A stretch of 64,000 bases of DNA from Kiritimatiellaceae bacterium. Its GTDB lineage: Bacteria > Verrucomicrobiota > Kiritimatiellia > Kiritimatiellales > Tichowtungiaceae. The notes below the pieces were generated by a model. It had not been told where the DNA came from and made no database searches. It worked only from the letters and a program-made list of their open reading frames with translations. Of this stretch, positions 1 to 64,000 are shown piece after piece; position 1 is the first letter of the stretch; the number at the start of each line of letters is the position of its first letter. The stretch lies in NCBI GenBank assembly GCA_013141415.1, contig JABFQY010000001.1, positions 434,001 through 498,000 on the forward strand, in the 5' to 3' direction. The position numbers and the translations under genes were made by a program.

Positions 1-53
1 AGTATTAACCTGCTTATTTTTTTCATTTCATTCCTTAATTGTTGAGTTGACTG

Positions 54-536
54 TTAGAGGGATTCTTTTTTCTCGGCGCGCCGTTCGCGGAAAAACCCCT
101 GAAGAAGAGATTTACATTCAGCTTCAAGGACGCCGGTTTGGATTTCGACGCGGTGGTTGAGGTCGGCGTGGTCGAGAATTTCAAACTTGGAGCGGGCGCC
201 GCCGCGCTTCGGATCGTCAACGGCCCAGACGACTTTTTTGAGCCGGGCGAGAACGATAGCACCGGCGCACATCGGGCAGGGTTCTTTGGTGACGTATAGG
301 ACGGCATCGGTCAGTCGCCAGTTTTCGAGCGCGGCGGCGGCCTGCGTAATGGCGAGGATTTCGGCGTGGGCGGTCGGATCTTTGAGCAGTTCGGTTTGGT
401 TGTGCGCTTTGCCGAGGATTTGTCCGTCTTTGACGATGATGGCGCCGCAGGGCACTTCGCCCGCCTCGGCGGCGCGCTCCGCTTCGCGCAGTGCCATCCG
501 CATGTAGATCACATCGGCTGAAAAATCTTCGTTCAT
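54..536 (-). CDS. tadA: tRNA-specific adenosine deaminase TadA
   Basis: Zinc-dependent deaminase of 160 residues that converts the wobble adenosine of tRNA-Arg(ACG) to inosine. The CDA-fold signatures are visible: HAE in the stretch PTAHAEILAI supplies the zinc ligand and catalytic glutamate, and PCPMCAG supplies two zinc cysteines. The frame stays open for 50 more codons upstream, but those lie in another reading frame of the neighbouring DUF202 gene, so the ATG giving MNEDFSADVIYM is chosen. It is the last gene of a leftward run behind the SulP transporter and DUF202 genes, with a gap of 11 bases. Family assignment is firm. A broader cytosine/guanine deaminase role is the only alternative and is less likely at this length. 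Confidence 0.93.
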   Translation of the reverse strand: MNEDFSADVIYMRMALREAERAAEAGEVPCGAIIVKDGQILGKAHNQTELLKDPTAHAEILAITQAAAALENWRLTDAVLYVTKEPCPMCAGAIVLARLKKVVWAVDDPKRGGARSKFEILDHADLNHRVEIQTGVLEAECKSLLQGFFRERRAEKKESL

Positions 537-547
537 AATTTCCGGTT

Positions 548-856
548 TCAGTTGTTTGCGTCGCCGGATTTTTTTGTGTGTCGGACGAAGGCGATGGCAC
601 GGTTCATTTTCCGGTAGCGCATCACGCCAATGATGCCGGTGACGATGCCGGTCGGGATGCAGGCGATTCCGACAGCCCAGAACCAACTTTGATCGGCGAA
701 GTGCATGATGGATGTTCCGGCGATAATCAGGGCGACGGCGGAACGCAGATAAGCCAGAAGTGTCCGCTCGTTTGCCAGCAGCGTCCGGTCAATGGCCAGT
801 TCATCCCGCAGGATCAGGTCGTCGCTTTCAAATTTCGAATACGGTTTATCACTCAT
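548..856 (-). CDS. DUF202 (YidH-like) small membrane protein
   Basis: Protein of 102 residues with the DUF202 hallmark near the N-terminus: an acidic and polar stretch, then DRTLLANERTLLAYLRSAVA leading into the first membrane helix. A second helix (WAVGIACIPTGIVTGIIGVM) is followed by a basic tail. The biochemical role of the family is unknown. Its start codon overlaps the stop of the upstream SulP gene (ATGA), so the two are probably translationally coupled. DUF202 proteins often accompany membrane transporters, but no function is implied by that. Confidence 0.85.
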   Translation of the reverse strand: MSDKPYSKFESDDLILRDELAIDRTLLANERTLLAYLRSAVALIIAGTSIMHFADQSWFWAVGIACIPTGIVTGIIGVMRYRKMNRAIAFVRHTKKSGDANN

Positions 857-2532
857 TTAACAGGGCTCCTTTCAATACTGGCGCGCGCGGCATCGAGCTT
901 GTGAAAAAAATTCTGCTCGCCGATTTCTTTCGTCAGGCCGGAACGATCCAGAACTCTTCGTACCGGCGCTTTGACGCCGGAAAAAAACAACTGAATGCCG
1001 CTGTTGCGCAACCGTGAAACGATGTTGCCGAGCATTTCCTCGCCCGAAGCGTCAATGGCATTGATTCCCTGACAGTCCACCGCGATAAATTTTGCGCCAG
1101 GATATTCTTCGCGGAGACGGAAGATATGTTCCTCGAAATAAGTCGTGTTGGCAAAATAAAGCCGTCCGTCAAAACGCACCGACGGCATGATCGGATCGAC
1201 GGTCAGGTTGTGCTTCTGGGCGTCGCGGTAGGTTCCGTCCTCGTGGCGGCCCAGTACGGCGACGTTCGGTTTCATGGTGCGGTACAGATACATTATGATT
1301 GAAAGTCCGGCACCGAAAATAATCCCTTTGTCCATGTCGGGAGCCATTGAGAGTGTTGCAACAAAGGTTGCAACGCCAGCTGCACCGTCGGTTCGGCTGA
1401 CTTTGAAATAGTGAGCGAATTTTTTGAAATGGAGCAGGTTAAGTACGGCGGCAATAATGACGGCGGCCAGCGCGGCCTGCGGCAGGAAGAAGATCAGCTT
1501 GGTGAAGAACATCAAAAACAGCAGCACGAACAGTCCGGCAAACACAGCGCTCAGGCCGGTTTTTGCGCCGGAGGCATCGCTCAGGGCAGAGCGGGAAAAA
1601 GAACCGCTGACCGGGTAGCCGCCGGTGAATGCCGATGTAAGCGAAGCCAGTCCCTGGCCGACTGTTTCCTGACAAATGCTCAGCTTCTGTTTGTTTTTAG
1701 CGGCCAGCGCGTTGGCGACCGAGCACATTTCCATGAAGCCGACAAAGGCGATTACCGCCGCACCGGGGAGCAGTTTTTTGACGGTTTCCCAATCGGGACT
1801 GATCAGCGTGAAACGCGGACATCCGGACGGAATTAAGCCGACTACGCTGACCGGCTTCGCGAGTTCATTCAGTTTGAAAAAATAGACGGCCAGACTGGTG
1901 AGGATCATGACGGTTAATGCGGCGGGTACTTTCGGCCAAAGCTTTTTCAGGCCGAGCAGAAGAGCCAGTGAGCCGACGCCGATGATCAGCGTGGGAATGT
2001 GTGCGTGGTTGAGCTCTAAAACTTCGTATTTCCAGAGGTTGGAAAAAAAATGGCCGCTGCCCGGCATGCTGATGCCGGATATTTTACTTAGCTGTGAGGC
2101 CGCAATAATGATGGCTCCGGCGTGAATGAAGCCTTCGATCACCGGACGGGAGAGAAAGTTTACGACGAACGTAAGGCGTCCGGCGGCGATAATCAGCCAG
2201 ATGATTCCGACGATGAAGGCCAGCAGTCCGGCCAGCCGGAAATATTCTTCCGGACTGATTGCGCCGAAGGTTGCCAGCGCTGTGGCGGTCAGCAGTGAAA
2301 CCATTGCGACCGGGCCGGTCTGGAGATAATTGGATGATCCCCACAGAGCGCCGACGATGGCCGGCAGAAAGGCTGCGTACAGACCGACATAGGGCGGAAG
2401 TCCGGCCAGATTGGCGTAGGCCATGGATTGGGGAATGAGCACCAGCGCAACGGTCAGCCCGGCGATAAAATCTGCGCGGACGGTCTCTTTGGAAACGGGC
2501 CACTTAAGGAACGGGAATATTTTTTTCAGCAT
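853..2532 (-). CDS. SulP family anion transporter with STAS domain
   Basis: Inner-membrane SLC26/SulP transporter of about 559 residues, likely carrying sulfate, bicarbonate or another small anion; the substrate cannot be read from sequence. The N-terminal half shows the family stretch LIPQSMAYANLAGLPPYVGL and many hydrophobic helices. The last 130 or so residues form a STAS domain, with VDCQGINAIDASGEEML matching the usual phosphorylation-loop region. The frame extends 18 codons upstream, but the ATG at 2532 (MLKKIFPFLKW) is preceded by GAGAGG at good spacing and is preferred. The stop overlaps the DUF202 start by four bases. Confidence 0.9.
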   Translation of the reverse strand: MLKKIFPFLKWPVSKETVRADFIAGLTVALVLIPQSMAYANLAGLPPYVGLYAAFLPAIVGALWGSSNYLQTGPVAMVSLLTATALATFGAISPEEYFRLAGLLAFIVGIIWLIIAAGRLTFVVNFLSRPVIEGFIHAGAIIIAASQLSKISGISMPGSGHFFSNLWKYEVLELNHAHIPTLIIGVGSLALLLGLKKLWPKVPAALTVMILTSLAVYFFKLNELAKPVSVVGLIPSGCPRFTLISPDWETVKKLLPGAAVIAFVGFMEMCSVANALAAKNKQKLSICQETVGQGLASLTSAFTGGYPVSGSFSRSALSDASGAKTGLSAVFAGLFVLLFLMFFTKLIFFLPQAALAAVIIAAVLNLLHFKKFAHYFKVSRTDGAAGVATFVATLSMAPDMDKGIIFGAGLSIIMYLYRTMKPNVAVLGRHEDGTYRDAQKHNLTVDPIMPSVRFDGRLYFANTTYFEEHIFRLREEYPGAKFIAVDCQGINAIDASGEEMLGNIVSRLRNSGIQLFFSGVKAPVRRVLDRSGLTKEIGEQNFFHKLDAARASIERSPVK

Positions 2533-2706
2533 AGAACCTCTCAAATGGGGGTGAATGTGGGCAAAAAACCGAGGTTGTTCAAACAAAATCTAGGCGCAGT
2601 CGATCCGAACTTCGGAATGAAGTTCTTGTAGGAAGCCGAACAATTCAGCTATGGTCAAAAAGAATGATTGAGCCGCCTCCCGAGGCGGGTACTTTAGGTG
2701 AAGGTG

Positions 2707-3546
2707 ATGATAAAAATACTTAGAAAAGCGTTTGTGTTGGGGCTTCTGCTGGCGGCCATCGGGGTTCGCGCGGAAACCAATCAGACCGTGGCGGTGGCGG
2801 CCTGTCCTCATTGTGGCTTTGTGCAAACGAACCAGACGGTAGCGCTCATTCCGGCGGCTGTTGAGCCCGCGGAGATCGTTAAGTCGGCAACGACCAACGA
2901 CTGGAAGGCGAGTATCTATGGCGGTTTTTCCGCCCAGAGCGGCAACAAGACTTCCAGCTCGTACAACTACGGCGGCGACTACAGTCGGCAGGGCAAGATT
3001 TATCGCGGCAAACTGAAATTGGATGGAAAATACAGCAAGAGTGAGGATGAGGTTACCGTTTCAAAAACGGAAGCTTCCGGTGAAATGCGCCGGATGCTCG
3101 ATGAACGCTGGTTCGCCTACGGGTTGCTGTCCGCATTGAATGACGGGCTTAAGGATCTCGATTACCGCGTAAAAACCGGTCCGGGGTTGGGCTATTATTT
3201 TTCCGACACTAAGGATTTAACGTCTGACATCAGCTCTGGCCCGCTTTATGTGTCCGAACAGAAATCGGGAACCCGGAGCGGTTATTTGGCGTGGCGGTTT
3301 GCGCAGGGACTCAGCTGGCAGATTACAGATACGTTCCGGTGGTGGACTTCGATGGAACTGGACATGAATGCTACAGAGGTCGCTTCCTACCTCGCCGTTT
3401 TTAGAACAGGTGTTGACACCAAAATCAGCGGCAACCTCAGCCTGCTGATCATTTTCGAAGATGATTATGACAGCCAGCCGGAGTCCAAGGGAAATATCGA
3501 AAAGAACGATGCGTCAATCAACACCGGCCTTCGCTATAAGTTTTAG
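2707..3546 (+). CDS. DUF481 family outer-membrane beta-barrel protein
   Basis: Protein of about 279 residues with an N-terminal signal peptide (basic start, hydrophobic LGLLLAAIGV, cleavage near VRA-E). The body shows alternating amphipathic strands, and the last residues are YKF, an aromatic C-terminus typical of outer-membrane barrels. The pattern (YGGFSAQSGN, then paired strands with D/K-rich turns) fits DUF481 (YdiY-like) proteins of unknown function. Two GTG codons precede the chosen ATG; AGGTG about seven bases upstream supports the ATG at 2707. A GC-rich hairpin at 2673-2688 lies in the leader between this gene and the divergent SulP gene. metG follows after 18 bases. Confidence 0.75.
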   Translation: MIKILRKAFVLGLLLAAIGVRAETNQTVAVAACPHCGFVQTNQTVALIPAAVEPAEIVKSATTNDWKASIYGGFSAQSGNKTSSSYNYGGDYSRQGKIYRGKLKLDGKYSKSEDEVTVSKTEASGEMRRMLDERWFAYGLLSALNDGLKDLDYRVKTGPGLGYYFSDTKDLTSDISSGPLYVSEQKSGTRSGYLAWRFAQGLSWQITDTFRWWTSMELDMNATEVASYLAVFRTGVDTKISGNLSLLIIFEDDYDSQPESKGNIEKNDASINTGLRYKF

Positions 3547-3564
3547 TTTCACCGGAACCAAGCC

Positions 3565-5532
3565 ATGTCAGACAAGAGCTACTACGTAACCACGCCGATT
3601 TATTACGTGAACGATAAGCCGCACATCGGCCACGCGTACACAACGATTCTGGCCGACGTGCTGGCGAACTATCACCGGTTGCTGGGCGTTCCAACCTATT
3701 TTCTGACCGGTACCGACGAGCACGGACAAAAAGTCCAGCAGGCGGCTGACAAAAACGGCCTGACGCCGCAGCAGCAGTGCGATCAGACGGTTGTCCGCTT
3801 TCAGGAACTCTGGAAGCGCCTTGAAATTACCAATGACGATTTTATCCGCACCACCGAAGAGCGCCACAAAGTGATTGTGCAGGAGGTGCTGCAGGATCTT
3901 TTCGACCGCGACGAAATTTACCGCGCCGATTATCAGGGCTGGTACTGCGTCGGCTGTGAACGGTTCTTCGCCGAAAAAGATCTCGTGGACGGGAACTGCC
4001 CGGAGTGCGGACGTAAAGTGGATGCCATTCAGGAAACCAACTATTTCTTCCGCATGAGCAAATATCAGGACTGGCTCATCGAATACATCGAGACGCATCC
4101 GGAGTTCATTCAGCCCGACTTCCGCGCCAACGAAACGCTTGGCTTCCTGAAAACGAAAAAGCTGCAAGACCTCTGCATTTCGCGCCCCAAGGCGCGTCTT
4201 GCGTGGGGCATCGAGCTGCCGTTCGACAAGGATTTCGTCACCTACGTCTGGTTCGATGCTCTCCTGAATTACATCACCGCCATCGGCTACAAGCGCGACG
4301 ACAAAAAATTTAAAACGTGGTGGCCGGCGACGCACCAGTTGATCGGTAAAGACATTCTCACCACGCACACGGTTTACTGGCCGACCATGCTCAAAGCGAT
4401 GAACGTGCCGCTGCCGAAAACCGTTTTCGCGCACGGCTGGTGGCTGACGGGCCGCACCAAAATGAGCAAGAGCCTCGGCAACGTCGTCAACCCGATGGAG
4501 ATGGTTGATAAATACGGCGTCGATGCCTTCCGCTATTTTCTGATTGCTGAAATGACGCTCGGTCAAGACGCCTCCTTCACCGAAGAAGCTTTTGTCCGCC
4601 GCTACAACAGCGATCTCGCCAATGACCTCGGTAACCTGCTCAGCCGCACCGTCAATATGCTTGGCCGCTACTGCGACGGAATTTTTCCAAACATTGGAAC
4701 AAACGCACTGGACGGCGCACCCGAGAAAGAGCTTTGGGAAACTGTTCAGCTGGCAGTCGTTGAAATGGAAAGTTCCATCGACACCATGCGCCTCAATGGG
4801 GGTCTCAATGCCGTACTGGTCGCTGTGCGCAAGGTGAATCAATATTTTGAAATCAAACAGCCGTGGACGCAGGCCAAAGAAGGGAAGACGGAAGAAGTCG
4901 GCGTTACGCTGGCGCTCGCCGCCGAAAGCCTGCGGGTCTGCGCCGCGCTGCTCTATCCGGTTATGCCGGAAAAAATGAGCGTCTTGCGTGCCGCCTTCGG
5001 CCTCGGCAGGCCCGATCCGAAACGGCTGCGCACCTTCGGCGTGATCAAAGCCGGAACCGTCATTGGTAATCCCGGCATTCTCTTCCCGCGCGTCGAGGTT
5101 GAAAACGTAGAGGCGACGCCCCCGTCGCCTCAGTCAAAGAAAGAAAAACGCGACGAGGGCGTCGCGTCTACGAAAAAAATGAATACTGAATCCGAAAAAG
5201 CCGAAGGCGTCATCACCTACGACGAAGTTATGAATGTGAAGCTACGCACCGCCAAAGTGCTCGCCGCCGAAAAGGTGGAAGGCGCGGACAAGCTTCTCAA
5301 GCTTCAGATTGAAGTCGGCGAGGAAAAGCGCCAGCTCGTCGCGGGAATCGCACTGCACTACACACCGGAACAGGTCGTCGGCAAAACGATTGTCATTGTC
5401 GCCAACCTGAAGCCCGCTAAAATCCGCGGCGTTGAATCTCAGGGCATGTTGTTGTGCGCCTCCATCGGCGATCAACTCAAGCTGATCACGGTCGATGGCG
5501 AACTGCCCGCCACCGGCGCGGTTGTTAAATAA
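3565..5532 (+). CDS. metG: Methionyl-tRNA synthetase with C-terminal tRNA-binding domain
   Basis: Class I synthetase of 655 residues that charges tRNA-Met in the cytoplasm. HIGH is at residues 20-23 and KMSKS at 299-303. A zinc knuckle has Cys128/Cys131 and Cys145/Cys148. An anticodon-binding helical domain follows, and the last 110 or so residues are a Trbp111/EMAP-like tRNA-binding domain (MNVKLRTAKVLAAEKVEGADKLLKL onward, given here as the segment starting near residue 555). The linker before that domain, residues about 513-536, is encoded by a palindromic repeat that also occurs in the HAD gene 2.5 kb away. The dyad TTCCAA-ACA-TTGGAA lies in the coding sequence at 4685-4699. Confidence 0.97.
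   Translation: MSDKSYYVTTPIYYVNDKPHIGHAYTTILADVLANYHRLLGVPTYFLTGTDEHGQKVQQAADKNGLTPQQQCDQTVVRFQELWKRLEITNDDFIRTTEERHKVIVQEVLQDLFDRDEIYRADYQGWYCVGCERFFAEKDLVDGNCPECGRKVDAIQETNYFFRMSKYQDWLIEYIETHPEFIQPDFRANETLGFLKTKKLQDLCISRPKARLAWGIELPFDKDFVTYVWFDALLNYITAIGYKRDDKKFKTWWPATHQLIGKDILTTHTVYWPTMLKAMNVPLPKTVFAHGWWLTGRTKMSKSLGNVVNPMEMVDKYGVDAFRYFLIAEMTLGQDASFTEEAFVRRYNSDLANDLGNLLSRTVNMLGRYCDGIFPNIGTNALDGAPEKELWETVQLAVVEMESSIDTMRLNGGLNAVLVAVRKVNQYFEIKQPWTQAKEGKTEEVGVTLALAAESLRVCAALLYPVMPEKMSVLRAAFGLGRPDPKRLRTFGVIKAGTVIGNPGILFPRVEVENVEATPPSPQSKKEKRDEGVASTKKMNTESEKAEGVITYDEVMNVKLRTAKVLAAEKVEGADKLLKLQIEVGEEKRQLVAGIALHYTPEQVVGKTIVIVANLKPAKIRGVESQGMLLCASIGDQLKLITVDGELPATGAVVK
5106..5172 (+). repeat. Palindromic element inserted in frame in metG
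   Basis: Inverted-repeat arms at 5106-5130 and 5148-5172 match with about three mismatches in 25, around a loop of 17 bases. Each arm also folds on itself (GGCGACG...CGTCGCC in the left arm). The sequence is the same family as the perfect inverted repeat at 7693-7762. It is translated as the linker between the anticodon-binding and tRNA-binding domains of MetG. Confidence 0.8.
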
Positions 5533-5537
5533 GTTTG

Positions 5538-6215
5538 ATGAAAACTCTGGTTCTAGTGCGTCACGCGAAGTCGGATAAAACGGATCCGTCACTTCGCGAT
5601 TTTGACCGTCCGCTCGGACGGAATGGCGAACGCGACGCGCTGGGTCTGGCGGAGCGGGTTGCCGCGCTTGGTCTGCGGGTCAATGTCCTGATCAGCAGTC
5701 CGGCGGTTCGGGCCTTATCTACGGCCGAAGCCTTTGCAAAAAAACTTTCTCTTCCGGTCAACCCTGATGTCCGTATTTACGAAGCGGGTTTGAATCAACT
5801 GCTGGCGGTTGTGCATGGCATGGATGATCGCCACGGCACGGCGGTTCTGGTTGGACACAATCCTGGTCTAAGCGAATTTCTTCGTTATCTGACCGATGAG
5901 AACTATGCCGACCTGCCGGCTTCCGGTGTTGCCGTAATCGATCTTCCGCTGAAATCGTGGAGACACACGTTTGACGGTAAGGGGGTTTTGAAAGACAGCG
6001 TAAATCTCAACAGTGAATATTTAGGAATCCGGTCAGGGGCTCCGGTGCATGACTGGCGGGAGCGCTGCCGGATATGGCAGTTTGAGCACGCCAAACATAT
6101 TTATCTGACTACCGTTTTTGTCATCGCACTGCTGGTCGTTCTCGGCATCGTCGGGCTTGCAATGCATGTGGGCATTGACTCTTCCGCTATGCCTCAGCAG
6201 GGATCGCGCCGCTGA
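5538..6215 (+). CDS. SixA-like phosphohistidine phosphatase with C-terminal membrane anchor
   Basis: Histidine phosphatase superfamily protein of 225 residues. The N-terminal MKTLVLVRHAKSD carries the catalytic RHA motif (Arg8-His9), and GHNPGLSEFL supplies the second conserved histidine. SixA dephosphorylates phosphohistidine on proteins such as ArcB or PTS components; the partner here is unknown. SixA is usually about 160 residues. This protein adds roughly 60 residues ending in one transmembrane helix (IYLTTVFVIALLVVLGIVGL), suggesting membrane tethering with a short C-terminal tail. The ATG lies five bases after the metG stop. A TTG one codon upstream is possible but weaker. Confidence 0.78.
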   Translation: MKTLVLVRHAKSDKTDPSLRDFDRPLGRNGERDALGLAERVAALGLRVNVLISSPAVRALSTAEAFAKKLSLPVNPDVRIYEAGLNQLLAVVHGMDDRHGTAVLVGHNPGLSEFLRYLTDENYADLPASGVAVIDLPLKSWRHTFDGKGVLKDSVNLNSEYLGIRSGAPVHDWRERCRIWQFEHAKHIYLTTVFVIALLVVLGIVGLAMHVGIDSSAMPQQGSRR

Positions 6216-6222
6216 GTTCCGG

Positions 6223-7296
6223 TCACAGCTGTTTAAGCGCTTCTTCGCGAATCACACGGCCCATTTCCGAGGTCGAAGCTTTCTTGTACCCTTCGCGCCA
6301 CAGGTCGGCGGTGCGGTAATTCTGAGCCAGTGCGGACTCGTAGCCTTTACGGATGGCGGCGGCGGCTTTGGGCTCGCCGAGGAAGTCGAGCATCATGGCC
6401 GATGACAGCATCATCGCGACCGGATTGGCTTTGCCCTGACCGGCGATGTCCGGTGCCGAACCGTGTATCGGTTCGAACAGTCCGTATTTTTCGCCGAGGC
6501 TGGCCGACGGCAACAGTCCGAGCGAGCCGCCGAGCGTGGCGGTCGTGTCGGAAAGAATGTCGCCGAAAATGTTGCCGGTGAGAATCACGTCGAACTGGCG
6601 GGGGTTGAGAACCACCTGCATCGTCGCGTTGTCGATGTACATGTGATTGAGCTCAACATCAGGAAATTCTGTTTCGTGCAGACGCTTAACGGTGTCGCGC
6701 CACAGACGGGAAACGGTCAGCACGTTCGCTTTATCCACGGAAGTGACTTTGTTGCGGCGTTTGCGCGCCCATTCAAACGCCACGCGGGCAACGCGTTCGA
6801 TTTCCGGAACGGTGTAACGCATCGTGTTGAACGCTTCGAATCCGTCATTGCCGGTCGGCTGGCCGAAATAAATGCAGCCGATCAGTTCTCGCACGGTCAG
6901 CAGATCGACGCCAGTCACGGCTTCCGGGCGGAGCGGCGACGAGTCAGCCAGTGCCGCCGGAACCGAAACCGGACGCAGATTGGCGAAAACGCCGAGTTCT
7001 TTGCGGATTTTGAGCAGGCCGGACTCCGGACGGAGCGCGCCGGTCAGATGATCCCACTTCGGGCCGCCCATAGCGCCGAGAAGAGTCGCGTCGGAGGCTT
7101 TGCAGGCGGCGATGACGTGGTCGGGCATCGGATCGTTATATTTGTCGATGGCTGCTCCGCCGGCGGCCTGTTCGTTGTATTCCAGTTTAAATCCGCATTT
7201 GGCCGATACCGCATCCAGCAGTTGAATGGTTTCCGCCATCACTTCGGTGCCGATACCGTCGCCGGCCATCACTGTAATTTTGTACGTTTTTGACAT
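6223..7296 (-). CDS. leuB: 3-isopropylmalate dehydrogenase LeuB
   Basis: Protein of 357 residues that oxidatively decarboxylates 3-isopropylmalate in leucine biosynthesis, NAD- and Mg-dependent and cytoplasmic. Visible family signatures are MAGDGIGTEV at the N-terminus, GAMGGPKWD, the basic substrate-binding region RPESGLLKIRKEL, and TGNIFGDILSDTTATLGGS, which holds metal-binding aspartates and the cofactor loop. The length is normal. It runs toward the SixA-like gene with only seven bases between the stops, so the two are convergent. No leuA or leuCD gene is seen in the window, so this gene is detached from the pathway operon. Confidence 0.95.
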   Translation of the reverse strand: MSKTYKITVMAGDGIGTEVMAETIQLLDAVSAKCGFKLEYNEQAAGGAAIDKYNDPMPDHVIAACKASDATLLGAMGGPKWDHLTGALRPESGLLKIRKELGVFANLRPVSVPAALADSSPLRPEAVTGVDLLTVRELIGCIYFGQPTGNDGFEAFNTMRYTVPEIERVARVAFEWARKRRNKVTSVDKANVLTVSRLWRDTVKRLHETEFPDVELNHMYIDNATMQVVLNPRQFDVILTGNIFGDILSDTTATLGGSLGLLPSASLGEKYGLFEPIHGSAPDIAGQGKANPVAMMLSSAMMLDFLGEPKAAAAIRKGYESALAQNYRTADLWREGYKKASTSEMGRVIREEALKQL

Positions 7297-7380
7297 GCCA
7301 ACCTGCTTTCTTCCTTTAGACTCCGGGGAAAATTAAGACGGCGTTTTTATCACTCCGCCTGAGCCTTGGAAACAGAATTT

Positions 7381-8121
7381 ATGGGAAAAGGACTGATCCT
7401 CTTTGATATCGACGGAACTCTGCTTCACGCGCCGGGAGGCCGCGAAGCTTTTGCGCTGGCCTTCCAAGAGGCGTTCGGCTGGGAGCAGGGCGTCGAGCAC
7501 ATCAATTTTTACGGCGCGACCGATTTGAACGTCTTTCGCGGAATTTGCGTCGAACGCGGTGTTGAATCGACGCCGGACATGGAGCGAGCCTTCTTTGAAC
7601 GGCTCGCTCCGGCGCTCGAAATGCGGCTGGCCGTCAGCCCGCCGACACTTTTCCCGAACGTTGGAAACATTTTAAAACTTCTCTCGGATGAAAACGTAGA
7701 CGCGACGCCCTCGTCGCGTTTGCTGAACCGGAGAAACGCGACGAGGGCGTCGCGTCTACGTTGGGAAATGGGCCTCGTTACCGGCAACATTGAAGCGACA
7801 GCGTGGGCCAAGCTACACCATGCCGGTATCGCGCACTATTTCGACTTCGGCGGCTTTGGCTGTACGCACGCCGACCGTGCCGAGATCGCCCGGCAGGCGT
7901 TAAAAGCTTCCGGCGTTGAGCGTCCGGGGAAAGTTTTCCTGATCGGCGACACGCCGAGCGATATTAACGCCGCCAAGGTTAACGGTTTTACCGCCATCGC
8001 CGTCGCCACCGGAGGTTTTGATTTTCAGACACTGGAAAAATCCGGTGCGGATTTTGTCTTCGAAGATCTAACGGATACCGACCGCTTGCTGTCTATTCTG
8101 GCGAATGGAGGGTTGGAGTGA
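7381..8121 (+). CDS. HAD-family phosphatase (phosphoglycolate phosphatase-like)
   Basis: HAD hydrolase of 246 residues with a helical cap. Motif I is FDIDGTLL (nucleophile Asp9, Asp11), motif II lies in GLVTGN, and motif IV is GDTPSDI. Chemistry is hydrolysis of a small phosphate ester; the substrate is unknown, with Gph-like as the nearest guess. Residues about 105-127 (from ENVDATPSS to ASRLR) interrupt the short stretch that normally joins the cap to the core, and are encoded by a perfect inverted repeat. The ATG at 7381 has GGAA at a reasonable distance; a TTG five codons upstream is less likely. The stop overlaps the possible long start of msrB. Confidence 0.85.
   Translation: MGKGLILFDIDGTLLHAPGGREAFALAFQEAFGWEQGVEHINFYGATDLNVFRGICVERGVESTPDMERAFFERLAPALEMRLAVSPPTLFPNVGNILKLLSDENVDATPSSRLLNRRNATRASRLRWEMGLVTGNIEATAWAKLHHAGIAHYFDFGGFGCTHADRAEIARQALKASGVERPGKVFLIGDTPSDINAAKVNGFTAIAVATGGFDFQTLEKSGADFVFEDLTDTDRLLSILANGGLE
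7693..7762 (+). repeat. Perfect inverted repeat inserted in frame in the HAD gene
   Basis: Two 29-base arms at 7693-7721 and 7734-7762 are exact reverse complements around a 12-base loop. Each arm contains its own hairpin (CGCGACG and CGTCGCG around CCCT). The arms match the element in metG. The insertion adds codons without breaking the frame. Confidence 0.9.
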
Positions 8122-8134
8122 TGGAAAAACAATA

Positions 8135-8236
8135 TGGAGTGCGCAGGCTTGCCTGCGCTTTGTTTGACGAAGCTCGCTTTGGCGGGTTGCGGAGCAAGCT
8201 CCGCAATGGAAAGCGGCGGCGAGCCGCCGCACTCCA
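8135..8236 (+). repeat. Three-hairpin palindromic element at the 5' end of msrB
   Basis: The element is 102 bases long, bounded by TGGAGTGCG and its complement CGCACTCCA. Inside are three perfect hairpins: GCGCAGGC/GCCTGCGC, TGCGGAGC/GCTCCGCA and GCGGCGGC/GCCGCCGC. It has no stop codon in the frame of the downstream msrB gene. The sequence differs from the metG/HAD element, so it is a second repeat family. Confidence 0.8.
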
Positions 8237-8300
8237 AAGAACAATTCTTTATTCCATCATTCCAATCATCCTGTGCTCCTGCACAGAAAAGGAGGCCCCG

Positions 8301-8708
8301 ATGAAACAGCAGTTCCCTGTCCAGAAGAGTGACGCCGAGTGGAAAAAAGAGCTGACACCGGAGCAATACCGTGTTTTGCGTCAGGCCGGAACGGAACGGC
8401 CTTTCAGCGGAATTTACACCGACAATGACAAGCCCGGCGTTTACCGCTGTGCTGCCTGCGGTGCGGAACTGTTTACATCCGGCTCAAAATTCCATTCCGG
8501 TTGCGGCTGGCCGAGTTTCGACGCGGCGGCCAAAGCGGGAACTGTGGTTCTCCGCCCCGACAACAGCCTCGGCATGACCCGTACCGAAGTGCTTTGCGCC
8601 AACTGCGGCGGGCACCTTGGCCATCTCTTCGACGACGGCCCGACCGCCACCGGCATGCGCTACTGCATCAATTCCGAAGCGCTGAAGTTTGAAGAGAAGG
8701 ATAAATAA
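8301..8708 (+). CDS. msrB: Peptide-methionine (R)-S-oxide reductase MsrB
   Basis: Reduces methionine-R-sulfoxide in proteins. In the 135-residue form, zinc ligands Cys50/Cys53 and Cys99/Cys102 and the catalytic Cys122 in RYCINSEAL are all present. The ATG at 8301 has GGAG seven bases upstream and is used here. The frame is open back to an ATG at 8121 that overlaps the HAD stop and has its own GGAGG. That 195-residue form would be extended by repeat-encoded residues and by a hydrophobic stretch ending in LCSC, which resembles a lipoprotein signal (ILYSIIPIILCSC). Cytoplasmic and lipoprotein forms are both possible. Enzyme identity is firm; the start is not. Confidence 0.9.
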   Translation: MKQQFPVQKSDAEWKKELTPEQYRVLRQAGTERPFSGIYTDNDKPGVYRCAACGAELFTSGSKFHSGCGWPSFDAAAKAGTVVLRPDNSLGMTRTEVLCANCGGHLGHLFDDGPTATGMRYCINSEALKFEEKDK

Positions 8709-8764
8709 TTGGCTCATAGAGCCAACGCTACAACAAAGATTGTAGAGTCGGCTCTATGAGCCGA
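8709..8764 (+). repeat. REP pair upstream of the RAYT gene
   Basis: Two inverted copies of a 25-base unit at 8709-8733 and 8740-8764 differ at about three positions and are separated by six bases. Each unit contains GGCTC-ATA-GAGCC, a short hairpin, and ends in CTACAA. The same arrangement recurs at 9263-9321 on the other side of the transposase-like gene. Confidence 0.85.
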
Positions 8765-8783
8765 TCTTGCTTAAGGGGTTCGT

Positions 8784-9254
8784 ATGGAGAAGAAAATCAA
8801 AAAGACTCCGCCGAGACTTGAGAGGGTCTTTCAGCCGTATGATCCGCCTCTTTATTTCGTGACCCTCAATACTCAGCACCGCAGATCATTGCTGGCGCGG
8901 CAGGAAGTCTTCGATGCTTTTCTTGAATATGCCCGTAAAAATGCAGTGAGTGGTCGGGCGGTTGGTCGGTTCGTCATTATGCCGGATCACATCCATCTTT
9001 TTGTGCGAATCGGAACGGACTCTCGGTTGAATGATTTCGTGCGTTTGCTCAAACAGGCTTTAACCAAGGAGATCGGAAAGCTTGGTGCGACCGATAATTT
9101 TTGGCAACCCGGATTTTTTGACCGGTTGTTGCGCCATTCGGACAGTTATTCAGAAAAGTGGAATTATGTTCGCGAAAACCCTGTGCGGGCTGGCCTATGT
9201 ACAACAGTGAATGACTGGCCATGGCAGGGCGAGGTTGTACGAATTGAAATGTAG
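8784..9254 (+). CDS. REP-associated tyrosine transposase (RAYT, Y1/HUH type)
   Basis: Protein of 156 residues of the IS200-like Y1 transposase family. The HUH motif is in MPDHIHLFV (His69, His71), and the likely catalytic tyrosine is Tyr128 in KWNYVRENPVRAGL, a stretch characteristic of TnpA-REP proteins. Such proteins nick and join single-stranded REP hairpins and are usually not mobile as an IS. Here the gene is bracketed by two inverted REP pairs, which is the expected layout. AAGGGG precedes the ATG. The protein appears full length and intact. Confidence 0.92.
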   Translation: MEKKIKKTPPRLERVFQPYDPPLYFVTLNTQHRRSLLARQEVFDAFLEYARKNAVSGRAVGRFVIMPDHIHLFVRIGTDSRLNDFVRLLKQALTKEIGKLGATDNFWQPGFFDRLLRHSDSYSEKWNYVRENPVRAGLCTTVNDWPWQGEVVRIEM

Positions 9255-9262
9255 AGCTGAGA

Positions 9263-9321
9263 TTGGCTCATAGAGCCAACGCTACAATTTACGATTTTGT
9301 AGAGTCGGCTCTGCGAGCCGA
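9263..9321 (+). repeat. REP pair downstream of the RAYT gene
   Basis: The left unit at 9263-9287 is identical to the left unit of the upstream pair. The right unit at 9297-9321 differs from its upstream counterpart by two bases in the hairpin loop. The pair fills the gap between the convergent RAYT and FKBP genes and may also act as a transcription barrier for both. Confidence 0.85.
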
Positions 9322-9325
9322 ATTC

Positions 9326-9745
9326 TCAGACGACTTCAACCAGTTCGAGTTCGAACGTCAGGTCTTTTCCGGCGAGCGGATGGTTGGCATCGACGGTGAC
9401 GGCATCTTCCTTGATCTCTTTAATCGTCACCATGACCGGCCCTTGCGGACTCATCATTTGCATCGGTGCGCCGACGACCAGTTTCATTTCAGGCGGGAAC
9501 ATCTTTTTTGGCAGATCGCCGATGATTTCTTCGCGCACTTCTCCGTACGCTTCCGCCGTCGGAATCGTGACAATCTTTTTGTCGCCGATTTCCATGCTGC
9601 GTACAGCGATGTCAAAACCGGGAATCACTTTGCCGGCACCGATTTCAAATTCAAACGGATCGCGTCCGGCGGAAGAGTCGAACTGCGTTCCGTCGTTCAG
9701 CGTGCCGGTGTAGTGAATACGTACTGTTTTGCCGTCTGCGATCAT
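9326..9745 (-). CDS. FKBP-type peptidyl-prolyl isomerase, SlyD-like
   Basis: Protein of 139 residues that catalyses prolyl cis-trans isomerisation and probably acts as a chaperone. The N-terminal KTVRIHYTGTLNDGTQFDSS and PFEFEIGAGKVIPGFD are FKBP-core strands. The middle part (PTAEAYGEVREEIIGDLPKK) is the insert-in-flap region typical of SlyD, and the core resumes near the C-terminus with TFELELVEVV. The metal-binding histidine tail of E. coli SlyD is absent. The ATG at 9745 has AAGGA six bases upstream; the frame's extra 19 upstream codons are not supported. No signal peptide is seen, so it is likely cytoplasmic. Confidence 0.88.
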   Translation of the reverse strand: MIADGKTVRIHYTGTLNDGTQFDSSAGRDPFEFEIGAGKVIPGFDIAVRSMEIGDKKIVTIPTAEAYGEVREEIIGDLPKKMFPPEMKLVVGAPMQMMSPQGPVMVTIKEIKEDAVTVDANHPLAGKDLTFELELVEVV

Positions 9746-9783
9746 GGTTGTCCTTCGGGTTAAATTGAGCGGAAACCCTACAG

Positions 9784-9890
9784 GAGAAGGGAATCGAGGC
9801 AATAAAATTATTAACCACGGATGACACGGATGGGCACGGATTTATAGGACACCCTTGCCGTGCTCTGGAGTGCAGCGGCAAGAGAAGCGC
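9784..9890 (+). repeat. Unit D, copy 1
   Basis: Begins GAGAAGG, contains TTAACCACGGATGACACGGA, and runs to a GCTCTGGAGTGC segment ending near CGCGACACCGCTC. It overlaps the leader of the FKBP gene. Phrases of this type (accacggatgacacggat) are, as far as I recall, common dispersed repeats in environmental PVC genomes. Confidence 0.7.
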
Positions 9891-9981
9891 GACACCGCTC
9901 TTGCAGTCACACTGTTTCGCCGCAAAGAGCGCCGTCTCCGGTGAGGTATGTAGTCCCGCCTTCAGGCGGCTCCGACGTTTC

Positions 9982-10040
9982 CGGCTAAAGCCGGTACTAC
10001 ATGCCTTTCCAAGGAAAAGGGGCCGGACTGTTGAATTATG
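9982..10040 (+). repeat. Unit C, copy 1
   Basis: Starts CGGCTAAAGCCGG (itself a small palindrome) and runs through CTTTCCAAGGAAAAGGGGCC to the junction with unit A. It is nearly identical to 10438-10496. Confidence 0.75.
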
Positions 10041-10129
10041 GCGCGACAAGATGTTCGGAATCTTCGGGATGAAATCTTCCGGGGTTTGGAAATCAGTGGA
10101 TTCTAAAATTCATTGGCTGACCCCTTTTC
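10041..10129 (+). repeat. Unit A, copy 1
   Basis: Starts GCGCGACAAGATGTTCGG and ends ATTGGCTGACCCCTTTT. First of five direct copies. Confidence 0.85.
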
Positions 10130-10137
10130 CCTACATG

Positions 10138-10240
10138 AGAAGGAAATCGAGGCAATAAAATTATTAACCACGGATGACACGGATGGGCACGGATTTGAGT
10201 GCTCTGGAGTGCGGTGGCAAGCATGGCGCGACACCGCTCT
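10138..10240 (+). repeat. Unit D, copy 2
   Basis: Second copy of the GAGAAGG...accacggatgacacggat...GCTCTGGAGTGC unit, lacking about 20 bases found in the first copy. Confidence 0.7.
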
Positions 10241-10248
10241 GGTTATTC

Positions 10249-10348
10249 TGCCGTTCCGCCGTAAAAGCGCCGTCGCCCGTCCGCCTTCGTACACTTCGGC
10301 GTGACAGGTTGGTTGCCGGCGCACTCCAAAATCTTTACCGCCCGCCGT
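10249..10348 (+). repeat. Unit B, copy 1
   Basis: A 100-base unit starting TGCCGTTCCGCCGTAAAAGC and ending CCGCCCGCCGT. By eye it is identical to 10587-10686. Confidence 0.85.
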
Positions 10349-10438
10349 GCGCGACAAGATGTTCGGAATCTTCGGGATGAAATCTTCCGGGGTTTGGAAA
10401 TCAGTGGATTCTAAAATTCATTGGCTGACCCCTTTTTC
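10349..10438 (+). repeat. Unit A, copy 2
   Basis: Directly follows unit B. Same sequence as copy 1 by eye. Confidence 0.85.
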
Positions 10439-10496
10439 GGCTAAAGCCGGTACTACATGCCTTTCCAAGGAAAAGGGGCCGGACTGTTGAATTGCG
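10438..10496 (+). repeat. Unit C, copy 2
   Basis: Nearly identical to 9982-10040, again placed directly before a unit A. Confidence 0.75.
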
Positions 10497-10587
10497 GCGC
10501 GACAAGATGTTCAGAATCTTCGGGATGAAATCTTCCGGGGTTTGGAAATCAGTGGATTCTAAAATTCATTGGCTGACCCCTTTTTTT
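10497..10587 (+). repeat. Unit A, copy 3
   Basis: Same unit with TTCAGAATC in place of TTCGGAATC near the start. Confidence 0.85.
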
Positions 10588-10686
10588 GCCGTTCCGCCGT
10601 AAAAGCGCCGTCGCCCGTCCGCCTTCGTACACTTCGGCGTGACAGGTTGGTTGCCGGCGCACTCCAAAATCTTTACCGCCCGCCGT
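10587..10686 (+). repeat. Unit B, copy 2
   Basis: By eye an exact 100-base copy of 10249-10348. Confidence 0.85.
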
Positions 10687-10775
10687 GCGCGACAAGATGT
10701 TCGGAACTTCGGGATGAAATCTTCCGGGGTTTGGAAATCAGTAGATTCTAAAATTCATTGGCTGACCCCTTTTTC
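10687..10775 (+). repeat. Unit A, copy 4
   Basis: Has a one-base deletion near the start and one G-to-A change relative to copy 2. Confidence 0.85.
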
Positions 10776-10782
10776 TTTTTCG

Positions 10783-10832
10783 GCGCGACAAGATGTTCAG
10801 AATCTTCGGGAGGAAATCTTCCGAGGTTTAAA
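10783..10832 (+). repeat. Unit A, copy 5 (truncated)
   Basis: Only the first 50 or so bases match, with several substitutions. It ends the repeat block. Confidence 0.7.
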
Positions 10833-10881
10833 ACGGACTCATTAATTTATAGGGCCGACACCTTTTCTCAGTTGCGCTGAT

Positions 10882-11331
10882 TCAATTCAAAGGTTTCTCT
10901 ACGATTCTAAGGAGTTCGTTCCTTTCCGACTTCTCGTAGACCTCCTTGATGCCATCGACTTCAATGATACTCCAGCTTGGGAGCGTACCTGCGGGGCGAT
11001 CTTCTCGTTCTGAGTCGGGATGCCACCACATATACCCGAGCTTTTCCTGAAGGACGTGACTTTGTTTGTCGGAGATCACGAATCGTACTTTGCATTTTGG
11101 AGTGAACGTCGCCTCGTACCTCACGATTTCAATATTCACCTGACCTCGCGACATCCCGGATGGAAGGACGAACCATTGAGGAAGGGTAGAGTCGTCCCGC
11201 AATCTAAAAATGGCACCGATGACCCCGTGTCTATCGAAGCATGAGACTGTGAGGCAAAGGAGGATTAATATTCCGAGGGCTTTTAACAATTTTCCTCTCA
11301 CCAAGCAGACTAGTTTGACAAATAAAATCAT
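10882..11331 (-). CDS. Hypothetical lipoprotein
   Basis: Open frame of 149 residues with no recognisable family. The N-terminus is hydrophobic and ends in LLCLTVSC, a good lipobox, so export and lipidation are likely. A TTG at 11289, preceded by GAGAGG, would give a shorter and more usual signal peptide (about 135 residues) and may be the true start. The rest is soluble, with a WWHPDSERED stretch and a C-terminal segment rich in Glu, Arg and Lys. It sits alone between the repeat block and glyS, and its AT-richer sequence differs from its neighbours, which hints at recent arrival. Function unknown. Confidence 0.55.
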   Translation of the reverse strand: MILFVKLVCLVRGKLLKALGILILLCLTVSCFDRHGVIGAIFRLRDDSTLPQWFVLPSGMSRGQVNIEIVRYEATFTPKCKVRFVISDKQSHVLQEKLGYMWWHPDSEREDRPAGTLPSWSIIEVDGIKEVYEKSERNELLRIVEKPLN

Positions 11332-11581
11332 GGCCGAGTAACTACCCTACAGTCGACGAATGTGCAAGACGGCATTGGAATTCTTGCAGTGGATTTTTCC
11401 CCGCGGAGAGGCAGAGGGCGCAGAGGCAGGATTGTGAGGATGGAAAATCTCTGCGGCTTTTGCGAGGGCATCTGTTCTGTGGGTGCAGGCGACAAAGAAT
11501 CTTTCAAACATTGGGAAAAGAAAAGGCGGGGTCGTGGACCCCACCCTACAGATTCGCTTTTTGTGTTTTTCGTGGCGATTC
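11332..11581. other. Intergenic segment with dispersed-repeat remnants
   Basis: No gene seen. It holds a purine-rich phrase (CGCGGAGAGGCAGAGGGCGC) of the dispersed type found in this kind of genome, a degenerate TTCCAA-N3-TTGGAA dyad at 11502-11516, and a GGGGTC-GTG-GACCCC hairpin near 11530-11545 that could terminate leftward glyS transcription. The hairpin has no clear T-run. Confidence 0.5.
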
Positions 11582-13105
11582 TTAAAACCGCACGCGCTCC
11601 TCGATGATGCGTTCGAGTTCGTCGATGGAGACGCGGATCTGTTGCATGGTGTCGCGGTCGCGCAGGGTGACGGTCTGATCTTCCAGAGTCTGGAAGTCGA
11701 TGGTGACGCCGCACGGCGTGCCGATTTCGTCCTGACGGCGGTAGCGGCGGCCGATGGCACCGGCGTGGTCGTAGAAGCAGTTCCAGCGGCGGTTGAGTTT
11801 TTCGAATACTTCACGCGCTTTGCCGACGAGTTCCTCTTTGTTTTTGAGCAGCGGGAAGACGGCGACTTTGTACGGCGCGATGCACGGCGCGAAGCGCAGG
11901 ACGGTACGGGCTTCGTAGCCTTCCGGAGCCTGTTTGCCCGGCTCGGCGGTGAGGACGGGGCCTTCTTTGGGAATCCATTCTTCGCGGTAGGCTTCGCAGA
12001 GCAGGGCGAGGGCGATACGGTCAACCCCGGCGGACGGCTCGACAACGTGCGGCAGGAATTTTTCCTTGGTTTCTTCGTCGAAGTATTCGAGCGATTTGCC
12101 GCTGGCGTTCTGGTGCTGGGTGAGGTCGAAGTTGCCGCGCGCGGCGATTCCTTCGAGTTCCTGCGTGCCGAAGGGGAAGTCGTAGAGAATGTCGGTGCAG
12201 GCGCTGGCGTAGTGGGCCAGTTTATCTTTTTCGTGGACGTCGCGGTGCATACGGCCTTCCGGCAGTCCGACGGTTTCGTACCATTTGAGGCGTTCGGAAA
12301 CCCAGTATTCATGCCACTCGGCATCGGTGCCGGGCTTGATGAAAAATTCGAGTTCCATCTGTTCGAACTCACGCGAGCGGAAGGTGTAGTTGCGCGGGTT
12401 GATTTCGTTGCGGAAGGCTTTGCCGATCTGCGCGATGCCGAACGGTACTTTCTGGCGCGAGACGGACAGTACGTTGGCGAACTGGGCGAAGATGCCCTGC
12501 GCGGTTTCGGGGCGGAGCCACGCGACGTTGGAGCTGTCTTCCATCGGGCCGACGAACGTTTTGAACATCAGGTTGAACGAGCGCGGCTCGGTGAGCGTGC
12601 CCGGCTTGTCGGTGTCGGGGCCGACGAGTTTGTCATAGGCGTCGAGCGCGATGGTGGAAAGCGGAACGGATTCGTAGTCGGCGGTGTTGACCTTGGCTTT
12701 CTTGGCCTTCTTCTCCGGAGCTTCTTCGTCCTCGGGGTAGGCGAACATCAGCGCGGCAGCGTCGGTTTTGTGTTTGAAAACGAGAATCTGGTCGGCGCGG
12801 TAGCGGCTCTTGGTTTCGCGGCAGTCCACCATCGGGTCTTTAAAGTTGCCGATATGGCCGGAGGCTTCCCAGACTTTCGGGTGCATGATGATGGCGCTGT
12901 CGAGGCCGACGACGTTTTCGCGGCTCTGGACGGTGGCTTTCCACCAGCTTTCCTTGATGTTGCGCTTCAGTTCGACACCGAGCGGGCCGTAGTCCCAGAA
13001 GCCGTTAATGCCTCCGTAGATTTCCGAGGTTTGGAAAATAAAGCCGCGGCGCTTGCAGAGCGAGGCCAGCGCGTCCATCGAAACTGAGTAATCGTTTGCT
13101 TTCAT
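11582..13105 (-). CDS. glyS: Glycyl-tRNA synthetase (single-chain class II type)
   Basis: Class II synthetase of 507 residues, the homodimeric type also found in archaea, eukaryotes and Gram-positives, not the alpha-beta GlyQS type. Motif regions include YGPLGVELKRNI near the N-terminus, LRPETAQGIFAQF, and the motif-2-like FRNEINPRNYTFRSREFEQM. The C-terminal anticodon-binding domain starts near CIAPYKVAVFPLL and ends with DELERIIEERVRF. The frame extends another 136 codons upstream, but this extension is low-complexity Arg-rich antisense of the next gene, so the ATG giving MKANDYSVSMDAL is chosen. About 60 residues of Lys/Ala/Glu-rich sequence around residue 110-150 (EDEEAPEKKAKKAK) form a lineage-type insertion. 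Confidence 0.95.
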   Translation of the reverse strand: MKANDYSVSMDALASLCKRRGFIFQTSEIYGGINGFWDYGPLGVELKRNIKESWWKATVQSRENVVGLDSAIIMHPKVWEASGHIGNFKDPMVDCRETKSRYRADQILVFKHKTDAAALMFAYPEDEEAPEKKAKKAKVNTADYESVPLSTIALDAYDKLVGPDTDKPGTLTEPRSFNLMFKTFVGPMEDSSNVAWLRPETAQGIFAQFANVLSVSRQKVPFGIAQIGKAFRNEINPRNYTFRSREFEQMELEFFIKPGTDAEWHEYWVSERLKWYETVGLPEGRMHRDVHEKDKLAHYASACTDILYDFPFGTQELEGIAARGNFDLTQHQNASGKSLEYFDEETKEKFLPHVVEPSAGVDRIALALLCEAYREEWIPKEGPVLTAEPGKQAPEGYEARTVLRFAPCIAPYKVAVFPLLKNKEELVGKAREVFEKLNRRWNCFYDHAGAIGRRYRRQDEIGTPCGVTIDFQTLEDQTVTLRDRDTMQQIRVSIDELERIIEERVRF

Positions 13106-13174
13106 AAGGCCGCAGAGGATGCCCGAAACGGTTTGGAGTTGAAAGTTAAAATTTAAAAGTCGAGACTGCGCCGC

Positions 13175-13465
13175 GTGAAAGAAAAACGAAACTATAAGCG
13201 ATTCGAACTGATCCCGTTTCTGGCCATTCTGGGATGCGCAGCGATGCTCATCTTCGAGTGCATTTTCATTTTTGAACTTTATGATCGCACGCCTTCTCAG
13301 GTCGCGGATCTGATACCGGTACCGGCGGCGACTCCGCCTGCGGTTGAGAAATCCGTGACGGTGCCGGTGCAGACTAATGTGGTGCCGGTCGAGCCGGTAC
13401 GCAGTGAACCAGTCGAGCCCGCCCGCCGTGCGCCCGTCGAACCGGTCACTGCGCCTGTCGGCTGA
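13175..13465 (+). CDS. Hypothetical small membrane protein with proline-rich tail
   Basis: Ninety-six residues with a GTG start. A basic N-terminus (MKEKRNYKRFE) precedes one transmembrane helix (PFLAILGCAAMLIFECIFIF). An extended C-terminal tail follows, made of Pro/Val/Glu repeats (PVEPVRSEPVEP). The topology resembles TonB-like or envelope-spanning anchors, but no catalytic or binding motif is visible. It lies in the divergent region between glyS and the tetR efflux operon. The ribosome-binding site is weak, so expression is uncertain. Confidence 0.5.
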   Translation: MKEKRNYKRFELIPFLAILGCAAMLIFECIFIFELYDRTPSQVADLIPVPAATPPAVEKSVTVPVQTNVVPVEPVRSEPVEPARRAPVEPVTAPVG

Positions 13466-13502
13466 TAAAACTACTTTGTCTCGAGAAAGTCCGGTTATCC
13501 GC

Positions 13503-13532
13503 TTGATATACATTCACGAATGTATGTATAAG
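13503..13532 (+). promoter_or_regulatory. Likely sigma-70 promoter of the efflux operon
   Basis: TTGATA at 13503-13508 and TATAAG at 13527-13532 are separated by 18 bases, about 25 bases upstream of the tetR start. The dyad described separately covers the spacer and the -10 box, so repressor binding would block polymerase. Confidence 0.6.
13507..13530 (+). promoter_or_regulatory. AcrR-like operator dyad
   Basis: The core ATACATTC-AC-GAATGTAT is a perfect inverted repeat, extended by GTATA on one side. Read on the minus strand it contains TACATACATTCGTGAATGTA, which differs by one base from the equivalent part of the E. coli AcrR operator as I remember it. Placement over the promoter of a TetR-pump operon supports autoregulation by the adjacent repressor. 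Confidence 0.75.
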
Positions 13533-13557
13533 CCATCCGGAATTACCGGAGTAAGAA

Positions 13558-14184
13558 ATGGCCAGAAAAACCAAAGAGGATGCGCAGGCGACCAGAGAAA
13601 GCGTGCTGATTGCGGCGCTGGATCTGTTCAGCGAAAAAGGATATTCCCGCACGACCTTCGCCGACATCGCCAAAAAAATCGGCATGACGCGCGGTGCGGT
13701 TTACTGGCACTTCGATAACAAACCGGCACTGCTCGCCGCGATGGTGGATTATTTCTGCGGCCTCAGGGAAGACCGGGTGCGGCAGCATTTTTCTGAAATC
13801 CATTCGCTGGAAGAATTGCGGGAAGCTTTTCTGGAACACGCCCGGGCGGTGGTGGAGGATAAGCGGCTCAAGAAGTTTGAATTCTTCATGGCCTTCCAGA
13901 TGGAGTGGTCGGAGGAACTGCTGACGGAGACGCACAAGATTCTTGATCGAATCCGCAAGGATCCGTTTGAAAAGCTGATTGCGATTCTCCGTTCGTCGCC
14001 GATCTCAAACCGTTTCCGTAAAGATGTTGATCCTGAAAAACTGGCCGTTACGCTGGCGGGGCTTTGGGTCGGGCTGTGTAAGTTTTATCTGGGGTCCTGC
14101 CCGAAGATTGATTTGGTTTCCGCTGCGGCGGATGGATTTGATTGCATAATGAACGGTGTCTTGAAGAAAGAGGTGACGGCATGA
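13558..14184 (+). CDS. TetR/AcrR family repressor of the RND efflux operon
   Basis: A 208-residue regulator. The N-terminal helix-turn-helix spans about residues 12-58, with the family signature TFADIAKKIGMTRGAVYWHF followed by DNKPALLAAM. The C-terminal ligand-binding part resembles AcrR, TtgR and MexR-type pump repressors. It is the first gene of a tight operon: its stop overlaps the start of the membrane fusion protein by four bases. An AcrR-like operator lies 28 bases upstream. Inference: binding of a toxic hydrophobic ligand releases the repressor and induces the pump. Confidence 0.93.
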   Translation: MARKTKEDAQATRESVLIAALDLFSEKGYSRTTFADIAKKIGMTRGAVYWHFDNKPALLAAMVDYFCGLREDRVRQHFSEIHSLEELREAFLEHARAVVEDKRLKKFEFFMAFQMEWSEELLTETHKILDRIRKDPFEKLIAILRSSPISNRFRKDVDPEKLAVTLAGLWVGLCKFYLGSCPKIDLVSAAADGFDCIMNGVLKKEVTA

Positions 14185-15338
14185 TTAAAAAATTCGTTTC
14201 AACTGTAGTGATCATCGGCCTGTCTGCTTTTGCGGGCTGGTATGTTCACGGACTGTACGGCGGAAAACCGAAGACTGCCGGCATGCCGCCGATGGCGATG
14301 GCCCGTCCGCCGATGCCGCCTGCGGCCGTTACTGTTCAGGTATTGAAAGAGCAGTCGCTTCAGCCGGTCGAAGAATATATCGCTAAGGTTGAGCCGGTTC
14401 AGCAGGTGACGATTCGTCCGCAGATTTCCGGAACGATTGAGGCTGTTCATTTCAAAGAAGGCGATTTTGTCAAAGCGGGCGATCGGCTTTTCACCATTCA
14501 GCCGGACTCGTACTGGGCCGCTATCGCTGTCCGCGAAGCCGAGCTAGCTCAGGCGGAAGCGGCGCTGAGCCGCGCCGAGAAATACTACGACCGGATTAAG
14601 AGCGCCGACGCCCGCAGTATTTCGAAAACCTCTCTAGACACAGCGGAAAGCGATTGCCTTCAGGCAAAAGCCGCCGTCAAACAAACCGAAGCCAACCTGA
14701 ATCTGGCGCGCATTAATCTGGGCTACACAGAAATCACGGCTCCGATCAGCGGACGTATCGGCATCGCGGAGATAACCAAAGGAAATTATGTGACGCCTGC
14801 GTCCTCCGCGCTGGCCAGCATCGTACAGACTGATCCGGTGCGGGTGGTGTTTTCCGTGACCGACCGCGCTTACTTGAGTTTGCGCCAGCAAATACTGGCG
14901 GGAACCGCGTCGTCTTTGTCGGCGCACGTTCGTCTGCCGAACGGCACCGTTCTTCCAGTCGTTGGAAAAAAAGATTTCGACGACAACATGATGAGTGACC
15001 GCACCGGTACGATGGCGGTTCGCTTTGCCTTTGATAATGCCGACGGACTGCTGGTGGCTGGCGGATATGTGAAAGTTCTGCTCGAAAATCCAGACGCGCC
15101 GCAGGGAATCAAAATTCCGCAAAAGGCGGTTCTGGTCGATCAGCAGGGTTCGTATGTTCTGACAGTGGACGAAGCCGGGAAGGTTTCTGCGGCGCGTATT
15201 AAAACCGGTGCACAGCTTGGTGCGGACGTCATTGTGGAGTCCGGACTTAAAGCGGGGGATCACGTCGTGATCGACGGCGTGCAGAAAGCCGTTCCCGGAG
15301 CCACGGTGAAAGTGACGTTAGCGGAGGACGGAAAATGA
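14181..15338 (+). CDS. RND efflux membrane fusion protein (AcrA/MexA type)
   Basis: Periplasmic adaptor of 385 residues joining the inner-membrane pump to the outer-membrane channel. An N-terminal membrane anchor or signal (FVSTVVIIGLSAFAGWYVHG) has no cysteine at a lipobox, so it is probably not lipidated. A Met/Pro-rich linker follows. Biotinyl-lipoyl halves flank the alpha-hairpin (VRPQISGTIEAVHFKEGDFV-like segment near residue 90, and ARINLGYTEITAPISGRIGI near 185), and a beta-barrel comes next (SIVQTDPVRVVFSVTD). GAGGTGA precedes the ATG, which overlaps the tetR stop; the stop overlaps the pump start. Confidence 0.93.
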   Translation: MIKKFVSTVVIIGLSAFAGWYVHGLYGGKPKTAGMPPMAMARPPMPPAAVTVQVLKEQSLQPVEEYIAKVEPVQQVTIRPQISGTIEAVHFKEGDFVKAGDRLFTIQPDSYWAAIAVREAELAQAEAALSRAEKYYDRIKSADARSISKTSLDTAESDCLQAKAAVKQTEANLNLARINLGYTEITAPISGRIGIAEITKGNYVTPASSALASIVQTDPVRVVFSVTDRAYLSLRQQILAGTASSLSAHVRLPNGTVLPVVGKKDFDDNMMSDRTGTMAVRFAFDNADGLLVAGGYVKVLLENPDAPQGIKIPQKAVLVDQQGSYVLTVDEAGKVSAARIKTGAQLGADVIVESGLKAGDHVVIDGVQKAVPGATVKVTLAEDGK

Positions 15339-18300
15339 TATCCCGCGTATTTATTAACCGTCCGCGGCTGGCGGGCGTGATTTCCATCGTGCTGATGCTG
15401 GCCGGCATCATTTCGATTTTTTCACTGCCGGTCGCGCAGTATCCGCTGGTAACGCCGCCGCAGATCACCGTGTCGGCGAGTTATCCCGGCGCCAGCGCGG
15501 AAGTGCTGGCCGACACCGTGGCCGGTCCGCTTGAGGATGCGGTCAACGGCGTGGACGACATGATTTATATGTCATCCACGTCCGACAGTTCCGGCAACTA
15601 CGCTCTGACCGTTTCTTTTGCCGTCGGCACCGACATCGATATTTCGCTGGTTAAAGTACAGAACCGGGTTGCGCAGGCCACACCGCTGCTGCCTGCCGAA
15701 GTTGTTCAGAAGGGCGTGTCGGTACAGAACCAGTCGTCGGACATTCTCGGATTCCTGATGGTGCGTTCGCCCGACCGTTCACGCGACAGTCTTTTTCTGA
15801 GCGACTACGCCTATAAAGTCATCAAGCCGGCGCTGGAGCGGATTTCCGGCGTCAGCAGCGCCAGCGTGCGCGGCTCGAAATACAGCATGCGCGTCTGGCT
15901 GGATTCCGACCGGCTGGCCGCGCTGGGTCTGAGTTCTTCGGATGTGATTGCCGCGATTCGCAGTCAGAACGTTCAGGCGTCGATCGGTGCCATCGGCAGT
16001 GTTCCCGGCGACGGCTCGGAGCAAATGACCTATACACTGAAAACCACCGGACGGTTGAATACCGTAGAGGATTTCAAAAAAATTATTGTCCGCACCGGCG
16101 CCGACGGCGCAGTTGTTTTTCTGGGCGACGTTGCCCGGATAGAAAAGGGTGCGGACAATTATCTGTTCTCCGCACGCTACAACGGCGAGCCGTCGGTGGC
16201 GATGATGGTGAGCCGCACCTCGGACGCCAACGCGCTGACGACGATGAACAACCTGCGCAAGGAACTGGCCTCTCTTCAAAAACAATTTCCGTCCGGCGTC
16301 GAATGCCAGTTCCCGTACGACGCCACCCAGTTTGTGCGCGTCTGTATTGAAGAAATCGCTTTAACGCTGCTGCTGACTTTCCTGCTCGTGGTTGGCGTCT
16401 GCTACATTTTCCTTCAAGACTGGCGGGCAACGCTGATTCCGGCGCTGACGATTCCGGTTTCGCTGTGCGCCACTTTCGCGGTGCTGACGGCCTTCGGCTA
16501 CAGCATTAACACGCTGACGCTGTTCGGTCTGGTGCTGGCCATCGGCGTCGTCGTGGATGATGCCATCGTGGTGGTGGAGCGCGTTCTTCACCTGATGGAG
16601 CACGAGCATCTGGATCAGAGAACCGCAACCATTAAAGCGATGGAACAGGTGAGCGGCCCGATTATTGCAACCACGCTGGTCCTGCTGGCGATCTTTGTGC
16701 CGATCGGGTTCATGGGCGGAATCGTCGGGAAAATTTATCAGCAGTTCGCCGTTTCGATTTCGGCGGCCGTTTTGTTTTCGGCCATCAACGCACTGACGCT
16801 CAGTCCGGCGTTATGTGCCAGCATGCTTCAGGTTATCAAGCCAAAGCGGCACGGCCCGCTGCGCTGGTTTAACGCCGGGCTTGGGCAGGTGCGAAGCGGC
16901 TATGTATCGGCGTCCAGTCTTCTGTCGCGGCATTTGATTCTGACCGTTGTGGTTCTGGCGGCCGTTATCGGCGGTGCGTATATGATCGGAAAATTCAGTC
17001 CGACTTCGTTCCTGCCGGACGAAGATCAGGGCATCATCTTTGGTGCTGTCCAGCTTCCGGAAGGCGCGACGCTTGCCCGTACCGACGCGCTGCTTACGCA
17101 GGCGGTCACGCCGCTGCGCAACGAGCCCGGCGTTGCTTTTGTCATTCAGATCACCGGGTTCAGCCTGATGGGCGGCGCCGGCGAAAACGTGGCCTTCTTC
17201 GTTTGCGGTCTGAAGGACTGGAGCGAACGCAAGACGCCGGAGTTACAGTCTTCCGCGATTTTAAAGAGACTGCAGGGCCGACTGGCGCAGGTTTCCGGTG
17301 CGCAGATTAATCTCTTTACCCCGCCAGCCATTCGCGGGCTTGGCGCCAGCAGCGGGATGGATATCCGCCTGCAGGCGGTCAGCGACAATGATCCGCAAAA
17401 ACTCGACGCGGTGCTGAAAGGTTTTCTCATGAAGCTCAACACAACGCCGGGAATCATGTACGCGTTCAGCACCTACACCGCGAACACGCCGTATCTGTTT
17501 CTGGATGTGGATCGTGTCAAAGCGTCGCTGATGGGCGTAGATACCAGCGCCATTTTTGCGGCGCTTCAGGACAACCTCGGTTCGCGCTATGTCAACAACG
17601 TGAACTTTGATGGACAGGTGAATAACGTCAACGTACAGGCCGACTGGCCGTTCCGCAATCAGGTGGCCGACATTGAAAAGATTTACGTCAAAAACAACCG
17701 CGGCGACATGGTTCCGCTCGGCAGTGTGCTAACGTCCCGCGTCATTCTTTCTCCGCGAACGGTGGATCGTTACAACAAATTCACCTCCGCGGCCGTCACG
17801 GCCATCGCGCTGCCGTTTATCAGTAGCGGCGAAGCCATGAAGACCGTTTCCAAGCTGGCTGGCGAAACGCTGCCTGCCGGTTACACCTTCGACTGGTCCA
17901 GTCTGAGCTATCAGGAAGCCAGAGCGGCTGGCGGAAGTTCTCTGCTCATCGTCATGGCGCTGATCTTCGGCTATCTGTTTCTCGTCGCGCAGTATGAAAG
18001 CTGGATCATTCCTCTGCCGGTAATGCTTTCCACGGTGGTCGCGAGTCTGGGCGCGCTGGCCGGTCTGCTGTTCAGCCACATGCCGCTCAGTATCTACGCG
18101 CAGCTCGGATTGATTCTGCTCGTCGGACTCGCCAGCAAAAACGCCATTCTGATTGTCGAGTTTTCGCGAGCCCGCCGCGAAGAAGGTCTTACTATTCTTG
18201 AGGCGGCGGCTGACGGCATGAAGCAACGGTTCCGCGCCGTGCTGATGACCGCGTTTACTTTTATTCTCGGCGTACTGCCGATGATGCTGGCCACCGGCGC

Positions 18301-19840
18301 CGGTTCCGCCGCGCGCAAGTCGATCGGTACGACGGTCTTCTGGGGTATGACCATCGCGACGGTCTTTGGCATGTTTCTGATTCCCGCGCTCTACGTGCTT
18401 TTTCAAACCTTGCGTGAAAAGAGTCATACGATCCGTTCCGGCAGAAATAAACTGCACCTGCTGGTGATTCTGCTTATCCCGTTCCTGTTCGGCGGATGCA
18501 AAACCGTTGGGCCGGACTATAAAGAACCGGAACTTCCGCAGCTCGGCGGCCAGCTGTTCGAAGTTCCTTCGGCGTGGTGGATGACGCTGAACGATCCGGA
18601 ATTGACAGCGCTCATTGACGAATCTCAGCGGAATAATAATGGCATCAAGTCGGCGGTTGCCGCCGTCCGTGCGGCTCGCGCTCAACTTGGAATTGCACAG
18701 GCTGTGTTCGGTCCGCAACTGAACGCAACCGGCAGTTACGCCCGGCGAAAGGCCGGTGAAGACGTATCCAGTGCTGGTGCCGGAGATCTTTACCGCGCCG
18801 GTTTTGACGCATCCTGGGAATACGACCTGTTCGGCGGAAACCGCCGTTCGGTCGAAGCCGCTGTCGCCGGACTTGAAGCGCAGGAAGCCGGTCAGGCCGA
18901 TGTACAGGTTTCGCTGTCTGCCGAAACCGCGCAAAGTTATGTTCTGTTGCGCACTTACCAGCAGCGTCTGCAGGTCGCCCGCGAAAATCTTGAACTTCAG
19001 CAACAGACTTTTGATCTGCTGAAATCCCGCTTCGACAGCGGACTGGTTGACGAACTCTCGGTTCAGCAGTCCCGTTACACACTGGAAAGTACACGTTCCG
19101 TCATTCCGTCGCTGGAAACCGGCGTTGAAAAAAGTCTCAACGCACTGGCGGTTCTCACCGGCGTTCTGCCCGGCTCGCTGCACGAACGGCTGAGCGCGGT
19201 GCAAAACATTCCGGTTGCCTCGGCGCAAACCGTCACCGGTATTCCGGCGGATGTGTTGCGACGCCGCCCCGACGTGCGCCGGGCGGAACGTAAGCTGGCC
19301 GCCGAAACGGCGCGCATCGGTGTCGCCGAATCCGACCTTTACCCGAAGTTCACGCTGAACGGCTCGATCGGTATTGAAGCGTTGCACGCCTCGTCGCTGG
19401 TGAAGTCCGGCAGTGAATTTTACAGCATCGGCCCCGGCGTCCGCTGGGCGATTTTCAATATGGGTTCTGTGCGCAACCGCATCGAAGTGCAGAAAGCTTC
19501 GCAGGAGCAGGCCCTCGCCGCCTACGAACAAACCGTACTGGGTGCCGTTCAGGAAACCCGCGACGCGCTCAGTGCGTTTGAAAACGAGCAGTTACGCATC
19601 CAATCACTGGACGCCGCTGTTTCCGCCGCGCGGACGGCAGCGGAACTGGCCGACGACCGCTATAAAAACGGACTCGTTGATTTTGATGTGGTTCTCAACG
19701 GGCAGCGTGCGCGGCTCATTCTTGAAGATCAGCTGGTACAAAGCCGCAGTGCCATCACGCTGAACCTCATCCAGCTCTACAAAGCGCTCGGCGGCGGCTG
19801 GACTTCGCTGGATCGCTCGGATTTGCACGGACGCGAATAG
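15335..19840 (+). CDS. RND pump fused to NodT/OprM-type outer-membrane factor
   Basis: One open frame of 1501 residues. Residues 1 to about 1035 are a full-length HAE1 transporter (AcrB/MexB type), with the proton-relay pair Asp408-Asp409 in GVVVDDAIVVVERV and Lys935 in GLASKNAILIVEF. After a short basic linker, LLVILLIPFLFGGC (Cys1055) and then KTVGPDYKEPELP begin a complete outer-membrane factor of the NodT/OprM lipoprotein family, with its two repeated helical-hairpin halves. Normally these are two genes. The internal hydrophobic segment with a lipobox-like end could be cleaved by signal peptidase II, freeing a lipidated channel. No ATG or ribosome-binding site marks a separate start. A lost stop or an assembly frameshift is the alternative: TAA occurs in another frame in the linker. 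Confidence 0.93.
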   Translation: MISRVFINRPRLAGVISIVLMLAGIISIFSLPVAQYPLVTPPQITVSASYPGASAEVLADTVAGPLEDAVNGVDDMIYMSSTSDSSGNYALTVSFAVGTDIDISLVKVQNRVAQATPLLPAEVVQKGVSVQNQSSDILGFLMVRSPDRSRDSLFLSDYAYKVIKPALERISGVSSASVRGSKYSMRVWLDSDRLAALGLSSSDVIAAIRSQNVQASIGAIGSVPGDGSEQMTYTLKTTGRLNTVEDFKKIIVRTGADGAVVFLGDVARIEKGADNYLFSARYNGEPSVAMMVSRTSDANALTTMNNLRKELASLQKQFPSGVECQFPYDATQFVRVCIEEIALTLLLTFLLVVGVCYIFLQDWRATLIPALTIPVSLCATFAVLTAFGYSINTLTLFGLVLAIGVVVDDAIVVVERVLHLMEHEHLDQRTATIKAMEQVSGPIIATTLVLLAIFVPIGFMGGIVGKIYQQFAVSISAAVLFSAINALTLSPALCASMLQVIKPKRHGPLRWFNAGLGQVRSGYVSASSLLSRHLILTVVVLAAVIGGAYMIGKFSPTSFLPDEDQGIIFGAVQLPEGATLARTDALLTQAVTPLRNEPGVAFVIQITGFSLMGGAGENVAFFVCGLKDWSERKTPELQSSAILKRLQGRLAQVSGAQINLFTPPAIRGLGASSGMDIRLQAVSDNDPQKLDAVLKGFLMKLNTTPGIMYAFSTYTANTPYLFLDVDRVKASLMGVDTSAIFAALQDNLGSRYVNNVNFDGQVNNVNVQADWPFRNQVADIEKIYVKNNRGDMVPLGSVLTSRVILSPRTVDRYNKFTSAAVTAIALPFISSGEAMKTVSKLAGETLPAGYTFDWSSLSYQEARAAGGSSLLIVMALIFGYLFLVAQYESWIIPLPVMLSTVVASLGALAGLLFSHMPLSIYAQLGLILLVGLASKNAILIVEFSRARREEGLTILEAAADGMKQRFRAVLMTAFTFILGVLPMMLATGAGSAARKSIGTTVFWGMTIATVFGMFLIPALYVLFQTLREKSHTIRSGRNKLHLLVILLIPFLFGGCKTVGPDYKEPELPQLGGQLFEVPSAWWMTLNDPELTALIDESQRNNNGIKSAVAAVRAARAQLGIAQAVFGPQLNATGSYARRKAGEDVSSAGAGDLYRAGFDASWEYDLFGGNRRSVEAAVAGLEAQEAGQADVQVSLSAETAQSYVLLRTYQQRLQVARENLELQQQTFDLLKSRFDSGLVDELSVQQSRYTLESTRSVIPSLETGVEKSLNALAVLTGVLPGSLHERLSAVQNIPVASAQTVTGIPADVLRRRPDVRRAERKLAAETARIGVAESDLYPKFTLNGSIGIEALHASSLVKSGSEFYSIGPGVRWAIFNMGSVRNRIEVQKASQEQALAAYEQTVLGAVQETRDALSAFENEQLRIQSLDAAVSAARTAAELADDRYKNGLVDFDVVLNGQRARLILEDQLVQSRSAITLNLIQLYKALGGGWTSLDRSDLHGRE

Positions 19841-19887
19841 AGATTTTTCATGAAGAGAGAAATATTGATAAAGCTCAGGAGTCTATA

Positions 19888-21510
19888 ATGCTTCGTGCGT
19901 CGTCATATACCGCCTTGGATTTGCATAACAGGATTCAGCAGGCCGTTAAGAGCGGCTGTTCTAAAGTCAGTCTCGATCCGGGATGCTATGAAGTATCCGG
20001 AGAACTGCTGCCTGACAGCTTTTGCTGCCCATCCAACAACGACGAAGGCGTTAAGCGCATCCTCTTTGATCTCGTTGGCGTGAATAATCTGACGATCGAC
20101 GGACAAGGTGCAACGCTGGTGTTTCACGGCGAAATGCTGCCTGTACGCATGGTTGAATGCCGCAACGTCAAGCTGCTCAACTTTTCTATCGACTGGAAGC
20201 GCCCTTTCTTTACGCAAGGGCTGGTGCTGAAATCGGGGGCTGATTTTGTTGAGGTGGAGGTCGATACAGAAAAATATCCGCTGACGGTGGAGGGTAACCG
20301 GCTCGTGCTGTGTGATGAGGCTGGATACCGTAACACTTCCCTATGGAATATCCTGGGCTTCGATCCGCAAAAACCGGAACTCGCATTTGATCAGGGCGAC
20401 AATTTTTCGCTGGCCAGCCACCACGTTGCCACGCAAACGGCGCCGAATCGTTTCCGTATAGACGGGAAATGGATCACCGTCCCGAAACCGGGCCAGCGGG
20501 CTTTGCTCATGCAGGGCGACCGGATTGCCCCGGCTGTTTTTATGGATCGCTGTCAGGATACATTGATCGAAAACGTAACGATTCACCATGCGCCGGGTAT
20601 GGGATTTCTCGGCCAGATGTGTCGCAACACGGCTCTGAGCCGCTGCAAGGTGGTTCCTTCCGGCGACCGCATTTTTTCAACCTGGGTTGACGCTTCACAT
20701 TTTACCGATTGCGACGGACGGCTCGATATCTGCGGATGCGAATTCAGCGGGCAATGCGATGATGCCGGCAACATACACGGAGCCTACTGGGCGGTTGCCG
20801 AACGGATTGACGACCGCACAATTCTGGCGGAAGTCCGCCATACGCAACAGCGCGGCGTGGCCATGCTCAAGTCCGGCGACATCGCGGCATTCCACAACCG
20901 CGCCAACCTCGCCGGCCTGATACATAGAAACGTAGTTGAGGTTTCTCCCATCAACCTGGTCATCACAAAAATCGTGTTCGACGGGCCGGTACCGGACTGC
21001 CCCGAAATGGCGATCCGGCGCCATTGCCCGGATTTTGAAGTCAACGTGACGGATTGTAAGTTCGGCCCCAACCGCGGACGCGGATTATTACTTTCCGTTC
21101 CCGGAAAAGTTCGCGTTGAGCGCAACATCATCCATTCCTCCTGTTCGGGGGTTTTGGTCGAAAGTGACTGCAACTACTGGTGGGAATCCGGCCCGCTCAC
21201 CGATCTGCTGGTGAGCAACAATATTTTTGAGAGTTGCTGCTATGGTCAATCAGGCTCCGCTGTTATCCATGTATCGCCTAAAGTGCAGAACCCTGAAGGG
21301 GCCCCGCCGGTTCACCGTAATCTGCGTTTTTCGGATAACCGCTTTATTCTCTGCCGCGCTCCGCTGTTGCACGCCGATTTTGTTGATGGTCTCGTATTTG
21401 AACGGAACACGGTCGAATGGTCGGCGAACTATCCGTGTGAATGCGCAACTCCAACTATAAAACTTGGAGCATGTCTGCCTGGCGCCAGAATTCAACCCCT
21501 GAACGAATAA
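19888..21510 (+). CDS. GH110-like right-handed beta-helix protein (alpha-1,3-galactosidase family)
   Basis: Protein of 540 residues. LTIDGQGATLVFHG, RPFFTQGLVL, DRIFSTWVDASHF and CDDAGNIHGAYW match, from memory, the ordered motifs of GH110 alpha-1,3-galactosidases. The paired Asp291-Asp292 in the DDAxNxHG stretch is where the family places catalytic acids. The later part has regular beta-helix rungs (VTDCKFGPNRGRGLLLSVPG; LLVSNNIFESC). No signal peptide is present, so the protein is probably cytoplasmic, unlike most polysaccharide-degrading relatives. It is also rich in cysteine. AGGAGT lies just before the ATG. It is probably not part of the efflux operon. Confidence 0.7.
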   Translation: MLRASSYTALDLHNRIQQAVKSGCSKVSLDPGCYEVSGELLPDSFCCPSNNDEGVKRILFDLVGVNNLTIDGQGATLVFHGEMLPVRMVECRNVKLLNFSIDWKRPFFTQGLVLKSGADFVEVEVDTEKYPLTVEGNRLVLCDEAGYRNTSLWNILGFDPQKPELAFDQGDNFSLASHHVATQTAPNRFRIDGKWITVPKPGQRALLMQGDRIAPAVFMDRCQDTLIENVTIHHAPGMGFLGQMCRNTALSRCKVVPSGDRIFSTWVDASHFTDCDGRLDICGCEFSGQCDDAGNIHGAYWAVAERIDDRTILAEVRHTQQRGVAMLKSGDIAAFHNRANLAGLIHRNVVEVSPINLVITKIVFDGPVPDCPEMAIRRHCPDFEVNVTDCKFGPNRGRGLLLSVPGKVRVERNIIHSSCSGVLVESDCNYWWESGPLTDLLVSNNIFESCCYGQSGSAVIHVSPKVQNPEGAPPVHRNLRFSDNRFILCRAPLLHADFVDGLVFERNTVEWSANYPCECATPTIKLGACLPGARIQPLNE

Positions 21511-21540
21511 GACGGCGGGCGCTTGCCAAAGCTGATTTTT

Positions 21541-21633
21541 TCACGCTTCGCGGACAACGACTTCCCGCATAAACGGGTTCATGAGTTGTTCAATGCGGCG
21601 GCGACTGGTAACCGATGGAATAAGAACTTCCAT
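21541..21633 (-). pseudogene. Possible 3' remnant of a LacI-type regulator gene
   Basis: In the minus direction this reads VTSRRRIEQLMNPFMREVVV and then REA and a stop. This resembles the last residues of LacI/GalR-family proteins, which commonly end in an RRI...VVRES-like tail. The frame continues upstream without any recognisable domain and soon meets the leader of the next gene, so only a fragment could remain. It may be chance. Confidence is low. Confidence 0.22.
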
Positions 21634-21721
21634 CCTGATCTGTTCCTGTAAAAAATTGCTGTTAAAAACAGGAGCAGAAGGGCACAATAAAAACGTTGTA
21701 AACGGGTGTGAGGTACCAATA

Positions 21722-22735
21722 ATGAAAACGGGGTTGAAAATATTAGGGTTGCTTGTGCTGACATTTTCCGCCGTACATGCTGAGAATTCTGATTATTATT
21801 ACACGACCAATAGCGGAACGATCACAATTACCCAATACATCGGCACCAATGAAGTGGTTATTGTTCCGGCTACGATTAATGGCCTGCCGGTTACAGATAT
21901 CGGGAATTATGCGTTTCAGTACTACGGCGTGATGACTGACTTAACAATTCCTGACAGCGTCGTTAATATAGGAACCGAGGCATTCTATGGATGTGGTTTT
22001 TTGACCCGCCTCGTGATCGGACAAAGCGTTGTCAGCATCGGGGAGTCGGCGTTTAACCGTTGCGACAACCTGCCAATCCTTGATATTCCCGACAGTGTCA
22101 CCAGCATCGGGTTTTCAGCATTCTACTACTGTAACGCGTTGACCAATGCAACGGTCGGTTCTGGGGTCATCAGCATCGACGGATCGGCGTTTGAGGAGTG
22201 TTCCCGCCTGTCGGGTATCTATTTTCGGGGGAATGCCCCGACGGCTGGTGAAAATATATTTGCCAATGACAATGACGCGACAGTCTATCGTTTATCTGAA
22301 GCCACTGGCTGGCCGACTGTTCCGGACGTTTGGGGCGGACGGCCGACCGCTCTGTGGGCGTCGCAGAATGCAGATGGAGATGCGGATACAGACGGAATTC
22401 CTGATGCATGGGAGCAGCAGTACTTTGGCGGGATAACGAACGCCAATCCGGTTTCAATCTGCTCTAACGGAATCAACACCGTAATTGAAGCCTACGTTGC
22501 CGGACTCAACCCGAATGACCCGCAGAGTGTACTTCGCATATCGGCCTCCTTTTCTGGGGAAGTAATCGGATGGAATGCTGCATCCGGCCGTGTGTATTCA
22601 GTTTACTGGACAACCAATCTGATGAACGGGTTTCAATCTTTGGCGACCAATATTCTTTGGACGCAGGGAAACTATACCAACTCAAATATCACTTCTCGCG
22701 GCTATTATCGGGTGAATGTTCGGCTTGCGAATTGA
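21722..22735 (+). CDS. Secreted BspA-type leucine-rich-repeat protein
   Basis: Protein of 337 residues. A signal peptide (MKTGLKILGLLVLTFSAVHA) is followed by at least four LRR_5 units of about 23 residues, each of the form ...IPDSVVNIGTEAFYGCGFLT. A DADTDGIPDAWEQQYFGG segment then resembles the calcium-binding Asp-rich motif that often precedes C-terminal domains in secreted PVC proteins. The C-terminal 80 residues (SGRVYSVYWTTNLMNGFQSL) form a beta-rich module of unknown role, recurrent in secreted proteins of this group as I recall. Function is probably adhesion or surface binding. The frame runs 47 codons upstream, but the signal peptide and GAGGT fix the ATG at 21722. Confidence 0.8.
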   Translation: MKTGLKILGLLVLTFSAVHAENSDYYYTTNSGTITITQYIGTNEVVIVPATINGLPVTDIGNYAFQYYGVMTDLTIPDSVVNIGTEAFYGCGFLTRLVIGQSVVSIGESAFNRCDNLPILDIPDSVTSIGFSAFYYCNALTNATVGSGVISIDGSAFEECSRLSGIYFRGNAPTAGENIFANDNDATVYRLSEATGWPTVPDVWGGRPTALWASQNADGDADTDGIPDAWEQQYFGGITNANPVSICSNGINTVIEAYVAGLNPNDPQSVLRISASFSGEVIGWNAASGRVYSVYWTTNLMNGFQSLATNILWTQGNYTNSNITSRGYYRVNVRLAN

Positions 22736-22764
22736 TTCTCAATCGGCCTGACATGAGAGGTCTG

Positions 22765-22964
22765 GGGCGTGTCATAAATTAAGCCAGATGAGTGTCCGTC
22801 AAACCGGGGTTGCTTCATCCAAAGAAAGAAAAACTAACCGTGCTGGACTCTCATTAGACCCTGTCCAGTCCATGGGGCAGGTCAAAGAACCCTCCAAAAA
22901 AAGAGGAATCCTGCTCTATCTTTCGTTAAAAACGAAGACTTTCTTATTAATTAATGACACGCCC
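22765..22964. mobile_element. 200-bp MITE with terminal inverted repeats
   Basis: The ends are GGGCGTGTCATAAATTAA (22765-22782) and the inverse of GGGCGTGTCATTAATTAA (22947-22964), with one mismatch in 18. The interior has no open frame and includes a small hairpin (CGTT-AAA-AACG). No clear target duplication is visible. It fills most of the 332-base gap between the LRR gene and the glycosyltransferase gene. It is probably a non-autonomous derivative mobilised by a transposase elsewhere. Confidence 0.8.
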
Positions 22965-23067
22965 TAAAACAGAAGGCAGGACTGTCGGCGAAATACCGGT
23001 CGGATACTCTGCGGGTTTTCCGCTATACAACAGAGTCCTTTCCTTCGTACCATGACGGCATAAACAA

Positions 23068-24168
23068 ATGGCAAAGAAACCGGTCATCCTTTTTGCGATT
23101 AACGGGCTCGGCATGGGCAACAGCACGCGTTGCCATGTAATTATTCAGCGTTTGATCGCCGAAGCTGAAGTACACATCATTACTTCCGGAAACGGAATTT
23201 TCTTTTTTAATGATCGCCCCGGCATTGCCTCTCTCACCGCCACGCCGCCGCTGGCCTACGCTTTTTCCGGCGACGGCGTGAATGCGCTCGGCACGTTGGC
23301 AGGGGTGCGAAACATGCGCGGCGCGTTATGTGAGAAGAGAGTCAAACTCGAAGCACTTCTTGGTGAGCTGAAGCCGGACATGGTGGTTACAGACTCTGAA
23401 TATGTTGTCAGTCCGGTTTTGCGCCGCCGCATTCCGCTGGCCGGTATCAATAATTCGGATGTCGTGGTGACGGAATACTTCCGGCGGAAGAATCTTCCGG
23501 CGTCCATCCGCTCTCACTTCTGGGGTATCGAATATTCGGACTATTTATTCCACCGCATGAAGTGGAAGCTGGCGGTCAGCCCGTCGCCGTTCGCCGATAA
23601 ACCGCGCAGCGATGTTTTCAAACGCGTTGGTTTGATTGTGCGCGATGGTGCCCGCGAAACCGCGCTGGAACGTGCCGGGAAGCCGGTTCCGCTTCCGCAG
23701 GAGATTGATCGTATTGTAGTCATGCTCAGCGGCTCGGCGTTTGCATCGCAAATTTCTGAACTTCAAACCCTGCCATGGAAAGTGGACGTGATCGGCCGTG
23801 AAGGCGTCAGCGCCGGCAACGTCACCTATCACGGGAAAATCCGCGAGAGCCTTGAGTTTGTCCGCAATGCCGGCGCACTGGTGATTAATGGCGGGTTTTC
23901 ATCCGTTAGCGAAGCGATCGCCATGATGCGTCCGGTGTATGTCATTCCTGTACCCAATCACGCCGAGCAGTTAATCAACGCACAGATGGTGAAAGATGTT
24001 GGGGCGGGGGATGTTGCAGCCACCGGAACAATTATCCAACGGCTGAAGGATGTGTACCGGCTTAACCGCTGGGATGGAATTAAAGAAAACCGCGTGCCGG
24101 TTGATTTTAATGGAGGTGACGAAGCCGCCGCACTGCTACTCGAATTACTGCATGGGACGAAGCAATGA
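23068..24168 (+). CDS. Glycosyltransferase of the MurG/GT-B type
   Basis: Protein of 366 residues with a GT-B layout. An N-terminal Rossmann half begins ILFAINGLGMGNSTRC, a glycine-rich loop typical of this group. The C-terminal donor-binding half carries GALVINGGFSSVSEAIAMM and then a VIPVPNHAEQLINAQ stretch matching GT28/GT1 nucleotide-sugar sites. The acceptor and sugar are unknown. It overlaps the next gene, a YdjC/ChbG-type deacetylase, by four bases, which suggests that an N-acetylated sugar is transferred and then deacetylated. Confidence 0.8.
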   Translation: MAKKPVILFAINGLGMGNSTRCHVIIQRLIAEAEVHIITSGNGIFFFNDRPGIASLTATPPLAYAFSGDGVNALGTLAGVRNMRGALCEKRVKLEALLGELKPDMVVTDSEYVVSPVLRRRIPLAGINNSDVVVTEYFRRKNLPASIRSHFWGIEYSDYLFHRMKWKLAVSPSPFADKPRSDVFKRVGLIVRDGARETALERAGKPVPLPQEIDRIVVMLSGSAFASQISELQTLPWKVDVIGREGVSAGNVTYHGKIRESLEFVRNAGALVINGGFSSVSEAIAMMRPVYVIPVPNHAEQLINAQMVKDVGAGDVAATGTIIQRLKDVYRLNRWDGIKENRVPVDFNGGDEAAALLLELLHGTKQ

Positions 24169-24851
24169 TTATTTGTGCCGACGACTTCGGAATGACGATA
24201 GACATTAACCGCGCCACGGCGGAATTGGCCCGTGCCGGAAAAATCAGCGCAGTTTCCTGCATGGTCAATATGCCGTTTTTTACGGCTGATCAAATCTCTG
24301 AACTCGGTTCGGCGCAGCTTGGTTTGCATTTTACACTGGCAGAAACTCCGCCGGAGTTTCGCTGTCTTGTGCTCCGGGCTTACACTCGGCAACTTGTTCA
24401 GAGGGAGATTTACAACGAGCTTTCGATGCAATACGAGCGGTTCGAAGAAATCACGGGGCGTCGCCCGGATTTCATCGACGGCCATTTGCATGTTCAGCAG
24501 CTGCCGGTCATTCGCGATGCGGTGATCGGGTTTATTCAAAACCGCTGTGCGGGTAACCTGCCGTTCGTACGTAATGCGGCGATGCCGTTGAGACAGTGCT
24601 CGCTAAAAAGTTTTTTCATCGCCGCGCCGGGCTGCGTACTGAAGTTCAAATTGAGAAAGGCAGGGATTCCAACCAACGACGGCTTTGGCGGAATTTATAA
24701 CTACGCCGATTTCGTGCGCTACCCGCAACACCTTGAAAAATTTCTCCGCACCGTTCAAGAGCCTGGAATTATCATGGTGCATCCGGGTCTCGACGAACTC
24801 TGGCGCCGCGCCGAGTACGACGCGCTTGTTTCCAGTGTATGGAAAAAATAA
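24165..24851 (+). CDS. YdjC/ChbG/HpnK family carbohydrate deacetylase
   Basis: Protein of 228 residues beginning MIICADDFGMT, the family's catalytic Asp-Asp pair (Asp6, Asp7). Metal-binding His107 and His109 lie in DGHLHVQQLP, and HPGLDE near the C-terminus supplies the last conserved histidine. Members remove acetyl groups from N-acetylated sugars in chito-oligosaccharides or on hopanoid and lipid-linked sugars. Coupling to a glycosyltransferase by ATGA overlap suggests a lipid-linked or envelope sugar as substrate. The stop codon abuts the ahpC terminator stem. Confidence 0.85.
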   Translation: MIICADDFGMTIDINRATAELARAGKISAVSCMVNMPFFTADQISELGSAQLGLHFTLAETPPEFRCLVLRAYTRQLVQREIYNELSMQYERFEEITGRRPDFIDGHLHVQQLPVIRDAVIGFIQNRCAGNLPFVRNAAMPLRQCSLKSFFIAAPGCVLKFKLRKAGIPTNDGFGGIYNYADFVRYPQHLEKFLRTVQEPGIIMVHPGLDELWRRAEYDALVSSVWKK

Positions 24852-24882
24852 ACCCCGTTTTCCAATGGTTTGAAAACGGGGT
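24843..24882 (-). terminator. Rho-independent terminator of ahpC
   Basis: Perfect 11-bp stem at 24852-24862 and 24872-24882 with a nine-base loop. On the minus strand it is followed by TTATTTTTTCC. It sits 26 bases downstream of the ahpC stop. The plus-strand side lacks a T-run. Confidence 0.85.
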
Positions 24883-24907
24883 CGGCAAAGTTCCAATCGT
24901 TGAAACT

Positions 24908-25471
24908 TTAGATTTTTCCGATGAGGTCGAGGCCTGGAGTGAGTGTCTCGTCACCGGGCTGCCACGCCGCTGGGCAGACCTGATCCCCGTGTTCGCGGAC
25001 GAATTTGGCAGCTTCGAGTTTCCGCAAGGCTTCAACCGCGCTGCGGCCGATGCCGAGATCGTGCATTTCAACGGTTTTCAGTACACCGTCTGGATCTATG
25101 ATGAACGTGCCTCGCAGAGCAAGGCCGCTTTCTTCGATGTAGGTGCCGAAAGCGCGACTGATATTGCCTGTCGGATCGGCCCCCATTGGGTATTTGACTA
25201 TTTTGATGGCATCGGACGTGTCATGCCATGCTTTATGGGCAAAGGCGGTGTCGGTGCTGACGCTGATGACTTCCGCGCCCGCTTTCTGGAATTTAGGGTA
25301 GAGAGTAGCGGCTTCTTTGAGTTCAGTCGGACAGACGAAGGTGAAGTCGGCTGGGTAGAAAATCACTACGACCCACTTGCCTTTGTAGTCCGAGAGTTTG
25401 ATTTTTTTGATTTCCTCGTTATGGAAGGCATCCATTTCGAAGTCGGGCACCTGTTTTCCTATTTTTAACAT
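24908..25471 (-). CDS. ahpC: 2-Cys peroxiredoxin AhpC
   Basis: Protein of 187 residues that reduces hydrogen peroxide and organic hydroperoxides. The peroxidatic cysteine is in PADFTFVCPTE (near residue 47) and the resolving cysteine in DQVCPAAW near residue 166. The length is standard for AhpC-type Prx1. No ahpF lies beside it, so reduction probably depends on a thioredoxin-type partner elsewhere. A promoter with an ATTGTA...TACAAT dyad and a strong terminator make it a single-gene unit. Confidence 0.96.
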   Translation of the reverse strand: MLKIGKQVPDFEMDAFHNEEIKKIKLSDYKGKWVVVIFYPADFTFVCPTELKEAATLYPKFQKAGAEVISVSTDTAFAHKAWHDTSDAIKIVKYPMGADPTGNISRAFGTYIEESGLALRGTFIIDPDGVLKTVEMHDLGIGRSAVEALRKLEAAKFVREHGDQVCPAAWQPGDETLTPGLDLIGKI

Positions 25472-25517
25472 ATTCGATATTTCCTTATGTTACAGTTCGA
25501 TTTTAAACATGACAAAA

Positions 25518-25545
25518 ATTGTAGTCATTACATTTTTACAATCAA
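25518..25545 (-). promoter_or_regulatory. Putative ahpC promoter
   Basis: On the minus strand TTGATT (25545-25540) and TACAAT (25523-25518) are 16 bases apart, roughly 50 bases upstream of the ahpC start. ATTGTA and TACAAT also form an inverted repeat that could bind a regulator. Confidence 0.5.
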
Positions 25546-25625
25546 CTAAATTTTTCATGCATTTCGTAGCGAAGAGGTTGAAAACCGTTCGTTTGGATCG
25601 GTTGAAAATATTTACCCCAAAATAG

Positions 25626-25653
25626 TTGACAGGCTGTTCGTTTCCGCTAAAGT
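25626..25653 (+). promoter_or_regulatory. Possible promoter of the tRNA-Thr/tuf operon
   Basis: A consensus TTGACA at 25626-25631 is followed 16 bases later by TAAAGT, a weak -10. It lies 165 bases before the tRNA, leaving a long leader, so the true promoter may be nearer. Confidence 0.35.
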
Positions 25654-25818
25654 CGCTCCCCTTTGTGTGATAGACCAAGCAGTTGTTGGTGTTTGCGCAG
25701 AGTAATTTAGGACTAAACGGGTGTAAGAAAAGTCTGTTTCTTGAGGCGAAAAACAGGAAGCGGGCCTTTTTATACTTTTTTACTTTTGGATGAGATGGCG
25801 CGAGCACGGGGGAAAACC

Positions 25819-25894
25819 GCCCACGTAGCTCAGTTGGTAGAGCACATCCTTGGTAAGGATGAGGTCAGCGGTTCGACTCCGCTCGTGGGCTCCA
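25819..25894 (+). tRNA. tRNA-Thr (GGT)
   Basis: A 76-base cloverleaf. Acceptor GCCCACG pairs with CGTGGGC, the anticodon loop is TTGGTAA with anticodon GGT, and the T-arm contains GTTCGA. CCA is encoded. It lies just upstream of tuf, the classic thrT-tufB arrangement. Confidence 0.97.
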
Positions 25895-25957
25895 CAAGAG
25901 AAGAGAGAATTTGTTAACTGGATTAAGTAAGTAGTAAACGGATCAGAAGGAGAAGTC

Positions 25958-27160
25958 ATGGCTAAAGATAAATTCGAACGGACAAAACCGCACGTGAACG
26001 TGGGCACGATCGGCCACGTTGACCATGGTAAAACAACGCTGACGGCATCCATCACCTGCGTGCAGGGCGCCAAAGGCCTCGCAAGCTACATTGCATATGA
26101 CCAGGTTGCTAAAGCTTCCGAGTCACAGGGCCGCCGCGACCCGACCAAAATTTTGACGATTGCCACCTCGCACGTCGAATATTCCACGGCCAATCGACAT
26201 TATGCACACGTTGACTGCCCCGGCCATGCCGACTACGTCAAGAACATGATTACCGGTGCCGCTCAGATGGACGGCGCGATTCTGGTGGTCAGCGCCTGCG
26301 ACGGACCGATGCCGCAGACCCGTGAGCACATTCTTCTCGCCCGTCAGGTCGGTGTTCCGGCCATCGTGGTGTTCATGAACAAGTGCGACCTCGTGGACGA
26401 TGCTGAACTGCTCGACCTCGTCGAAATGGAAATCCGCGAACTTCTCTGTAAGTACGAATTCCCCGGTGACGACATTCCGGTGATTCGCGGTTCTGCAACG
26501 GGCGCGATCGCTGATCCATCCGGCCCGGGTGCTGCCTGCATTCAGGAGCTGATGGACGCTCTCGACAACTACATCAAGGAGCCGGTGCGTGTTACCGACC
26601 AGGCTTTTCTGCTCCCGATCGAAGACGTGTTCTCGATTGAAGGTCGCGGCACTGTGGTGACTGGTCGTGTCGAACGCGGTATTGTTCATACCGGTGATGA
26701 CGTTGAAATCGTTGGTTTGAAGCCGACCGTTAAAACGACCTGTACCGGCGTTGAAATGTTCCGTAAAATTTTGGATCAGGGGCAGGCTGGCGACAACGTA
26801 GGTTGTTTGCTTCGCAGCACCAAGAAAGAAGATGTCGAGCGCGGTCAGGTTTTGGCCAAGCCGGGTTCTATTCTGCCGCACACGGACTTCAAAGCCGAAG
26901 TGTACGTTTTGAGCAAAGACGAAGGCGGACGTCATACTCCGTTCTTTAAAGGCTATCGTCCGCAGTTCTACTTCCGCACAACGGACGTGACTGGCGACAT
27001 CACCCTGCCGGAAGGCGTGGAAATGGTTATGCCCGGCGACAATGTGACAATGAATGTTGCGCTGATCACTCCGATCGCCATGGAACAGCACATGCGCTTT
27101 GCGATTCGTGAAGGCGGACGTACTGTCGGTGCCGGACGTGTAACCGAAGTGATTAAGTAA
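25958..27160 (+). CDS. tuf: Elongation factor Tu
   Basis: GTPase of 400 residues that delivers aminoacyl-tRNA to the ribosome. GHVDHGKT (19-26), DCPGH (86-90) and NKCD (141-144) are intact, as are domains 2 and 3. Switch I is unusual: where most bacteria have ...EEKARGITINTSHVEY, this protein reads [18 protein letters not shown], about five residues longer, with RGIT replaced by KILT. The functionally critical threonine is kept as Thr67. EF-G in the same window keeps RGIT, so this is specific to EF-Tu. AGGAG precedes the ATG. Confidence 0.97.
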
Positions 27161-27180
27161 GCGGTGACGGAAACTGGAAG

Positions 27181-27210
27181 CAGTGCATCTGTAAAGAGGT
27201 GCACTGTTTT
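27181..27210 (+). terminator. Hairpin with short T-run after tuf
   Basis: A 10-bp stem (27181-27190 with 27197-27206, one G-T pair) around GTAAAG, followed by TTTT. It probably attenuates transcription from tuf into rpmG and secE. Confidence 0.6.
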
Positions 27211-27243
27211 ATGAGCAATCTGCCGGAAGAAGGGCTTTAAATC

Positions 27244-27393
27244 ATGCGCGATATTATTACACTGGCTTGCACGGAATGTAAGCGGCGGAACTACACGACG
27301 ACAAAGAACAAAAAACTTTCGACGGGTCGGCTTGAGGTAAAGAAATTCTGCCCGCACGATCGCAGTCACACGGTGCATAAGGAAACCAAGTAG
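27244..27393 (+). CDS. rpmG: Ribosomal protein bL33
   Basis: Forty-nine residues. [17 protein letters not shown] and a C-terminal HTVHKETK match bL33. The first zinc pair (CTEC) is present, but the second is CPHD instead of the usual CPxC, so the zinc ribbon would have to use another ligand or is degenerate. It lies in the usual place upstream of secE, before tRNA-Trp. Confidence 0.93.
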
Positions 27394-27408
27394 GAAAAAT
27401 TTCGGTGT

Positions 27409-27484
27409 AGGCCAGTAGCTCAATTGGCAGAGCGGCGGTCTCCAAAACCGCAGGTTGGGGGTTCAATTCCCTCCTGGCCTGCCA
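27409..27484 (+). tRNA. tRNA-Trp (CCA)
   Basis: A 76-base cloverleaf. Acceptor AGGCCAG pairs with CTGGCCT, the anticodon loop is CTCCAAA with anticodon CCA, and the 3' CCA is encoded. It lies between rpmG and secE, as in many bacteria. Confidence 0.97.
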
Positions 27485-27502
27485 GTTCTTCGGGAAAACG
27501 AG

Positions 27503-27706
27503 ATGAAAAAAATAGTCGAACTGTTCAATGCACTGAAGACGTTTCTAAGCGAGGTGAAGATCGAGCTGAAGAAATGTGTCTGGCCGACGAGGCAGGAGCT
27601 TTTCGGATCGACGATGGTTGTGGTGATTTCGGTTTTGATTCTCGGTGTCTTTGTCGGGTTGAGTGATACGGTTCTGATGGGCCTGTTGCGGACGGTTCTT
27701 CGGTAA
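27503..27706 (+). CDS. secE: Preprotein translocase subunit SecE
   Basis: Sixty-seven residues, the short single-helix form. An amphipathic FLSEVKIELKKCVWPTRQEL is the SecE signature and is followed by one transmembrane helix. It forms the SecYEG channel with SecY, encoded at 50182. The ATG lies 18 bases after tRNA-Trp, so the tRNA must be processed from the same transcript. Confidence 0.93.
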   Translation: MKKIVELFNALKTFLSEVKIELKKCVWPTRQELFGSTMVVVISVLILGVFVGLSDTVLMGLLRTVLR

Positions 27707-27724
27707 TCGGAGAGAAAGAAAACA

Positions 27725-28273
27725 ATGGAAAAACAGTGGTTTGTTTTACATACGCTCTCCGGGCACGAATATAAGGTGCAGAATAGCATCGTTAGCCGGG
27801 TAAAGCAGGAAGAGCTGGGAGAATTTATCGGCGAAGTTCTGATTCCAACCGAAAAAGTTTCGGAAGTGAAGCAGGGCAAAAAGACGACGGTCTCTCGCAA
27901 GTTTTTCCCCGGCTATGTGCTGGCCAATCTGGCGCTGTATGGCGAAAAAAAGAATTTGGTAGAGGAAACCTGGTATTTTATTCAGAACACTCCCGGTGTG
28001 ATCGGTTTTGTCGGAGGAGAATCTCCGGTGCCGTTGCGCGCTGACGAAGTGGATCGGATTATCAATCAGGTGGAAGAGAAGAAGGAAACGGTTACGCCCA
28101 AGATCAATTTTGAACCAGGTGAGACCATCAAGATTACAGACGGGCCGTTCCTTAACTTTAACGGAGTGATTGAAGAAGTTGATCCGGGTCGCGGCAAACT
28201 GAAAGTTTCAGTTTCGATCTTCGGCCGGTCAGCTCCGGTAGAACTTGAATACTGGCAGGCGGACAAAGCGTAA
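27725..28273 (+). CDS. nusG: Transcription termination/antitermination factor NusG
   Basis: Protein of 182 residues that binds RNA polymerase and couples it to Rho or the ribosome. The N-terminal NGN domain starts QWFVLHTLSGHE and includes FFPGYVLANL. The C-terminal KOW motif is in GPFLNFNGVIEEVDPGRGKL. Standard length and position between secE and rplK. Confidence 0.96.
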   Translation: MEKQWFVLHTLSGHEYKVQNSIVSRVKQEELGEFIGEVLIPTEKVSEVKQGKKTTVSRKFFPGYVLANLALYGEKKNLVEETWYFIQNTPGVIGFVGGESPVPLRADEVDRIINQVEEKKETVTPKINFEPGETIKITDGPFLNFNGVIEEVDPGRGKLKVSVSIFGRSAPVELEYWQADKA

Positions 28274-28291
28274 TTTGAGCGGAGTTTTGTT

Positions 28292-28714
28292 ATGGCAAAA
28301 AAAGAAAAAGGAATGATCAAACTGCAGATTCCGGCCGGAGCGGCCAATCCGGCGCCGCCGGTGGGTCCTGCATTGGGTCAGCACGGCGTGAACATCATGG
28401 AGTTTTGCAAGGCCTTCAATGCGGCCACGCAAAAAGAAGCGGGCATGATCATCCCGGTGGTGATTACCGTCTATCAGGATCGTTCGTTCAGTTTTATCAC
28501 TAAGAGTCCCCCGGCCTCCGCGTTGCTCAAAAAGGCGGCAGCTGTTGCTAAGGGATCAGGAGTTCCGAACCGCGATAAAGTGGGAAAAGTGACCCGCGCG
28601 CAGGTGGCGGAGATTGCCAAAATTAAAGAGGCTGATTTAAATGCAAGCGATATTGATGCGGCCTGCCGTATCATCGCCGGCACAGCCCGCAGTATGGGAA
28701 TTGAGGTTGAATAA
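28292..28714 (+). CDS. rplK: Ribosomal protein uL11
   Basis: One hundred and forty residues. [20 protein letters not shown] at the N-terminus is diagnostic. It forms the stalk base that binds the GTPase-associated centre of 23S rRNA. rplA starts two bases after the stop. Confidence 0.97.
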
Positions 28715-28716
28715 CC

Positions 28717-29415
28717 ATGGCTAAGCACGGAAAAACATATACCGCAGTAAAGAAAAAAGTTTCGGTCGAAAAACTGTATCCAATCGAAGAGGCGATCCAG
28801 TTCATCAAAAACAATCCGACCGCAAAATTTGACGAAACCGTTGAAGTGGCTCTGCGAATGGGCGTCGATCCGACCAAATCGGATCAGGCGATTCGCTCGA
28901 CCGTGGCGCTTCCGCATGGAACGGGTAAAGACGTTCGCGTGATTGTATTTGCTACCGGTTCGGCTGCTGAAGCAGCCCGCACGGCAGGTGCTGTCGAAGC
29001 CGGTTTTGAAGATCTTCTGGCCAAAGTAACCGGCGGCTGGATGGATTTTGACATCGTAATTTCCACGCCCGATGCGATGAAGGAAGTCCGCAAGCTCGGT
29101 AAAGTTCTCGGCCCGCGCGGTTTGATGCCCAACCCGAAAACCGGAACTGTAACAGACGATACCGCTACTGCCGTTAAGCAGTTCAAGGCGGGTCGCGTTG
29201 AATTCCGTATGGATAAGAACGGAAACGTCATGGTGCCGTTTGGCAGACGGTCGTTTGCTGCCGAGGCGCTTGCTGAAAACTTCCACGCCGTATACGAAGC
29301 GATTCTAGCTGCCAAACCGGCTTCGACGAAGGGGATTTACATCAAGCGGTGCACGATTTCCAGCACGATGGGGCCGGGGTTGCACATTGACACCAAAGAG
29401 TCTGCAACAGTTTAA
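28717..29415 (+). CDS. rplA: Ribosomal protein uL1
   Basis: Two hundred and thirty-two residues, normal length. GPRGLMPNPKTGTVTDDTA is the family signature. uL1 builds the mobile L1 stalk and in many bacteria represses its own operon by binding mRNA. A specific operator was not identified here. Confidence 0.97.
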   Translation: MAKHGKTYTAVKKKVSVEKLYPIEEAIQFIKNNPTAKFDETVEVALRMGVDPTKSDQAIRSTVALPHGTGKDVRVIVFATGSAAEAARTAGAVEAGFEDLLAKVTGGWMDFDIVISTPDAMKEVRKLGKVLGPRGLMPNPKTGTVTDDTATAVKQFKAGRVEFRMDKNGNVMVPFGRRSFAAEALAENFHAVYEAILAAKPASTKGIYIKRCTISSTMGPGLHIDTKESATV

Positions 29416-29437
29416 TCGTAAAGCAGGGTAAAGAGTC

Positions 29438-29980
29438 ATGAGCAAAGAAAACAAAAAGATCAGACCGGAAAAGCAGGCCATGTATAACGAGGTTCAGGAG
29501 AATGTCTCCGGAGCGCTCTATATGTTGCTGGCCGACTACAAAGGCATGACCATGCCTGAAACCGATGCGTTCAAAAAGCTTCTGCGCGGTGCCAATGCCC
29601 GGGTGAAGGTTGTAAAGAACAGCATGCTCGGACGCATCAGTAGCGAAATGGGTTGTGGTATTGGAAATGCAACGTTGGCCGGGCCGACCGCCGTAATCTT
29701 TGGTTCGGGCGATGTGGTTGAAGTTGCTAAGATTCTGAAGAAATTCTCCGCCGACAAGAATAGGCCGGCGGTCAAAGGCGGTGTGCTGGAAGGCGCCGCT
29801 CTTTCGGCAAAGGATGTTGTTGCATTGGCATCGCTGCCTGGCAAGAAAGAGCTGCAGGCCAAGTTGGTCGGCACGCTGGCGGCTCCGATGACGCAGGTTG
29901 TTGGTGTGATGAATCAGAAGGTTTGTAGCCTGCTGTATGTACTGAATGCCGTCGCTGAGAAAAAAGAAAAAGCGGCGTAG
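29438..29980 (+). CDS. rplJ: Ribosomal protein uL10
   Basis: One hundred and eighty residues. The N-terminal RNA-binding domain includes [20 protein letters not shown]. The C-terminal helix ([20 protein letters not shown]) anchors bL12 dimers encoded next. Ends in a lysine-rich tail. Confidence 0.95.
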
Positions 29981-30029
29981 TAATTTTTTAATTGGTTGGT
30001 TGAATTCAATTCGTAGGGAGGAAGATAAA

Positions 30030-30446
30030 ATGGCTGAAGAAACTGTAGAAGTAAAAGATGGCGTCCAGCTCGAAGGCAAAATGGCCGAGTTTGTTGACTG
30101 GATTGAAGGCATTTCCGTACTTGAGCTTTCGAAGCTCGTCAAAGCTCTAGAAACCCGTCTGGGCGTTTCTGCAGCAGCTCCGGTCGCAGTTGCGGCAGCG
30201 GGCGGCGCGGTAGCAGCCGAAGCGGTTGCTGAGAAGACTGAGTTCACGGTTGTGCTGACGCAGGCTGGTTCGCAGAAGATCCAGGTGATCAAAGAGCTCC
30301 GCGGCGTTACCGCCTTGGGTCTCAAAGAAGCTAAGGATCTGGTGGATGGCGCTCCGAAGACGGTCAAAGAAGGCGTCTCCAAGGAAGAAGCTGCATCCAT
30401 CAAGGCAAAGCTCGAAGCCGCCGGCGCTACCATCGAAATCAAGTAA
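30030..30446 (+). CDS. rplL: Ribosomal protein bL12 (L7/L12)
   Basis: One hundred and thirty-eight residues, slightly long because of an acidic N-terminal stretch ([17 protein letters not shown]). Dimerisation helices, an Ala/Val-rich hinge ([20 protein letters not shown]) and the C-terminal domain with [20 protein letters not shown] recruit translational GTPases. GGGAGGA fixes the ATG; 28 upstream codons in frame are discarded. Confidence 0.96.
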
Positions 30447-30496
30447 CAGAAGCGATGCTCAGGCATGGCCCGGCGGTTTCCCCGCCGGTGCTTCTG
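30447..30496 (+). promoter_or_regulatory. rplL-rpoB intergenic hairpin
   Basis: Outer stem CAGAAGC (30447-30453) with GCTTCTG (30490-30496), and inner stem of CCGGCGG with CCGCCGG. There is no T-run. The position matches the attenuator and RNase processing site that lowers rpoBC relative to ribosomal proteins in other bacteria; that role is inferred. Confidence 0.6.
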
Positions 30497-30586
30497 TGCG
30501 TCAGGTAGTGTGTTTGTATTTCGTGACCCGCCGTCTTTTTATAAAGCGCGGGATGAAGCGTCCAATAAGAGCCTGAAGGTGATTGA

Positions 30587-33500
30587 ATGGCCGATAGAAA
30601 AAACTTTGGAAAACTGATAGACGTAATTGAAGCACCGGATCTCATTGAGCTTCAGACTAATTCCTATGCGGAGTTTCTCCAGCAGGGAGTCGCCCCGTCG
30701 CGCCGAAAGAAAACCGGTTTGCAGGCGGTTTTAGGCGAAGCGTTTCCGGTTGAAAGTTATGATGGTCAGATTGCGCTTGATTTCGCCAGTTACGAAATCA
30801 AAGAGCCGAATCTGTCGTATGTGGAAGCCATTAAAGAAGGCGAAACCTACGCAGCTCCGCTCTATGTAACGTTTCGGTTGCGCGAAAACGAAGATGTTCG
30901 CGAAGACACCTTGTTCATGGGTGAAATTCCTCTGATGACGGAACGCGGTAGTTTTGTGATCAATGGAGCCGAACGCGTTATTGTCAGCCAGTTGCATCGC
31001 TCGCCGGGTATCTGCTTCGAGCAGACCACTCACGCAAACGGTTCGCTGCTCTATTCTTTCCGCATCATTCCGGATCATGGTTCATGGGTGGAAACCCAGT
31101 TTGACACCTCCGACCTGCTTTATGTCTATCTCGACCGCAAGCGCCGCCGCAGAAAATTTCTTGCGTCAACATTCCTGCGCGCTCTCGGATATGGAACCGA
31201 CGAAGAAATTATTAATCTCTATTACACAATCGAAAGTTTCCAGCTGAGCAAACGGATCGGCGATGAAGCGGAGCTTTCCAATCTGGTGCTCAAAGACGAT
31301 GCGGTGGATAGCGACTCTCAGTCCGTTATCGGCCGCCGTTACGATGCGCTCACGCTGGACATGATTCAGCGCATGAAGCTCGCCGGCTATAAGAATGTCG
31401 AAGTGGTCAATGTTTCCTGGGACGAAGGTCTTTTCATGAAGACTATCCAGAAGGACACCACCCGTTCAGTCGACGAAGCACTCAAAGACCTTTACCAAAA
31501 GTTGCGGCCCGGCGATCCGCCAACTACCGCTTCCGCCCGCCAGATGCTCAAGCGTCTTTTCTTCGACGAAACCCGCTTCAGCCTGAGCCGTGTCGGTCGC
31601 TACAAGATTCAGCAAAAGCTGAGAACCAAAGCGACTTCACTGACGCTGGATAAAGAAGACGTTGTGGAAGCTGTCCGCTATCTCATCAATATCCGCATGG
31701 GGAATGGCACGCTTGATGACATCGATCATCTGGGAAGCCGTCGCATTCGTACGGTTGGCGAGCTGCTTGAAGGGCAGTGTCGTGTCGGTCTGGCCCGTAT
31801 TCAGCGGCTGGTCAAAGAACGTATGACGATCTTTGATACGACGGTTGACCGCCTCAGCTCGCAAAAGCTGATTAATCCCAAAGCGCTTTCCGCTGTAATC
31901 AAAGATTTCTTTGGTCGCTCGCAGCTCAGCCAGTTCATGGATCAAACCAATCCGTTGTCTGAACTGACGCATAAACGCCGTCTTTCGGCGCTTGGCCCAG
32001 GCGGGTTGAATCGCGACCGCGCCGGTTTCGAGGTGCGCGACGTTCACAGTTCGCACTACGGACGTATCTGCCCGATTGAAACACCGGAAGGTCCGAACAT
32101 CGGTTTGATCTCCTCGTTGAGCACCTTTGCGCGCATCAATGAGTACGGCTTCATCATCTCTCCCTACCGCAAGGTTGAAAAAGGTCGCGTGAGCGACAAG
32201 GTCGAATCGCTGACGGCGGATGAAGAAGAAAATTTTGTTATTGCTCAGGCGAACGCTCCGCTCAACGCCAACGGCACTTTCCAGAATGATCGCGTCATGG
32301 TTCGTGTTCGCGGCGACTTTAAAGAAGTGGCCCCGTCCGAAGTGCAGTACATGGACGTTTCGCCCAAGCAGGTGGTGAGTATTGCAGCCGGACTGATTCC
32401 GTTCCTTGAGCACGACGACGCCAACCGCGCCTTGATGGGCTCGAACATGCAACGTCAGGCTGTTCCGCTGATGGTGTCTGAGCGTCCGTTTGTGGCCACC
32501 GGTATTGAAGGGCGTATTGCCCGCGACTCGCGGGTACTGATTCTTGCCGAAGAGGCCGGCAAAGTGGCTTACGTTTCGGCTGATAAGATCATTGTCTCTA
32601 AAGACGGTGAAGTGCCGGTCAAAAAGAAGACACCCAAAGAAGACTATCAGGAATACGATCTGCGCAAGTTTATGCGTTCCAACGCAGGCACCTGTCTTAA
32701 TCAGCGCCCGATTGTCAAACGCGGCGAGAAGGTTAAGAAGGGTCAGGTTCTGGCTGACGGCCCCGCAACGGATCAGGGCGAGCTCGCTCTCGGCCGTAAC
32801 GTAACCGTAGCCTTCATGCCGTGGTGCGGATATAACTTTGAAGACGCGATTCTGATCAGTCAGAAGATCGTTAAGGAAGATGTCTATACCTCAATCCATA
32901 TCGAAGAGTTCGAGTGCGGTGCCCGCGACACCAAGCTGGGTCCGGAAGAAATCACCCGCGACATTCCGAATGTCGGCGAAGAGGCTCTCAAGAACCTGAC
33001 GCACGAAGGAATTATTCAGATCGGTGCGGAAGTGAAGCCCGGCGATATTCTTGTCGGGAAAATTACACCGAAAGTTGAGACCGAGCTGGCTCCTGAAGAA
33101 CGTCTTCTGCGCGCCATTTTCGGCGAAAAAGCGGCCGACGTTCGCGATACTTCCCTGCGTGCACCTAGCGGCACGTACGGCATCGTGATGGACGTTAAAG
33201 TTTCTTCCAAGAATAAGAATGCTAAGGAAGAACCGAAAGCCAAGCCGGCTGCCGACATGCGCAAACGCCAAAAGGACATCGAAGAGCATTATAGGAGTTC
33301 GGTTCATGAACTGACTGAAGATCTGACGGAAGCCCTCAGCAATATTCTGCTGGGCGAAAAGATTCCGCTGGATGTGGTGAATGTGCAGTCCGGCGATGTA
33401 ATCATCCCGGCCAACCGCAAAATCACCAAAACTCTTTTGCGCAAGTTGGCTGCCAGTTTTGAACACATCGAAATCGATCCGAGCCCCATCCGGATCAAGA

Positions 33501-34369
33501 TCATGAGCATCATCGACAACTTCCGCAACAAGTTCACGGAAGCCGAAGCGGACAAGCAGCGTTCACTGGATCGCGCCGGAAGCGGCGAAGAAGTCGACGA
33601 AGGCATCGTCAAGCAGGTCAAGGTTTATGTGGCCAGCAAGAAGAAGCTGTCGGTCGGGGACAAGATGGCCGGTCGTCACGGTAATAAAGGTGTTATTTCG
33701 CGCATTCTGCCCGAAGAAGACATGCCCTTCCTGCCGGACGGAACACCGGTCGAAATCGTACTGAATCCGCTCGGCGTACCTTCGCGTATGAACGTCGGTC
33801 AGGTTCTTGAGACCCATCTTGGCTGGGCCTGTAAACATCTTGGCATCCACGCCGCTACACCGATTTTCGACGGGATTTCGGAAAAAGAAATTCGCGAAAT
33901 GCTCGAAGAAGCCGGATTGCCCAAAGACGGCAAGACGATGCTCTACGACGGTCGTACCGGCGAAGCATTTGAACAGCGCGTTGTGGTCGGAACCATTTAC
34001 ATGCTCAAACTGCATCACTTGGTAACGGAGAAGATCCACGCCCGTGCCGTCGGTCCGTATTCGCTCGTCACTCAGCAACCGCTGGGCGGCAAGGCGCAGT
34101 ACGGAGGACAGCGCTTCGGGGAAATGGAAGTGTGGGCGCTGGAAGCCTATGGCGCGGCCCATGCATTACAGGAAGTGCTGACGGTAAAGAGCGATGACCT
34201 CGCTGGCCGTACTCGTATTTATGAGTCCATTGTGAAGGGTGAGAACGTACTTGATGCCGGACGTCCGGAATCGTTCAACGTGCTCATCAAGGAACTGCAG
34301 GGGCTCGGCTTGAATTTTGAAGTTAAGAAGCCGAACACAGACAATGTTTCGTTCACAGGACGTATTTAA
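30587..34369 (+). CDS. rpoB: RNA polymerase beta subunit
   Basis: One thousand two hundred and sixty residues. The rifampicin-pocket region reads [20 protein letters not shown] and RLSALGPGG, with the usual Asp, His and Ser at positions tied to sensitivity. The catalytic-core motif [15 protein letters not shown] and the C-terminal [19 protein letters not shown] are intact. A Lys/Glu-rich segment around residues 870-900 ([15 protein letters not shown]) is a variable surface region. Transcribed with rpoC 20 bases downstream. Confidence 0.98.
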
Positions 34370-34389
34370 TCTTTGACAGGAGAAAAACG

Positions 34390-38571
<4,182 letters not shown>

Positions 38572-38590
38572 ATCTTAATGCTTGCTGGAT

Positions 38591-38628
38591 GAGCGGTGGG
38601 CTCCTATTATCTGCCGCTCGTTTTTTTT
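38591..38628 (+). terminator. Terminator-like hairpin between rpoC and rpsL
   Basis: GAGCGGT (38591-38597) pairs with GCCGCTC (38613-38619) and is followed by G and eight T residues. Only 14 bases remain before the rpsL ATG, so rpsL transcription must read through or start inside rpoC. Confidence 0.7.
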
Positions 38629-38642
38629 GATGGAAGGAACTT

Positions 38643-39020
38643 ATGCCGACGATTAATCAGCTTATAAAAAAACCGCGTAAACCGCTTCAGAAGAAGAAGA
38701 AATCACCCGCGTTGATGAACTGTCCTCAGCGCCGCGGCGTCTGTCTTCTCGTGAAGACCATGACCCCGAAGAAGCCGAACTCCGCGTTGCGGAAAGTCGC
38801 TCGTGTACGGTTGACGAACGGTCGCGAAGTCAATGCTTACATTCCGGGTGAAGGGCATAATCTGCAGGAGCACAGCATGGTGCTGGTTCGCGGCGGAAGG
38901 GTGAAGGACTTGCCAGGGGTTCGCTATCATATCGTGCGCGGCACCCTCGACTGCCTCGGTGTAACCAGTCGCCGCCGGGGACGTTCCAAATACGGGGCCA
39001 AGAAACCGAAAGAATCTTAA
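38643..39020 (+). CDS. rpsL: Ribosomal protein uS12
   Basis: One hundred and twenty-five residues. [20 protein letters not shown] and [19 protein letters not shown] hold the lysines linked to streptomycin response, both in the sensitive form. It belongs to the decoding centre of the 30S subunit. Confidence 0.97.
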
Positions 39021-39036
39021 GAGAAAGCTTTAAACC

Positions 39037-39510
39037 ATGGCAAGAAGACGCAGAGCAGAAAAACGTACGGTTACTCCGGACCCGCGCTTTAACAACGAAC
39101 TGTTGGCTTACATGATCAACAGCATCATGGGGGGTGGAAAAAAATCGACCGCCGCCGCGATCGTTTACGGTGCGCTGGAAGACATTCAGCAGAAACTGAA
39201 AGACGAAGATCCTTTGATCGTATTTGCCCGTGCCGTTGATAACATCAAACCGAAGCTGGAAGTGAAGTCCAAGCGCGTCGGCGGTGCAACCTATCAGGTT
39301 CCGCTCGAAGTCAGCCCGAAGCGCCAAACCGCGCTGGCTTGCCGCTGGCTCATTCTGTATGCCAAGACCCGCCGCGGTCAGCCGATGCGCCGCGCGCTGG
39401 CGATGGAAGTTCTGGATGCCTACAATAACCAAGGTTCTGCTGTTAAGAAACGCGACGATACGCACAAGATGGCTCAGGCTAACAAGGCGTTTGCTCACTA
39501 CAAGTGGTAA
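39037..39510 (+). CDS. rpsG: Ribosomal protein uS7
   Basis: One hundred and fifty-seven residues. MARRRRAEKRTVTPDPRFNN, KSKRVGGATYQVPLEV and the C-terminal MAQANKAFAHYKW match uS7, the primary binder of the 16S 3' domain and a common operon repressor. fusA follows 15 bases later. Confidence 0.97.
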   Translation: MARRRRAEKRTVTPDPRFNNELLAYMINSIMGGGKKSTAAAIVYGALEDIQQKLKDEDPLIVFARAVDNIKPKLEVKSKRVGGATYQVPLEVSPKRQTALACRWLILYAKTRRGQPMRRALAMEVLDAYNNQGSAVKKRDDTHKMAQANKAFAHYKW

Positions 39511-39525
39511 TGATTTGGATTCGAA

Positions 39526-41661
39526 ATGAAGGTTGCTGTGAAACAGGATGGAAAAAATGCGAAGAGCTCTGCGCCCTCCCACCGGGAAGACGCGGCGCGC
39601 GGACGCAGTTTGTCCTCGATTCGCAACATCGGAATCGTCGCGCACATTGATGCCGGAAAAACTACAACTTCAGAACGCATTCTGTATTACACCGGTCGCG
39701 TCTATAAAATGGGCGAAGTACATGAAGGTACTGCCGTCATGGACTGGATGGAGCAGGAACAGGAACGCGGCATTACTATAACCAGCGCTGCGACTACTTG
39801 TTTCTGGAAAGACCATCAGATTAATTTAATCGACACGCCCGGACACGTTGACTTCACCGTTGAAGTTGAAAGATCCTTGCGCGTGCTTGACGGAGCCGTT
39901 GGCGTTTTCTGCGGAGTCGGGGGCGTTCAGCCGCAGTCCGAAACCGTTTGGCGTCAGGCAAAAAAATATCACGTTCCCTGTTTGGCATTCGTCAACAAGA
40001 TGGATCGCAAAGGTGCTGACTTTGATTCGGTTGTAAAACAGATATGCGAAAAGCTTGCGGCGCCAGCCGTTCCTGTACAACTTCCGATCGGAGCCGAAGA
40101 AAATTTTAAAGGCGTGATCGACCTGATTTCTATGCGGGCGCTTTTCTTCAAAGAAGAAAACCTCGGTAGCGAAGTGATCGAAGGTGTCATTCCTGAAGAG
40201 TTGGCTGTTGCGGCTGAAAAAGCCCGCGCTGAATTGATCGAACGTGTCTCGGAAGCAGACGAGCAGCTGATCGAAACGTATCTCGAAAATCCGGATGTTC
40301 CGTCCGGGTTGCTGATTGCCGCTCTGCGCCGCACCACGATTTCCGGACAAATCGTTCCGGTATTTTGTGGATCGTCTCTGAAGAACAAAGGAATTCAGCC
40401 GTTGCTGGATGCCGTTGTTAATTTTCTGCCATCTCCTGTCGATGTTCCGGCTGTCAAAGGAGTCCATCCTAAAACCGAAGACGTGATTCATCGCGAAGCC
40501 AGCGACTTTGAGCCGCTCAGCGCACTGGCGTTTAAGCTGGCCACTGATCCTTTCGTCGGAAAACTTGTTTTTGTGCGTATCTATTCGGGCAAGCTTGAGA
40601 AACGTCAGAACGTTTATAATCCGCGCACGAAGAATCGTGAAAAGATTGGCCGCCTGCTGCGCCTGCACGCCAACAGCCGTGAAGATATCGAAGTGCTGTA
40701 CACCGGAGAAATCGGCGCAATTTCCGGCCTGAAGAATTTTACAACCGGCGATACGCTTTGTTTTGAGAACCACCCGATTGTTCTTGAGCGCATTGAATTT
40801 CCGGAGCCGGTGATCGCCATGGCGATTGAGCCGAAGACTCAGGCTGACCGTGATGCTTTAAAATCCGCGCTTGTTTCGCTGTCCGAAGATGATCCGACTT
40901 TCCGTGTCACCATGAATGAAGACACCGGACAGACCATCATTAATGGAATGGGCGAGCTTCACCTTGAGATTATCAAAGATCGTATTTTCCGAGAATTCAA
41001 AGTTCAGGCCAATGCCGGCAAGCCGGTTGTCGCTTATCGCGAGAGCGTTCAGAAAACTGCTTCTGGTGAGTTTACTTTCCAGCGTGAGTTTGCCGGGCGC
41101 GGCCACTTCGGACATGTGATCGTTCAGGTCGCTCCGCGTGAGCGCAGTTCCGGAAACCACCTGACCGTTAAAGTTTCAAAAGAAATTATTCCGGCGGAAT
41201 TTCACGATGCCATTAAAGAAGGTCTGGGCGATGCGCTCATGACCGGTGTGCTCGGCAACTATCCGCTGGTGGATATTGAAGTGACGGTTACCGGCGGAAG
41301 CGCGCATCCGGTTGATTCATCTGAAATGGCTTTTCGCACAGCGGCTGTTATGGCGTTGCGTGCGGCAATCGGCAATGCTTCGCCGACTTTGCTGGAGCCG
41401 ATCATGAAGCTTGAGATTATTGCTCCGGATGAACATCTGGGCGATGTGATGAATGATTTAAACGGTCGCCGCGGACGGATCCGCGAGATCGAGGCCCGCG
41501 ATGCGGTGCAGATTGTACATGTGGATGTTCCGCTGGCAGAAATGTTCGGCTACGCCACGACACTGCGTTCGTTAACCAAAGGCCGGGCCAGTTACACGAT
41601 GGAGCCGTACCGCTTTGAGGCGGTGCCGGATTCCATACAGGAGACCATCTTAAACCGGTAG
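39526..41661 (+). CDS. fusA: Elongation factor G
   Basis: Translocation GTPase of 711 residues. P-loop AHIDAGKTT, switch [14 protein letters not shown] (canonical RGIT), DTPGHVDF and NKMDR are intact, and domains II-V follow to ETILNR. About 30 residues, rich in Lys, Ser and Arg, precede the usual [11 protein letters not shown] start. A GTG at 39538 with AAGG upstream is an alternative start, so the exact N-terminus is uncertain. No tuf copy follows it; tuf sits with secE instead. Confidence 0.96.
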
Positions 41662-41673
41662 CAGAGAGAAATT

Positions 41674-41982
41674 ATGAATAATCAGCGCATACGCATACGT
41701 TTAAAATCTTTTGACCACCGGGTGCTGGACGCCTCGTCAAAGGAAATTGTCGAGACCGCCAAACGCACCGGTGCTCGCGTGGCAGGACCCATTCCCATGC
41801 CGACCCGTATTGAACGGCTTACCGTTAATCGCAGTCCGTTTGTGAATAAGAAATCAATGGAACAGTTTGAGATCAGAACGCACAAGCGACTGCTCGACAT
41901 TATTGACCCGACGATTAAAACAGTAGATGAGCTCAAAAAGCTTAATCTGCCGGCGGGCGTGGACATCACCATTAAAATCTGA
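41674..41982 (+). CDS. rpsJ: Ribosomal protein uS10
   Basis: One hundred and two residues beginning [19 protein letters not shown], with the conserved [15 protein letters not shown]. First gene of the S10 operon; also the NusB partner in antitermination (NusE). Confidence 0.97.
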
Positions 41983-41990
41983 GTGAAATC

Positions 41991-42620
41991 ATGAAGAGTC
42001 TATTAGGAAAAAAACTGGGTATGACCCAGATCTTCGACGAAGAAGGAAAACTGATACCCGTAACGGTGATCGAGGCTGGTCCGTGCAGCGTGGTTCAGCG
42101 CAAAACGGTTGCGACTGACGGCTATGAAGCAGTTCAGCTCGGTTTCGGCGCACAGAAACCGGAACGGGTTGCCAAGCCGCTGGCGGGGCATTTCAAAAAA
42201 GCCGGTGTTGCCACTCTGCGCGAACTGCGTGAGATCCGTGTGGATGCGACGGATGAAGCCAAAGCCGGAGACACCGTGACCGCCTCTGTTTTAGAAGGCG
42301 TTAACTATGTTGACATCGTGGGCGTTACTAAAGGTAAAGGTTTTCAGGGGGTTATGAAGCGTCATAACTTCGGCGGCGGACGCGCGACTCACGGTTCGCA
42401 CTTTCACCGCACGACCGGTTCGATCGGTATGAAAGAAAAACCCGGTCGTGTTTTCAAAGGCAAGAAGATGGCCGGTCAGATGGGCAACACAGAAGTCACC
42501 ACTCAGAGTTTGAAGGTGATTCAGGTGCGCGCTGCTGAAAACCTGATTTTAGTTAAAGGCGCAGTACCCGGTGCAAACGGCACGACGCTGGTTGTGCGCG
42601 AAGCGCTCAAGAGGAAGTAA
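41991..42620 (+). CDS. rplC: Ribosomal protein uL3
   Basis: Two hundred and nine residues. [20 protein letters not shown] and the loop [20 protein letters not shown] reach toward the peptidyl-transferase centre. Eight bases after rpsJ. Confidence 0.97.
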
Positions 42621-42635
42621 TTTGAGAGGATGATC

Positions 42636-43259
42636 ATGAGTACGTTAACGCTTAAAAATTGCAAAGGGAAGAAGCTGGGCGAAGTGACCCTCAGCGAAAA
42701 TTTCGCTGTTTCTGATAAGGGCGCTCAGGCTGTCCATCAGGCTGTCATCACCCATCAGGCCCATCAGCACCAAGGTTCTGCTAACACGCAGCGCAAGGGT
42801 GAAGTGGCTGGTTCCGGTAAGAAGCCCTGGAAGCAGAAAGGTCTTGGACGTGCTCGCGCCGGATACCGTCAGTCGCCCGTATGGCGCGGCGGGGGTGTGG
42901 CGTTCGGTCCGCATCCGCGCAAGGTTCGCAAGCAGGTTCCGCGTAAAGTGGTTCGTTTAGCTTTTGCCCGTGCGTTCGGTGAAAGAGCTGAAGCCGGTCA
43001 GGTAATGGTTCTGGATGATCTGAAACTGGCGACACCGCGCACCAAGGAAATGTGTTCGCTACTGCAGGCTTTGGAAATCAAAGGCAAGACTCTGCTGATT
43101 CTGGATACGCTGGACGCAAATGTGTGTCTGGCCGCCCGTAATCTGCAGGATATTGAAGTGGTTTGCGCCGCGAATGTTAACACCTATCAGATTGTCCGTT
43201 ATCCGCAGATTGTGATCACCAAAGCGGGTGTGGAAAAACTCGAACAGCGCCTGGCTTAG
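42636..43259 (+). CDS. rplD: Ribosomal protein uL4
   Basis: Two hundred and seven residues. The extended loop GSGKKPWKQKGLGRARAGYR lines the exit tunnel. An ATG two codons upstream abuts GAGAGG directly, so the second ATG, six bases from that sequence, is preferred. uL4 represses the S10 operon in gammaproteobacteria; no such leader is evident here. Confidence 0.96.
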   Translation: MSTLTLKNCKGKKLGEVTLSENFAVSDKGAQAVHQAVITHQAHQHQGSANTQRKGEVAGSGKKPWKQKGLGRARAGYRQSPVWRGGGVAFGPHPRKVRKQVPRKVVRLAFARAFGERAEAGQVMVLDDLKLATPRTKEMCSLLQALEIKGKTLLILDTLDANVCLAARNLQDIEVVCAANVNTYQIVRYPQIVITKAGVEKLEQRLA

Positions 43260-43272
43260 AGAGGAATTTGCA

Positions 43273-43557
43273 ATGAAAGACGTATATCAGGTAATTCAAA
43301 AGGTCATGCTGACGGAAAAGGGCACTCGCCTTACCGAAGCTGAAAACAAATACATTTTCAACGTCAATCCTGCCGCAAACAAGGCAGAGATTAAGCAGGC
43401 GGTGGAAGAACTGTTCAAGGTGAAGGTGACGGCGGTCAACACCATGAAACGGATGGGTAAAGGCAAACGCGAGCGTACCGCAAGCGCCGGTCGCACAGCC
43501 GGATTGAAGCGCGCCGTAGTGACGCTGGCTGAAGACAGCAAAATTGATTTCGTGTAA
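43273..43557 (+). CDS. rplW: Ribosomal protein uL23
   Basis: Ninety-four residues. VIQKVMLTEKGTRLTEAENK and FNVNPAANKAEIKQAVEELF match uL23, the tunnel-exit protein contacted by trigger factor and SRP. AGAGGA fixes the start; 15 upstream codons in frame overlap rplD. Confidence 0.95.
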   Translation: MKDVYQVIQKVMLTEKGTRLTEAENKYIFNVNPAANKAEIKQAVEELFKVKVTAVNTMKRMGKGKRERTASAGRTAGLKRAVVTLAEDSKIDFV

Positions 43558-43569
43558 GGAGTTTAAGTC

Positions 43570-44397
43570 ATGGCTTTAAAAACATATAAACCGACCACGC
43601 CAAGCCGCCGCCATACGGTGACTTCCGCGTTTGAAGAAATCACAAAATCAACGCCCGAAAAGTCGTTGATTCGTGCCAAGAAGAGCACCGGTGGACGCAA
43701 TAGCGCAGGGCGCATTTCGACCCGGCATCGCGGCGGCGGACACAAACAGCGTTACCGCCTTATTGATTTTAAACGCAACAAGCACGGCATTCCCGCAACG
43801 GTTGCTACGATTGAGTACGACCCGAACCGCTCGGCGCGCATTGCGTTGCTGAACTATGTGGACGGCGAAAAGCGCTATATGCTGGCGCCGGTCGGCCTTC
43901 AGGTCGGCACGGTCGTCCTATCCGGCCCAGAAGCAGAGCCGGTTGCAGGCAATGCGCTGCCGCTCGAAAAAATTCCGCTGGGCATGACGGTTCACAACAT
44001 CGAGCTGAAACCGGGCGGCGGCGGGCAGATTGCCCGTTCGGCTGGAACCGGCGCACAGCTGATGTCTCGCGAAGGCGATTTCGCCAATCTGAAAATGCCG
44101 TCCGGTGAAATTCGCCGCATACGCATCAGTTGCTACGCAACGATAGGGCAGGTCGGTAATGCGGATCATGAGAACATTTCCAGCGGTAAGGCCGGACGGA
44201 AACGCTGGCTTGGTATTCGCCCGACCGTTCGCGGTGTGGCGATGAATCCGGTTGACCATCCTATGGGTGGTGGTGAAGGTCGTACGTCCGGCGGCGGTCA
44301 TCCGCAGTCGCCGTGGGGCACGCTGGCCAAAGGCAAACGCACTCGCAAACACAAACTGGCTTCGAATAAGTACATCGTTGCACGGAGAAAGAAGTAA
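43570..44397 (+). CDS. rplB: Ribosomal protein uL2
   Basis: Two hundred and seventy-five residues. [40 protein letters not shown] and the C-terminal [18 protein letters not shown] are diagnostic. It supports peptidyl-transferase centre assembly. Confidence 0.98.
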
Positions 44398-44400
44398 GCT

Positions 44401-44682
44401 ATGGCTCGTTCACTTAAAAAAGGTCCTTACGTTGATGCGAAGCTGCTCAAGAAAATTGCGCAGATGGAAGTGTCAGGCAGAAAAAAACCGGTCAAGACAT
44501 GGGCTCGCGCCTCAATGATCGTACCGGAATTTGTAGGCCACAACTTTTCCGTTCATAACGGCAAGGTGTTTGTTGCCGTCTTTGTGACGGAAAACATGGT
44601 TGGACATCGCCTCGGCGAGTTTGCTCCGACCCGTTCTTTCAAGTCGCATGGTATTGCGACCGACAAGACCGTTTCGAAATAA
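44401..44682 (+). CDS. rpsS: Ribosomal protein uS19
   Basis: Ninety-three residues starting [19 protein letters not shown], with [20 protein letters not shown]. Three bases after rplB. It is followed by an unusually long 95-base spacer before rplV. Confidence 0.97.
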
Positions 44683-44777
44683 TTTATTTTTATTATAGAA
44701 GTTCTGGATTTGAAAATGGAATGACGTATAGTTGCCGCCTTTGCGTTCAGAAAGCGGTAGCAAACTGAGAGAAAAAC

Positions 44778-45113
44778 ATGGAAGTTTCAGCAACAACGAA
44801 ATATGTAAGAATGTCGCCGATCAAGGCACGCTATATGGCGTCCGAGATTCAGGGACTTTCGGTTGCGGAAGCCCTTCGTATTACACGCTTTAACGCAATG
44901 AAAGCGGCAACTGAAATCGGTAAAACACTTCAGTCGGCCGTTGCCAATGCGGAGAGCAACGAAGGGGTCTCTGCGGACAAGCTTTTTGTAAAAGAAGCCT
45001 ATGTGGATGGTGGTCCGGCGCTCAAGCGATCCCGCCCGCGTGCTCGCGGTTCGGCGTCGCCCATTCGGAAGCGTACGTCTCATATCACAGTGGTTTTAAC
45101 GGATCGTAAATAA
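44778..45113 (+). CDS. rplV: Ribosomal protein uL22
   Basis: One hundred and eleven residues. TKYVRMSPIKARYMASEIQG at the start and the tunnel beta-hairpin GPALKRSRPRARGSASPIRK. The 95-base AT-rich gap upstream is the longest in the S10-spc run and could hold an internal promoter or a regulatory RNA structure, though no convincing box pair is visible. Confidence 0.96.
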   Translation: MEVSATTKYVRMSPIKARYMASEIQGLSVAEALRITRFNAMKAATEIGKTLQSAVANAESNEGVSADKLFVKEAYVDGGPALKRSRPRARGSASPIRKRTSHITVVLTDRK

Positions 45114-45128
45114 GGAAAGGGAATCGTT

Positions 45129-45764
45129 TTGGGACAGAAAGTAAATCCTATCGGACTCCGAATTGCGGTAAACAAGAACTGGCGCTCGCGCTGGTTTGCC
45201 AGCAAGAAAGAGTTTGCTGATCTGCTTCAAGAGGATATCGCTATCCGCGAAGCCGTACACAAACGCCTTAAAGATGCTTCGATTTCGAACGTCTTTATTG
45301 AGCGTTATGCCAACCGTGTCCGCGTGACCATTCGTACAGCCCGTCCAGGTCTGGTGATTGGCCGCAAAGGCGAAGACATCGAAAAGTTGCGCGAGCAGCT
45401 CGGTAAGATGACCAAAAAAGAAGTTTACATTGAGATTGATGAAGTAAAAAACCCCGACATCGATGCCAAACTGGTAGCCGAAGGAATTGCTGTGCAGCTG
45501 GAACGCCGCGTTTCATATCGCAGAGCGATGAAGCGTGCAATTCAGATGGCGATGGATACCGGTGCGGACGGCATTAAAGTGCTGGCTGGCGGACGTTTGG
45601 GCGGAGCCGAGATTTCCCGTACGGAAAGCTATAAAGAAGGCAAAGTTCCGCTTCATACGTTGCGGGCCGACATTGATTACGGAACGGCAACTGCCCGGAC
45701 TGTAGCCGGCGCAATCGGTATCAAGGTGTGGATTTGTAAGAAGGATGAAAAGGCGCAAGCTTAG
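45129..45764 (+). CDS. rpsC: Ribosomal protein uS3
   Basis: Two hundred and eleven residues. It starts with TTG (read as [11 protein letters not shown] after the initiator), with AAGGG upstream; no ATG is available nearby, so the rare start is real. The KH domain contains [17 protein letters not shown], and the C-terminal GVKVWI-type end ([14 protein letters not shown]) is normal. mRNA entry-site helicase protein. Confidence 0.97.
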
Positions 45765-45776
45765 GAGTATTGACCA

Positions 45777-46196
45777 ATGCCTTTAATGCCCAAACGAGTT
45801 AAGTATCGGAAAGTCCAAAAGGGCTCCCGCGGTGGTATGGCCAAAGCCGGCACGACATTGTCGTTCGGAGAATACGGCCTGCAGGCGCTGGAGCGCGCAT
45901 GGATTACAAACATTCAGATTGAGGCCTGCCGTGTGGCGATCAACCGCAATCTGAAACGCAAAGGGAAACTCTGGCTCCGTATTTATCCGGACAAGCCGTT
46001 TACTAAAAAACCGCTTGAAGTCCGAATGGGTAAAGGGAAGGGCGGCGTCGAAGGCTGGGTTGCGGTTGTCCGCCCCGGACGGATGCTGTTCGAACTCGAC
46101 GGTGTGACAGAACAGCAGGCCCGCGTTGCCATGCGGCTCGCGGCCACTAAGCTGCCGATTCGCGTGCGCTTTGTGACCCGCCATGCAGGCAAATAA
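45777..46196 (+). CDS. rplP: Ribosomal protein uL16
   Basis: One hundred and thirty-nine residues. [20 protein letters not shown] and [20 protein letters not shown] match uL16, which orients tRNA in the A site. Confidence 0.97.
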
Positions 46197-46212
46197 TTGA
46201 GAGTATTTCGGA

Positions 46213-46413
46213 ATGAAAAAAGTAAAACAACTTACGGATCTGACAAAAGCTGAGCTGCAGCAGCAGCTGGATGATGCAAAGAAGGAGCTGTTCACCATGC
46301 GCCTTCAGCAGGTTTCCGGTCAGCTGGAAAATCCGCTGCGCATCCGTGCCGCACGGCGTTCGGTAGCGCGCATCAAAACGGTTATGAATCAGGCTGCGAA
46401 AGCCGAGGGGTAA
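46213..46413 (+). CDS. rpmC: Ribosomal protein uL29
   Basis: Sixty-six residues, two antiparallel helices. [20 protein letters not shown] and [17 protein letters not shown] are the conserved parts. Four bases before rpsQ. Confidence 0.94.
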
Positions 46414-46416
46414 AAG

Positions 46417-46668
46417 ATGGAGCTAAGAGGTCATCGAAAAACACGCGAAGGTCGCGTCTGCAGCGCGGTGGGTAACAAAACCATTGCGGTGCTCATTGAG
46501 CGCCGGGTTCGGCATCCATTGCTGGGCAAGGAACTGCGTGTGACGAAGAAAATTCATGCGCATGATGAAAACAACGAAGCAAAAATCGGTAACGTGGTTC
46601 GCGTCATGGAAACCCGTCCGATCAGCCGGCTGAAACGCTGGCGGCTTGTAGAAATTTTGTCCAAATAA
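46417..46668 (+). CDS. rpsQ: Ribosomal protein uS17
   Basis: Eighty-three residues. GRVCSAVGNKTIAVLIERRV and NVVRVMETRPISRLKRWRLV fit uS17, a 16S 5'-domain assembly protein. Confidence 0.95.
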   Translation: MELRGHRKTREGRVCSAVGNKTIAVLIERRVRHPLLGKELRVTKKIHAHDENNEAKIGNVVRVMETRPISRLKRWRLVEILSK

Positions 46669-46682
46669 GGCAGGGTGAGTAA

Positions 46683-47048
46683 ATGATTTCAGTACAGACC
46701 AGACTGGATGTCGCGGATAATACCGGCGCGCGTAGCGTGATGTGCATCCGTGTTTTAAAAACAAAACGCAGCTACGCTAAAGTCGGCGAAGTAATTAAGG
46801 TGGCCGTTAAAGAAGCTCAGCCGGGCGGTGTCGTCAAAAAAGGCGATGTTTGCGAAGCGGTTGTAGTTCGTACCAGATCGGCAATCCGCCGCCGCGACGG
46901 TTCCGTGTTGCGTTTCGATCATAATGCGGCCGTCATTATTGACGCCCAGAAAAATCCGCGCGGAACGCGCATCTTCGGCCCTGTGGCCCGTGAGCTGCGC
47001 GACGGCAACTTCATGAAGGTTGTCTCGCTTGCGCCGGAAGTGCTTTAA
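46683..47048 (+). CDS. rplN: Ribosomal protein uL14
   Basis: One hundred and twenty-one residues. [20 protein letters not shown] and the C-terminal [20 protein letters not shown] are diagnostic. First gene of the classical spc group. Confidence 0.97.
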
Positions 47049-47065
47049 GGAGAGGAACGTTTTGT

Positions 47066-47290
47066 ATGGCAGCACGTATTAAAAAAGGTGATTTGGTCAA
47101 AGCCATTACCGGTGATGACAAAGGTAAGACAGGAAAGGTTCTGCAGGTGCTTCCGGGCAACGAACGAGCCGTGGTTGAGGGGCTGAATGTTGTGAAGAAG
47201 CACACGCGAAAAACGCAGGACAATCCGCAGGGCGGCGTGTTCGAAAAAGAAGCTTCGATTCACATGTCGAACCTGAAAAAAGCAGAATAA
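47066..47290 (+). CDS. rplX: Ribosomal protein uL24
   Basis: Seventy-four residues, shorter than the usual 100 or so but with the KOW core [20 protein letters not shown] and [13 protein letters not shown] intact. It ends soon after [10 protein letters not shown] 32-base gap follows before rplE. Confidence 0.93.
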
Positions 47291-47322
47291 TTAAATCCAT
47301 TTATCCAGAGGGGTGGGTATCC

Positions 47323-47886
47323 ATGATACCGGCAATGAAGAAAAAATATCGTGAACAGGTGGTGCCGGAACTTCAGAAGAAGTTCAATTACGGCAACCGC
47401 ATGCAGATCCCGTCGCTTTCCAAGATTACGATCAACGTCTCGGTCGGCATGCAGCATGACCGTGATGCGTTACAGGCGGTGCTGGACGATCTGGGCAAGA
47501 TCTCCGGCCAGCGTCCGGTAACCATCAAGGCGCGGAAAAGCGTATCGAACTTTAAACTGCGCGAAGGGGTTTCGCTGGCAGGCAAAGTGACCCTGCGCGG
47601 TGCCCGGATGTACGAGTTTCTGGATCGGCTGATCAATGTCGCCCTGCCGCGTATCCGCGACTTCCGCGGCATTTCGCCCAGATCGTTCGACGGACGCGGG
47701 AATTATTCCCTCGGCCTCAAGGAGCAGACCATTTTCCCGGAAATCAATCCGGATAACGTCCGTAAGGTGCACGGCATGGATGTGACGTTTGTCACGACGG
47801 CTAAGACCGACGCAGAGGCTCGCGAACTGCTCAGCCTTCTGGGGATGCCGTTTGAAACCGCCAAAAACAAAGGTGAACAGCAATGA
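47323..47886 (+). CDS. rplE: Ribosomal protein uL5
   Basis: One hundred and eighty-seven residues. [32 protein letters not shown] and the C-terminal [20 protein letters not shown] fit uL5, part of the 5S rRNA complex. A GGGGTGG six bases upstream supports the first ATG; a second lies four codons in. The stop overlaps the rpsH start, leaving no room for rpsN, which normally lies here. Confidence 0.97.
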
Positions 47887-48281
47887 TATTGAGCGATCCT
47901 ATTTCTGATATGCTGACTCGTATCCGTAACGCCAACATGGCGGGACACATCAAGGTGCAGATGCCCCACTCCAAAATGAAGAGTGAGCTGGCACGCATTT
48001 TAAAACAGGAAGGGTACATCAAGGATTACACCACGGAAAAAGTGGAAGGTAAGCCGACCCTCGTTCTTCATCTTAAGTATCAGGCCGACCAGAAGCCGGT
48101 GATTCAGGGGTTGCGGCGAGTTAGCCGTCCGAGCTGCCATCACTATGTCGGAGCCGATGATGTTCCGCGCGTACTGGGCGGTATCGGCACAGCAATTTTG
48201 AGCACCTCATCCGGTATGCTCAGCGACGGAGAGGCTCGCAAAGCCCATGTGGGTGGCGAAGTCCTTTGCTATGTGTGGTAA
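47883..48281 (+). CDS. rpsH: Ribosomal protein uS8
   Basis: One hundred and thirty-two residues. [18 protein letters not shown] and [20 protein letters not shown] are the signatures. It directly follows rplE by ATGA overlap, and rpsN (uS14) is missing between them. Confidence 0.97.
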
Positions 48282-48301
48282 TTTCAAATTGAGGTCATAC
48301 G

Positions 48302-48838
48302 ATGTCTAGAATAGGAAAAATGCCTCTGACGATTCCGGCGGGCGTGGAAGTAGCGCTCAGCGGAGATGTCGCGACGGTTAAAGGTGCCAAAGGGCAGAGC
48401 GTATTGCGGGTTCCTTCGCAGATTACTGTGAATGTGAATGGCGATCAGGTGATTGTTGATCGCAAAGCCGAAACCAAAGAATCCCGTGAGTTGCACGGAA
48501 CCATTCGCAACACTCTCAAGAATATGATTCTTGGGGTGCAGTCCGGGTATGTTAAGGATCTTGAAATTCAGGGCGTCGGTTATAAAGCGCAGTTGCAGGG
48601 AAAAGTTTTGGTTCTCTCGCTCGGATTTTCTCACGAGATTAAATATGAAATTCCCGAAGGCATTAAAGTGGAAGTTGCCGGGACAACCGATGTAAAAGTG
48701 TCAGGGCACGACAAGGCTCTGGTTGGTCAGGTCGCCGCACGGATTCGCTCATTTGCTCCTGCTGAACCCTACAAGGGCAAAGGGGTGCGTTATAAAGGCG
48801 AACAGGTTCGGCGCAAAGAAGGTAAGGCAGTGGCTTAA
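48302..48838 (+). CDS. rplF: Ribosomal protein uL6
   Basis: One hundred and seventy-eight residues. MSRIGKMPLTIPAGVEV and the C-terminal PYKGKGVRYKGEQVRRKEGK are diagnostic. Confidence 0.97.
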   Translation: MSRIGKMPLTIPAGVEVALSGDVATVKGAKGQSVLRVPSQITVNVNGDQVIVDRKAETKESRELHGTIRNTLKNMILGVQSGYVKDLEIQGVGYKAQLQGKVLVLSLGFSHEIKYEIPEGIKVEVAGTTDVKVSGHDKALVGQVAARIRSFAPAEPYKGKGVRYKGEQVRRKEGKAVA

Positions 48839-48840
48839 TC

Positions 48841-49182
48841 ATGAAGGTCAAAAACAAATCAGATTATCGGAAGCGCAGACATCTTCGTTTGCGGAACAAG
48901 GTACAGGGAACCGCCGAGCGTCCGCGCATGGCTGTCTATGTTTCCAACCGTTATATTTACGTGCAAGTCATCGACGACGATGCGCAAAAGACACTTTGCT
49001 CGGCTTCATCGCTGGGCGACAAGTGTACCGTCGAAACCGCCAAAGCGCTCGGCGCCAAGGCGGCCGAAGCGGCTAAAGCGCAGGGTGTGTCCAAAGTTGT
49101 GTTCGACCGCGGCGGTTTTGCTTTCGGATCGCGCATGCGTGCGCTGGCCGACAGTGCCCGCGAAGCCGGTCTGCAGTTTTAG
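48841..49182 (+). CDS. rplR: Ribosomal protein uL18
   Basis: One hundred and thirteen residues. KRRHLRLRNKVQGTAERPRM and FDRGGFAFGSRMRALADSAR match uL18, which binds 5S rRNA. Two bases after rplF. Confidence 0.96.
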   Translation: MKVKNKSDYRKRRHLRLRNKVQGTAERPRMAVYVSNRYIYVQVIDDDAQKTLCSASSLGDKCTVETAKALGAKAAEAAKAQGVSKVVFDRGGFAFGSRMRALADSAREAGLQF

Positions 49183-49209
49183 TTTTATGTAAATGAGGAG
49201 TTGCTTGAA

Positions 49210-49698
49210 GTGACTGAAAAATCAGCAGAAAAAAAAGTGAAATCCGAGTTCGAAGAACGCGTCGTTCACATTAACCGCAATTCAAAAGTGGTCAAAGGCG
49301 GACGCCGGTTCAGCTTCGGAGCGCTGGTTGTCGTCGGCGATGGAGCCGGACGGGTCGGTTACGGCCTCGGCAAAGCCAACGAAGTGGCCGATGCAATTCG
49401 TAAAGGCGGCGAAAGCGCCAAACGTGCGATGAAGCCAGTCGTTATGAAAGGCACAACCATTCCGCATGAAATAACGGGCGAATTCGGCGGCGCACAGGTT
49501 CTGTTGCGTCCCGCGTCTGAAGGTACCGGTGTAATTGCGGGCGGATCCTGCCGTGCCGTGCTGGAACTGGCCGGTGTTAAAGATGTGCTGGCCAAGTCGC
49601 TTGGCAGCAGCAACCGTTTGAATGTAACTAAGGCCACCATGGCAGCTCTCGCATCCCTGCGTTCGCGCGAGTCTGTGTTTGCGGCCCGCGGAAAATAA
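49210..49698 (+). CDS. rpsE: Ribosomal protein uS5
   Basis: One hundred and sixty-two residues from a GTG start. GAGGAG lies nine bases upstream of the GTG; a TTG three codons earlier abuts it and cannot be used. [20 protein letters not shown] and [19 protein letters not shown] are conserved. rpmD (uL30), which usually follows, is absent: rplO starts 18 bases after the stop. Confidence 0.96.
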
Positions 49699-49715
49699 AT
49701 TAAGAGGTTTTTAAA

Positions 49716-50156
49716 ATGGAACTGCACTCATTACAGCCAACAAAAGGTTCGACTCACCGGAGAATGCGCGTCGGTCGCGGACGGGCATCCGGAAAAGGTA
49801 AGACATCCGGACGCGGTCACAAAGGAGCTTATGCCCGCTCAGGACATAAACACAAACCGCTTTTCGAAGGTGGACAGATGCCGATGGCTCGCCGCATTCC
49901 TAAGCGCGGGTTTAAAAACGTCAACCGTCAGGTGCTTGCACCGGTTAACGTGGCTACGTTGAACGCGTTCGAAGCTGGCACGAGTGTCACCATCGACCTG
50001 CTTCGCCAAGCCGGGTTTGTTAATGGCAACTGGGACGGCGTAAAAATTCTTGGTAATGGCGAGATCACGAAAAAAATCGCGGTCAAAGCCAGCGCTTTTA
50101 GCGCCACGGCCAAGGAAAAGATCGAAGCTGCCGGTGGCAGCTGTGAAACAATCTGA
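49716..50156 (+). CDS. rplO: Ribosomal protein uL15
   Basis: One hundred and forty-six residues. MELHSLQPTKGSTHRRMRVG, GKTSGRGHKGAYARSGHKHK and FEGGQMPMARRIPKRGFKN fit uL15, a late 50S assembly protein. Follows rpsE directly. Confidence 0.96.
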   Translation: MELHSLQPTKGSTHRRMRVGRGRASGKGKTSGRGHKGAYARSGHKHKPLFEGGQMPMARRIPKRGFKNVNRQVLAPVNVATLNAFEAGTSVTIDLLRQAGFVNGNWDGVKILGNGEITKKIAVKASAFSATAKEKIEAAGGSCETI

Positions 50157-50181
50157 TCCAACAATTTAAGCGGGGTAAACG

Positions 50182-51534
50182 ATGCTTTCCGCCTTCGTCA
50201 ACAGCTTTAAGATTCAGGAATTACGCCAGCGGATACTCTTCACTTTGGGCGTAATCTTTTTGTGCCGTTTGCTGTCCAGCATTCCGATTGCGGGTGTTGA
50301 CTTCAGTATGATTACCAGCAGCATTAAAAATGCGGCCGGTAATCAGGGAACCGGCCTGCTGGATATGTTTAACCTTTTCAGCGGCGGCGCGGTTCAAAAC
50401 TGTGCTGTCAGTGCGCTGGGAATTATGCCGTATATCAGCGCCTCAATTATTATTCAGCTGATGACCGCAGTTGTGCCGATGCTCGAAAAGCTGGCACGCG
50501 AAGGCGAGGCGGGTCGCGCGAAAATCACTCAGTACACCCGCTATCTTACAGTTGTGCTTTGCGCGTTTCAGGGGTTTTTGATGGCCCGCGCCCTTGAGGG
50601 CGGACACCTTAGCCAGTACTTTCCTGCAGAAGTCGTCCGTATTCCAGGTTTTGGATTTGAACTGCTTACCACCATGACACTGGTCACCGGCACTTTGATG
50701 CTGATGTGGCTCGGTGAACAAATTACTGCCCGCGGGATTGGTAACGGAATTTCTATGATCATCACAGTCGGGATCGTTAGCCGCATGCCGTCTTCGATCG
50801 GTGCAATGATCAGTATGTTCAAGCCGGTTGACGGAGTGGTTCGCCACTCTCCTTTCATGGCAGCCACCATGCTCGTTATGGTGCTGGCTGTGATTGCGCT
50901 GGTTATTGCGGTTACTCAGGCCCAGCAGAAGATTCCTGTGCAGTACGCCAAGCGTGTCGTCGGCCGCAAAGTTTACGGCGGACAGCACACCTTTATGCCG
51001 TTGCGCGTCAACTATGCCGGTGTTATGCCGATTATTTTTGCACAATCGATTCTGATGGTTCCAATTTATATCTTTAACAAATTGCCTTGGGCCGGTGCCA
51101 GGCAGATCGGTGCCGCGCTCAGTTATGGAAGCGGCCTTTACATGGCATCTTTCGGTCTCATGATTCTTTTCTTCTCCTACTTCTGGGTTGCCACACAGTT
51201 CAATCCCGTCCGGATTGCAGATGATTTGAAAAAAGGCGGCGGCTACATCCCAGGCATCCGCCCGGGGACACCGACTGCAGAATTTCTGGATCGCACCATG
51301 ACCCGCATTACATTGGCTGGCGCTGTCTTTCTAACCGGTATTGCCGTTCTTCCCACCATCATGGGCAACCAGTTCGGTATTCCTCAAATGATCGCCTCAT
51401 TCTTCGGCGGAACCAGCTTGCTGATCATTGTTGGCGTCATGCTCGACACCATGCGCCAGATTGAATCTCACTTGCTGATGCGCCACTACGACGGATTTCT
51501 GAAAAAAGGGAAGCTCAAGTCCGGAAGGAAGTAA
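50182..51534 (+). CDS. secY: Preprotein translocase subunit SecY
   Basis: Four hundred and fifty residues with ten predicted membrane helices. NLFSGGAVQNCAVSALGIMP and the cytosolic loop GGYIPGIRPGTPTAEFLDR are diagnostic. It forms the channel with SecE, encoded at 27503. adk starts three bases after the stop. Confidence 0.97.
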   Translation: MLSAFVNSFKIQELRQRILFTLGVIFLCRLLSSIPIAGVDFSMITSSIKNAAGNQGTGLLDMFNLFSGGAVQNCAVSALGIMPYISASIIIQLMTAVVPMLEKLAREGEAGRAKITQYTRYLTVVLCAFQGFLMARALEGGHLSQYFPAEVVRIPGFGFELLTTMTLVTGTLMLMWLGEQITARGIGNGISMIITVGIVSRMPSSIGAMISMFKPVDGVVRHSPFMAATMLVMVLAVIALVIAVTQAQQKIPVQYAKRVVGRKVYGGQHTFMPLRVNYAGVMPIIFAQSILMVPIYIFNKLPWAGARQIGAALSYGSGLYMASFGLMILFFSYFWVATQFNPVRIADDLKKGGGYIPGIRPGTPTAEFLDRTMTRITLAGAVFLTGIAVLPTIMGNQFGIPQMIASFFGGTSLLIIVGVMLDTMRQIESHLLMRHYDGFLKKGKLKSGRK

Positions 51535-51536
51535 GC

Positions 51537-52184
51537 ATGGAAGCGATCATTCTCCTTGGCGGCCCGGGAGCCGGAAAGGGCACGCTGGCTGATTTTCTTA
51601 AAAAGCAGACCAGCTATCTGCATGTCTCTACCGGCGATATGCTTCGTGCGGCCATTCAGGCCGGCTCCTCTGTCGGTCTTGAAGCCAAAGCCTTCATGGA
51701 AGCCGGCCAGCTCGTTCCGGACTCCGTCATCCTGCGCATCATTGAAGAACGCATTTCACAGGAGCCGGCGGGAACCCGCTTTATGTTTGATGGATTTCCC
51801 CGCACCATTGAACAGGCGAAAGGTCTCGATCTGCTGTTTAAAAAGCGGGGCGGAGCCATCAACCACGTTTTTAATCTGGCCGTTCCGAACGAAATTATTT
51901 TGCAACGTCTTACCGGACGCCGCATCTGTAAAACCTGCGGGGCAGTTTACCATATGACCCGCCGTCCGTCGGCAAAAGAGGGCGTGTGCGATATGGATGC
52001 CGGCGAACTGTATCAGCGCGCCGACGACAGCGAAGCCACTATTCGAAACCGGCTCGATGTTTACGAAAAACAGACCGCTCCGCTGATTCACTATTATCAG
52101 CAGCAGAGCCTCATCCGCGACATTGCGGCGGGCGGCAGTGCAGCGGAAACCGATGCGCTTGTCCTTAAAGTGCTCACTGCGTAA
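51537..52184 (+). CDS. adk: Adenylate kinase
   Basis: Two hundred and fifteen residues, long-LID type. P-loop LLGGPGAGKGT, FDGFPRTIEQAKGLD and the LID with CKTCGAVYH...CDMD, a three-Cys/one-Asp zinc site. It balances ATP, ADP and AMP. The secY-adk-map order is common in bacteria. Confidence 0.97.
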   Translation: MEAIILLGGPGAGKGTLADFLKKQTSYLHVSTGDMLRAAIQAGSSVGLEAKAFMEAGQLVPDSVILRIIEERISQEPAGTRFMFDGFPRTIEQAKGLDLLFKKRGGAINHVFNLAVPNEIILQRLTGRRICKTCGAVYHMTRRPSAKEGVCDMDAGELYQRADDSEATIRNRLDVYEKQTAPLIHYYQQQSLIRDIAAGGSAAETDALVLKVLTA

Positions 52185-52193
52185 GGGTTTCTG

Positions 52194-52940
52194 ATGATCG
52201 TAATCAAAACCCCGCTTGAACTCGACGCCATGCGTCGTGTCAACCGTATGACCGCCCGCGTTCGCGATGAGCTCGCCGCCATGGTTCGCCCCGGCATCAC
52301 CACACTCGAACTCGGTAATGCTGCCTTCGAACTCATTCACAAACTTGGCGGAGTCAGCGCATTTCACGGCTACCACGGCTTTCCCGGGCAAATCTGTGTT
52401 TCCGTAAACGACGAAGTCGTTCACGGTATTCCCGGCAAGCGGGTTATCAAAGAAGGCGATATCGTCAGTATAGACACCGGTATTACTTTCGGCGGATTTA
52501 TCGGCGACACCGCCGTCACCGTTGCCGCCGGAAAAATTGACGGCGAAAAAAAGAAACTGCTCGAAGTCACCAAAGCCGCGCTCGACGCCGGAATTGCCAA
52601 AGCGGTTGCCGGTAACCGGCTCGGCGATATTTCTCACGCCATCCAAACCGTCGTTGAAGCGGCTGGTTTTTCCGTTGTACGAGAATTTGTCGGCCACGGC
52701 ATCGGCCGCGACATGCACGAAGACCCGCAGATTCCAAACTTTGGAAATCCTGGGCGCGGCCCGAAGCTCAAAGCCGGAATGACGCTCGCGATTGAACCGA
52801 TGGTTAATATCGGCGGACCGAAAGTCGAAGTGCTTGAAGACAAATGGACGGCTGTAACCAAAGACGGCAGTGCCTCCGCGCACTTCGAACACACCGTCGC
52901 CGTCGGCATCACCGCTCCCGAAATCCTCACGCTGCCCTGA
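52194..52940 (+). CDS. map: Methionine aminopeptidase type I
   Basis: Two hundred and forty-eight residues. Metal ligands sit in DTGITFGGFIGDTA (two Asp), FVGHGIGRDMHEDP (His), AIEPM (Glu) and SAHFEHT (Glu). It removes the initiator methionine. The perfect dyad TTCCAA-ACT-TTGGAA lies in its coding sequence at 52732-52746. infA, rpmJ, rpsM and the rest of the alpha operon do not follow it. Confidence 0.97.
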   Translation: MIVIKTPLELDAMRRVNRMTARVRDELAAMVRPGITTLELGNAAFELIHKLGGVSAFHGYHGFPGQICVSVNDEVVHGIPGKRVIKEGDIVSIDTGITFGGFIGDTAVTVAAGKIDGEKKKLLEVTKAALDAGIAKAVAGNRLGDISHAIQTVVEAAGFSVVREFVGHGIGRDMHEDPQIPNFGNPGRGPKLKAGMTLAIEPMVNIGGPKVEVLEDKWTAVTKDGSASAHFEHTVAVGITAPEILTLP

Positions 52941-53035
52941 TTCTTGGCCTGCATAGCCACGCAGGTTGCAAACCTTGGAAGAATCCGCTAAAAACCCTCC
53001 AAGGATTGGAATTCAGTCAAGCGAAGGAAGCGAAT

Positions 53036-53794
53036 ATGAAGGACATTGAAACCGCCAAGAAGATCGCTGTATTGATTGATGCGGAGAATGCGCAATGCAG
53101 TGTGCTCGCCGCCGTGCTGAATGAAATTTCCAAACACGGACACATTGTTGTGAAGAAAGCCTATGGCGATTGGGGCAGCTCCCACTTGAGGAACTGGAAG
53201 CAACCGCTGAACGAGCTGGCGATCAATCCCGTGCAGCAGTTTTCGTACACGCAGGGCAAAAACTCCTCGGATGCAGCAATGATCATCGACGCCATGGATT
53301 TGCTTTATACCAAGCAATTCGATGCCTTTGCTTTAGTGACGAGCGATAGCGACTTCACCAAATTGGCATCGCGTCTGAAGGAGTCACAGATATTTGTCTT
53401 TGGTGTTGGTGAAGGAAAAACGCCGACTGCTTTCCGCAACGCATGCGACGATTTCATCCTGACTGAAGTGCTCCAGTCGCCCGACGAGATCAAGCCTGAA
53501 AAGAGCGCGGGGGCGAAGGCTCCAGCGGCAAAAACAACCCGGAAGCCGCTTAGCCAGGATCGCAAACTGGTGAATGTGTTGCACAATGCGGTCGTTGAAT
53601 ATGCCGATGCGGACGGATGGGCGGTTCTTTCTTCCTGCGGCAGTTTAATCAAGCGGCAGTATCCCGATTTCGATCCGCGTAGTTACGGATGTCGCACCTT
53701 CACGCTTCTTTTTGAGGCCACTGGTCTTTTTGAAGTTGATCGCCGCAGCAACGGCGCAACGAAAACGGTCTATGTGCGTGACCGTAAAAAGTAA
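53036..53794 (+). CDS. NYN-domain protein with LOTUS/OST-HTH C-terminus
   Basis: Two hundred and fifty-two residues. The N-terminal NYN (PIN-like nuclease) domain shows IAVLIDAENAQ, SSDAAMIIDAMDLLYTK and FALVTSDSDFTKLASRLKE, with the Asp residues that bind metal in this fold. An Ala/Lys/Pro-rich linker leads to a C-terminal winged-helix segment (GWAVLSSCGSLIKRQYPDFD) matching OST-HTH/LOTUS domains, which bind RNA. A role as RNA-binding ribonuclease is inferred. AAGGAAG precedes the ATG. It takes the place where the alpha ribosomal operon would start. Intact and probably expressed separately from map. Confidence 0.87.
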   Translation: MKDIETAKKIAVLIDAENAQCSVLAAVLNEISKHGHIVVKKAYGDWGSSHLRNWKQPLNELAINPVQQFSYTQGKNSSDAAMIIDAMDLLYTKQFDAFALVTSDSDFTKLASRLKESQIFVFGVGEGKTPTAFRNACDDFILTEVLQSPDEIKPEKSAGAKAPAAKTTRKPLSQDRKLVNVLHNAVVEYADADGWAVLSSCGSLIKRQYPDFDPRSYGCRTFTLLFEATGLFEVDRRSNGATKTVYVRDRKK

Positions 53795-54115
53795 TCCGCT
53801 TCGCACGGTATCATAGATTCCAGTGCTTGTGAAAATCCGAACCCATCTGCGTAATTCGTGGTGAAAATCGTCCAATGTCTGGGAACTCTCCGCAGCTTCC
53901 TGACACGGCGGAGCCTCCGGCGAAGACGGTTGCGAGGAATTCTTTTTCCCAATGTTTGGAAACCCGCGCCCGACGGACGCGGCTACAGCAGATGCTGGAT
54001 GTTTTGTAGCCGAGGCCCGAGGCCTCGGGGTTGAGATTCTCCGCGATCACGGATCGCGGCTACAATTCCAATATCTGAAAACCTCCGTGAGCCTCTGTGT
54101 TCTCTGTGGTGAAAA
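53795..54115. other. Repeat-rich intergenic region upstream of thyX's 3' end
   Basis: No gene in 321 bases. It holds a palindromic element (54005-54064), a half copy ending GCGGCTACA near 53987, a one-mismatch TTCCAA-type dyad at 53947-53961, and two phrases (AATTCGTGGTGAAAAT and CTCTGTGTTCTCTGTGGTGA) of a dispersed type that I recall from environmental genomes of this group. Confidence 0.65.
54005..54064. repeat. Palindromic element with two hairpins
   Basis: Outer ends TGTAGCC (54005-54011) and GGCTACA (54058-54064) are inverted. Inside are hairpins CCGAGGC/GCCTCGG and CCGCGATC-ACG-GATCGCGG. The layout parallels the element at 8135-8236 but the sequence differs. Confidence 0.75.
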
Positions 54116-54970
54116 CTATTCAGCCGGTTTTTCGAAGAGGGAGAGGTTGCCTTTAAGCTTATCTTCGAATTCAGCGCGGCGGCGTTCTTCGAGCGGGTTG
54201 GGCTTTCCGGCGAGCAGGGCGTTGATGGCGGCGATTTCGTCGCTGGAAAATTTCGCGCCGCGCAGGATGTGCCGCTCGAACGATTCGTAGGCGAGGGGGC
54301 AGACCGCTTTAACAATTTTCGCGATGGCGCGGGCGTATTCCTGAATTTCCCACTGAGCGTGTGAGTCCATGCGCAGTTTCAAAAAGTGCAGCATGTTTTT
54401 GAGGTCCATCTGCCAGTACCACTCGGTGTACATGGAGAGCGGCAGGTTGATACGCGCCAGTTCGCGGGCGATGCCGTCGTTCAGGATTTCGCTGTAGTTG
54501 GCGTATGCGGATGACTGATCCTGCTTGAGCAGTTCGAGCACTTTGTCCTGCAGTTCAACCGGCACGGCTTCTTTTTCGCGGCCCTGTTTGTTGTCGAGGC
54601 TTTGCAGGCTGATCTGGCTGCGCGGCGGAAGATAGAATTCGTCTTTCATGACGCTGTAGCGGCCGGAGATTTCATTCAGGCGTGCGGTGCGGTGGCGGAT
54701 CCACTGGCGGGCGACGAAGATCGGCATTTTGCAGTGGAGTTCAAAGATGACGTGTTCGAAGGGCGAGCTGTGTTCGTGGCGCAGAAGGTAATCAATCAGC
54801 CCGGCGTCCTGTCGGATGGTTTTTGTTCCTTCGCCGTAGGAGACGCGTGCGGTTTGCACGATGCGGGCGTCGCCGCCCATATAATCCACCAGCCTGACGA
54901 ATCCGTGGTCGAGAACTTTGATTTCCTGATCGAGCAGTTTTTCGGCTTCCGGAACGATGATGTGTGCCAT
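54116..54970 (-). CDS. thyX: FAD-dependent thymidylate synthase ThyX
   Basis: Two hundred and eighty-four residues. The RHRX7S motif is RHRTARLNEIS (Arg92 to Ser102). SSPFEHVIFELHCKMPIFVA and the later NMLHFLKLRMDSHAQWEIQ complete the flavin and dUMP sites. It makes dTMP using methylenetetrahydrofolate and reduced FAD. GGAGG precedes the ATG at 54970; 20 upstream codons in frame are rejected. The last residues (EERRRAEFEDKLKGNLSLFE) form a charged extension. Confidence 0.96.
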   Translation of the reverse strand: MAHIIVPEAEKLLDQEIKVLDHGFVRLVDYMGGDARIVQTARVSYGEGTKTIRQDAGLIDYLLRHEHSSPFEHVIFELHCKMPIFVARQWIRHRTARLNEISGRYSVMKDEFYLPPRSQISLQSLDNKQGREKEAVPVELQDKVLELLKQDQSSAYANYSEILNDGIARELARINLPLSMYTEWYWQMDLKNMLHFLKLRMDSHAQWEIQEYARAIAKIVKAVCPLAYESFERHILRGAKFSSDEIAAINALLAGKPNPLEERRRAEFEDKLKGNLSLFEKPAE

Positions 54971-55078
54971 AGACAACCTCCATGAATACTTAGGACGCCG
55001 GATGATGGATGATTGGGAAGGGTGATTCAATCAATTTGAAATAAAGGTTGATGAATGCGGAGATAATATGCATCATTT

Positions 55079-55119
55079 GCGCATCACAAAAATAAAAGTT
55101 GTTCACATTGGTGATGCGC
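55079..55119 (+). promoter_or_regulatory. Inverted repeat before the integrase fragment
   Basis: GCGCATCAC (55079-55087) and GTGATGCGC (55111-55119) are exact inverted copies around 23 AT-rich bases and end one base before an ATG. This could be a phage-type operator or a hairpin covering the ribosome-binding site. Confidence 0.55.
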
Positions 55120-55120
55120 T

Positions 55121-55309
55121 ATGGGAACGTTTGAAGGAACTGGAATAAAAAATTTAAAGCTGCGCGGTGGAATCTACTACTGGCGGCAGAAGGTCGGCGG
55201 CGTCCAGTATTCCGAGTCGCTTCAGACCGGCAATAAAGCCGAAGCCATCAAGCGAATGACCGAAAAATCCCAAGCCGCGAAGAGCGGAGAATTTATAAAG
55301 GAGAAGAAA
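55121..55309 (+). pseudogene. Tyrosine-integrase N-terminal fragment
   Basis: The translation IKNLKLRGGIYYWRQKVGGV followed by SESLQTGNKAEAIKRM has the shape of the Arm-type DNA-binding domain at the start of phage integrases. No core-binding or catalytic domain follows. Instead the frame runs without a stop into the aldolase gene, so an ATG at 55121 would give a 388-residue fusion. It is probably a remnant of a lost mobile element. Whether the fusion is made is unknown, since the aldolase has its own good start. Confidence 0.55.
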
Positions 55310-56287
55310 ATGACCAAACAACAAGATACCAGTGCAGGGTGGGTGGATTACTGGCCGCAACTGAAGGTGCTCGACTGCACCATTCGCGACGGCGGACTGA
55401 TGAACGATCACCGGTTCAGTGACGAATTTGTTCTGGGCGTGCACAAGGCATTGGTTTCCGCCGGTGTGGACTACATGGAGTTTGGCTATAAGGCGGACAA
55501 AAAACTTTTCAGTCCGGAAGAATACGGTCTGTGGAAATCGTGCGACGAAGACGATCTGAACCGCTTTTTCGAAGGCGTTGAAAAAGGTCTCAAGTTCAGC
55601 GTAATGGCCGACGTTGGACGTACCAGTGAGACCGATATTGTGCCGTGTGAGAAGAGTCTGATCGACCTTATACGTGTTGCCTGCTACATCCATCAAATTC
55701 CGGCAGCTCTGGATATGGTGAAGGACTGCAAGGATAAGGGGTATGAAGTATCTGTGAACCTGATGGCGATTTCCACCGTGCCGGAGTTCGAACTAAACAA
55801 AGGGTTGGAGCTGATCGGCAAAAGCGAAACCGATATGGTTTATCTCGTCGACAGTTTCGGATCGCTCTACTTCGAGCAGATCGGCGACCTGATGCGCCGC
55901 TATCTTGATGCCATGGGCAAGGACAAGCAGGTTGGTATTCACGCACACAACAATCAGCAGATGGCCTATGCCAACACCATCTTTGCCGCCATTCACGGCG
56001 CGACGATGCTCGACTCGACCATCGACGGACTTGGGCGCGGCGCAGGCAACTGCCCGACGGAACTGCTGCTGGGCTTCCTGCGTAATCCGAAATTCAAACA
56101 GCGCCCGATCATTGAAGCGGTTGAAAAGCTGACGCTTCCGTTGCGCGAAACCATCGACTGGGGTTACAGCATTCCGTACATGATTGCCGGACAGATGAAT
56201 CAGCATCCGCGCTCCGCCATGGCGTTGCGGGAAAGCGATAAGAAAAATGACTTCATCAAATTCTATGATGAAATGACCGGACAGTAA
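55310..56287 (+). CDS. HMGL-like aldolase (DRE-TIM barrel)
   Basis: Three hundred and twenty-five residues. LKVLDCTIRDGGLMNDHRFS carries the metal-binding Asp and the Arg-Asp pair of DRE-TIM metallolyases. GIHAHNNQQMAYANTIFA supplies the two metal histidines, and DGLGRGAGNCPTELLLGFL is the usual glycine-rich loop. Members cleave or form C-C bonds on 2-oxo acids, like hydroxymethylglutaryl-CoA lyase or 4-hydroxy-2-oxovalerate aldolase; the substrate here is unknown. AAGGAG precedes the ATG at 55310. The frame is open upstream through the integrase fragment. Confidence 0.83.
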   Translation: MTKQQDTSAGWVDYWPQLKVLDCTIRDGGLMNDHRFSDEFVLGVHKALVSAGVDYMEFGYKADKKLFSPEEYGLWKSCDEDDLNRFFEGVEKGLKFSVMADVGRTSETDIVPCEKSLIDLIRVACYIHQIPAALDMVKDCKDKGYEVSVNLMAISTVPEFELNKGLELIGKSETDMVYLVDSFGSLYFEQIGDLMRRYLDAMGKDKQVGIHAHNNQQMAYANTIFAAIHGATMLDSTIDGLGRGAGNCPTELLLGFLRNPKFKQRPIIEAVEKLTLPLRETIDWGYSIPYMIAGQMNQHPRSAMALRESDKKNDFIKFYDEMTGQ

Positions 56288-56305
56288 GAAAACCGGTTGA
56301 GAACG

Positions 56306-56338
56306 AAAGCCCCTGCTTGCCAAAGGCGGGGGCTTTTT
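56306..56338 (+). terminator. Rho-independent terminator after the aldolase
   Basis: An 11-bp stem (56306-56316 with 56326-56336, one G-T pair), nine-base loop, ending in TTTTT. It separates the aldolase from tRNA-Leu. Confidence 0.88.
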
Positions 56339-56361
56339 CTATCTTCCCCACTTCTCACGAA

Positions 56362-56446
56362 GCCGGAGTGGCGAAATTGGTAGACGCAGCAGACTCAAAA
56401 TCTGCCGAGTAATATCGTGAGGGTTCGAGTCCCTCCCCCGGCACCA
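56362..56446 (+). tRNA. tRNA-Leu (CAA)
   Basis: An 85-base class II tRNA with a long variable arm. Anticodon loop CTCAAAA gives anticodon CAA. Acceptor GCCGGAG pairs with CCCCGGC with an A-C mismatch at one position, and CCA is encoded. A TMTC-like gene begins 28 bases after it. Confidence 0.95.
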
Positions 56447-56473
56447 CACAAACGGTATGGTTTTATAACGACC

Positions 56474-57931
56474 ATGAAAAACCGGCGCTCAGAATGGTTG
56501 ATCGCGGTGTTGCTGTTTATGAGTACAGCAACGGTTTTTTCGCCTGCCCTTTTCTGCGGAACCGTTTTTTTTGATGATCCCGCATACGTTTTCAATAACC
56601 ATCATGTTCTCTCCGGTTTGAGTCTGGAAAATATCCGCTGGGCGTTTCGTGAGAACAACGGCTTCTGGAGTCCGCTCCTTTGGATTTCCTACATGCTCGA
56701 CAGTACGCTGCTGGCTCCAAAGCCGTGGGCGTTTCACCTGACCAATGTGCTGTTTCACAGTCTCAATGCCGGGATGCTCTTTCTGCTGCTGCGTCGAATG
56801 ACCGGCAAGGTATGGTTGTCGCTGATCGCCGCCGCGTTGTGGGCATTCCATCCGCTACGCGTTGAATCGGTGGCGTGGATCACGGAACGCAAAGATGTGA
56901 TGAGTGCTTTTTTCATGTTTCTATCGCTGCACACCTACGTTTCATTTTCCCGCTGCGGCGGCGCGGCGCGTTACATCGCCGTGCTGTTATTTATGGCGGC
57001 AGGGCTGATGGTGAAGCCGGTGCTGGTGACTCTGCCGGTACTGCTGCTTCTGCTCGATATCTGGCCGCTGGAAAATTTTTCAAAGGTCAGGCAGAAGATC
57101 GCTGAGAAAATTCCGCTGTTTCTCTGTGCGGTTGTTTTCACCGTGACAGGCTGGCTGGCGCACCGCACGGCGATTTCGTCGCTCGAAACGTATTCGCTGG
57201 TCGAGCGCGCCGGCATTGCGTTGCAGAACTGTCTTTTCTACATCGTAAAATTTTTCTGGCCGTTCGGACTGGCGACGCCGTACCCGATGCTGGCTCCGAC
57301 TGTTCCGGCAGCTTTGGCGTCGGCGGCAGTTCTGGCAGCGATCACACTGGCCGCGCTTTTGCTGATCCGTCGTGCGCCGTTCGGTTTTACCGGCTGGTTC
57401 TGGTTTTGCATCGCACTGGCGCCGGTCTGCGGATTTATCCAGATCGGAAATACGACCACAACCGACCGGTTCACCTATCTGCCGTCCATCGGCTTGACGA
57501 TGGCGCTGGTTTGGGGCGTCGCGGCGCTCCGGCGAATTCCTTTCAAAAAAGAAATCGCGCTGGTTGTGGTGGCCGGACTGGTTCTGTTGACGATCCGGCA
57601 GATTGCTTTCTGGCGCGACAGCGACGCGCTCTTCGGCCGGGCGCTGGCCGTAACGGAAAATAATTTTGTCGCGCACAGTCACTATGGCGGCTGGCTGGTC
57701 GAAGAAGGACGGCTCGACGAAGCCGAGCCGCATCTGCTTCGCGCTGTTAAACTTTTCCCGGCTTACTCACCATCTGTTAATAATCTGGGCCTGCTTTTTT
57801 TCCAGCGCGGCGATCTGGAGAGGGCGTTGATTTGCTTTGAAACGGCCTGCGCCAATCCGCGCCATTCCGCGCAGGCGGAACTGAATCTGGAAACGAGCCG
57901 CCGATTACTGGCACAGCAGAAGGAGAAATGA
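56474..57931 (+). CDS. TMTC-like membrane glycosyltransferase with C-terminal TPRs
   Basis: Four hundred and eighty-five residues. About ten membrane helices follow an early acidic motif FFDDPAYVFNN, with HPLRVESVAWITERKD in a loop; both match the catalytic and signature regions of TMTC/PMT-type (GT-C) O-mannosyltransferases. The C-terminal 90 residues are TPR-like (EEGRLDEAEPHLLRAVKLFP; NNLGLLFFQRGDLERALICF). Such enzymes use a polyprenyl-phosphate sugar. The overlapping next gene encodes a candidate donor synthase. The frame runs back into the tRNA, but the ATG at 56474 is chosen for its signal-anchor. Confidence 0.8.
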   Translation: MKNRRSEWLIAVLLFMSTATVFSPALFCGTVFFDDPAYVFNNHHVLSGLSLENIRWAFRENNGFWSPLLWISYMLDSTLLAPKPWAFHLTNVLFHSLNAGMLFLLLRRMTGKVWLSLIAAALWAFHPLRVESVAWITERKDVMSAFFMFLSLHTYVSFSRCGGAARYIAVLLFMAAGLMVKPVLVTLPVLLLLLDIWPLENFSKVRQKIAEKIPLFLCAVVFTVTGWLAHRTAISSLETYSLVERAGIALQNCLFYIVKFFWPFGLATPYPMLAPTVPAALASAAVLAAITLAALLLIRRAPFGFTGWFWFCIALAPVCGFIQIGNTTTTDRFTYLPSIGLTMALVWGVAALRRIPFKKEIALVVVAGLVLLTIRQIAFWRDSDALFGRALAVTENNFVAHSHYGGWLVEEGRLDEAEPHLLRAVKLFPAYSPSVNNLGLLFFQRGDLERALICFETACANPRHSAQAELNLETSRRLLAQQKEK

Positions 57932-58629
57932 TCATGGAATCCTGTTTGTCGGTTGTAATGCCGGTTTATAACGAAGCGCAAACCATTCGGAAAATGGCGG
58001 AGCTGGTGTTGCAACGTCCCTGCGTGAAGGAGTTGATTGTCGTGGACGACGGGTCGGCGGACGGCACCTGCGAAATAATTAGACAGCTGGCGGCGGACGA
58101 GCCGCGCGTGCGGATTTTTCTGCATGAGCGGAATCAAGGGAAGGGCGCGGCATTGCGTACTGGTTTTTCCGCCGCGCAAGGGCCGTATGTGATTGTTCAG
58201 GATGCCGACCTTGAGTACGACCCGGCGGAATACCCGCGTTTGCTCGCGCCGGTTTTTCAGGACAAGGCCGACGTCGTCTATGGCTCACGCTTTGCCGGTT
58301 CCTCTGCGCACCGTGTGCTCTACTTCTGGCACTCGGCGGGCAACCGGCTGATCACGCTGCTTTCCAATATGTTCAGCAACGTCAACCTCACCGACGTGGA
58401 AACCTGCTACAAACTCTTCCGTAAATCGGTTCTGGATCAGATTACTATCGAAGAAGATCGCTTTGGTTTTGAGGTGGAAATCACGGCGAAGGTGGCTCAG
58501 CTCAAGGTTCGGATGTATGAGGTTGGTATTTCCTACTACGGTCGCACCTATGACGAAGGCAAAAAAATCGGCTGGCGCGACGGCGTCCGCGCCGTCTGGT
58601 GTATTTTGAAGTACAATTTCCGCCGCTGA
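57928..58629 (+). CDS. GT2 glycosyltransferase, dolichyl/polyprenyl-phosphate mannose synthase-like
   Basis: Two hundred and thirty-three residues. SVVMPVYNEAQTI, VVDDGSADGTCE and the metal-binding QDADLEYDP are the GT2 motifs, and the length and FGFEVEITAKVA match polyprenyl-phosphate hexose synthases without a membrane extension. It overlaps the TMTC-like gene by four bases. Together they could make a lipid-linked sugar and transfer it to secreted proteins, which is an inference from known pairs. Confidence 0.87.
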   Translation: MIMESCLSVVMPVYNEAQTIRKMAELVLQRPCVKELIVVDDGSADGTCEIIRQLAADEPRVRIFLHERNQGKGAALRTGFSAAQGPYVIVQDADLEYDPAEYPRLLAPVFQDKADVVYGSRFAGSSAHRVLYFWHSAGNRLITLLSNMFSNVNLTDVETCYKLFRKSVLDQITIEEDRFGFEVEITAKVAQLKVRMYEVGISYYGRTYDEGKKIGWRDGVRAVWCILKYNFRR

Positions 58630-58718
58630 CCGTCCGGGTTTCCGGGGTTGGAACGTTTTTTTTCATGGTTTGGAAAAACGGGCTTTTGTGAGCGGGCGGA
58701 AAGCCTTATACCTAGGAT

Positions 58719-60023
58719 ATGCAAAATTTCATTCTGGATACCAACGTCCTTCTTCACGATCCATCCGCCTATCGCCACTTCAAAGAGAATAACGTGATTA
58801 TTCCGCTGAAGGTGCTGGAAGAGATTGATCAATTTAAACGGGAACTCAGCGAGCGCGGGCGTAATGCCCGTACGATTTCGCGGTCACTCGACGAGCTGCG
58901 CAAGCAGGGACGGCTTTCCGATGGAGTGCCGCTGGAACACGGCGGTACGATCAAGGTCGTTTTTGCCGACAAAGAGAATCCCTTTTCGGTCGGCTTGTCG
59001 GCGGATGATTTGATTCTGAAGATGGCGATGGATGTGCAGACGGCTCAGCCGGACGTGCGTTGCACGGTGGTGAGCAAGGATATCAATCTGCGGCTGAAAG
59101 CCGATGCGCTGGGGCTGGAAGCCGAGGATTACGAAAACGGCAACAGCCGCGAGGCCGACGAAATCTATACCGGCCAGACGGTGCTCGACACGGATTCGGA
59201 GGCAATCAGCTTCTTTGCCAAGGAAGGTCATGCGGTGCTTCCAGACATGGAAAATCTGTTTCCGAATCAGTATGTGACGCTGCGGAACGAGAACGATTCC
59301 CGGCAGACCATGCTGGCGCGCTATGACGCGGAAACTCACCGGCTGGTAAAGCTCCTGACGATGGGCGAGGGCGCGCCGATTGTTCCGCGCAACCGCGAAC
59401 AGCGCTTTGCGATGGATGCGCTGCTGAATGACAAGATCAAGCTGGTGACGCTTTCCGGCAAAGCCGGTACAGGCAAAACCCTGCTGGCTATCGCCGCAGG
59501 CTATCATCAGGTGATGGACACAAAATATTACAAGCGCCTGCTGGTTTCCCGTCCGATTTTTCCGATGGGCCGCGATCTGGGTTACTTGCCCGGTACGATT
59601 GAAGAAAAGCTCGACCCGTGGATGCAGCCGATTCACGACGCGCTGGAGCTGATTGTTCATACCCGCCCCGGCACCTCAACGGGCAAGAAGGGCGGTGCTT
59701 TGCTGGCCTCCAATCCGCTGATTGACGTGGAGCCGCTCACTTATATTCGCGGGCGGAGCATTCCGAATCAGTTTATGATCGTGGATGAGTCGCAGAACCT
59801 GACACCGTTAGAAGTGAAGACGGTGATTACCCGCGTCGGGCATGACACCAAGATTGTGCTGACCGGCGATCTCTACCAGATTGATAATCCGTATGTTGAC
59901 AGCATGTCCAACGGACTGAGCGCGGTGGTGGACAAGTTCCGCAGGGAACCGCTGGCGGCCCACATGCTTCTAACGGAAGGTGTGCGCTCCGAGATTGCTG
60001 AAAAGGCGGCCAATTTGCTGTAA
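58719..60023 (+). CDS. PIN-PhoH fusion ATPase (YlaK/PhoH2-like)
   Basis: Four hundred and thirty-four residues. An N-terminal PIN nuclease domain (FILDTNVLLHDPSAYRHF; VIIPLKVLEEIDQFK) is joined to a PhoH ATPase with Walker A GKAGTGKT (247-254) and Walker B-like FMIVDESQNLT. PhoH2-type proteins are RNA helicases with sequence-specific RNase activity. VVSKDINLRLKADALGLEA is the conserved PIN C-terminal part. Intact, standalone, with GC-rich palindromes on both sides. Confidence 0.93.
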   Translation: MQNFILDTNVLLHDPSAYRHFKENNVIIPLKVLEEIDQFKRELSERGRNARTISRSLDELRKQGRLSDGVPLEHGGTIKVVFADKENPFSVGLSADDLILKMAMDVQTAQPDVRCTVVSKDINLRLKADALGLEAEDYENGNSREADEIYTGQTVLDTDSEAISFFAKEGHAVLPDMENLFPNQYVTLRNENDSRQTMLARYDAETHRLVKLLTMGEGAPIVPRNREQRFAMDALLNDKIKLVTLSGKAGTGKTLLAIAAGYHQVMDTKYYKRLLVSRPIFPMGRDLGYLPGTIEEKLDPWMQPIHDALELIVHTRPGTSTGKKGGALLASNPLIDVEPLTYIRGRSIPNQFMIVDESQNLTPLEVKTVITRVGHDTKIVLTGDLYQIDNPYVDSMSNGLSAVVDKFRREPLAAHMLLTEGVRSEIAEKAANLL

Positions 60024-60096
60024 CCGGGTGATTCATCATTTACAAGGCGGCCCCGTTTTTACTACGGTTCTCCGCCTTTAAGGCAGGAGAGGAGCA

Positions 60097-60471
60097 ATGG
60101 CTATGCTGTTTGGTCAAAGCATGAAAAAGGTTCTCGCGGCGCGGGGTTATCACCATTGCAAAAGTGACGGGGAATTCACCCGGCACGGCGACTATGCCCG
60201 GAACACCCAGTATGCCTTTTCCAAGGAATTTAAACGGGGACATGAAAAGGTGGTGGATATCATTTTTCTCGGCGTGGACGTGCTGAGCGAAAAACTGGTG
60301 GTCGGGTTTTTCCGCGAGAATGTATCCATCGAGAACGGTGTCTTGGAAAACTCGGACATGAGCATTCCGCTGTCGAAGTACTCGGTTGAAGAATTTGAAA
60401 AACGGCTGGATAAGCTGATTCCGAAGGGAAGTCCGGTTCGGACCAAAGAGAGCGACAACGAGGCGTTTTGA
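60097..60471 (+). CDS. Conserved-looking protein of unknown function
   Basis: One hundred and twenty-four residues that I do not recognise. No signal peptide or membrane helix. The first half is basic and aromatic (HGDYARNTQYAFSKEFKRGH), and the middle is a hydrophobic strand-rich stretch (KVVDIIFLGVDVLSEKLVVG). The end is acidic (KESDNEAF). A strong GGAGAGGAG just before the ATG supports translation. It sits between the PhoH gene and dapL on the same strand, 21 bases before dapL, possibly in its operon. Confidence 0.6.
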   Translation: MAMLFGQSMKKVLAARGYHHCKSDGEFTRHGDYARNTQYAFSKEFKRGHEKVVDIIFLGVDVLSEKLVVGFFRENVSIENGVLENSDMSIPLSKYSVEEFEKRLDKLIPKGSPVRTKESDNEAF

Positions 60472-60492
60472 TGAAGTAAAGGAAATGAAAGC

Positions 60493-61716
60493 ATGATGGA
60501 TGCACAAAAACTTTTTGCTGAACGGATCGGCGGCGAGAACTACGGCAAATCGACCGAGATTTATAAGTTTGAAAAAATAAAGCGGGCCAAAGCCAAAGCC
60601 CGCAAACAACACCCCGGGCTTGAAATTCTCGACTTTGGCGTGGGCGAACCTGACGGCATGGCCCCAGCCCCGATTCGCGAGGCGCTCAAGGTGGAAGTCG
60701 ATAAGCCGTCCAACCGCGGTTATTCCGACAACGGGATTCCGGAGTTCAAGCAGGCCGCCGCCGACTACATGAAAAAATTCTTCGGTGTTACGCTCGATCC
60801 AATCACCGAAATCAACCACAGCATCGGCACCAAGCCCGCGCTGGCGATGCTCCCGCTTGCCTTTGTGAATCCCGGCGACGTGATTTTTCAGACGGTTCCC
60901 GGCTATCCGGTGATGGCGACGCACACCAAATATCTCGGTGGCGAAGTGGTGAATATTCCGCTGCTGGAAGAAAACGGATTCCTTCCGGATCTCAAGAAAA
61001 TCGACACGGCGCTGGCGGACCGCTGCAAACTGTTTTACATCAACTATCCCAACAACCCCACCGGCGCGGTGGCGACGGACAAATTTTATGACGAGCTGAT
61101 CGCCTTCTCCAAAAAGCACAATATTTTGATCGTGCAGGACGCGCCGTATGCCACGCTGGTTTACGATGCTCCGCGCAAATCCATTCTGCAGCGCCCCGGC
61201 GCCAAAGAATGCGCGATTGAGCTTCACTCCATGAGTAAAGCGTACAACATGACCGGCTGGCGTCTGGCCTTTTTCTGCGGCGCGGCGTGGGCGGTGGATG
61301 CGCTGGCGATGATCAAAGACAACTGCGACAGCGGACAGTTTAAAGCGATTCAGCACGCCGCCTGTGCGGGCATTGCCGACGAACGTCTCGCCGAAGAAAT
61401 CCGTGACCATTACGAAAAACGGTTGCGCCGGATGGTCGAAGTTCTGCGCGGTGTCGGCTTCGACGCGAAAATGCCCGGCGGAACGTTCTACCTGTACGTC
61501 AAAGCGCCGAAGAGCGCGGGCGGAACAACCTTTGCCAATGCGGAAGAAGTTTCACTCTATCTGATTGAAAATTTCGGCATCTCGACCGTGCCGTGGGATA
61601 ACACCGGGCCGTTTATCCGTTTCGGCGCGGTGTTTGAATCTGCCGGCGAAGCCGATGACGAACGGGTTTTAAATGAGCTGGCCGCGCGGCTGGCCAAGGC
61701 ACAGCTTAAATTCTAA
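60493..61716 (+). CDS. dapL: LL-diaminopimelate aminotransferase DapL
   Basis: Class I/II PLP enzyme of 407 residues that converts tetrahydrodipicolinate directly to LL-diaminopimelate for lysine and peptidoglycan. [21 protein letters not shown] and the PLP lysine in [12 protein letters not shown] (Lys249) are clear. The N-terminal [20 protein letters not shown] region fits DapL rather than generic aspartate aminotransferases. DapL is known from chlamydiae, some Verrucomicrobia and plants, which agrees with PVC placement. ATG at 60493 or the next codon, 60496. Confidence 0.88.
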
Positions 61717-61730
61717 ACAAAAGGATACCG

Positions 61731-62939
61731 ATGGAAACGAAAGAATTCGATCAACGAATGGTGCGGCTGCGTGAACGTCACGAGCAGTTGCTGGCCAAGA
61801 AGAATAGTTTGAGCAGTTGCTGGGACAACGGTCTTTACGACCGGCATGTGAATCCGGTGGTAACTCGCGACCATATTCCGCTGGAGTGGCGATATGATCT
61901 GAATCCGGAAACTAATCCCTGGCTGATTGAGCGGATCGGAATTAACGCGGTGCTCAACGCTGGTGCGATTGAATGGAACGGTAAGCATCTGCTGGTCTGC
62001 CGCATTGAGGGCAACGACCGTAAATCATTCTTCGGAATCTGTGAGAGCGATAACGGCATTGACGGCTTTCGTTTCTGGGATGAGCCGTGCCGGATCGGTT
62101 CGCAGGGCGAAACGAATGTGTATGACATGCGTCTGACCCGCCATCAGGACGGCTGGATTTACGGTCTGTTCTGCGCGGAATATCACGACGACAGCAAGCC
62201 GCACGATCCGTCCGCCGCGACGGCCAGTTGCGGTATTGTGCGCACCAAAGATTTGAAAAACTGGGAGCGTCTGCCGAATCTGAAGTCCAATTCGTCACAG
62301 CAGCGCAATGTGGTTCTTCATCCGGAATTTGTGAACGGGAAGTATCTGCTCTATACCCGTCCGCAGGACGGCTTTATCGACACCGGTTCCGGCGGAGGAA
62401 TTTCCTGGGCGCTGGCGGACAGCATGGAGAAACCGGTTGTCGGCAAAGAGCAGGTGATTGACCCGCGCGTTTATCACACCATTAAGGAAGTGAAAAACGG
62501 CATGGGCGGCACACCGGTGAAAACGGCCAAAGGCTGGCTGCATGTGGATCACGGTGTGCGAAATACCGCCGCCGGTCTGCGTTATGTGCTGTACGCTTCG
62601 TTGTACGATCTGAACGATCCGACCAAAATGATTGCCAATCCCGGCGGGCATCTAATTTCCCCGCTTTGTTCCGAGCGCGTCGGCGACGTGTCGAATGTCG
62701 TTTTTTCAAACGGCATGATCGTTAAGGACGATGGGCGTCTTTTCATTTACTACGCATCGAGCGACACACGGTTGCATGTCGCCACGACGACGGTTGAAAA
62801 GATGCTCGATTATGTTCTCAACACGCCCGCCGACCCGCTGACGAGCAATCTCTGTGTGCAGCAGCGCATTGAGCTGATTTCGAAAAACCGCGACTATCTC
62901 GAAGGCATTCGTGAAGTGATTGTTGAAAAAGGTATGTAA
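61731..62939 (+). CDS. GH130 4-O-beta-D-mannosyl-D-glucose phosphorylase
   Basis: Inverting phosphorylase of 402 residues. [60 protein letters not shown] and [20 protein letters not shown] are characteristic of subfamily GH130_1, which cleaves Man-beta-1,4-Glc with phosphate to mannose-1-phosphate and glucose in beta-mannan use. No mannanase or epimerase gene lies beside it. It follows dapL by 14 bases, a co-transcription without obvious pathway logic. It converges tail to tail with the Cys-rich gene, with no gap. Confidence 0.88.
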
Positions 62940-63488
62940 TTACGCCTTGCTTGGCGTGATGCGTTGAAGAGCCCTGCGGGAATTTTCCGGCAGGGCTCCT
63001 TCGTTGTAAAAGGTTTGAATGCAGTCGAGCGCTTCGCGGGCATTCTGCATTTGCTTTTCCAAGCGCTGGAAAGCCAGATGCTCCATCTCTTCCACCTGCA
63101 TGATTTCGACCAGATGCGTGTCACCGGAGGCGTTTCCGCCCGCGTAGGCCGGAAGCCGGCCGAGAACCAGCAAAACTTCACGGTGCAGATCGTCCGGCTG
63201 AGCCGCCATCAGCTCGTCACAGAAAAACTCATAGCAGACCGGCGGACGGCCGATCTCAAGCGCACAGCCCGTTTCTGTGAGAAATCCGTACCGGTCACTG
63301 TCCAGTTCGTTTCGACCATGCACAGCGCACAGAAAAGGACTTTCCAGCGCCTCTTCGCACAGATCGGCCCGGCAGCAGCAGGCGGTACAGAGTTCGCAGA
63401 CTTCGCGGCATTGTGCGCTGACCAGCACCTGCACCTCGCGCTCCAGCTCCGTATATTCTTCGAGCAGGTGTTTCAGCTCTTTTTTCAT
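62940..63488 (-). CDS. YkgJ-like cysteine-cluster protein
   Basis: One hundred and eighty-two residues with eleven cysteines in the first 90. The cluster CREVCELCTACCCRADLC (27-44) and the later GCALEIGRPPVCYEFFC resemble YkgJ/UPF0153 proteins, thought to bind zinc or an iron-sulfur cluster. The C-terminal half is helical (EMEHLAFQRLEKQMQNAREA). Function unknown. Its start overlaps the mfd stop by four bases, so it is probably translationally coupled to mfd. Confidence 0.6.
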   Translation of the reverse strand: MKKELKHLLEEYTELEREVQVLVSAQCREVCELCTACCCRADLCEEALESPFLCAVHGRNELDSDRYGFLTETGCALEIGRPPVCYEFFCDELMAAQPDDLHREVLLVLGRLPAYAGGNASGDTHLVEIMQVEEMEHLAFQRLEKQMQNAREALDCIQTFYNEGALPENSRRALQRITPSKA

Positions 63489-64000
63489 GACTTCATCCTT
63501 TTGATCAGTACCAGAATTTCTTTGAGGCGGGCCGCCGCAGTGCGCGCCTTGAGTCGCGGATAACGTCCGTCCGGCATGACGGCTCCGCCGTTACGAATCA
63601 CGATTAGACGCTCTTCACTTGTCCTGACAGATTGCACGCCAACCTGTGCCGCCGCAATGCGGATTCGCGCGATTTCAAAAAGATTTTTTACGGCGACGGG
63701 CAAGGCGCCAAAGCGGTCGGCGAATTCTTTTGTCAGTTCGCGAACCTCACCTTCCGTCGCCAGAGAAGCAATTCGTCCGTAAAGCTTCACGCGCATATTT
63801 TCATCATCCACATAGCTGTACGGAATAAATGCCGCGTTGTCCGCTGTACCGAGCGATGGCGATCGGTCGAGAAAGTCGAGTTCGACGGAGGCATCAATGA
63901 TCGGCGGAACTTTCTTCCCTTGCAGTTTAGCGACGCTGCGTTTGAGCAGTTGGCAGTAGAGGTCAAAGCCTATGGCGGCGATGTGGCCGCTTTGTTGTGC
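63485..64000 (-). CDS. mfd: Transcription-repair coupling factor Mfd (C-terminal part)
   Basis: Partial gene running off the right edge, about 171 residues seen. FDLYCQLLKRSVAKLQGK and PYSYVDDENMRVKLYGRIAS belong to the C-terminal TRCF domain, and FADRFGALPVAVKNLFEIAR is its conserved end. Mfd displaces stalled RNA polymerase and recruits UvrA. The remaining N-terminal 950 or so residues lie outside the window. Confidence 0.95.
   Translation of the reverse strand, partial: AQQSGHIAAIGFDLYCQLLKRSVAKLQGKKVPPIIDASVELDFLDRSPSLGTADNAAFIPYSYVDDENMRVKLYGRIASLATEGEVRELTKEFADRFGALPVAVKNLFEIARIRIAAAQVGVQSVRTSEERLIVIRNGGAVMPDGRYPRLKARTAAARLKEILVLIKRMKS

Follow-up and report, generated by a model that had tools for sequence, protein, structure and literature searches.

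A drug-type RND pump joined in one frame to a NodT-type channel through a predicted internal lipoprotein signal

How might a single gene supply both the pump of one membrane and the channel of another? The window, that is, the whole 64,000-nucleotide stretch analysed here (G000:C1:434001-498000, from a 2.2-Mb genome that is 95.5% complete), contains a frame of 1501 amino acids that runs without interruption through an RND pump and an outer-membrane channel (Table 1). A sequence-only reading had described this frame as a complete HAE1 pump followed by a complete NodT/OprM lipoprotein channel, and had asked whether it encodes a polyprotein that is cut by signal peptidase II to give a 1:1 supply of two parts destined for different membranes.

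The open frame and the profile matches confirm that a complete pump and a complete channel are encoded together. Pfam ACR_tran spans aa 2–1024 (profile positions 1–1021 of 1021, 1025 bits), and NCBIfam 2A0602 (RND permease) scores 1068 bits on the same half, above its cut-off (940). Proton-relay motifs were found at 407 (VDDAI), 934 (SKNAI) and 965 (RFRAVLMTAF), near the places expected from AcrB D407, D408, K940 and R971 in a comparison made by motif and not by superposition. The closest solved structures are AcrB/MexB-type pumps. By profile and motif, the pump half is thus predicted to be an AcrB-type HAE1 RND permease with its proton relay.

For the channel half, Pfam OEP gave two matches in the 1501-aa protein and NCBIfam outer_NodT matched aa 1077–1488 with 348 bits (cut-off 210). 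An AlphaFold2 model of aa 1027–1501 (70 aligned sequences, mean pLDDT 89.9) contains a complete channel fold with four strands plus long helices. Family match and modelled fold together identify this half as an outer membrane factor of the NodT/OprM-OprN group. Within that group the earlier assignment to NodT stands, but OprM gives way to OprN, which is closer both by phmmer (1.4e-73) and by Foldseek (best match OprN 5azp, TM 0.84/0.89). The channel half has neither a separate gene nor an N-terminal signal peptide of its own; its signal is internal to the single open reading frame.

Table 1. Features of the fusion locus and of a second fusion type (positions in the window unless a locus is named; a dot marks a feature given no strand)
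Feature	Position	Strand	Remarks
Palindrome ATACATTCACGAATGTAT (ATACATT-CACG-AATGTAT)	13508..13525	.	Upstream of repressor; likely its operator
TetR-family repressor, AcrR/MtrR-like	13558..14184	+	Profile match; 4-base overlap with adaptor ATG
Periplasmic adaptor (RND_mfp, MexE-like)	14181..15338	+	Likely start ATG 14181; end overlaps pump ATG by 4 bases
Fusion gene	15335..19840	+	1501 aa; HAE1 RND pump, internal signal and NodT/OprN-type channel; 31 further genomes fused
Pump half, aa 1-1024	15335..18406	+	Pfam/NCBIfam profiles, proton-relay motifs
Basic cytoplasmic linker, aa 1025-1039 (TLREKSHTIRSGRNK)	18407..18451	+	Varies strongly among relatives
13th hydrophobic segment, aa 1040-1054 (LHLLVILLIPFLFGG)	18452..18496	+	Read as internal lipoprotein signal; predicted helix (AlphaFold2)
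Cys1055, predicted lipidated +1 residue of mature channel	18497..18499	+	Invariant in 32/32 fusions; PS51257 match
Channel half, aa 1055-1501	18497..19837	+	Complete outer-membrane-factor fold; AlphaFold2, Foldseek, phmmer
RND_permease_2 + TolC fusion	L142:2469-6944 (G018:C117)		

The fusion gene is the last of three genes, repressor, adaptor and fusion, joined by 4-base ATGA overlaps. The palindrome before the repressor, whose core pattern is expected 0.01 times by chance in the window and which has a near copy before the repressor of the nearest relative (L032, about 1383), is likely the operator of the TetR/AcrR-like repressor; we presume a resemblance to the E. coli AcrR operator, as a lead only. 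The product of the gene after the fusion (window 19888–21510) is a beta-helix protein that has GLAA-B-type beta-barrel domains. In its parts the locus resembles AcrAB-TolC, MexAB-OprM and MexEF-OprN: the same three components, an HAE1 pump, a channel of the NodT/OprN family, an AcrR-like regulator and an adaptor gene immediately upstream. In those systems, however, pump and channel are separate proteins, whereas here both belong to a single gene product, with a predicted lipoprotein signal between them. Heavy-metal RND proteins (CusA/CzcA) with a C-terminal TolC-type domain are known and, as here, place the outer-membrane-factor domain behind the pump in one frame. The present fusion differs from these in its drug-type HAE1 pump, its predicted lipid-anchored NodT-type channel and its invariant lipobox.

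What lies at the junction? TM12 of the pump ends near aa 1023, and the 13th hydrophobic segment ends LFGG|C1055. A basic n-region, a hydrophobic core and a lipobox cysteine, all three elements of a lipoprotein precursor, are present, but the signal sits at aa 1040–1055 and not at the protein N-terminus. The lipobox-like segment noticed at Cys1055 is borne out, since PS51257 fits this cysteine only among the seven of the fusion protein. After Cys1055 the sequence reads KTVGPDY. In an alignment with the OprN chain (TVGPDY) its T falls on residue 2; the predicted mature channel end thus agrees with that of mature OprN within about a residue.

The same site is preserved among relatives. We aligned 32 HAE1-NodT fusions and computed the mean majority identity per region: it is 39% in the linker (1030–1042) and 55% in the hydrophobic core, compared with 73% in the pump and 66% in the channel. 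Gly1054 and Cys1055 are nevertheless invariant (32/32) in fusions from several origins, and the basic n-region and hydrophobic core are kept in all. Two pump cysteines are also strongly kept (C494 in 26/26, C356 in 23/24); the other four are not. PS51257 was passed by 27 of the 30 listed junctions, and the remaining three (L006, L126 and L140) have Asn at −2. No aligned fusion has Asp at +2 of the junction cysteine, the residue that in enteric bacteria keeps lipoproteins at the inner membrane, a rule established there that may not hold in this phylum. In relatives, most free NodT channels have a conventional lipobox at their N-terminus, in the corresponding position.

Could the fusion simply stay uncut, as one chain anchored in two membranes? 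Some fused transporters are functional as single chains. Such a protein would need the 13th segment as an anchor but no Gly-Cys, so that the invariance of these two residues beside a drifting linker would have no evident reason without cutting. Geometry also weighs against it. In the AlphaFold2 model, Cys1055 is separated from the first channel helix by about 23 residues, which span at most about 80 Å, while the equatorial domain would stand far above the inner membrane, judging from the architecture of AcrAB-TolC and MexAB-OprM, and the N-terminal stretch of the channel would have to reach up to the outer membrane. In CusC, about 25 Å separate the equatorial domain from the lipidated cysteine, which is located at the outer membrane's inner leaflet (PMC3017539). 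Because the cysteine of the fusion instead ends an inner-membrane segment, an uncut fusion appears implausible in a standard pump, and we regard it as unlikely.

If the junction is cut, LspA need not be the enzyme: a periplasmic protease or signal peptidase I could act there, as other proteases can cut internal signals. A second, independent fusion type, RND_permease_2 + TolC, provides a natural control. It was found in G018 (L142), G317 (L170) and G035 (L173), and its junctions have type-I-like sites (WAGNARA|QTN, SVDAA|ES and WAGTARA|QTN, respectively); no lipobox was found at any of the three. Type-I-like sites in the RND-TolC fusions and a lipobox in the HAE1-NodT fusions suggest that the junction signal follows the class of the channel. 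Three other channel genes were found in the window's own genome; none is fused, and their N-termini are type-I-like. Since the invariant residues of the HAE1-NodT junction are those of a lipobox, cutting by an enzyme other than LspA seems very unlikely.

The fusion is old. We searched relatives for it, as the sequence-only reading had proposed, and found it in 31 further genomes. Of the 32, 24 lie in the window's own clade: the fusion is present in 10 of the 14 genus genomes examined, in 7 genomes of the order's other family, and in seven more genomes of the class (families f33, f37, f43 and f44). The other fusions come from six genomes of family f26, from G232, and from another class of the phylum (L180 in G494). 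Some of the 32 lie at contig ends and cover the junction only, and most sequences are metagenome assemblies; G009 and G311 are single-contig genomes with the fusion. Outside the fused clades, the two genes are separate and usually adjacent or overlapping. In Hydrogenedentota, Synergistota, Alphaproteobacteria and other Kiritimatiellia we found either such a pair or a pump for which the stretch examined contains no channel gene. Separate genes in otherwise identical DNA would have spoken against a genuine fusion; most near relatives are fused, and separate pairs appear in more distant ones. A scan of viral contigs gave no match. Wherever the best matches in a plasmid search have annotations for both pump and channel, these are two distinct genes.

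Frame length by itself over-reads fusion: L122, L125, L127, L129-L133, L135, L136, L181 and L182 are two open reading frames in the same frame with one stop between them. All of these except L181 and L182 were noted as pump and channel pairs that may represent steps before or after fusion; a shared frame is expected in one in three. One error could join two genes of this kind (as in L122, L125, L127 and L129-L133), and an assembly or sequencing artefact might be suspected in the window as well. It is almost inconceivable given the fusion in 31 other genomes, the single-contig G009 and G311 among them, which also rule out a missing base or lost stop at the junction.

How many times did the fusion arise? 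In the pump tree, the window's clade (A; SH-aLRT 98–99), the f26 clade (B) and L123 (from G232) stand apart. AU tests reject the union of clades A and B (p 4e-59) and that of B and L123 (p 3e-53), which rules out a single origin for each of these pairs. The trees are quick LG+G4 trees, in which the position of long rows (L180, for example) is uncertain. On the sequences examined, HAE1-NodT fusions are placed at three or more independent origins in the class, with a further one (L180) in another class. Because the outgroups have separate genes, we favour repeated gains; the alternative would be a single ancient fusion that split many times. L123 has a long pump tail as in its unfused neighbours, followed by VMSVLIVACLYVGC, a pattern to be expected if pump and channel genes lying side by side were joined recently.

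Loss also seems to have occurred. Nested in clade A are six pumps that lack the channel half (L016, L017, L018, L020, L021 and L112, from G018, G023, G019, G014, G024 and G020, in that order); G020 has two copies, one of them fused and the other not. No channel gene was found in the few kilobases examined around the six. The simplest reading is that these pumps lost the channel half later, and its absence from part of clade A implies that a 1:1 supply is not indispensable.

Might the channel be translated from an internal start, the fused frame being incidental? We surveyed the fusions for in-frame ATG, GTG or TTG codons between TM12 and the signal core, together with the preceding bases. An in-frame ATG lies near the signal in L114, L115, L126 and L139, and L123 has a possible former start. 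The candidate codons do not recur in position, however, and in many members no such codon would leave the signal complete; only L121 (TTG at C-24) has a weak AGGA upstream, and L023 and L118 have no start in range at all. Free relatives, by comparison, usually have a plain ATG before the signal. With no recurring in-frame start with a Shine-Dalgarno site before the signal core among the fusions, the channel half would hardly be made except within the fusion, and independent translation is very improbable.

Processing would require the enzymes of lipoprotein maturation. LspA and Lgt are encoded once each in 12 of the 12 genomes tested, including the window's own. Pfam LolA (PF03548) matched in only one of the 12; the window's own genome and 10 of the 11 relatives tested gave no match despite their predicted outer-membrane lipoproteins, and LolA may have diverged in this class.

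The invariant Gly-Cys (32/32), the presence of LspA and Lgt, the lack of a recurring internal start and the OprN-aligned end of the channel thus offer comparative support for a polyprotein cut by signal peptidase II, a cut that we infer. We consider it highly probable that the fusion product is lipidated and cut at Cys1055 like a lipoprotein precursor, yielding pump and channel 1:1. The pump half would insert with 12 transmembrane helices, leaving its C-terminal end in the cytoplasm, and the basic linker and 13th hydrophobic segment would then serve as an internal type II signal that takes the channel half into the periplasm. Lgt would lipidate Cys1055 and LspA would cut just before it. The inner membrane would then retain a 12+1-helix pump, and a free OprN-type channel with a lipidated N-terminus would move on to the outer membrane. 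Assembled pumps contain RND protein, adaptor and channel in a ratio of 3:6:3, as established for AcrAB-TolC and MexAB-OprM; pump and channel made 1:1 would match this ratio, which may be the benefit of the arrangement.

A partial precedent is FbcH, the cytochrome b/c1 polyprotein of Bradyrhizobium japonicum, in which signal peptidase releases a second protein that lies behind an inner-membrane protein and an internal signal peptide. FbcH has a type I signal and both of its products stay at the inner membrane, whereas here the signal is of type II and the products would serve two membranes. The pump and channel families and the enzymes are known; the gene architecture with its repeated origin is unusual. 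We found no literature on such RND-channel fusions or internal lipoprotein signals in a search of open-licence papers, which is weak evidence of novelty.

If processing occurs as proposed, the substrate of signal peptidase II would be an internal signal that follows a 12-helix membrane protein, and the released product would serve the other membrane. This would broaden the definition of a lipoprotein precursor. Signal-peptide predictors that consider the N-terminus only would miss such channels. The arrangement would offer a natural way to fix pump:channel stoichiometry and perhaps to release the channel beside its pump. As it arose repeatedly, the idea can be tested on several natural replicates. 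More broadly, we think it fairly probable that inner-membrane pumps of this bacterial group have repeatedly captured outer-membrane channels as signal-peptidase-processed polyproteins, in each case with the signal peptidase that already served the free channel (II for NodT and I for TolC). A single translation event would then supply matched subunits to both membranes.
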